Source: a virus
IMG/VR virus record: IMGVR_UViG_3300025120_000445
Coordinates: 1 to 27,023 of that record
Strand: one strand, 5' to 3'
DNA: 27,023 bases
The notes below the pieces were generated by a model. It did no database searches, was not told the origin of the DNA, and saw nothing but the letters and a program-made list of their open reading frames with translations. Both the position numbers and the translations under genes were made by a program. Below, piece by piece: positions 1 to 27,023 of the stretch (its first letter is position 1; each line of letters begins with the position of its first letter).

Positions 1-120
1 CAAAGGTTGTCAGCTAAGACAATCACCGACTCTGAGAAGAAGGAACTATTTGCTTTGGCATTTGGTGAGGACTTTATGGCGAGTGAGGACAAGGGCGCAA
101 AGAAGACTTACGAAGTATAA
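1..120 (+). CDS. 3' part of the small early gene split by the contig ends
   Basis: The frame is open from base 1 and stops at TAA 118-120. It is the last 39 codons of the 47-residue protein that appears complete at the other end of the window (26873-27016). It has no start here because the circular genome was opened inside the gene. It is a duplicate of that copy, not a second gene. The product is short, charged and of unknown function. Confidence 0.85.
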   Translation, partial: QRLSAKTITDSEKKELFALAFGEDFMASEDKGAKKTYEV

Positions 121-127
121 CCCATAG
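1..127. repeat. Terminal direct repeat, left copy (circular-assembly overlap)
   Basis: These 127 bases are identical to 26897-27023. The repeat begins in the ninth codon of a small gene and ends just after its stop codon, so joining the two ends restores one intact reading frame. A length of exactly 127 equals the largest k-mer commonly used by de Bruijn assemblers. I therefore read it as the signature of a closed circular assembly rather than a physical terminal repeat. Confidence 0.95.
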
Positions 128-154
128 GGGGGGGCGAGAGCCTCTCCCTTTTTT
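127..154 (+). terminator. Probable intrinsic terminator after the split early gene
   Basis: A run of eight G (127-134) leads into a short hairpin. GAGA (136-139) pairs with TCTC (143-146) around a GCC loop, and G33/G34 pair with C47/C48 of the same stretch past one mismatched C. Six T follow (149-154). It lies between a stop codon and the next start and points along the direction of transcription. The stem is short, so it may be leaky and act to reduce transcription downstream. Confidence 0.55.
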
Positions 155-164
155 ATTTGACACT

Positions 165-446
165 ATGAAAGACGTATTAGAATACATCGAGAGGAGACTT
201 GAGGGGGAAGAATGGAACAAGAACTATCACCAAGACAAACTCAAGAAGGCTACCGATGCCATTGAGGTTTGGAAGAAGAAGATAGGCATCACCAATGAGG
301 TTGATGAGAGCCTCATTGAGCACCTACGCAAAGACGTTGACTATCACAGGGAAAGGCTCCAATCCAGCCTCTTTGAGTTGGACGTATTGTACACGGCACG
401 AGACGCCAAGCACGAGAAGTATCACAAAACTATATCCAAGAGATGA
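165..446 (+). CDS. Small coiled-coil hypothetical protein
   Basis: The protein has 93 residues and starts at ATG 165 just downstream of the terminator-like hairpin, with the T-rich leader TTTATTTGACACT instead of a Shine-Dalgarno site. It is almost entirely helical and charged, with heptad-like patterns (for example RLEGEEWNKNYHQDKLKKA and IEHLRKDVDYHRERLQSSL), so a coiled coil is likely. There is no membrane segment, Cys cluster or catalytic motif. Its stop overlaps the start of the next gene (ATGA). It heads the early operon. I do not recognise a family, and function is unknown. Confidence 0.75.
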   Translation: MKDVLEYIERRLEGEEWNKNYHQDKLKKATDAIEVWKKKIGITNEVDESLIEHLRKDVDYHRERLQSSLFELDVLYTARDAKHEKYHKTISKR

Positions 447-598
447 AACAATTCAAGACCTCCTACCCTGAAGAACCCATTCACGACTACAACGAATGGC
501 GCAAGTGGCTCAGTACTCAAGTAGTCAAGGCAAACGAGAGAAGAGTCATCGACGACTTCAAGCGTCACGTCAAGGACGCATTCAACGAGAAGAGATGA
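443..598 (+). CDS. Small hypothetical protein, 51 residues
   Basis: This short gene starts at ATG 443, sharing ATGA with the stop of the preceding gene, and ends at TGA 596-598, which in turn overlaps the ATG at 595. The chain of four-base overlaps on both sides is the main evidence that it is real, since it fills exactly the gap between its neighbours. The product (MKQFKTSYPEEPIHDYNEWR...) is basic, with many Lys, Arg and His, and has the aromatic motif NEWRKWL. It is too short for a family call. Translational coupling to both neighbours is expected. Confidence 0.75.
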   Translation: MKQFKTSYPEEPIHDYNEWRKWLSTQVVKANERRVIDDFKRHVKDAFNEKR

Positions 599-861
599 GC
601 TTCACTGACGATCCATACACGAGCAAGAAGACCTTGATGCAGGAGAATGAAGACCTCAAGTTTTGGCTCACCTACATCCAATATCGCGCCCATACCTTTT
701 GGGCTGGCCGTCCTTCTGCATATTGCACGGTGGACATAGACAACATTTTGATACGTGTCAAGAATGACCTCATCAAGTATGGGAATGACACCACTCTCAG
801 ACGTATCGCATTTGAACAAGAACAAACAAACCCCAAAACCCAAAACGATGGCAACATCTAA
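595..861 (+). CDS. Small hypothetical early protein
   Basis: The product has 88 residues. The frame is open upstream, but ATG 595 (MSFTDDPYTSKKTLMQ) is chosen because it overlaps the previous stop as ATGA and the upstream extension would cover a real gene. The sequence contains an aromatic stretch (LKFWLTYIQYRAHTFW) and a Lys/Arg-rich second half. No signal peptide or known domain is visible. It ends 14 bases inside the next gene, in keeping with the overlapping early operon. Function is unknown. Confidence 0.75.
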   Translation: MSFTDDPYTSKKTLMQENEDLKFWLTYIQYRAHTFWAGRPSAYCTVDIDNILIRVKNDLIKYGNDTTLRRIAFEQEQTNPKTQNDGNI

Positions 862-1243
862 AATCAAAACGGTAACCAAGACCGACAACACTTGGAAAGG
901 ACAATCAGGTACAATGTATGACTATGAGGTCACAATGGAAGACGGCTCTGAGGGCATCGCTTCTAGCACCTCGGCTGAGTCTCCACCCTATGGAGTAGGT
1001 GATGAGGTAGAGTACACCAAGACCACCAACAACTTTGGAACAAAGCTACGCATCAAGAAGGCTGGCAGCTTCACCCCAAGAGGTCAAGACCCAGCAGAAC
1101 AGAAGAGAATTGAAAACTCTTGGGCCTTGAAGACTGCGGTGATGATTATGGGCGAATGTGCCGAGGACGTTTCCTACAAGGACTACCTCAATCAAGCCAC
1201 AGACCTCTCACGTCTTCTTCTTCAAACAAGGGACGCGGTATGA
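848..1243 (+). CDS. Putative OB-fold-like nucleic-acid-associated protein
   Basis: The product has 131 residues from ATG 848. The first 65 residues look like a small beta barrel: alternating beta strands and turns, with GTMYDYEVTMEDGSEG followed by YGVGDEVEYT and FGTKLRIKK, as in short OB-fold proteins of phage early regions. Residues 75-131 are helical. Its place among replication and recombination genes fits a single-strand-binding or accessory role, but no ssDNA-binding signature or acidic C-terminal tail is present. The OB-fold idea is inference from pattern only. Its stop overlaps the next start. Confidence 0.6.
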   Translation: MATSKIKTVTKTDNTWKGQSGTMYDYEVTMEDGSEGIASSTSAESPPYGVGDEVEYTKTTNNFGTKLRIKKAGSFTPRGQDPAEQKRIENSWALKTAVMIMGECAEDVSYKDYLNQATDLSRLLLQTRDAV

Positions 1244-1638
1244 GTATCAGAAGCCTACAAGCGTATCAAGACCTCATTCCTACGCTTAGAGACAAAGAGC
1301 AACGCATCATGTATGCTCTAGGAGACAACCTCTTCAATGCTGAGGACATCAGTCGAAGGACGGGCATACCCATCATCACCACACGAGCTAGGCTCTCGGA
1401 GATGTATGACCAAGGGATAGTAGCGCAAACCCGAAAGGGTTTGTACTACATCCCCCCTCGTGAGGATAGAGCCAACATTGAGAAGGCTAGGCTAGAAGCG
1501 AAGTACGAGAAGTGGAAGAAGCTCGGTGAGAGGCACGGGTGGCATTTTCGATATGACACCATCGACAAGAATGGTGAGCCACAACCTGAAGACTACAAAC
1601 AAGGCAGCGGCCTCGTGGCTGAGTTGCCTTTTAATTGA
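1240..1638 (+). CDS. Winged-helix DNA-binding protein
   Basis: The product has 132 residues from ATG 1240, which shares ATGA with the previous gene. Residues 18-70 form a clear winged helix: KEQRIMYALGDN, then FNAEDISRRTGIPIITTRAR as turn and recognition helix, then LSEMYDQGIVAQTRKGLYYI as helix and wing. The C-terminal 50 residues are charged and helical (KARLEAKYEKWKKLGERHGW). Such proteins in early phage operons are usually transcription regulators or replication accessories, and no effector domain is visible. It lies next to a second HTH gene, so the pair may time early gene expression. Confidence 0.75.
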   Translation: MSIRSLQAYQDLIPTLRDKEQRIMYALGDNLFNAEDISRRTGIPIITTRARLSEMYDQGIVAQTRKGLYYIPPREDRANIEKARLEAKYEKWKKLGERHGWHFRYDTIDKNGEPQPEDYKQGSGLVAELPFN

Positions 1639-1642
1639 AGAT

Positions 1643-1885
1643 ATGAAGAAGACAAAACATACCAATGACCTCAAGAAGTTCATCAAGAAGAAGTTTGGAT
1701 CGCAGATGAATTGCGCAAAAGCCCTCGAGGTGCAACCTCAAACCGTGTATAATTGGCACACCTCTAATCCGAGGGGGATGCTGAAGTACGCCCCTGAGAT
1801 TGTGATGCTCTGTGACACCACATGGACTCAACTGAGTGCCGAGGTGTTACATCGAGAAAGCGAAATAAAAACCAAGAAACTATGA
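1643..1885 (+). CDS. Cro-like helix-turn-helix protein
   Basis: The product has 80 residues from ATG 1643, four bases after the preceding stop. The core QMNCAKALEVQPQTVYNWHT is a typical Cro/CII-style HTH: an A-x3-L helix, a turn, and a QTVYNW recognition helix. The rest matches small phage regulators, with a basic N-terminus (KKTKHTNDLKKFIKKKFG) and a short dimer-like tail. No repressor partner or integrase is present, so this is more likely an early-gene regulator than part of a lysogeny switch. The stop overlaps the exonuclease start. Confidence 0.75.
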   Translation: MKKTKHTNDLKKFIKKKFGSQMNCAKALEVQPQTVYNWHTSNPRGMLKYAPEIVMLCDTTWTQLSAEVLHRESEIKTKKL

Positions 1886-2598
1886 CCCCAAGTAGACCAC
1901 TCTCATACTCTAGCCTCAAAGCCTTTGGCAAGAGTCCCAACCATTACCTCTCATACATAGACTCAGGCTTCAAGGCCAGCCCCGCTATGGAGCTAGGCAC
2001 GGCCATTCATTGCGCGGTGCTAGAGCCTAACAAGTACGAGGACTCATACCATCTTAGTGAGCATCGAAAAAACACCAAAGCCTACAAGGAGATGGCGGCC
2101 CAAAGCCCTGACGCTACCTTTCTCAATCGCTCTGATTGGGAGACGGTGAAGAAGGTTCGAGATGCCGTTGTCATGCAAGACCACCACAACCTCATATCCT
2201 TGGCGGATCGCTATGAAGTGGAGGTGACGGGCAACATCAATGGCCTTCCCTTTCGTGGCTTTGTGGATGCGATGGGTGTCAATTACCTAGTAGACCTCAA
2301 GACGTGTCGTGAGAGTAGCCCTCAAGAGTTTCAACGTAGCGCGTGGAACTTTGACTACTACCTACAAGCTGCCGTGTATTGTGAGTTGACGGGCTTGCGT
2401 GACTTTTGGATAGTTGCTTGTGAGACCCAAGCCCCATACAACGTCACTAGCTTCTACATCTCTGACGAGTATCTCGATAGGGGTAGGGCCAAACTCTACA
2501 AACTCATTGAGAAGTTCAAGGCTTGGGACGGAGAGCCTCAAGGCTACGCACCAGGACAAGACAACTTCTTCACCCTTGATGCTCCACGCTGGGCCTGA
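1882..2598 (+). CDS. PD-(D/E)XK exonuclease, RecE/exonuclease VIII type
   Basis: The product has 238 residues from ATG 1882 (MTPSRPLSYSSLK). Motifs follow the order of phage RecE-like nucleases: SSLKAFGKSPNHYL (10-23), MELGTAIHCAVLEP (36-49), E113, then RGFVDA with D129, the catalytic VDLK with D138 and K140, and YLQAAVY (Q162 to Y166). This family degrades one strand of duplex DNA 5'-3' for recombination or genome processing. No RecT-type annealing partner is obvious, although the OB-fold-like gene at 848 could serve. The start shares ATGA with the HTH gene and the stop overlaps the initiator gene, so expression is coupled. Confidence 0.85.
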   Translation: MTPSRPLSYSSLKAFGKSPNHYLSYIDSGFKASPAMELGTAIHCAVLEPNKYEDSYHLSEHRKNTKAYKEMAAQSPDATFLNRSDWETVKKVRDAVVMQDHHNLISLADRYEVEVTGNINGLPFRGFVDAMGVNYLVDLKTCRESSPQEFQRSAWNFDYYLQAAVYCELTGLRDFWIVACETQAPYNVTSFYISDEYLDRGRAKLYKLIEKFKAWDGEPQGYAPGQDNFFTLDAPRWA

Positions 2599-3287
2599 TG
2601 GAAAGGCAGTTCAAAGGCATATGGATAGACGCTGAAATTTGGCTACACCCTAAGCTATCCGCAGTTGACAAGGTGCTACTTGCAGACATCCACTCCTTCA
2701 CGGGCAATGGGAAGACGTTCTACAAGACGAACGATACCATCTCAGAAGAGTTGTTCGTGTCAGTCAAGACCATTTCAAGGTCAATCAAGAAGCTAAGTGA
2801 GATGGGTTTGATCCGTATAGGTGGAACGAAGCGCAAAAGGCTTGCGTGGTCGCTCTATCAATCGGGACAAATTGACCATGACAATGGTCACAATGTCCTC
2901 GATACGAGTCAAAATGTCCCGTCTGACGGGTCAAATTGTCCCACTACTAATACAAGTACTAGTCCAAGTACTAATACATCTACTAGAAGGGAATTGGTTT
3001 TCCCTTTTGAAGATGAAAGATTCAAGAAGGCATGGGCTGAATGGTTACAAGAGAGAAGAGATAGGCGATACAAAAAGTTCACCTTCAAAGGAGAGCAAAC
3101 GGCACTCACCAACCTAGGTGAAATCTCCAACCTTGACCTTGACACCGCCCTAGCTATCATCAAACAAAGTTTTGCCCACAACTATCAGGGCTTATTCCCC
3201 ATCAAAAATGACAAAAGAACTAGCAAAAAATTCGATTCACTCAAGTATAGAGACTATCTCAGCACCCTCAGTCAAGATGACTCTTGA
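2598..3287 (+). CDS. Replication initiator (replisome organiser) with internal origin repeats
   Basis: The product has 229 residues and starts at ATG 2598 overlapping the exonuclease stop (TGATG). Residues 20-80 are a winged helix (AVDKVLLADIHSF, SEELFVSVKTISRSIKKLSE, MGLIRIGG). Residues 90-130 are a low-complexity Asn/Ser/Thr linker. Residues 133-229 form a helical domain (FKKAWAEWLQERRDRRYKKF ... NYQGLFPIK) like the C-termini of RepO/DnaD-type phage initiators. The DNA encoding the linker carries two repeat families (2864-2986), as the lambda origin lies inside gene O. With no helicase or polymerase encoded, the protein presumably loads host replication proteins at this site. Confidence 0.8.
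   Translation: MERQFKGIWIDAEIWLHPKLSAVDKVLLADIHSFTGNGKTFYKTNDTISEELFVSVKTISRSIKKLSEMGLIRIGGTKRKRLAWSLYQSGQIDHDNGHNVLDTSQNVPSDGSNCPTTNTSTSPSTNTSTRRELVFPFEDERFKKAWAEWLQERRDRRYKKFTFKGEQTALTNLGEISNLDLDTALAIIKQSFAHNYQGLFPIKNDKRTSKKFDSLKYRDYLSTLSQDDS
2864..2942. repeat. Origin-type repeats, family A: four 14-bp copies, one inverted
   Basis: Three direct copies lie at 2886-2899 (GGTCACAATGTCCT), 2907-2920 (AGTCAAAATGTCCC) and 2929-2942 (GGTCAAATTGTCCC), spaced 21 and 22 bp apart, about two helical turns. An inverted copy lies at 2864-2877 (GGGACAAATTGACC). Regular phasing on one DNA face is typical of initiator-binding iterons. They lie inside the initiator gene linker. Confidence 0.7.
2946..2986 (+). 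repeat. Origin-type repeats, family B: three and a half 12-bp copies
   Basis: The tandem units are ACTAATACAAGT (2946-2957), ACTAGTCCAAGT (2958-2969) and ACTAATACATCT (2970-2981), then a partial ACTAG (2982-2986). They encode the NTST/SPST-like linker of the initiator. The stretch is more A/T-rich than its surroundings and directly follows family A, which suits a duplex-unwinding element or a second set of binding sites. Confidence 0.65.
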
Positions 3288-3813
3288 GAGGGCGTGGGAT
3301 ACGGGCTTAAATGTGAAGGGCGCATACAAGAGGGAACCTCAGCTCGTCCATATGACTCTCACCGCACTCCTCAAGGATGCGGTTGACTACCTAGAGATGA
3401 ACAAATCTTTTAGGCATGAGGGCGACTACATTGAAGCGGTCAGCTATCTCATAGAAGAGTTTCCCGTGATGAAGCTCGAAGAGTGGAAGGTCATCACTAC
3501 ACGCTTGAAGGCTGGGTACTATGGCAAGATGTACGAGCGTCTCAAGCTCCCTGAGTTGGTAGAGATATTCAAGAGCCACGAGTCAGAACGTGCCGAGTAT
3601 ATGGAGAGGCAACATGAGCGATCCAAAGCGCAAGTCAACAACCTACCACCTATCACCCCTGAGCAAGAGGCCATGTGGAAATCATTTGTCAAGTCTCTTG
3701 ACTTACCTGAAAGCACACCCAAGAGGTGGGACTTTATCCCCTACCCTGACACTGACATAGAGCAGTACGAGAAAGACTTGGAGGAGCGTAGAAAAACTCA
3801 AAATGATGCTTAG
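3277..3813 (+). CDS. Conserved phage protein downstream of the initiator (DUF6633-like)
   Basis: The product has 178 residues. The frame is open upstream, but ATG 3277 (MTLERAWDTGLNVK) is chosen because it overlaps the initiator stop by 11 bases and the protein then starts at the recognisable part. The centre (AVSYLIEEFPVMKLEEWKVI ... YYGKMYERLKLPELVEIFKS) recalls a family that follows replication initiators in Bacteroidota phages, which I know as DUF6633. The rest is helical and charged, with a Pro-rich stretch (NLPPITPEQE). The position suggests a replication role, perhaps a helicase-loader-like adaptor. This is inference; no nucleotide-binding motif is seen. Confidence 0.7.
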   Translation: MTLERAWDTGLNVKGAYKREPQLVHMTLTALLKDAVDYLEMNKSFRHEGDYIEAVSYLIEEFPVMKLEEWKVITTRLKAGYYGKMYERLKLPELVEIFKSHESERAEYMERQHERSKAQVNNLPPITPEQEAMWKSFVKSLDLPESTPKRWDFIPYPDTDIEQYEKDLEERRKTQNDA

Positions 3814-4729
3814 GCACGGCTCTCTCTTCTCAGGTATCGGAGGCTTTGACCTAGCTGCCGAGTGGATGGGATGGGAGAACGTCTTTCATTGTGAGATAGA
3901 CCCCTTTGGTCAAAGAGTCCTCAAGCATCACTTTCCAAATTCAATAGCCCATGAAGACATCAAAACACTTCAAGCAACTCAGTATCATAGACGAGTTGAC
4001 ATCATCACAGGGGGCTTCCCCTGCCAGCCCTTCTCCAATGCAGGGCAAAGAAAAGGCACACAGGATGACCGTCACCTCTGGCCTGAAATGCTTAGAGTCA
4101 TACGAGAGGTTTCCCCATCATTCGTCGTGGGTGAGAATGTTCGTGGCCTCCTTAATTGGGCTGGGCCAAATGGAGAACCCAATATGGTATTCAACCAGGT
4201 GTGTGCTGACTTGGAAGCTGAGGGGTACGAAGTCTCACCGATTATACTTCCAGCTTGCGGCAAAAACGCTCCCCACCGACGAGATAGAATATGGTTTGTT
4301 GCTCACTCCGACCACGTCAGAAACTTCAGAAGACCCAATAGAAACAAGGAAGAGAGTAGAAGCCGCAGGGTACGACAATCGCACCAAGTACATCACGCTC
4401 AAGAGTCAGATATTGTACGGGAATTTTCTACCGACCCCCACGAAGTCTTGTGTGAAAGGAGGGACGGCAGTCGAAAGAACGGACGGGGGCAAGCGAACAA
4501 CCGAGCTTCATCATTTGGTAAGCCAAGAGGCTGGGAAAAGTTCCCAACTGAATCCCCTCTTTGTGGAGGAAATGATGGGTTTCCCCAAAGGTTGGACTCT
4601 ATCAGCGTTCCAAAATGGAGAAGAGAAAGCGTCAAAGCCTACGGAAACGCCATAGTACCCCAAGTGGCATACGAGATATTCAGAGCAATACAAGAGACAC
4701 ACCTAGACCCAAGTGACCTTGATGGTTAG
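3803..4729 (+). CDS. dcm: C5-cytosine DNA methyltransferase
   Basis: The product has 308 residues from ATG 3803, overlapping the previous stop by 11 bases. The motifs are motif I FSGIGGFD (9-16), motif IV GGFPCQPFSNAG with catalytic C74, motif VI ENV (111-113), motif VIII RRDRIW (159-164) and the closing GNAIVPQ (281-287). No restriction enzyme gene is nearby, so it is an orphan enzyme, probably protecting phage DNA from host restriction. Residues 170-250, the expected target-recognition region, are unusually rich in Arg, Ser, Asn and His. That is where the embedded +1-frame gene is best preserved in character, which suggests the two sequences constrain each other. Confidence 0.93.
   Translation: MMLRHGSLFSGIGGFDLAAEWMGWENVFHCEIDPFGQRVLKHHFPNSIAHEDIKTLQATQYHRRVDIITGGFPCQPFSNAGQRKGTQDDRHLWPEMLRVIREVSPSFVVGENVRGLLNWAGPNGEPNMVFNQVCADLEAEGYEVSPIILPACGKNAPHRRDRIWFVAHSDHVRNFRRPNRNKEESRSRRVRQSHQVHHAQESDIVREFSTDPHEVLCERRDGSRKNGRGQANNRASSFGKPRGWEKFPTESPLCGGNDGFPQRLDSISVPKWRRESVKAYGNAIVPQVAYEIFRAIQETHLDPSDLDG
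3951..4655 (+). CDS. Overlapping +1-frame gene embedded in the methyltransferase gene
   Basis: This open frame of 234 codons lies wholly inside the methyltransferase gene. The product has balanced composition and ordered motifs: EKAHRMTVTSGLKCLESYER (34-53), LTWKLRGTKSHRLYFQL (86-102), EYGLLLTPT (113-121) and LNPLFVEEMMGFPKGWT (200-216). From memory these motifs recur in a family of proteins encoded over or beside dcm genes in Bacteroidota phages and prophages, which is why I treat the frame as coding. Its role is unknown; a partner for target recognition or a regulator of methylation is conceivable. The start at 3951 is uncertain, with no obvious ribosome site. Confidence 0.65.
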   Translation: MKTSKHFKQLSIIDELTSSQGASPASPSPMQGKEKAHRMTVTSGLKCLESYERFPHHSSWVRMFVASLIGLGQMENPIWYSTRCVLTWKLRGTKSHRLYFQLAAKTLPTDEIEYGLLLTPTTSETSEDPIETRKRVEAAGYDNRTKYITLKSQILYGNFLPTPTKSCVKGGTAVERTDGGKRTTELHHLVSQEAGKSSQLNPLFVEEMMGFPKGWTLSAFQNGEEKASKPTETP

Positions 4730-4942
4730 GGCTATCTCTTTGAGGTCTCTAAACTCCTCCCGCACTATCCTATCAATGATGGGATAGAGATAGCAATGAG
4801 CTACCTCTTCTTCACTCGTCTCAGTCACGATCCGTTGAAGGCCGTTTCTACCTATCCCCGCATCAATGTGCATGAATTTGAAATCCTTTGACACGACTGC
4901 CTTGACAATTTGATGGTATTCGTTGTTGGGTGTCGTAGACAT
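4703..4942 (-). CDS. Hypothetical protein, last gene of the minus-strand cassette
   Basis: The product has 79 residues on the minus strand, starting at ATG 4942-4940, which overlaps the stop of the EF-hand-like gene (TGATG). Its 3' end overlaps the end of the methyltransferase gene by 27 bases, tail to tail. The sequence (MSTTPNNEYHQIVKAVVSKD...) is soluble, with a helical acidic/basic second half (YPIIDRIVREEFRDLKEI). I recognise no family. It belongs to a three-gene cassette opposite in direction to the rest of the genome, typical of later-acquired morons. Confidence 0.7.
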   Translation of the reverse strand: MSTTPNNEYHQIVKAVVSKDFKFMHIDAGIGRNGLQRIVTETSEEEVAHCYLYPIIDRIVREEFRDLKEIALTIKVTWV

Positions 4943-5100
4943 CAGAGCGGGGGTTGTTGGGCAAGCATCTCCAAGAAGTCATACATACCTATCATGCCAT
5001 CATGGTTGAAGTCAAACTCAGCGACTTGACTAGACGGGTCGTACTCAGTCCCATAGGAGGTGAGCAGCAACAAGAAGTCCATGATGTAGGTTGACCACAT
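4942..5100 (-). CDS. 52-residue dockerin/EF-hand-like calcium-binding peptide
   Basis: This minus-strand gene starts at ATG 5100-5098 and stops at TGA 4944-4942, where it is coupled by TGATG to the next gene. Residues 30-41 (DFNHDGMIGMYD) form a complete EF-hand or dockerin calcium loop: D30, N32, D34, G35, I37 and D41 sit at loop positions 1, 3, 5, 6, 8 and 12. A hydrophobic helix follows (FLEML), and before it lies MDFLLLLTSYGTEYDPSS, the usual lead-in of dockerin-like repeats. Only one loop is present, so it may dimerise or bind a partner. Context with a lipoprotein hints at a cell-envelope role (inference). Confidence 0.75.
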   Translation of the reverse strand: MWSTYIMDFLLLLTSYGTEYDPSSQVAEFDFNHDGMIGMYDFLEMLAQQPPL

Positions 5101-5129
5101 ACCTCTTCTACGTGTTATATGTCAAAAGG

Positions 5130-5390
5130 TTAGTCAATAACAACTTGAAGAGCGAACCTATTTGGATCATCGGTGGCCACTAGCTTGTAGCTCGTCCCAT
5201 ACCAAGTGTCATGGTAGATGGTGTCAAGCTCAAGAACATGGTGAAAGGTCTTGATGGGGTAGCTAGAGTCCCACTGGGTTTCCAAAATCAGTTGGCATCG
5301 GTATCGCTCAGGATGCTCATAGAGTTTGGCTGGAGCAGAAGCGAGGCAGCCTTGTAGCAAGACCACTAGAATAAGAAGTACTTGTTTCAT
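5130..5390 (-). CDS. Small phage lipoprotein, possible superinfection-exclusion factor
   Basis: The product has 86 residues on the minus strand from ATG 5390-5388. It opens with a textbook type II signal: MKQ, hydrophobic VLLILVVLL, and the lipobox LLQGC with Cys15 as lipidation site. The mature part of about 70 residues is beta-rich (YRCQLILETQW, FHHVLELDTIY, SYKLVATDDPN). The protein should be anchored in the outer membrane facing the periplasm or surface. Phage lipoproteins of this size, such as T5 Llp, block receptors against superinfection; that role here is inferred from size and isolation in a moron cassette. It is the first gene of the cassette, facing away from a palindrome at 5438-5450. 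Confidence 0.8.
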   Translation of the reverse strand: MKQVLLILVVLLQGCLASAPAKLYEHPERYRCQLILETQWDSSYPIKTFHHVLELDTIYHDTWYGTSYKLVATDDPNRFALQVVID

Positions 5391-5437
5391 CGGCTACAAT
5401 GTATGGCGTTTCTATTTGGTTCCTAGGGTGTTGTGTT

Positions 5438-5450
5438 GGTATATTATACC
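5438..5450. promoter_or_regulatory. Palindromic operator-like site between divergent genes
   Basis: GGTATA-T-TATACC is a perfect 6+1+6 inverted repeat. It lies between the leftward lipoprotein gene (start 5390) and the rightward NinG-like gene (GTG 5453), where control of both by one repressor would be economical. The A/T core also resembles a sigma-70 -10 box in both directions, and I cannot separate the two readings. Confidence 0.45.
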
Positions 5451-5452
5451 CC

Positions 5453-5857
5453 GTGCCAACGGAACGCCAAAGGCTAATCAAAAAACTCGACCAAGTATTC
5501 AGCCGATACATCAGAACAAGGGTCGCAGACGAGAGGGGTTTTTCCCCTTGTTTCACTTCAGGGGTGGTCAAGCATTGGAAAGAGATGGATGCTGGCCACT
5601 TCATGAGCCGTGCTTGCTTCTCTACGAGGTGGAATGTGAAGAACGTACAATGTCAATCCAAGTTTGACAACGCATTTCGAGGAGGTGAACAGTACAAATT
5701 CGGCAAGGAGCTAGACAAGAAGTATGGGGAGGGGACGGCTGAGGAGCTGATGCACTTGTCAAAGACAACCAAGAAGTATGGTGTACACGAGCTGAGGGAG
5801 ATGATAGAAATATTCAAAGTCGAGTGTGAAAGAATCAACGAGGAGAAAGGACTTTGA
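5453..5857 (+). CDS. NinG/Rap-like recombination endonuclease
   Basis: I choose GTG 5453 (134 residues). The open frame extends to ATG 5399, but those 18 extra residues are hydrophobic and lie outside the family pattern. The body matches the lambda NinG family: LDQVFSRYIRTR, then EMDAGHFMSR (the AGHF-x-SR core), TRWNVKNVQCQSKFDNAFRG, and KKYGEGTAEELMHLS. NinG/Rap proteins cut branched recombination intermediates. The usual zinc pair CxxC before the AGHF core is degraded here: one Cys remains in FSPCFTSG and the second position is Ser. Metal binding may therefore be altered, or the zinc site lost. It follows the replication module and ends inside the sigma-factor gene. Confidence 0.75.
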   Translation: MPTERQRLIKKLDQVFSRYIRTRVADERGFSPCFTSGVVKHWKEMDAGHFMSRACFSTRWNVKNVQCQSKFDNAFRGGEQYKFGKELDKKYGEGTAEELMHLSKTTKKYGVHELREMIEIFKVECERINEEKGL

Positions 5858-6323
5858 TGAATGGCTCACCAAAGAGTACCCACAACTTGTGAGGTATGGG
5901 AGGAGGTATCACCGCGATGCGTCCGACCTAGTCAATCATGTCTACTTGAGGGTGGTGAAACAGGACTTGTCAAAGGTCATGCGCAATCCTGATGGCTACT
6001 TCAGAAAGGCCATGTACATAGAAGCGACGAGAGGCAAGTTCAAGCGTGACTACACCATCACCCAAGAGCTTTTGTATGACATTCCTAGTGAGAGCGTTAG
6101 TATTGATGATGCACTCAATAGAGAACAACTCGAACTATTCACCGACCGCTTGTCTTGGTTTGACCAAACGGTCTTCAGGCTATGGCTCAACGGAGAGAAT
6201 ATCTCAGAGCTTTCAAGAGAATCGGGGATCGCTCTAGAGACGCTTCACACCTCACTACATAGAACAAAGAATAAAATCAAGGATGCTTTTAGTCACCTCA
6301 GAAATAAGGAATCGAAGACTTGA
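5826..6323 (+). CDS. Phage-encoded sigma-70-family factor (regions 2 and 4)
   Basis: The product has 165 residues from GTG 5826, overlapping the NinG-like gene by 32 bases; no ATG is suitably placed. Residues 8-75 fit sigma region 2 (EYPQLVRYGRRYHRDASDLV, HVYLRVVKQ, NPDGYFRKAMYIEATRGKFK). Residues 100-155 fit region 4, with the HTH ISELSRESGIALETLHTSLH and flanking LWLNGEN. As in ECF factors, region 3 is missing. It would guide host RNA polymerase to phage promoters. It sits just ahead of the late genes, and a repeated two-box motif (8888, 15586, 19312) offers a candidate for its binding sites. Confidence 0.8.
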   Translation: MKESTRRKDFDEWLTKEYPQLVRYGRRYHRDASDLVNHVYLRVVKQDLSKVMRNPDGYFRKAMYIEATRGKFKRDYTITQELLYDIPSESVSIDDALNREQLELFTDRLSWFDQTVFRLWLNGENISELSRESGIALETLHTSLHRTKNKIKDAFSHLRNKESKT

Positions 6324-6690
6324 GATATGCCGCAAGTGCAAGCACTTCGTCAAGCCTACTCAATCATGTGGGACGCTTGGCCTAGGGGAGCGCGTCAAGT
6401 ACAAGAACACCACGAAGAGGCTATGTGGGTGCATCATGCCAGTCAAGACACATCTCAAGATAGGCAGTTGCCCTATACACAAGTGGAGAAGCACCATCAA
6501 ACCCAGCGACCTCAAAGAGTTGAGGGCATTACTGAAGGAGATGAGTGACAACCGCATCACAGGGGAGCAGAACAAGAAACTCACTACACTCTACAACGCC
6601 ATCACCCGAAAAAATACCAAGGTCAGCGGGTGCGCTCCATGCGTCAAGAAGATGATTCAGGAGATGAAAGACCTACTAGAAGAAGCATGA
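6283..6690 (+). CDS. Cys-rich putative zinc-binding protein
   Basis: The product has 135 residues from ATG 6283, overlapping the sigma gene by 41 bases. The N-terminal 70 residues carry a metal-site pattern: ICRKCKHF (CxxC), SCGT, LCGCIMPVKTHLK (CxC) and GSCPIHKW. From memory this matches small proteins widespread in Bacteroidota phages just ahead of the packaging genes. A second CxxC (CAPCVKK) lies near the C-terminus with a helical tail. It probably binds one or two zinc ions and may touch nucleic acid or polymerase, but function is not established. The stop overlaps the next start (ATGA). Confidence 0.75.
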   Translation: MLLVTSEIRNRRLEICRKCKHFVKPTQSCGTLGLGERVKYKNTTKRLCGCIMPVKTHLKIGSCPIHKWRSTIKPSDLKELRALLKEMSDNRITGEQNKKLTTLYNAITRKNTKVSGCAPCVKKMIQEMKDLLEEA

Positions 6691-6929
6691 CATCAAGGAA
6701 AGCAAAGAGATACATCAACCAGGCTGATGAATGGGTCGTCTTTACCTCTGAGAAGAAGGGCGAAGACCAGCACTTCAAAGTGATGGTTTCCAATGACGAA
6801 GCGTGGGAGGTGCTATTGAATCTCGCAGTCAATGACTACCACATCAGAGAGACGCTCAGAAACATACTAAAAACCGCAGATGACTACATCAAAAATCAGC
6901 GAGATTCGGGAGAATCCCTCGAACCCTAG
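6687..6929 (+). CDS. Hypothetical protein upstream of the ParB-like gene
   Basis: The product has 80 residues. ATG 6687 (MTSRKAKRYINQADEW) is chosen over in-frame starts further up because it shares ATGA with the preceding stop. The sequence is mixed alpha/beta and charged, with a basic N-terminus, a FTSEKKGEDQHFKVMV strand region and a helical end (RETLRNILKTADDYIKNQ). No family is recognised. It overlaps the next gene by 50 bases, an unusually long overlap, so the next start may be further down than assumed. Confidence 0.65.
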   Translation: MTSRKAKRYINQADEWVVFTSEKKGEDQHFKVMVSNDEAWEVLLNLAVNDYHIRETLRNILKTADDYIKNQRDSGESLEP

Positions 6930-7395
6930 GACCATATCAAAAGAGAAATTTGCCAAGCTGGTCAAGAGCATCAAGGACTTTCCTGAGATGCTGCAAGCTC
7001 GCCCCATCGTAGTTGATCCAACCAATACTATTCTAGGTGGCAACATGAGGTACAAGGCTTGCATTGAAGCTGGCCTCGATGAAGTCCCCGTCTATGTAGC
7101 GACGTGGGAAGAAGGAAAGAACCCCCGCTTCATCATCCAAGACAACGCATCATACGGAGAGTGGGACTACGATGCTCTAGCCAATGAATGGGATGCAACC
7201 GACCTCAATGAGTGGGGTATAGACTTATGGAATCAAGAAGAGGACGAAGAGCCTCAGCCCCAATCTCAGGGCATCAAGATTGACTTTGACCATAGCGATT
7301 ATGACACGGCTCTAGAGTTGGTCAACGCACTCAAGGGGTCTGACACCTACATAGGGGGTATAGTCCTCAAGGCACTCATGGCCCAATTCAAATAA
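6880..7395 (+). CDS. ParB/sulfiredoxin-fold protein next to the terminase
   Basis: The product has 171 residues from ATG 6880. Residues 5-75 match the ParB N-terminal nuclease-like fold: the NPSNPRTISKEKFAKLVKSI helix, RPIVVD strand, LGGNMRYKACIEAG (the GxxR box of the nucleotide pocket) and VPVYVA. The C-terminal part is acidic (NQEEDEEPQPQSQ). ParB-like phage proteins next to terminase genes may bind or nick DNA during packaging, or act as accessory factors for modification. There is no HTH, so partitioning is unlikely. It ends five bases before the small terminase gene. Confidence 0.75.
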   Translation: MTTSKISEIRENPSNPRTISKEKFAKLVKSIKDFPEMLQARPIVVDPTNTILGGNMRYKACIEAGLDEVPVYVATWEEGKNPRFIIQDNASYGEWDYDALANEWDATDLNEWGIDLWNQEEDEEPQPQSQGIKIDFDHSDYDTALELVNALKGSDTYIGGIVLKALMAQFK

Positions 7396-7400
7396 CACAA

Positions 7401-7733
7401 ATGGCACACGAAAAAAAGGAATTTCTTGAGGCACTAGAGAGGTCACTAGGGGTAGTCACAACCGCAGCTCGGTCGTGCAACATCTCACGACGCACTCACT
7501 ACCGATGGCTTGAAGAGGACGAGGACTACGCTGAGTCGGTCAGAGATATCCAAGAATCAGCCATCGACTTTGCTGAGTCTAGCTTGCACCAGCAAATCAA
7601 AGACAAGATACCCAGCTCAACTATCTTCTTCCTGAAGACCAAGGGCAAACACCGAGGCTATGTAGAGACCCAAGACATCAGCATCACCGAGGGCAACAAG
7701 AAGCCCTCATGGTTTGACGAGAACAAGGATTGA
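7401..7733 (+). CDS. terS: Terminase small subunit
   Basis: The product has 110 residues from ATG 7401. The N-terminal HTH (FLEALERSLGVVTTAARSCN-ISRRTHYRWLEED) and the pattern AARSCNISRRTHYRW are typical of small terminase subunits with a homeodomain-like fold, which recognise the packaging site and recruit the large subunit. The middle is a helical oligomerisation segment (VRDIQESAIDFAESSLHQQI), followed by IFFLKTKGKHRGY, a common C-terminal signature of the family. It directly precedes and overlaps the large subunit by four bases. Confidence 0.88.
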   Translation: MAHEKKEFLEALERSLGVVTTAARSCNISRRTHYRWLEEDEDYAESVRDIQESAIDFAESSLHQQIKDKIPSSTIFFLKTKGKHRGYVETQDISITEGNKKPSWFDENKD

Positions 7734-8887
7734 AGCAACCCACGACATACTACCAAGCCAAGTCATGCACCTCACGCATACAAGTCCATCAAGGGGGGAC
7801 TCGTAGCGGCAAGACGTACTCCCTATGTCAAGTCTTGATAGAGAACTGCTGGAACAACAAGAACCTAGGGCTTGTGGTCACGATATGTCGCAAGACCTAC
7901 CCTTCACTCAAGGCATCGGTGATGAGAGACTTCTTTAACATCCTTGAGAACCAAGGGTGGTACGATCCGTCCAAACACAACAAAGTAGAGAGTACATACA
8001 AGCTCTTTGGCAACCTCGTAGAGTTTATCTCTGTTGACCAACCGACGAAGGTGCGTGGTAGGAAGAGAGATATACTCTTCATCAACGAGGCCAATGAGTT
8101 GAATCTAGAAGACTGGAGACAACTAGTCTTGAGGACAAAGCAACGCATCATCATTGACTACAACCCGTCTGACGAGTTTTCTTGGATATATGACCAGGTG
8201 CTTACACGACCTGACCACCAGTTCTTCAAGACCACCTACAAGGACAACCCATACTTGACCGAGGAGACCATCAAGGAGATTGAGAGACTGAAGGAGGCAG
8301 ACGAGAACTATTGGAAGGTGTTTGGCCTTGGAGAGCGTGGAGTGAGTCGTACAACCGTCTTCTCTCATTGGAAGGAGGTAGACCAAGTCCCTGAAGGCTT
8401 CGAGCTGATGAACGTGGGGCTTGACTTTGGGTACACCAATGACCCAACTGCCATCGTCAAAGTCTACACCGATGGTCATGGCTTTTGCCTTGATGAGGTG
8501 TGCTACTCTACGGGCTTGCTCAATACCGATATATGTCAGGTGCTGAGGGGAGCTGACATCTCTAGGACCACCAACATTGTGGCTGACTCAGCCGAGCCAA
8601 AGAGTATAGATGTCATCCACGGGCAAGGCTTCAACGTCTACCCTTGTCGCAAGGGTCGTGACTCGGTCAGGAGTGGCATCGACTTTATGAGGTCGAAGCC
8701 CCTGATTATTACCTCTAGGAGCGTCAACGGAATCAAAGAACTAAGGAACTACAAGTACAAGGAAGACAAGAATCAACGACCTTTGAACGAGCCAATAGAT
8801 GCCTTCAATCACTTTATAGATGCGAGTAGGTATGCCATCACCTTTAACGCTACCAACCCCAACTACGGAAGCTACCAACTTGGCTAG
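7730..8887 (+). CDS. terL: Terminase large subunit (packaging ATPase and nuclease)
   Basis: The product has 385 residues. The start is TTG 7730, overlapping the small-subunit stop (TTGA); no nearby ATG would keep the ATPase motifs. Walker A is GGTRSGKT (22-29), Walker B RDILFINEAN (113-122) with catalytic E120, and the coupling segment is IIDYNP (141-146). The nuclease domain has GLDFGYTNDPTA with D232, VADSAEP with D286, and DAFNHFIDASRYA (358-370). It belongs to the Terminase_3 type. The protein drives DNA into proheads. No portal gene follows, unlike the usual order, and the portal is 13 kb away. Confidence 0.95.
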   Translation: MKQPTTYYQAKSCTSRIQVHQGGTRSGKTYSLCQVLIENCWNNKNLGLVVTICRKTYPSLKASVMRDFFNILENQGWYDPSKHNKVESTYKLFGNLVEFISVDQPTKVRGRKRDILFINEANELNLEDWRQLVLRTKQRIIIDYNPSDEFSWIYDQVLTRPDHQFFKTTYKDNPYLTEETIKEIERLKEADENYWKVFGLGERGVSRTTVFSHWKEVDQVPEGFELMNVGLDFGYTNDPTAIVKVYTDGHGFCLDEVCYSTGLLNTDICQVLRGADISRTTNIVADSAEPKSIDVIHGQGFNVYPCRKGRDSVRSGIDFMRSKPLIITSRSVNGIKELRNYKYKEDKNQRPLNEPIDAFNHFIDASRYAITFNATNPNYGSYQLG

Positions 8888-8916
8888 TGTAAGAGATGCA
8901 ATCAATCAGAGTTATA
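8888..8916 (+). promoter_or_regulatory. Candidate late promoter 1 (GTAAGA-N16-GTTATA)
   Basis: TGTAAGA at 8888-8894 and GTTATA at 8911-8916 are separated by 16 bases. They begin right after the terminase stop and end 19 bases before the next ATG (8936). The same pair of boxes recurs at 15586 and 19312. Spacing and position fit -35/-10 elements, probably read by the phage sigma factor. A start a few bases past GTTATA would leave a short leader. Confidence 0.6.
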
Positions 8917-8935
8917 GACACGAAAACCCATAGAC

Positions 8936-9184
8936 ATGGCAAAGAAGAAAACAACCCAACCTACCCCAGCACCTCAAGACCCTTATGCTCTGGCATTGGG
9001 ATTGCTAGAGGAATCAAGAGTAGACCACACCAAAACTGAGAAGGCAGCTCGTCAGCTTGCCTCTTTGATGTCTGACGCACCCCATGAGGTGAGAAAGGTC
9101 TTGCATGAGTCTTGCTCTGCTCTCCTTGCTGGTCAGCACGATAAAGCTGAATTTCACCTCACCAACTTGATGAGAGTCAAATGA
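8936..9184 (+). CDS. Small hypothetical protein at the head of the tail region
   Basis: The product has 82 residues from ATG 8936, after a 48-base gap that holds the first candidate late promoter. The N-terminus is Lys/Pro/Thr-rich (MAKKKTTQPTPAPQDPYALA), then mainly helical with HxxxH-like spacing (HEVRKVLHESC). There is no membrane segment or known domain. As the first gene after the putative promoter it should be strongly expressed, suggesting a minor structural or assembly role. Its stop overlaps the next start by four bases. Confidence 0.75.
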   Translation: MAKKKTTQPTPAPQDPYALALGLLEESRVDHTKTEKAARQLASLMSDAPHEVRKVLHESCSALLAGQHDKAEFHLTNLMRVK

Positions 9185-9447
9185 GCTTTACTAAGGCCCA
9201 AGACGTGTCAGACATGACGGCTCTCAAGACTGACATCACCTCTCTCATATCAGCAAGAGGCACAAGGAGCGAGGCCCGCGCTCTTACTCGGTACAATGCC
9301 GAAAAAACAACCATCGAAGGGAGGAGTACTGAGAACGTCAGAAGGCTAGGGATGGGCTATATTGACCGCATGATTAGCGAGGGGCGTGACGCAAATGCCT
9401 TGCGCCATGCACAAGCAATCATTGACATCATGGCCTTTATCCCATGA
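9181..9447 (+). CDS. Small helical hypothetical protein
   Basis: The product has 88 residues from ATG 9181, coupled to both neighbours through four-base overlaps. It is predicted to be helical and rich in Ala, Arg and Thr (LISARGTRSEARALTRYNAE, ALRHAQAIIDIMAFIP). No recognisable family. Its place directly upstream of the frameshifting tail chaperone suggests a part in tail assembly. Confidence 0.7.
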   Translation: MSFTKAQDVSDMTALKTDITSLISARGTRSEARALTRYNAEKTTIEGRSTENVRRLGMGYIDRMISEGRDANALRHAQAIIDIMAFIP

Positions 9448-10034
9448 AGATAGACTTACCCAATAGCTTTGAAGACCTCACCATCAAAGACATGGTGACG
9501 CTTCACACTAGCCCTAGTGACAAAGTGTGCTTGATGAATCTTTGCGGGATCAATCGTGAAGACTTGCTCAAGTTACCCAAGAGGCTTCTTGATGAGGCAT
9601 ACGAACACCTCAACGAGCTACGCTCACAAGAGTCAGGCCAGCACCTCACAAGGCTCAAGCTAGATGGCAAGACGTATGGCTTTGTCAATGATTGGGAAGC
9701 CTTCTCCTTTGGTGAGTACATCGACATGACTGCCTACGCTCAGGATGTCTATGGCAATGCCACCAAGATGATGGCCCTGCTCTACCGACCCATTGTGATT
9801 GACCGAGGTGACACCTACACCATCGAACCATACACAAGCAAGGAGAATCACAAGATATTCGAGCTTGCCCCAGCGACTTTGTTTGGTGGTGCGATGCTTT
9901 TTTTTTGGACTTCCAAAAGGACACTTCTGAGCAGTTTGCGAGTCTCTTTGAGTCAGACGATAACCCAAGCGAGTTTGGGGCTAAGTGGGGATGGTATCCA
10001 GCTATCTACTCCCTTGCCGATGAGAACTTCTTGA
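9444..10034 (+). CDS. Tail assembly chaperone, short (zero-frame) form
   Basis: The product has 196 residues from ATG 9444. Residues 1-154 match the pattern of Bacteroidota-phage tail chaperones: SFEDLTIKDMVTL, LLKLPKRLLDEAYEHLNEL, YGFVNDWEAFSFGEYIDM, MMALLYRPIVIDRGDTYTIE and GGAMLFFW. At the run of nine T (9898-9906) a -1 shift gives a longer product with the 9905-10147 frame, as with lambda gpG and gpGT. Without the shift, a Ser/Thr/Leu-rich tail of about 42 residues follows. Such chaperones bind the tape measure during tail assembly and are absent from the virion. Confidence 0.75.
   Translation: MKIDLPNSFEDLTIKDMVTLHTSPSDKVCLMNLCGINREDLLKLPKRLLDEAYEHLNELRSQESGQHLTRLKLDGKTYGFVNDWEAFSFGEYIDMTAYAQDVYGNATKMMALLYRPIVIDRGDTYTIEPYTSKENHKIFELAPATLFGGAMLFFWTSKRTLLSSLRVSLSQTITQASLGLSGDGIQLSTPLPMRTS
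9898..9906 (+). promoter_or_regulatory. T9 slippery site for -1 frameshifting
   Basis: Nine T follow C at 9897. In the zero frame the codons are CTT TTT TTT TGG, which contains the slippery heptamer T-TTT-TTT (9899-9905). A -1 slip moves reading to TTG GAC TTC at 9905 and opens an 80-codon extension. Polymerase slippage on the same run would have the same effect. Confidence 0.7.
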
Positions 10035-10147
10035 AAATGAATGAGGTGACTGAGAAGCCCCTAGGGACGGTCTTGACTCACCTGGCATACCTCCACGACC
10101 TAGCCCATAAAAACCGCAATGATAACCTTCAGCAACATAGTAGATAG
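9905..10147 (+). CDS. Tail assembly chaperone, -1 frameshift extension
   Basis: These 80 codons lie in the -1 frame relative to the chaperone gene and have no good start of their own (TTG 9905 lies inside the slip site). Read through the slip they extend the first 154 codons to a product of about 234 residues. The sequence has typical protein character: DFQKDTSEQFASLFESDDNP, FGAKWGWYPAIYSLADENFL and MNEVTEKPLGTVLTHLAYLH. The GWYPAIYSLA block recalls the T-type extension seen in related phages, which contacts the tail tube subunit. The alternative is a homopolymer sequencing error in a single gene. Confidence 0.7.
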   Translation: MDFQKDTSEQFASLFESDDNPSEFGAKWGWYPAIYSLADENFLKMNEVTEKPLGTVLTHLAYLHDLAHKNRNDNLQQHSR

Positions 10148-11204
10148 GTTTGAGACCTTTGTTGAGAAGCACTTCTTTTTGAAGTCATTCTCTTTCGGCT
10201 CACCTGAAGACCTAGACCTTGACAAGTTCGAGAACTTCCCACTTTGCCACCTCGTGTACACTTCAGGCTCTTACGCTGACAAGGTCAAGTCGTACACCCT
10301 TGAGGTATACATCTTGGATTGTCCAAGGGGTGAGGACTCCCGCAAGGAGTTTGAGAAGGACACTATCACCCAATGTGAGATGGCGGCTGAAGATATCTTG
10401 GCTGACCTAGAGAACGGAGGCAACATCTTTGACTTCGACTTTGCCTATCAGCTAGAGAGCGCATCTATCACCCCTCTCGAAGAGATGGAGACCAACGTAC
10501 TGAGTGGCACTCTCCTTCAAATCTCAATAGGTGTACCCTATCTCTACGACACTTGCAACGCCCCCTTGACTGGGGTCAGCCCACAGGGGACGAACACGAG
10601 CTTCTCAGCGCGTGGCCTCTTGAGGGTCAAGGAGGTTGACGGATCGCCTGACGTCACCACCGTCAAGACCATCAACGTCAGCAATGGGACACTAACCGAC
10701 AACGGGAGTGGAGAGGTGACGATTGACACGGCTGGCACTACGACGACTGCTGGTCTTGTTGGAACTTACAAGTACACCTCAAGCCTTGAGTCTAAAAGCA
10801 ATACAACGGGGTCACTAGTGTCGGGTGTCATCAATGTAGCACCCCACACCGACCTCACCTTTGACAATCGCAATCTAGTTGGCCCTCAGCACTTTGTTCA
10901 CAATTTCCCTCTAGGGAGAAGAGAGCTTCACGGCCTCACATCAGGGACGACGGTGAGGGTCAAGTACACCCTTGAGGTCACCCACTCTACGGCTGGTCTC
11001 ATAGCAATAACGTCAACGGCAAGCAATCCGGCATTCTCGGAAACACTCGTTGTCACAGACCCTAGCACTCAAGCGGTTACTCTAGATGGGACGTTCACGA
11101 ACCTCACGACGACCTCAATATTTTTGAATCTCAGCGTATTATCTAACTGCATCAACACGGTAAAAATCACCGCGTTTGAGCTTGTAATAACTCAACCAAG
11201 CTAA
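10119..11204 (+). CDS. Tail/neck protein fused to a phage adhesin-like module
   Basis: The product has 361 residues from ATG 10119, overlapping the frameshift product by 29 bases. Residues 1-150 are a compact alpha/beta domain (FEKDTITQCEMAAEDILADL, FAYQLESASITPLEEMETNV, LQISIGVPYLYDTCN) like neck or tail-completion proteins of Bacteroidota phages. From residue 165 the sequence becomes Thr/Ser/Gly/Val-rich beta structure, starting with LLRVKEVDGSPDVTTVKTI and NGTLTDNGSGEVTIDTAG. I know that module from structural proteins of many marine phages. Residues 215-361 form a beta sandwich with no Cys-rich or enzymatic motif. A virion surface role is likely. Confidence 0.7.
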   Translation: MITFSNIVDRFETFVEKHFFLKSFSFGSPEDLDLDKFENFPLCHLVYTSGSYADKVKSYTLEVYILDCPRGEDSRKEFEKDTITQCEMAAEDILADLENGGNIFDFDFAYQLESASITPLEEMETNVLSGTLLQISIGVPYLYDTCNAPLTGVSPQGTNTSFSARGLLRVKEVDGSPDVTTVKTINVSNGTLTDNGSGEVTIDTAGTTTTAGLVGTYKYTSSLESKSNTTGSLVSGVINVAPHTDLTFDNRNLVGPQHFVHNFPLGRRELHGLTSGTTVRVKYTLEVTHSTAGLIAITSTASNPAFSETLVVTDPSTQAVTLDGTFTNLTTTSIFLNLSVLSNCINTVKITAFELVITQPS

Positions 11205-11368
11205 TGAGTAGCCCTAAGCATATCGAATGGGAAAAGGACGAACACGGCCAACAAGTAGGCAAGTGGTCAGTATCAACGGAAGCCGCCCTCAATAGATGGC
11301 AGAAAGTCTATGACTCTATCAATGAGCTGGAGGAGAGACTTAGAAAACTCGAAAACAAATCCAAGTAA
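11204..11368 (+). CDS. Small coiled-coil hypothetical protein, 54 residues
   Basis: It starts at ATG 11204, sharing TAATG with the stop of the previous gene, and ends at TAA 11366-11368, one base before the next ATG. This snug fit is the main support. The product starts MSSPKHIEWEKDEHGQQVGK and ends in a short leucine-zipper-like helix (INELEERLRKLENKSK). It may multimerise or bind a partner. No family recognised. Confidence 0.7.
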   Translation: MSSPKHIEWEKDEHGQQVGKWSVSTEAALNRWQKVYDSINELEERLRKLENKSK

Positions 11369-11369
11369 G

Positions 11370-11543
11370 ATGATTGAATTTTTCACAACCAACGGGGCAG
11401 AATTGCTCATCGGATTCATGGCCTTTGCTAAGGTCGTGGTCAACCTCATCCCTAGTGCCAAACCCATCCAAGTGTGGACATGGGTAGACACCCTCATCAA
11501 TGCCATCGTAGCAGACAAGAGAAGCGATGGGAAAGAGGGCTGA
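11370..11543 (+). CDS. Small single-span membrane protein
   Basis: The product has 57 residues. ATG 11370 (MIEFFTTNGAELLIGF) is preferred because the upstream open frame overlaps the 54-residue gene. Residues 10-29 form a membrane segment (AELLIGFMAFAKVVVNLIPS), followed by a WTWVDTLINAIVADKR amphipathic stretch. From memory, near-identical layouts occur as unnamed proteins in tail regions of Bacteroidota phages. Size would suit a holin-like or membrane-anchoring protein, but it sits among tail genes rather than beside the endolysin. It overlaps the next gene by 17 bases. Confidence 0.65.
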   Translation: MIEFFTTNGAELLIGFMAFAKVVVNLIPSAKPIQVWTWVDTLINAIVADKRSDGKEG

Positions 11544-12069
11544 CAAAGTCTTCGACGAGTTTGCTGAAGAGTGGAGGCTTGCTTCCATGCGGAACCTCGG
11601 CACTCGCACGATAGGGAAGAACAAGAGCTACGGGGCTACGCGATCCCGTAAGTTAGCCAAGAGCCTCTACGTCAAAAGAGTAGGAGGTGAGATTGAGGCT
11701 GGCTCTCCCTTGCCGTATGCCAAGTTCATACACTATGGGGTGAGTGGCACAAAGGTCAAGCGTGACACCCCGTATCGCTTTACCACCAAAGCACCTCCAA
11801 GCAAGCCTATTGAGAAGTGGCTGAAAGCCAAGCCCGTCCGATTGCGTGACCCCAAGACTGGTGAGTTTTTGAAGAAGACGAAATGGCGACTCAAGAGCGC
11901 GGCTTATGGTATCGCTCAAAGCATCAAGAAGCGGGGGATACCAGGTGTGGCATACTTCTCTGAAGCGTTTGAGACTATGTACCCACGCTTTGAGAGTAAG
12001 ATAGCTGATGCCATCGCGTTAGATGCACTAGACGACCTCACCGACCTCGACAACCCGAACCTAAAGTAA
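11527..12069 (+). CDS. Tail-completion/neck protein, HK97 gp10-like
   Basis: The product has 180 residues from ATG 11527. Features shared with gp10-like neck proteins are a basic, helical N-terminus, then LPYAKFIHYGVSGTKVKR with the conserved YAKFxHYG core, PYRFTTKAPP, and a final helix. The segment IKKRGIPGVAYFSEAFETMY is also typical. Such proteins cap the tail or join it to the head. The sequence is very basic overall (TGEFLKKTKWRLKS). It overlaps the next start by one base. Confidence 0.7.
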   Translation: MGKRADKVFDEFAEEWRLASMRNLGTRTIGKNKSYGATRSRKLAKSLYVKRVGGEIEAGSPLPYAKFIHYGVSGTKVKRDTPYRFTTKAPPSKPIEKWLKAKPVRLRDPKTGEFLKKTKWRLKSAAYGIAQSIKKRGIPGVAYFSEAFETMYPRFESKIADAIALDALDDLTDLDNPNLK

Positions 12070-13355
12070 TGGCAGCACAATTCGACTCAGCCCCCTCGCA
12101 GACCTATATGCCCGCAAATCAATCGCTCATCTACACGATAAGTGATAGCGGGGGTGCGGTCAGCGCGTCACATCGTTTCATAGTAAGAGTCTTCCAAGGC
12201 ACGAATGAGATGGCCAAGCTATACCTCACGGCCAATACCAACAATAAGGCACACTTTGACTTGTCGTCTATCGCAAAAGACCTCTTGACAACTGACCACC
12301 TTGAGGCTGATGGGGTGGGGACACTCTTCGAGATGGGGACGGTAGTCGAACATAGCCATCTAGGAACTGCCAAATTCAGTGTCAAGGTTGGGACGTTCGA
12401 CGGATCAAGTGAGACGCTTGATGAAGCAACGAAGGACATCTACTTGACCAATGGCTCTCAGCAAATCCGTGAGGGGCTACACCCCGACTTCTCGGCCTAC
12501 TACCCCACGGCTGCTACTAAGAAGGTGTGGCTCACGGAGAGGGGCGATGGGACGGGAACTATCAGCTTCAATTTTGCTGACAACGATGAGGGGTGCATTG
12601 CGTGGCTTCATGACAATACTATCATCAGCGGGATAGATACCAAAATTTTCTATCAACTCTATGACGCTTCAGATGCAGTACTCGGAACGGATAGCAAAGT
12701 CATATCAAGCGTGGGAGGCAATGCCCTAGGCGCTACCGACTACACTCAGAAGCTACACTTCACGGGTCTTGCTCCAGCATCGCTAAGGTTCACGTCAACT
12801 GAGCTGCCGAATAGGTTTTCTAATTGGTCATACTACTTGCTTTGGTTGAGCAGTGCAACCCCTACCCGTGCGAGTTTCTATGTCCGAGTCAACAAAGACT
12901 GCGGGGTCATCAAGAACCAACGAGTACAAGTAGCGTATGCCAACCGACTAGGAGGGTGGGACTTGCTCACGTTTGATGGCAACGCATCGAAGAAGGTCAC
13001 GGCTCAGAACAAACCCTACTACAAGGCTCTAGGCAACTACGATGCTGCCACATACACCTTCGACCCAAGCGATAGGACAAGCGTACCATATCAGATAACC
13101 TCAGAGGACAAATACACCTTACGCGCTCAGAACTTCTCAATAGAAGACAACTTCATGCTTGAGGGATTGATGATGAGTGACAACGTCTACATGAGGTATG
13201 GCGACTCCAGCTCTATCGTCGGTGGCATGACGGATCGTGACAAGTGGCTTCCCGTCCTAGTGGACACAAAGAGCCTTGTCATCAGAGACAAAGTTGAGAG
13301 CCGCATCTTTGACGTGAGCCTTGAGGTCACACTAGCACAAGAATCAAGATGCTGA
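12069..13355 (+). CDS. Virion structural protein, probable tail protein
   Basis: The product has 428 residues from ATG 12069, sharing TAATG with the neck gene. It is beta-rich with Ser/Thr/Asp/Gly turns (MAAQFDSAPSQTYMPANQSL, FIVRVFQGTNEMAKLYLTAN), a middle section with lone Cys residues (CGVIKNQRVQVAYANRLGGW), and a C-terminal domain ending FDVSLEVTLAQES. From memory this combination, especially VAYANRLGGWDLLTFDG, occurs in tail proteins of Bacteroidota siphophages. It lies in the same block as the neighbouring 746-residue protein and they probably assemble together near the tail tip. No enzymatic motif. Confidence 0.65.
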   Translation: MAAQFDSAPSQTYMPANQSLIYTISDSGGAVSASHRFIVRVFQGTNEMAKLYLTANTNNKAHFDLSSIAKDLLTTDHLEADGVGTLFEMGTVVEHSHLGTAKFSVKVGTFDGSSETLDEATKDIYLTNGSQQIREGLHPDFSAYYPTAATKKVWLTERGDGTGTISFNFADNDEGCIAWLHDNTIISGIDTKIFYQLYDASDAVLGTDSKVISSVGGNALGATDYTQKLHFTGLAPASLRFTSTELPNRFSNWSYYLLWLSSATPTRASFYVRVNKDCGVIKNQRVQVAYANRLGGWDLLTFDGNASKKVTAQNKPYYKALGNYDAATYTFDPSDRTSVPYQITSEDKYTLRAQNFSIEDNFMLEGLMMSDNVYMRYGDSSSIVGGMTDRDKWLPVLVDTKSLVIRDKVESRIFDVSLEVTLAQESRC

Positions 13356-15589
13356 GACTTAGACTATGGAACTTCGCTGAGTCTGCTCAATATGATGTAG
13401 ACCTCTATGAGAACGCGCCTATCAACCTCAATTATCGCTTCACCGATGTCAGCCAAGTAAACAAGTCAAAGGGTAGCTTCTCTCAGACCTTCCGAGTGCC
13501 AGCCACAAGGGACAACCTTGACTTCTTTGGTGGGGTCATCTACCCTGATGTCAGAGAGCGTAATGGGCTAGTCAACACCACTTGGAATGTCAAGAAGAAG
13601 GTTCGAGCAGAACTAGCATATGAGACCATTCCCATCATGCAAGGGAGCGTACAACTCAAGAGGGTAGTACGTCAAAAGAAGCAATACTATGACCTTGAAC
13701 TTGTCTTCTTTGGTGAGAGCGTAGACATCGCACAAAGCGTAGGGCAAAAGAAACTCTCTGACCTCACGCTCACAACGGTAGACCATGATTGTACGGTAGC
13801 CAACCTCGTCTCTAGTTGGTTTGAGATTGGAGCTTTTCCCTTGAATGGTGACGTCAAGTATGGCATCATGGACAAGGGGTCCAACTGGTCAGGGGAGATA
13901 TGGACTGCAACTGACCCTCTCAAGGCCGCTGAGTTTACACCATACCTGAGAGCGTACTACATACTCAACAAAATCTTCACCGAGGCTGGCTTCTCTATCT
14001 CTAGCACCTTCTTGAATACTGATGCCTTCCAAGACATCTATATGCCCTTGTTCTCTGGTGGGCCTGACCTCATCAAGAGTGATGACTTTGGTGACAATAC
14101 TGCCAAGGCAGGGCTAGTCTCAAACCAGTCTACCACTACGATGAATGCCGAGATACTGCAACTCAAGGACACCGTTGATGGCGGCAGTGACCCAAGTGGA
14201 CGTTGGAACAATAGTACCTACAAGTACACCGCACCCGCAAGCCAATTTGTATTCATCAATGCCTTTGCTTTGGTGACCAATGGCATTGTAAGAATTGTGC
14301 ATACTATCAGCGGGGTTGAAACTATCATACACACTATCTCAGGCATTGGAGGCTTTCAAAATGGGTCTGACTTTCTGTTCATGCCTAGTGGGTCAACTCT
14401 TCACATGGCGGTTGTAGATACCACGGGAAGCGGGGCCGTCGTAGTAGGTCTAGACCAAGCCTATGGAGGGGCGACCTTTATGAATATCGACTTTGTGACC
14501 GATCCCGTCAGCGGCTTCACCGTTGACACTTCTCTCAATATGCCTGACTTCAAGCAAATTGACTTCGTCTCCTCTCTTCAAAAAATGTTCAACCTAGTCT
14601 TCATCCCTGACCCTCTTGATGCTACCAAAATCAAGATTGAACCCTTCCAAGACTATGTAGCTTCAGGGACTAAAAAGGATTGGACCAACAAGATTGACTT
14701 CACTAGTGACATCGTCATAGAGCCAACGGCAGATATCCAGTCCTCGAAGTACAAATTCACCCATGCTGAGGGTGGGGACTTCTTGAACGATGCGATACAA
14801 CGTGGACTAGGGAGGGTGTATGGAGATATGGAGATACTTGACCTAGAAAACGATTTCAGCCGAGGGGACTATGTGAGTCAAGACGGCTTTGCCCCACATA
14901 CCATGAGCCTGATACCTGACAACTCCTACCCGATTCATCGTTGTATTCAGGCCAGCGGTGCGGGGGTTGCCAAGCCCAAGCCTCGCCTAGCCTATTGGAA
15001 TGGGGTATCTAGTGTCTATGGCAGCTACCAGGTATTGGGGGACACGGGTAGTCCTGCGGCATCTACGGTCTTCCCCGTCTTTAGCAACTACTCTGATGAG
15101 ATACCTACCATCACAAGCCTTGACCTCAATTATGGCTTTGAGTTTCCTATGATACCAAACAACGGCCACCCATTCAATACGCTCTATCAGACGTATTGGT
15201 CAGGGCTGGTCAACGAGTTGTACTCCTCAGATGCTAGGCTTCTCACTTGCAAGATGCTCTTGACTAGTCAGGACATACAAGACTTTCAATTCAGCGACCA
15301 AATCTACATAGAGGGGACGTACTACCGAGTCCTTGAGATAAGCGGATTTGATGCCACAAAGGTTGCCCCGTCTAGTGTTAAACTCATCAAAATCTTGACC
15401 AATGTAGCTGACTGCGATGACACCCCAACGGGAGTCAATAGCTCAGGAAGCATAACCTTTAACAACTCAGCGACTGACTTTGGCAATCAAGAATGTTGTG
15501 AGAAGTATGGGTACATCTTCAAACCTGACAAGGCTGGCGGCAATGCTCGATGCACAACCGCTGGGGTGTTTCTACCACCTACATCGTAA
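13349..15589 (+). CDS. Large tail protein, possible baseplate/tail-tip component
   Basis: The product has 746 residues from ATG 13349. The N-terminus (LYENAPINLNYRFTDVSQVN, KGSFSQTFRVPATRDNLDFF) is a pattern I associate with distal-tail or hub-like proteins of Bacteroidota phages, where it often begins with a similar LDLYENxPI motif. Further parts are beta-rich, including LDATKIKIEPFQDYVASGTK (central hub-like segment), and a C-terminal Cys-containing tail (DFGNQECCEKYGYIFKPDKA). The length, and a place upstream of the tape measure, support a tail-tip role. Receptor binding by its C-terminal part is inference. The stop is followed by the second candidate late promoter. Confidence 0.65.
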   Translation: MLRLRLWNFAESAQYDVDLYENAPINLNYRFTDVSQVNKSKGSFSQTFRVPATRDNLDFFGGVIYPDVRERNGLVNTTWNVKKKVRAELAYETIPIMQGSVQLKRVVRQKKQYYDLELVFFGESVDIAQSVGQKKLSDLTLTTVDHDCTVANLVSSWFEIGAFPLNGDVKYGIMDKGSNWSGEIWTATDPLKAAEFTPYLRAYYILNKIFTEAGFSISSTFLNTDAFQDIYMPLFSGGPDLIKSDDFGDNTAKAGLVSNQSTTTMNAEILQLKDTVDGGSDPSGRWNNSTYKYTAPASQFVFINAFALVTNGIVRIVHTISGVETIIHTISGIGGFQNGSDFLFMPSGSTLHMAVVDTTGSGAVVVGLDQAYGGATFMNIDFVTDPVSGFTVDTSLNMPDFKQIDFVSSLQKMFNLVFIPDPLDATKIKIEPFQDYVASGTKKDWTNKIDFTSDIVIEPTADIQSSKYKFTHAEGGDFLNDAIQRGLGRVYGDMEILDLENDFSRGDYVSQDGFAPHTMSLIPDNSYPIHRCIQASGAGVAKPKPRLAYWNGVSSVYGSYQVLGDTGSPAASTVFPVFSNYSDEIPTITSLDLNYGFEFPMIPNNGHPFNTLYQTYWSGLVNELYSSDARLLTCKMLLTSQDIQDFQFSDQIYIEGTYYRVLEISGFDATKVAPSSVKLIKILTNVADCDDTPTGVNSSGSITFNNSATDFGNQECCEKYGYIFKPDKAGGNARCTTAGVFLPPTS

Positions 15590-15613
15590 GAAAAATGAAG
15601 GAGAGAAGTTATA
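15586..15613 (+). promoter_or_regulatory. Candidate late promoter 2 (GTAAGA-N16-GTTATA)
   Basis: GTAAGA at 15586-15591 overlaps the stop of the 746-residue gene, and GTTATA lies at 15608-15613, 16 bases apart, exactly as at 8888-8916. It stands upstream of a small membrane protein and the tape measure gene. If it is a promoter, the first start used downstream is ATG 15634, 15655 or the tape measure at 15771, since 15616 is too close. Confidence 0.55.
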
Positions 15614-15771
15614 TCATGGAAGCGATTGACCTGATGGTCAACGATGCAGAACCTATGAAGAAACCTTACACCGTGCCACGATGGTTAGACTATCTAGCTA
15701 CGGGAGTCTTTCTTTTGGCTTATGCTATGGCCGTGCTTTGGATCGTGTGCAAACTGATTGACCTATTCTGA
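15595..15771 (+). CDS. Small membrane protein upstream of the tape measure gene
   Basis: From ATG 15595 the product has 58 residues. In-frame alternatives are 15616, 15634 and 15655, and the last would leave a 38-residue protein. A membrane helix spans YLATGVFLLAYAMAVLWIVC, preceded by a basic/Pro segment (MKKPYTVPRWLD). The stop shares one base with the tape measure start, which supports coding. It may be a holin or a membrane-localised assembly factor; nothing decides between these. The start is ambiguous because a promoter-like motif overlaps the 5' end. Confidence 0.6.
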   Translation: MKERSYIMEAIDLMVNDAEPMKKPYTVPRWLDYLATGVFLLAYAMAVLWIVCKLIDLF

Positions 15772-17759
15772 TGGCTGACGCAAAAAAGGTGATGACCCTT
15801 GAGGTCGATATGGAGACTGGTGAAATCACCAAGCAACTCAACAACGTCAAACAAGAACTTGAGGACATTGGTGACAAGGCTGGTGATGTAGGCAAGAAAG
15901 GGAAGAAGGGCTTTGGCGGTCTGAGTAAGGCTCTCAACCTTGGCAAGGTTGGCTTCAAACTGCTAGGCAAGGCTATGATAGCTTCAGGTGTTGGCGCGAT
16001 TGTACTTCTCTTTGGTGGGCTTGTAGCTAAGTTGATGGAGTTGAAGCCCGTGACCGATGCCGTTGAGAAGGCCATGGCGTTTCTCGGTGGTGCGTTCAAG
16101 GTGCTTGCTGACCTCGTCTTGCCTTTGGGTGACACTCTCATCAATGCCTTTAACAATCCCAAGCAAGCCCTTGAGAAGTTGAATGAGAAATTCGTTGAGT
16201 TGGGCGACTACCTCAAGACCCTTGTTGATACTGCGGTCAATCCTTTGGTAAAGAGTTTCTTGAACATCAAGAGGGCGGCTCTAGAAGCGGCCATAGGGAC
16301 GAAGGAGTTTTTTGGGGGCGATGCTTCAGAGATAAAGCAAAGTGTCAGAGAGATTGACGAGAGACTAGCTGACCTTGTAGTCAAGCAAGAGGAGAACAAG
16401 AAGAAACTGAAAGAGCCTTTTGTTGAGCTTGCCACGTTTATCAAAGAAGAGGTCATCCCTGCGATGGTTGAGAATGGAACCGCAGCGGTAGACCTAGCAG
16501 ACCAATTCATCAAGCTACGAGATGCCCAACGAGATTTGAATCTTGAGCAAGCTACCTCACGGGCTGAGATACAAGAACTGAAGAGGCAGTCAGATGACTT
16601 CAACCTCTCGATAGAAGAAAGAATTTCAGCGGCTCAAAGGGCAGCGGCCCAAGAGGAGGAGTTGAGGCAAAAGCGTCAAGGCTTAATTGAGAGCGAGATA
16701 AGCCTACTGAGACAAGAGCAGGAGATTCAAGGGGAGAGTGAGGAGAGGACGAACCGAATCAATGAGCTGCAAATAGAACAACAAGCCATCATTGAGGAGG
16801 GGCTAGGTCTCCAAACCGAGTTGATGACCAAGACGCAAGGTCTTGAGAGGGAGTTGGAAGATGCACGGATCGCATTCACCCAAGCCCAAAAAGACCGAGA
16901 GACGGGGTTGGCATCATTTAGAGCGACCCTACTAGGAGACCAAGAGAGCATACGCAAGGCCGCGCAAGACCAAGAGTTGTCGGACCTAGCCGCACACTAT
17001 GAGGAGCAACTACGTCAAGCCGATAGGTATGGTTTTGACACAACGGAACTTCTAGCCACCCAGCAAGCCGAGCTTGAAGCGATGGCGGATGCTCACCGCT
17101 TGGCTGATAAACAAGCCGAAAGGGAGCAAAGGGAGCAGAAGTTACAAATGGCGATGGAGGGTCTCAGCGCATTGCAAGCGTTGAATGAAGCCTTCAGCTC
17201 AAAGAGCATCAAAGACCAAGAGGCTGAGGCCGCTTTGAGAAAGCAAATAGATGAGACCGAGAATGTAGCTGAGAAGAACGCTCTCATCAAGAAGCTCAAT
17301 GACGAACAAGCCCTTGAGACCAAGGCACAAAAAAGAGCATTTAACAGGGGGAAGGCTTTGCAAATTGCACAAGCACTCATATCCACCTACCTCGGTGCAA
17401 CTAAAGCCTTCACATCTCAACTGATACCGGGAGACCCAACAAGTCCTATCAGGGCGGGTATCGCTGCTGGTATTGCGGTGACTAGTGGCCTCGCTCAAGT
17501 GGCCGCCATCAAGAAGCAAAAGTTTGACGCTCCCGCGCCTATGCCCTTTGCCGAACCAGCAAGCGTATCAGACTCAGCGGCTGGAGGAGGTGGAGGAGGG
17601 AGTACAAATACGGGGACGGGTGCGGCCCCTACCCTTGACCTATCTTTCTTGGGCGATGGCGCAAGCACCAACCTTCAAGCCTTTGTGTTGAGCAACGAGG
17701 TCACCACCTCACAACAACAAGACCAACTCATTTCAGACCAAGCAAGCCTACCAGGATGA
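15771..17759 (+). CDS. Tape measure protein
   Basis: The product has 662 residues from ATG 15771. The N-terminus is basic and Gly/Lys-rich (GDKAGDVGKKGKKGFGGLSK). A hydrophobic segment follows (AMIASGVGAIVLLFGGLVAK), then long coiled coils rich in Glu, Gln, Ala and Leu to about residue 490 (for example EQRAEREQREQKLQ-like stretches), a second hydrophobic patch (RAGIAAGIAVTSGLAQVAAI), and a Gly/Ser linker before a short C-terminal domain. This is the classical layout of siphovirus tape measures. At about 0.15 nm per residue the tail would be near 100 nm. It is the longest helical protein here and lies downstream of the frameshifting chaperone. Confidence 0.85.
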   Translation: MADAKKVMTLEVDMETGEITKQLNNVKQELEDIGDKAGDVGKKGKKGFGGLSKALNLGKVGFKLLGKAMIASGVGAIVLLFGGLVAKLMELKPVTDAVEKAMAFLGGAFKVLADLVLPLGDTLINAFNNPKQALEKLNEKFVELGDYLKTLVDTAVNPLVKSFLNIKRAALEAAIGTKEFFGGDASEIKQSVREIDERLADLVVKQEENKKKLKEPFVELATFIKEEVIPAMVENGTAAVDLADQFIKLRDAQRDLNLEQATSRAEIQELKRQSDDFNLSIEERISAAQRAAAQEEELRQKRQGLIESEISLLRQEQEIQGESEERTNRINELQIEQQAIIEEGLGLQTELMTKTQGLERELEDARIAFTQAQKDRETGLASFRATLLGDQESIRKAAQDQELSDLAAHYEEQLRQADRYGFDTTELLATQQAELEAMADAHRLADKQAEREQREQKLQMAMEGLSALQALNEAFSSKSIKDQEAEAALRKQIDETENVAEKNALIKKLNDEQALETKAQKRAFNRGKALQIAQALISTYLGATKAFTSQLIPGDPTSPIRAGIAAGIAVTSGLAQVAAIKKQKFDAPAPMPFAEPASVSDSAAGGGGGGSTNTGTGAAPTLDLSFLGDGASTNLQAFVLSNEVTTSQQQDQLISDQASLPG

Positions 17760-19306
17760 AGATACTAGAACTAGTGATTGACGATGATGCCGAGTTGTTT
17801 GGCATCGACGCGATAAGCCTCGTGGAGTTTCCCGCCATAGAGTCCGACTTTGTCGCTCTGAAGCATCATGCTCAGATAGCACACTTCGCCAAGGTCGATG
17901 ATGACAAGCGGATCGTCATGGGTGCGGCCCTTATCCCCGACAAGCCTATCTACCGCAAAGACGCTGAAGGAGAAGAGTACTACGTTTACTTCAGCAAGTC
18001 CACCGTGCGTAAGGCTATGGAGTTATTCTTATCATTTGGCAACCAAGCCAACATGACCCTTGAACACGAGCATACGATTCGTGGACTCAATGTTGTAGAG
18101 TCGTGGCTTGTAGAAGATGACGAGATGGACAAGAGCCGCAAGTACGGCCTTGATGCTCCCGTAGGTACTTGGATGGTGTCTATCAAGGTGGACAATGAAG
18201 CGATATGGAACGAGTATATCAAGTCAGGCAAGGTCAAGGGGTTCTCTATTGAGGGATTCTTTGTAGACCGCATGGAGGTAGAGAAGCGAGAAGACATGAA
18301 TCGCTATGGCGTAAAGAAAGACAAGCGCAAGAAGTCAGGGTACAACGTCTTCGAGTCCTACACCGACTACCCTGATGCAGTCAAGAACAATGCAAAGAGA
18401 GTGATGGAGTATGTAGAGAAGAACGGGTGGGGGTCTTGTGGCACGGCAGTCGGGAAGCAAAGGACTAGCCAACTAGCCAAGGGCGACCCCGTCAGCGTGG
18501 ATGTGATAAAGAGAATGAAGTCATACCTAGAGCGTCACGCGGGAGACCTTGAGAAGTCCAAGTCATACGATGACGGATGTGGCAAGTTGATGTATGACGC
18601 TTGGGGTGGGAAGGCTGGTCTCAGGTGGGCTACCTCCAAGCTCAGAGAGTTGGAGTTGTTGTCTGCTCTTGAGATGGAGTTGGGGCTAGTGGCTCTTGAG
18701 GAGATGCTACAAACCTACCTTGAAAGCCGAGTGGTCAACGAGCATCAAGCTATCATTGATGACCGACTAGCATACTCCACAAAAGAGGCAGCTATCAAGG
18801 CAGCTCAAGACATCGGGTGTGACGGGTTCCATACTCACGACTTCGAGGGTCAGACCTGGTATATGCCTTGCAAAGAACACAACCTTGCTGAGATAGGCCC
18901 ACGAGGTGGAGTCAAGCCCAGCAAGAAAGCACCCAAGTCTTCCACGCCCAACCCTAACCCCAAGGGCAAGGGAACGGCCAAAGGAGATGCAAGTGATACA
19001 CGATCCGCGAAGGTGAGCAAGGCTGACGAGGCCACCTTGAAGCAAAAGAGCGATGACTTCAACGAACGCTACAAGGACAAGCTAGGATATGGGGTGAATG
19101 TAGGTATGTTGAAAGCCGTCTTTCAAAGAGGACTAGGAGCGTTCAACGTAAGCCACTCCCCGAAAATCAAGAGCGCAAGTGCTTGGGCTTTTGCCCGTGT
19201 CAATGCCTTCTTGTACATCGTGAAAAATGGGAGACCTGAGAACAAGAATTACACGACTGACAATGACCTACTACCTAAGAAGCACCCCAAGTCACAAAAG
19301 GCTTGA
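17756..19306 (+). CDS. Prohead protease (XkdF-like) fused to further domains
   Basis: The product has 516 residues from ATG 17756. Residues 1-175 match the XkdF/S78-type protease: MTLEHEH with H104/H106 and GFSIEG with Ser164 as likely catalytic residues. Residues 196-300 carry a second module (YPDAVKNNAKRVMEYVEKNG, CGTAVGKQRTSQLAKGD, YDDGCGKLMYDAWGGKAGL). Residues 340-376 hold a short Cys/His module ending TWYMPCKEH. Residues 425-510 resemble DUF5824 (MLKAVFQRGLGAFNVSHSP, WAFARVNAFLYIVKNGRP, YTTDNDLLPKKHP). The protease matures the head by cutting scaffold and capsid; the extra domains may be virion cargo released by cleavage (inference). It overlaps the tape measure stop by four bases. Confidence 0.8.
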   Translation: MKILELVIDDDAELFGIDAISLVEFPAIESDFVALKHHAQIAHFAKVDDDKRIVMGAALIPDKPIYRKDAEGEEYYVYFSKSTVRKAMELFLSFGNQANMTLEHEHTIRGLNVVESWLVEDDEMDKSRKYGLDAPVGTWMVSIKVDNEAIWNEYIKSGKVKGFSIEGFFVDRMEVEKREDMNRYGVKKDKRKKSGYNVFESYTDYPDAVKNNAKRVMEYVEKNGWGSCGTAVGKQRTSQLAKGDPVSVDVIKRMKSYLERHAGDLEKSKSYDDGCGKLMYDAWGGKAGLRWATSKLRELELLSALEMELGLVALEEMLQTYLESRVVNEHQAIIDDRLAYSTKEAAIKAAQDIGCDGFHTHDFEGQTWYMPCKEHNLAEIGPRGGVKPSKKAPKSSTPNPNPKGKGTAKGDASDTRSAKVSKADEATLKQKSDDFNERYKDKLGYGVNVGMLKAVFQRGLGAFNVSHSPKIKSASAWAFARVNAFLYIVKNGRPENKNYTTDNDLLPKKHPKSQKA

Positions 19307-19311
19307 TGGAA

Positions 19312-19341
19312 TGTAAGAACCTAACCCCCCAAATCGTTATA
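19312..19341 (+). promoter_or_regulatory. Candidate late promoter 3 (GTAAGA-N17-GTTATA)
   Basis: TGTAAGA at 19312-19318 and GTTATA at 19336-19341 are separated by 17 bases, in the only sizeable gap of the head region. They stand directly before scaffold and major capsid, where the highest expression is needed. If transcription starts the usual few bases past GTTATA, the scaffold message would begin at or near its own ATG (19347), so a leaderless start is possible. Confidence 0.6.
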
Positions 19342-19346
19342 CTATT

Positions 19347-19973
19347 ATGAATCTCAAAGAACGCATTCAAGACATCTTTGACCAATACTCTATCCACCTC
19401 GAAAAAGAGGACAAGGATGAGAAGGAGATGCAGGATACTCCTGACAACAAAGATGAAAAGACCGAGATGGCAAAGAAGACTCTTGCCAACGGCACGGAAA
19501 TCTATACCGACGCTGACGCTTTTGCGGTTGGCGTTGATGTATTTATCGTCAACGAAGAGGGTGAGCGTATGCCACTCCCTGACGGAGAATACGAGTACGA
19601 AGAGGGCGGCAAGACCGTCGTAGCAGAAGGCAAGATTGCCGAGATGGTGGAAGCTGAAGAGAAGGAAGAAGAGAAGGTTGAGGCTGAAGACAAAGAAGAG
19701 GACAAGAAGGAAGAGATGTCCTACACCCTCTCAGAGTCTGAGTTGTCTTCTATGATTGCTAAGGCAGTCGGAGCAGCGAAGGAGGAGTTTGCAAAAGACA
19801 TGGAAGCGACGAAAGACGAGCTTTCTACAATGAAGGATATGCTCTCCAGCCAACGCGCTGAAGACGGCCTTCGTCAGAGCAAGGACAATGCAAAGCGCAT
19901 GACGTTTTCTGACATCAAGACATTGGACGCAAAAGACCGCGTCAATGCTATCTACGAAATCTATTCAAAATAA
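19347..19973 (+). CDS. Capsid scaffolding protein
   Basis: The product has 208 residues from ATG 19347. It is strongly acidic and Lys/Glu-rich. Residues 42-90 form a small beta domain (LANGTEIYTDADAFAVGVDV, PLPDGEYEYEEGGK), followed by a Glu/Lys low-complexity linker (EAEEKEEEKVEAEDKEED) and a helical C-terminus (ELSSMIAKAVGAAKEEFAKD, DAKDRVNAIYEIYSK). Acidic, helical proteins placed between protease and major capsid are the usual scaffolds of HK97-type heads and are removed by the protease. It precedes the capsid gene by nine bases. An internal ATG begins MAKKTLANG if the promoter-like motif excludes the first start. Confidence 0.8.
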   Translation: MNLKERIQDIFDQYSIHLEKEDKDEKEMQDTPDNKDEKTEMAKKTLANGTEIYTDADAFAVGVDVFIVNEEGERMPLPDGEYEYEEGGKTVVAEGKIAEMVEAEEKEEEKVEAEDKEEDKKEEMSYTLSESELSSMIAKAVGAAKEEFAKDMEATKDELSTMKDMLSSQRAEDGLRQSKDNAKRMTFSDIKTLDAKDRVNAIYEIYSK

Positions 19974-19982
19974 AAAGTCAAA

Positions 19983-20963
19983 ATGGCTAAATCATTAGAC
20001 ATCAACTCCAGTTCCTACGCAGGGGCATTGGCGTTGCCATACATTGCCCCCGCGATTCTTAGTGCTGACACTATTGCGAATGGGTATGTCACCGTTCACG
20101 AGAACGTAAAATACAAGGCAGTACTCAAGAAGTTGAGCAACGCGGCTGAAATCATCGACGCCTACGGGTGCGACTTTACTGCTACCGCTTCAGACCTCGA
20201 CCTAGACGAAGTGGTCTTGACACCAACCGAGTTGAAGGTCAACCAGGAGCTTTGCAAAGGTGACTTCCGTTCGGATTGGGAGGCCATGCAAACAGGACGC
20301 TCTTTGGTGGGTGACCGCTTGCCTCCAAACTTTGAGACCTTCTTGCTCCAATTCTTGGCGGGCAAAGTCTCTGAAGGTGTGGAGCGCGCTATTTGGCAGG
20401 GTAACTTCAACGCGGCTACCGGTGCTGCTAGTGGAGGTATCGCCCCTCACTTCGATGGAATCTTTCATAACATTGTAGACAACAACGGAAGCCTTGCGGC
20501 AACTCCCACTCAGCTCTCAACGGTGACCTCGGACAACATCCTAGGTTTTGTTGATGCGGTGGTAGGCAACGGATCAAGCGCGGTTTTGAATAGTTCAAAC
20601 GCCAAAATCTTTATGAGCCGCAAGTCATTGTATCTCTTCCAACGTGCGTTGGGTGGTACGATTACAAATGCCGCCAATGGTGCGGCTCCTACTCAAGGCA
20701 ATATCTTGACGGGGGCAGTCCCTCAATCCTACATGGGATATGAAATCATCGTACCAGCGGGTATGCCAAATGACGCTCTCATCTTCACCACGATTGATAA
20801 TCTCCACTTTGGTTGCAACCTCGCTACTGACCAAATTGAAGCCACTATGGTTGATATGACCTTGACTGATGCTTCAGACAATGTACGCGTAGCAATGCGC
20901 TTTTCAGGTGGTACGCAAGTAGGCAACTACGGAGACTTGGCAGCGGGATATATTTACTCTTAA
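19983..20963 (+). CDS. Major capsid protein
   Basis: The product has 326 residues from ATG 19983, after the A-rich leader AATAAAAAGTCAAA, typical of strongly translated Bacteroidota genes. It has HK97-like traits: an N-terminal region (SYAGALALPYIAPAILSADT), ENVKYKAVLKKLS, an E-loop-like segment before LCKGDFRSDWEAMQTG, KVSEGVERAIWQGNF, and the C-terminal VPAGMPNDALIFTTIDNLHF and VRVAMRFSGGTQVG. It builds the icosahedral shell. Its place after protease and scaffold and a strong downstream terminator after the next gene support the call. Confidence 0.85.
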   Translation: MAKSLDINSSSYAGALALPYIAPAILSADTIANGYVTVHENVKYKAVLKKLSNAAEIIDAYGCDFTATASDLDLDEVVLTPTELKVNQELCKGDFRSDWEAMQTGRSLVGDRLPPNFETFLLQFLAGKVSEGVERAIWQGNFNAATGAASGGIAPHFDGIFHNIVDNNGSLAATPTQLSTVTSDNILGFVDAVVGNGSSAVLNSSNAKIFMSRKSLYLFQRALGGTITNAANGAAPTQGNILTGAVPQSYMGYEIIVPAGMPNDALIFTTIDNLHFGCNLATDQIEATMVDMTLTDASDNVRVAMRFSGGTQVGNYGDLAAGYIYS

Positions 20964-20973
20964 TTCCTAAAGC

Positions 20974-21498
20974 ATGGCTTGTACAATCACAACAACGGGA
21001 CGCGCTCTTCAATGCAAAGACGCGCTTGGTGGAATCCGCGAAGTCTACATTCGTCAATACGCTGGTACGGGTGGCTTTGCCCAGCCTTCTAGTGGTGCGA
21101 TTAGTGACGCGGCTGAAGCCCTGACATTTCCACAATTTGAGATGCAAGCTGGCTCATCTTCGTTCACTCAGACGGTGAATGCTTCCACTGAGAATGGAAG
21201 TGTACACTACTCACAAGTGTTGAGTCTGAGCTTTAACAAGATGAGTCAAGCTGATGTGGCTGAGATTGCAGACCTTAACAGGGCACGTCTCTCGGTTATC
21301 GTTCGCGACAAGAATGACAACTATTGGGTGATGGGTCATGCCAATGGGTGTGAGGTCACGGGTGGTACGTTCGTAAGTGGACAAGCCGTAGGTGACTTGA
21401 ATGGTTGCACCGTTGAAATCACCGCGATGGAGACGATTGCAGCACCCTTCTTGACTACGACTAGTGGTGGCAATATCACCTTTGCCGCAGCCTCGTAA
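20974..21498 (+). CDS. Virion structural protein, putative tail tube protein
   Basis: The product has 174 residues from ATG 20974, ten bases after the capsid stop. The sequence begins MACTITTTGRALQCKDALGG and ends with CTVEITAMETIAAPFL. I recall a family with the opening CTIT..R...CKD..GG next to capsid genes in Bacteroidota siphophages, and tail-tube-like beta structure is likely (SFTQTVNASTENGSVHYSQV). Head decoration is the main alternative. A strong terminator right after it means capsid and this protein share an abundant message, as expected for the two main virion subunits. Confidence 0.65.
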   Translation: MACTITTTGRALQCKDALGGIREVYIRQYAGTGGFAQPSSGAISDAAEALTFPQFEMQAGSSSFTQTVNASTENGSVHYSQVLSLSFNKMSQADVAEIADLNRARLSVIVRDKNDNYWVMGHANGCEVTGGTFVSGQAVGDLNGCTVEITAMETIAAPFLTTTSGGNITFAAAS

Positions 21499-21522
21499 AA
21501 GAGTTTTTGGTTTAACTCAAAG

Positions 21523-21554
21523 GGGGAGGTTGCTCAATGCTTCCTCCCCTTTTT
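21523..21554 (+). terminator. Strong intrinsic terminator after the capsid and tail-tube genes
   Basis: GGGGAGG (21523-21529) pairs perfectly with CCTCCCC (21543-21549) around a 13-base loop, followed by TTTTT (21550-21554). It lies in the gap between the stop at 21498 and ATG 21566. It should raise the yield of the capsid transcript over the portal region. Confidence 0.85.
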
Positions 21555-21565
21555 GTTTATCTAGC

Positions 21566-21991
21566 ATGGTCACACTACAAACAAACACGGCAAGTCAGAC
21601 GATGTACGTCACCCCGTTCCAACGCAAGAAGGACTTTGCGGGGGAGACGTTTGCTTCATACCTCTTGCAGATTCAATCTCTGCAAAGCGACAAGAAGTAC
21701 TACGCCATCTTCCGTAGTGCCAATGGGACTCTTCAACAAGACAACGAGAGATACTCTGAGTTTCTTATCAATACCAACTCAAGTGGATCGGCAGTAGGGA
21801 GCGTCCAAATCACCGAATCAGGTCAATACTCCTACATCATCTACGGGCAAAGCTCGGTTACGAACATTGACCCCAATAGGACTCAAGATGTATGGGGGGA
21901 GCTAGAGCGTGGCCTTATGACCTTTACCGGGGAGGATGCGTGGTCGATGCCAAGTATCACCATCCCTGACAATGTAGTATATTACGAATAA
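21566..21991 (+). CDS. Hypothetical structural protein downstream of the terminator
   Basis: The product has 141 residues. The frame opens far upstream, but ATG 21566 (MVTLQTNTASQTMYVTPFQR) is chosen because earlier starts would lie within the terminator and the previous gene. It is beta-rich with Ser/Thr/Asn/Gln (FASYLLQIQSLQSDKKYYAI, GQYSYIIYGQSSVTNIDPNR) and ends ITIPDNVVYYE. From memory, comparable proteins sit between capsid and portal in related phages. A minor structural role, perhaps a decoration or connector-associated protein, is inferred from position alone. Confidence 0.65.
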   Translation: MVTLQTNTASQTMYVTPFQRKKDFAGETFASYLLQIQSLQSDKKYYAIFRSANGTLQQDNERYSEFLINTNSSGSAVGSVQITESGQYSYIIYGQSSVTNIDPNRTQDVWGELERGLMTFTGEDAWSMPSITIPDNVVYYE

Positions 21992-21993
21992 GC

Positions 21994-23955
21994 ATGGACA
22001 TTCTTAACCTATCCCAATATCAAGAGAGGTCATACCAAGAGACCCCAAGCCCAAGGGGGTGGGTCAACTATGGTGATGACAACCTCTTTCCACAATATCT
22101 CGTTGACCTCTACAAGTCGAGCGCGGTGCATGGTGCTTTGTGTAACACCATCAGTCAAATGGTCTTTGGCAATGGTGTCAGCGCATCGGACATAGAGACA
22201 CGCTTGAAGCTACAAGAGTGGGGTTTTGATGACGAGCTACGAAAGGCTTGTCTAGACCTCAAGATACAAGGTGGCTTCGCTTTAGAGATTGGCTTCAGCG
22301 TTGACCGCACAACGATTGCGAGTATCAAGCATTGTCCTTTTGAGAACTTGCGTAGTGCCGAGGCCAACGAACAAGACGAGATTGACTTCTATTGGTTCTC
22401 TAGAGATTGGAGTGACCAACGCGAAGACCCCGTGAAGGTGAAAGCCTTTGACCCCGCACACAAGAACGAGTACCCCAACCAAATACTCTACGTCAAGCCC
22501 TTTGCACCAGGCTCTTTCTACTACCCCAAGCCCGACTACGTTGGCTCCGTCAACTACATCGAACTTGATAAAGAAATAAGCAAGTACCACGTCAACAACA
22601 TCCGCAATGGTCTTGCTCCTTCCTTCACTATCCACTTCAAGAATGGTGTTCCCGCACCTGAAGAGCGCAGGAAGATTCGCAATGACATAGAGAGGCAGTT
22701 GGCAGGCACTACCAACTCAGGTAAGTTCATCGTCACCTACTCGGATCAACCCGATAGGAAGCCTGACTTTGAGCCATTTCCTTTGTCTGATGCTGACAAA
22801 CAATACGAGTTTCTCTCTACCGAGGCCACTGACAAAATCATGGTGGGACACCGCGTGGTGTCTCCCGCTATGTTTGGAGTCAAGACCGCTGGGCAACTAG
22901 GGTCAAGTCAAGAGCTTGAGATTGCCTCTGACTTGTTTGACGAGCAAATCATCAAGCCCTTTCAACGCATCATCAAAGATGCCGTCAAGCGCATCCTTGT
23001 AGCAAGTGGCTTGAACCCATCAATAGTGATGGACGTAGCTGAGATAGTTGATGCACCCACATCAAGCACCGAGGAGGCCACACAAGACGCACCACAAGAC
23101 GAATCAACTGAGGTCGTGGATGAAGTGACCATTGACAAGGAAGCCTCGTACAACGGGGCGCAAATCAGCTCGGCTCTTGACATCATCATCAAGGTTGGTG
23201 AAGGACTCATCACCAAGGAACAAGCCACCGTCTTCCTGATTCAGATGCTTCAGTTTGATCCTGATGTGGCAAAGGCTCTCTTCCAAGATGACGCGAAGGC
23301 TGATGAAGCCATCGAGCGTCTAGCCTCACTCAAAAAAAAAAGACACCACGAGCATGGGTGTTGCACCCACCTCAAGTCTGACTACGACCTCAGCCCCACG
23401 CTGACATACTTGCTAGAGAGGGGAGAGAAGGTAGACGAATCCTACGAGCTGATAGATGAGGTAGAGGTTGACCTACAACTTGAGGACGCACGTGACGAGT
23501 TGTGGCACTTTGCTAGCCGTGTACCAGGAGACTCCAAGCGTCCGAGCGAGATGGACAATGATATCGTACGCATCCGCTACAAGTATGATGGCAAGTTGTC
23601 TGACAATAGCCGTGACTTCTGCAAGAAGATGGTAAGGGCTAGAAGGGTATGGCGGAAAGAGGACGTTATGAATGCGGGAAGCCTTGCGGTGAATCCCGGC
23701 TTTGGAAGGGACGGGGCTGACACCTACTCTATTTGGGAGTTTAAGGGCGGCCCTCAGTGTGGCCATCGGTGGCTTCGTCAAACCTACTTAAAGAAGGAGA
23801 ACAACCGCAAGGTATCAGTAGCAGAAGCACGACGCATCATCTCTCGACTGCCTGAGTCAGAGCGCAAGGCAAACCAAATCAAAAGCGAACCGAAAGGGAG
23901 GCAAGACATCAAGCCTCGCAATATGCCCAACCAAGGCTACATCAACCCCCGATAA
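21994..23955 (+). CDS. Portal protein with extra C-terminal domain
   Basis: The product has 653 residues from ATG 21994. Residues 1-345 show portal traits: NYGDDNLFPQYLVDLYKSSA, ALCNTISQMVFGNGV, YHVNNIRNG, and VVSPAMFGVKTAGQLGSSQE (287-306) with the following DLFDEQIIKPFQRIIKD helix. Residues 350-450 are an acidic linker and helical segment. Residues 500-600 form a separate module (SRDFCKKMVRARRVWRKEDV, AVNPGFGRDGADTYSIWEFK, GGPQCGHRWLR) that I know as a recurring fusion on Bacteroidota head proteins. A ten-A run (23332-23341) lies between the portal part and this module. The portal forms the DNA gate; here it lies 13 kb from the terminase. Confidence 0.8.
   Translation: MDILNLSQYQERSYQETPSPRGWVNYGDDNLFPQYLVDLYKSSAVHGALCNTISQMVFGNGVSASDIETRLKLQEWGFDDELRKACLDLKIQGGFALEIGFSVDRTTIASIKHCPFENLRSAEANEQDEIDFYWFSRDWSDQREDPVKVKAFDPAHKNEYPNQILYVKPFAPGSFYYPKPDYVGSVNYIELDKEISKYHVNNIRNGLAPSFTIHFKNGVPAPEERRKIRNDIERQLAGTTNSGKFIVTYSDQPDRKPDFEPFPLSDADKQYEFLSTEATDKIMVGHRVVSPAMFGVKTAGQLGSSQELEIASDLFDEQIIKPFQRIIKDAVKRILVASGLNPSIVMDVAEIVDAPTSSTEEATQDAPQDESTEVVDEVTIDKEASYNGAQISSALDIIIKVGEGLITKEQATVFLIQMLQFDPDVAKALFQDDAKADEAIERLASLKKKRHHEHGCCTHLKSDYDLSPTLTYLLERGEKVDESYELIDEVEVDLQLEDARDELWHFASRVPGDSKRPSEMDNDIVRIRYKYDGKLSDNSRDFCKKMVRARRVWRKEDVMNAGSLAVNPGFGRDGADTYSIWEFKGGPQCGHRWLRQTYLKKENNRKVSVAEARRIISRLPESERKANQIKSEPKGRQDIKPRNMPNQGYINPR
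23332..23341 (+). other. A10 homopolymer between portal core and C-terminal domain
   Basis: Ten A encode KKKR (codons AAA AAA AAA AGA). A -1 or +1 slip here would reach a stop within about 25 codons and give a portal lacking the fused domain. Whether slipping occurs cannot be read from the sequence. Confidence 0.4.
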
Positions 23956-23957
23956 CT

Positions 23958-24539
23958 ATGGCACTAACCGCAGAAGTCTTATTCGTCAACACCGACCTTG
24001 TCAAGCGTCTGACCTCCCTCAATGGGAGTGTAGAAGATAGCATCATCGTCCCAGCCATCATCTTGGCTCAAGACAAGTACCTACAATCGTACTTGGGAAC
24101 TGACCTCTTGGTCAAGCTCAAGAGTGACGTAAGTGGTAGTGGCCCATCGGGGGTGTATGAAACCCTACTTGATAGCTACGTTCGTAAAGCTACTTGCTGG
24201 TGGACGCTCGTAGAGTTAATCCCCAACCTCTATGTACGTCTTGACAACGGGGGTTTGATGATCCGTAGTGCTGAAAATAGTCAACCCATCTCAGAGCAAG
24301 ACCTACACCGAGAGGTAGAGAGAGCGCGTCAGAACGCTCAATTCTACACCGAGCGTCTAGTGTCTTACTTGATTCACAACTCTTCTTCCTACCCTGAGTA
24401 CACGAGCAACACCAGCCCCGATATGCAACCTGAGCGTATCTCGTACAATCAAAACGGCATGACGGTGAGCCACGGGGTGGAAGACATCAAGTACACCTAC
24501 CGAAAGGCCAACGTGCTTGATAGAGGAATAGACTATTGA
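23958..24539 (+). CDS. Head-tail connector/adaptor-like protein (DUF6712-like)
   Basis: The product has 193 residues from ATG 23958, two bases after the portal stop. It has the helical pattern of connector proteins: LFVNTDLVKRLTSLNGSVED, IILAQDKYLQSYLGTDLLVK, VRKATCWWTLVELIPNLYVR and LHREVERARQNAQFYTERLV. The block around YLQSYLGTDL and the central W residues resembles a family I know as DUF6712, common beside Bacteroidota phage portals. It likely forms the first ring under the portal. The last 50 residues (SSYPEYTSNTSPDMQPE ...) are polar and may be flexible. Confidence 0.75.
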   Translation: MALTAEVLFVNTDLVKRLTSLNGSVEDSIIVPAIILAQDKYLQSYLGTDLLVKLKSDVSGSGPSGVYETLLDSYVRKATCWWTLVELIPNLYVRLDNGGLMIRSAENSQPISEQDLHREVERARQNAQFYTERLVSYLIHNSSSYPEYTSNTSPDMQPERISYNQNGMTVSHGVEDIKYTYRKANVLDRGIDY

Positions 24540-24540
24540 T

Positions 24541-24687
24541 ATGGCACAAACAAGGAAGGAGAATGTAAAACGGCTACAAACGTGGCTCAAGAAACAACAT
24601 GGAACTAGAAGTGATATTGACATCATTGCTCCCAAGCATCGGAGCAATCCTAGGTGTATGGGTAAAGATGAGCACCGAGCTAGCTAA
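24541..24687 (+). CDS. Possible 48-residue basic protein
   Basis: An open frame starts at ATG 24541, one base after the preceding stop, and encodes MAQTRKENVKRLQTWLKKQH followed by a less typical, Arg/His-rich tail. Its second half overlaps the next membrane-protein gene in another frame, and that gene's frame looks more natural there. It may be a small real gene filling the 59-base gap, or the gap may simply be leader. Low confidence. Confidence 0.35.
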   Translation: MAQTRKENVKRLQTWLKKQHGTRSDIDIIAPKHRSNPRCMGKDEHRAS

Positions 24688-24811
24688 ACTCAAAGGAAGG
24701 GTCCAAGTACTCGAACGCGATAGGTCAGAGATTAAAGACCTAGTCAAGGAGTGCGTAGAGGGAATCCAAGAACTGAAGATACTAATTGCAAGGAAGGGAT
24801 ATGACACTTAA
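24599..24811 (+). CDS. XhlA/spanin-like small membrane protein
   Basis: The product has 70 residues from ATG 24599. Residues 4-23 form a membrane segment (EVILTSLLPSIGAILGVWVK), followed by a coiled coil (ELAKLKGRVQVLERDRSEIK, ECVEGIQELKILIARKG). This layout resembles the hemolysin XhlA-type proteins that assist phage lysis. Its stop overlaps the start of the M15 peptidase gene by 11 bases, so joint expression in lysis is likely. A holin role cannot be excluded. Confidence 0.7.
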   Translation: MELEVILTSLLPSIGAILGVWVKMSTELAKLKGRVQVLERDRSEIKDLVKECVEGIQELKILIARKGYDT

Positions 24812-25175
24812 ATACTTCAAGCGTGAAGAGTTTGACTCTCCCGATGAGCCTGGCTCAGGGAGCATGATGGAGGACGACTTTCTAGAGCGTCTTGATATTG
24901 CGCGTGACATCTATGGGTATCCTATGATTGTCACCAGCGGCTTTCGCACCATCAAGCACCATCGTAGCCTCTCGGATCGTGGGTACAAAACGTCAAAGAA
25001 TAGCAGCCACCTTCTTGGTCTAGCCGCTGACATCCATTGTGACGATAGTCGAAAGAGGTACTTGCTGATTGAAGCCCTGCTAGATGCGGGCTTTCGACGT
25101 ATCGGGGTGGGGTCTACCTTCATTCATGTTGACCTTGACGAGGCCAAATCTCAAGACGTGATTTGGACATACTAA
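24801..25175 (+). CDS. Endolysin: zinc D,D/L,D-carboxypeptidase-like (peptidase M15)
   Basis: The product has 124 residues from ATG 24801 (MTLKYFKREEFDSPDEPGSG); a TTG five codons upstream is less likely. The zinc ligands of the M15 family are visible: H70 and D77 in SSHLLGLAADIHC, and H109 with D111 in FIHVDLD, with SGFRT (46-50) before them. These enzymes cut peptide stems of peptidoglycan and serve as endolysins in many phages of Gram-negative hosts. There is no signal peptide, so release depends on a holin, for which the small membrane proteins on both sides are candidates. Confidence 0.88.
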   Translation: MTLKYFKREEFDSPDEPGSGSMMEDDFLERLDIARDIYGYPMIVTSGFRTIKHHRSLSDRGYKTSKNSSHLLGLAADIHCDDSRKRYLLIEALLDAGFRRIGVGSTFIHVDLDEAKSQDVIWTY

Positions 25176-25204
25176 GAGAGATACGACCGCGCATCAAGGG
25201 GAGC

Positions 25205-25891
25205 ATGAGGAGAGCCTACGATTGGCTCACTGAGAAGACCTCCCGTGTCCTAGTCATAGGTGACCTTCATTGTCCCTTTGACCTAGATGGCTACCTAGAG
25301 CATTGTCAAGATATCTACTCTCGGCACAACTGCAATCGAGTAGTATTCATTGGGGACATCATAGACAATCACTACTCTTCCTACCATGAGACCGACCCCG
25401 ATGGGTTCGGAGGTGGTGAGGAGTTAGAGAGAGCCATCTACCATGTGGCCCGCTGGAGCGAGGCTTTCCCTCACGCTGATGTATTGATAGGAAACCATGA
25501 CCGCATCATCATGAGAAAGGCTTTCAGCTCTGCAATCCCAAAGGCATGGGTCAAGTCATACAATGAAGTCCTAGGCACTAACTGGAATTGGGTTGAACAA
25601 CTGGTGATAGATGGAGTCCAATACGTCCATGGGGAAGGTGGGACCGCACGAACCAAGGCAAAGAATGACATGATGTCCACCGTTCAAGGCCACATCCACA
25701 CCGCTTGCTATGTTGATTGGATGGTAGGTAGGAACTTCCGAATCTTTGGAATGCAAGTAGGATGCGGCATCGACCACGATGCTTATGCTTCTGCCTACGC
25801 ACGACACTACAAGAAGCAAGCGATAGGGTGTGGAGTTGTAATTGATGGGGCGGTCGCTATCAACTGCCTTATGACTCTTGGATCGAAATGA
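25205..25891 (+). CDS. Metallophosphoesterase (calcineurin-like)
   Basis: The product has 228 residues from ATG 25205; an in-frame TTG at 25163 would add 14 residues and overlap the endolysin stop. All metal motifs are present: GDLHCP with D20 and H22, GDIIDNH (50-56), GNHD (96-99), H142 in VHGEGG, and GHIH (162-165). The fold hydrolyses phosphomono- or diesters, and the substrate here is unknown. From memory, enzymes of this type are common in Bacteroidota phages near lysis genes; roles in nucleic acid repair or cell-signal turnover are possible. The stop overlaps the next start by four bases. Confidence 0.85.
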   Translation: MRRAYDWLTEKTSRVLVIGDLHCPFDLDGYLEHCQDIYSRHNCNRVVFIGDIIDNHYSSYHETDPDGFGGGEELERAIYHVARWSEAFPHADVLIGNHDRIIMRKAFSSAIPKAWVKSYNEVLGTNWNWVEQLVIDGVQYVHGEGGTARTKAKNDMMSTVQGHIHTACYVDWMVGRNFRIFGMQVGCGIDHDAYASAYARHYKKQAIGCGVVIDGAVAINCLMTLGSK

Positions 25892-26115
25892 AAAAGCCCA
25901 ACCCCCTACTCAACATCCTTGGCAAGTTGGACTTGACTGAAGTCTTCAAGAGCAAAGGAAACCTGAAGCGATGGAGTGCGAAGCGAACCATTGGAGGGAC
26001 AATAGTCATCTACGCTCTGACTAGCATGAATGGCGAGATAGAACCCCTTGGGGTTTTGCTTTGCTTCATAGGCATACTTCCCTTGTGCCTAAGTTTCTTT
26101 GAAGAGAAAAGTTGA
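25888..26115 (+). CDS. Two-span membrane protein, holin candidate
   Basis: The product has 75 residues from ATG 25888, sharing ATGA with the phosphoesterase stop. After a basic, amphipathic N-terminus (NPLLNILGKLDLTEVFKSKG, RWSAKRTIGG) it has two likely membrane segments, TIVIYALTSMNG and LGVLLCFIGILPLCLSFF, with a charged end (EEKS). Size, topology and place in the lysis block suit a holin. From memory, similar proteins ending LPLCLSFFE are common but unnamed in Bacteroidota phages. It is the last gene of the late operon. Confidence 0.7.
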   Translation: MKKPNPLLNILGKLDLTEVFKSKGNLKRWSAKRTIGGTIVIYALTSMNGEIEPLGVLLCFIGILPLCLSFFEEKS

Positions 26116-26153
26116 CTATCTTAGTCGAGCCACTAGGCGACACAGGTAGAGCC

Positions 26154-26181
26154 TGAGAGTTGGAACGCCAACCCAGTCTCA
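26154..26181 (+). other. Bulged hairpin in the intergenic RNA
   Basis: TGAGA-GTTGG (26154-26163) pairs fully with CCAAC (26168-26172) and TCTCA (26177-26181) around the four-base loop AACG, with CCAG bulged on the 3' side. Ten base pairs without mismatch are unlikely to be chance. No T run follows, so it is not a terminator. Confidence 0.6.
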
Positions 26182-26196
26182 TTTCAATTCAGCAGA

Positions 26197-26274
26197 TGGG
26201 GCAATGGTGTACTTCAAGCCATGCAAGCAAACGCACTGCCAATGATGTAGCTAGGTTCGATTCCTAGCCCCCAA
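26197..26274 (+). other. tRNA-like element, degenerate
   Basis: A perfect T-arm is present: CTAGG-TTCGATT-CCTAG (26251-26267), with the canonical TTCRANY loop. About 55 bases upstream lies TGGGGC (26197-26202), nearly matching GCCCCCA after the T-arm. ATGG/CCAT (26204-26222) resembles a D-arm. A proper anticodon arm is missing: only GCA/TGC pairs, no U33 is found, and the D-loop lacks GG. It is either a decayed tRNA or a mimic. I do not call a functional tRNA. Confidence 0.4.
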
Positions 26275-26340
26275 CAACATGGGTGATGTCCTACCATCAA
26301 GGGTGGTCTACTTGACGGGCTAGTTTCATAGTGTTTTTAG

Positions 26341-26374
26341 GTAGCGGCTCTCACAAGGGGTCGCTACTTTTTTT
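26341..26374 (+). terminator. Strong intrinsic terminator at the end of the late region
   Basis: GTAGCG (26341-26346) pairs perfectly with CGCTAC (26362-26367) around a 15-base loop, followed at once by seven T (26368-26374). It separates late/lysis transcription from the early promoter just downstream. Confidence 0.88.
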
Positions 26375-26395
26375 GAATAAATCTTGGGGTTTCTC

Positions 26396-26424
26396 TTGGA
26401 TTATTACAATTCGTTTGTACATTG
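26396..26424 (+). promoter_or_regulatory. Early promoter of Bacteroidota type (TTG-N19-TACATTG)
   Basis: TTG at 26396-26398 and TACATTG at 26418-26424 are 19 bases apart, close to the Bacteroidota consensus with a -33 TTG and a -7 TAnnTTTG. It lies just after a terminator and before the early gene set, exactly where an early promoter read by the host sigma factor should be. The transcript would begin near 26430, favouring ATG 26451 as first start. Confidence 0.6.
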
Positions 26425-26450
26425 CGCCTATGAAACACAATTCAAACACT

Positions 26451-26861
26451 ATGAACTATTCAATCAAATCAGTCAAATTCTTTGACACGCGCGATGGCGG
26501 TGGCTTCAACTGCTCGCTCTTTCAGAATGGCAAGAAGGTTGCCTACGTCTACGACGAGGGTCGAGGGGGAAGCCTCTTCTACGATTGTCTCAATGCTTGG
26601 GACTTTGGTAGCTACACCTTTGACGAGGTCATCTACAAACTCATTGACGAGCATCGTCAGAAGAAGGAGGAGAAGAAGGGCATCTTGGTCAAGAGAGAGT
26701 TTGGATATGCTATCCTTGAATGGAGAGTGACTATCCCTACGCTTCTCAAGAAGTATAGCAATGGCCTAGAGGCAATTCAAAAGGAGTACGACAAGACTAT
26801 CAAGGGAGGACAAGAGGTACTCAACAAGGGATACCTTGCAAGCATTGGAGTAAACGTATAA
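26451..26861 (+). CDS. Hypothetical early protein, first gene after the early promoter
   Basis: The product has 136 residues from ATG 26451 (MNYSIKSVKFFDTRDGGGFN). An in-frame ATG at 26430 would fall at or near the transcription start and is less likely. The N-terminal half is a small beta domain (FDTRDGGGFNCSLFQNGKKV, YVYDEGRGGSLFYDCL). From memory this TRDGGGF pattern occurs in a widespread, unnamed phage family. The second half is helical and Lys/Glu-rich (DEHRQKKEEKKGILVKREFG). As the first early gene it may act on the host or on early regulation, but nothing shows how. Confidence 0.75.
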   Translation: MNYSIKSVKFFDTRDGGGFNCSLFQNGKKVAYVYDEGRGGSLFYDCLNAWDFGSYTFDEVIYKLIDEHRQKKEEKKGILVKREFGYAILEWRVTIPTLLKKYSNGLEAIQKEYDKTIKGGQEVLNKGYLASIGVNV

Positions 26862-26872
26862 CCTGAAGAACC

Positions 26873-27016
26873 ATGGAACGCTATACATTTTTATCTCAAA
26901 GGTTGTCAGCTAAGACAATCACCGACTCTGAGAAGAAGGAACTATTTGCTTTGGCATTTGGTGAGGACTTTATGGCGAGTGAGGACAAGGGCGCAAAGAA
27001 GACTTACGAAGTATAA
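26873..27016 (+). CDS. Complete copy of the split small early gene (47 residues)
   Basis: It starts at ATG 26873, eleven bases after the previous stop, and ends at TAA 27014-27016. The protein (MERYTFLSQRLSAKTITDSE...) is charged and helical with the segment KKELFALAFGEDFM. No family recognised. Most of it lies in the terminal repeat, so its 3' end is duplicated at 1-120. On the circle it is followed by the G8 hairpin at 127-154. Confidence 0.75.
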   Translation: MERYTFLSQRLSAKTITDSEKKELFALAFGEDFMASEDKGAKKTYEV

Positions 27017-27023
27017 CCCATAG
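26897..27023. repeat. Terminal direct repeat, right copy
   Basis: Identical to 1-127 over its whole length. See the left copy: joining the two ends closes a circle of 26,896 bp. Confidence 0.95.

Follow-up and report, generated by a model that had tools for sequence, protein, structure and literature searches.

Gene context and boundaries of the region

The DNA analysed (the window) is a phage genome of 27,023 nt, IMG/VR record IMGVR_UViG_3300025120_000445; all features are given on its plus strand. Its two ends (1-127 and 26897-27023) form an exact 127-nt repeat and a second contig, L082, spans their joint. The record, classed as linear in the collection, thus probably represents a complete circular map of 26,896 bp. 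The region of interest, 26116-26374, is located between the gene for a 75-aa membrane protein (25888-26115) and an early gene with an ATG at 26430 or, in frame, at 26451 and its stop at 26861. No credible gene was found in 26116-26430, in agreement with the preliminary description, in which the region was called gene-free. The upstream genes encode a peptidase M15 domain protein, a metallophosphoesterase and the 75-aa protein. Among named phages, those of Nonlabens, Cellulophaga, Tenacibaculum and Flavobacterium (11b) carry the nearest relatives of the metallophosphoesterase, which suggests that the host probably belongs to the Flavobacteriia.

The 75-aa protein has no match in Pfam or PHROG. 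It is characterised by an invariant RWSxKRTIGG motif and a C-terminal hydrophobic stretch, and is perhaps a component of the lysis cassette. Its gene sits after the endolysin-like and metallophosphoesterase genes in the window and before the metallophosphoesterase gene in other relatives. For comparison, about 160 loci were assembled by scanning IMG/VR with two queries, the metallophosphoesterase and an alignment built on the 75-aa protein.

Bacteroidota promoters follow the consensus TTTG/TANNTTTG (PMC6847099). A box resembling the −7 element, TATCTTAG, is present at 26117-26124, separated by a single base from the stop codon (26113-26115) of the 75-aa gene. This box is a good match and the −33 element is weak, with a TTTG only 15 nt upstream; if the promoter is active, transcription would start near 26129-26131. 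Among the 18 listed relatives in which a non-coding region of this class follows the 75-aa gene, 17 have a TANNTT box that begins 0-3 nt past the stop codon, the exception being L123; the order in relatives is box, terminator, early gene. The strong terminator noticed earlier was recovered as a predicted intrinsic terminator with a T7 tail at 26339-26374 (−18.3 kcal/mol, z −7.4), and terminators were predicted throughout the set of relatives.

Downstream of the terminator, the early gene has a −7-box-like sequence of its own, TACATTGC (26418-26425), with a TTGG about 19 nt upstream and similar spacing in L004 and L084. This early promoter-like site and the 21-nt leader behind it, ATGAAACACAATTCAAACACT (together within 26418-26453 in the window), are conserved in L004/L087 and L084. 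Behind them L004 and the window have different genes, which gives the impression that the cassette stays in place and the genes are swapped. In L128 (920-1160) the stretch from the 75-aa gene to the early gene apparently holds two cassettes in tandem, each with its own TATCTTAG box, hairpin and terminator.

Conserved hairpins and alternative folds

The bulged hairpin pointed out in the preliminary description is located at 26149-26180 and was designated P2. It consists of an outer GAG/CTC stem, a CTG/CAG stem, an AGA/C internal loop, a GTTGG/CCAAC stem and an AACG loop. A second hairpin, P3 (26305-26321, GGTCT-ACTTGAC-GGGCT), is rich in wobble pairs in the window. Covariation in relatives, chosen beforehand as the test of the structure, was positive for both hairpins, while the T-arm-like hairpin of the window had no homologue in these genomes. 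For P2, two-sided changes were seen in five of the eight core pairs with all 32 cells paired, and for P3 in four of the five pairs with all 25 cells paired; these are small counts from five sequences, two of them near-identical, and the compensations are direct. The covariation score of P2 was matched by none of 500 shuffles. Its lower stem occurs as CTG/CAG, TAG/CTA and GGA/TCC and its upper stem as GTTGG/CCAAC, GTTAG/CTAAC and GTCAG/CTGAC, with the AGA/C internal loop and the AACG loop constant while the stems vary. The stem of P3 is found as GGTCT/AGACC, GACTC/GAGTC and GACCC/GGGTC. A third hairpin at the 5′ side, P1, was considered and dropped, its pairing being inconsistent between relatives.

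The version of the RNA with P2 and P3 is carried by just five to six genomes in the data at hand, and the RNA bodies differ widely among relatives, from roughly 60 to 250 nt. A pattern search for P2 gave, outside the orthologous positions, three apparently unrelated places (L165, L166 and L168), two of them probably coding, and a search for P3 gave no members beyond those already known. The one additional, partial member from these searches was L123, with P3 only. Screening of the window and the loci of eight relatives against Rfam gave no match at the gathering score. Conservation of the region relative to coding sequence ranked in the top 10% with L004 and was average with L084; given this unevenness, it was left out as evidence.

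Minimum free energy (MFE) folding of the window replaces P2 and P3, with or without the T-arm block, by a long-range pairing of the 5′ strand of P2 with the 3′ side of P3. The fold with both hairpins forced lies only about 5.6 kcal/mol above this MFE, and the rearrangement is not the MFE structure in L084, L004 or L132. The covariation supports the local hairpins over the long-range pairing.

The switch put forward in the preliminary description, in which CTAGCCC (26264) would leave the T-arm to pair with GGGCTAG (26317), was not supported. The complementary letters are present, but the predicted probability of the pairing is 0.00 and it lies about 7 kcal/mol above the MFE. Conservation lends it no support either: the partner is missing in relatives, and their counterpart of GGGCTAG reads GGACTTAG or AGACCAAG and serves P3. 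This result bears on the possibility that the region is a cis-acting leader which controls read-through of the terminator into the early genes, as an attenuator or as an antiterminator of the put type of phage HK022. The put RNA of HK022 forms hairpins that come after a phage promoter and before the early genes. The structured RNA seen here likewise lies in front of early genes, flanked by a promoter-like box and a terminator. Three points make such a leader improbable. In the window, L004 and L084 the early gene has a well-spaced promoter-like site of its own beyond the terminator; there was no sign of a conserved antiterminator pairing that involves the terminator stem; and the proposed switch pairing is not predicted to form.

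Somewhat more credible, yet still unlikely, is that the region acts mainly as the 3′ UTR of the late or lysis operon, where P2 and P3 would protect or process the end of the late mRNA, the terminator would isolate the early genes and any small RNA would be a by-product. This is what L123 resembles: from 4225 onward, P3, the linker and the terminator come directly after the stop codon, with neither the promoter box nor P2, and these elements may there form a 3′ UTR. In addition, AACG-loop hairpins double as terminators in L102, L106, L120, L124, L126 and L128. Against a role confined to the 3′ UTR stand the −7 box at the stop codon in all but one of the 18 comparable loci and the pairing of P2, which is conserved in the window, L084 and L130 although no T-run trails it in these genomes.

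The terminator hairpins of the six genomes with such AACG-loop terminators are located 3′ of the 75-aa gene and resemble P2, each having a 5-bp stem that carries the loop and stands on a small internal loop. P2 may be derived from a hairpin of this type.

Taken with its promoter-like box, its terminator and the absence of an Rfam match, the compensatory changes in relatives support the earlier suggestion of a new phage noncoding RNA. By this comparative evidence, the locus appears to encode a real, conserved and structured phage RNA at the junction of late and early genes.

The 82-nt block and its tRNA-like T-arm

The preliminary description overlooked that the block with the T-arm is an insertion with respect to the closest relatives. 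In the closest two, L084 and L004/L087, the same intergenic region lacks this block (26196-26277, 82 nt), which is the size of a tRNA. At the junction in L084, TTCAGCAG directly abuts CATGGGTGATG; aligned, TTTAATTCAGCAG is followed at once by CATGGGTGATGTCC in L084, and in the window TTTCAATTCAGCAG and CATGGGTGATGTCC are separated by the 82 nt. Presence of the block in the window and its absence from both relatives point to a clean insertion in the lineage of the window, the alternative of two losses being less parsimonious. An assembly error is unlikely, because the insert is also present in L082, which differs from the window by 1 mismatch in 6584 nt. An origin of the insert by tandem duplication of neighbouring sequence was considered and was not significant (136 of 500 shuffles).

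Near its 3′ end the insert holds the T-arm-like hairpin GCTAGG-TTCGATT-CCTAGC (26250-26268), as perfect as had been claimed: a canonical T-loop, GGTTCGATTCC (26254-26264), lies within a 6-bp stem with predicted pair probabilities of 0.99-1.0. Over 21 nt, CTAGGTTCGATTCCTAGCCCC (26251-26271), the sequence is identical to the 3′ ends of tRNA genes, mostly tRNA-Gln and also tRNA-Met, from unrelated bacteria and phages. The resemblance is limited to the last ~25 nt of the insert. Its 5′ 55 nt show no similarity to those tRNA-Gln and tRNA-Met genes, and neither the phage collection nor IMG/VR gave a convincing match to the part upstream of the T-arm; among phages, plasmids and genomes searched for an origin of the insert, just the T-arm part matched, to tRNA 3′ ends.

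The insert is not a working tRNA. The near-matching acceptor stem of the preliminary description exists as five pairs, TGGGG/CCCCA, which have a probability of 0 inside the full RNA. When folded alone, the insert adopts a cloverleaf, with a fold z of just −0.8. As in the families tRNA (RF00005) and tRNA-Sec (RF01852), it has a T-arm with the canonical T-loop, a 5-bp closing stem and the 21 nt of tRNA 3′ ends. Unlike these, it pairs five acceptor positions instead of seven and three anticodon-stem positions instead of five, with a mismatched stem, carries A at position 33 in place of U33, has no D-loop GG and no CCA, and falls far below the family thresholds. RF00005 gave nothing even at E<=10, and the best Rfam score was 15.9 bits for RF01852 against a gathering score of 47. 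With ARAGORN no tRNA was found at the normal threshold. The relaxed search that had been recommended at the outset did return a match, equally common in shuffles keeping the T-arm. An intact, split or intron-containing tRNA was rejected on this basis, none of the normal, relaxed, intron and mitochondrial settings performing better than shuffles. No tRNA genes were found in the genome of the window or in the relatives searched.

The earlier alternatives of a tRNA mimic or a decayed tRNA are thus at best possible, and for the insert only: the T-arm and the tRNA size speak for them, the lack of a match at the thresholds of ARAGORN and Rfam against. The evidence nevertheless leans slightly towards a tRNA origin, either by decay of a tRNA gene or as a tRNA-like domain that was retained because of its T-arm. 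The T-arm occupies the position expected in a tRNA, and, given this T-arm, a 5-bp closing stem from the 5′ end of the insert arose in 1.5% of shuffles and the full cloverleaf MFE in 0.55%; these two frequencies make the tRNA origin somewhat likelier than otherwise. It has to be set against this that the 5′ portion is without any match and unlike the tRNAs in question, that relaxed ARAGORN matches are no rarer in T-arm-keeping shuffles, that the decoding and 3′-end signatures are lacking, that relatives have no tRNA and that the fold of the insert is hardly more stable than expected.

The T-arm could instead be a hairpin formed by chance, the insertion around it having some other origin; this explanation has somewhat less than even odds. 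T-arm-like hairpins appeared in 14% of shuffles of the whole window, and the remainder of the insert has no similarity to tRNA. When the region itself was shuffled the frequency was just 0.14%, and the hairpin sits in an insertion that has the length of a tRNA and is closed by five base pairs. It is very improbable that the insert is an attP-like remnant in which a tRNA 3′ end is kept as integration site. As in many att cores, the match is confined to the tRNA 3′ end (T-arm and acceptor strand); yet the overlapping ends indicate a complete genome in which Phage_integrase (PF00589) and Resolvase (PF00239) domains are absent, Phage_integrase was not found in five relatives, and 84,980 species genomes contain no exact 25-nt match.

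Complementarity to the early start codon and proposed role

Between P3 and the terminator lies a U-rich linker, TTTCATAGTGTTTTT (26324-26338), a proposed antisense seed. Within it, UUCAUAGUGUUU is perfectly complementary to AAACACUAUGAA over the start codon of the early gene, the proposed target being AAACACTATGAA (26444-26455), across the ATG at 26451. Twelve nucleotides of the linker, TTCATAGTGTTT (26325-26336), form a perfect inverted repeat with 26444-26455, their sole perfect match besides themselves. The duplex of linker and target in the window has an energy of −18.9 kcal/mol. Start-codon complementarity of 12-13 bp was significant against shuffles in the window (p 0.008), L084 (p 0.002) and L004 (p 0.006). 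A different, still complementary pair of linker and target is present in L139 (p 0.012), and the complementarity is marginal in L097 and L129. By duplex energy against shuffles it was not significant in L088, L128, L130, L132, L123, L102, L106 and L122, and pairs of a linker with its own leader were not consistently the best when set against the leaders of other genomes. The duplex energies support, and do not establish, that the linker plausibly acts antisense on the first early mRNA. Alternatively the inverted repeat could be a DNA operator, a reading that would also fit a region serving mainly as 3′ UTR.

The explanation preferred here, tentatively and at a little under even confidence, is a phage small RNA bounded by promoter and terminator, plausibly antisense to the first early mRNA, with a lineage-specific, possibly tRNA-derived insert. 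Transcription would begin at a promoter of its own where the lysis cassette ends; the RNA would fold into P2 and P3, end at the intrinsic terminator just before the early promoter and accumulate as a discrete small RNA, whose U-rich linker would pair around the start codon of the first early mRNA and so damp its translation. The T-arm would have arrived with the insertion, which is more likely than not a tRNA-like sequence, captured or decayed, that plays no part in decoding; relatives do without it. This small RNA is favoured because of the compensatory changes in P2 and P3, the recurrent −7 box, the terminators throughout and the complementarity to the start codon. The MFE fold of the window, which displaces P2 and P3, the poor −33 element, the eight relatives without significant complementarity, L123 with neither box nor P2, and the few genomes concerned are points against it. 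That the small RNA acquired a tRNA-derived domain of T-arm and acceptor that recruits host tRNA enzymes, such as RNase P or those of T-loop modification, for processing or stability is a far more speculative extension, and very unlikely.

Phage regulatory RNAs with their own promoter and terminator are known, for example OOP and aQ of phage lambda (review PMC12197685). The candidate shares with this class a short phage RNA with a promoter-like box, an intrinsic terminator and complementarity to a phage mRNA. It differs in that it lies on the same strand as its proposed target and would act through a short seed instead of a full antisense overlap, and in that it is predicted for a flavobacterial phage. 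In a word search of the same review neither 'Bacteroid' nor 'tRNA' was mentioned, which suggests that small RNAs of Bacteroidota phages are little described. The locus provides a covariation-supported candidate at a fixed position between lysis and early genes, with a testable target at a start codon. Such a target matters in hosts without Shine-Dalgarno sequences (PMC6847099). The tRNA-like insert of this lineage furthermore offers a small natural experiment on the acquisition of modules by such RNAs and, if it is truly a captured tRNA domain, would represent a regulatory RNA with a tRNA module.
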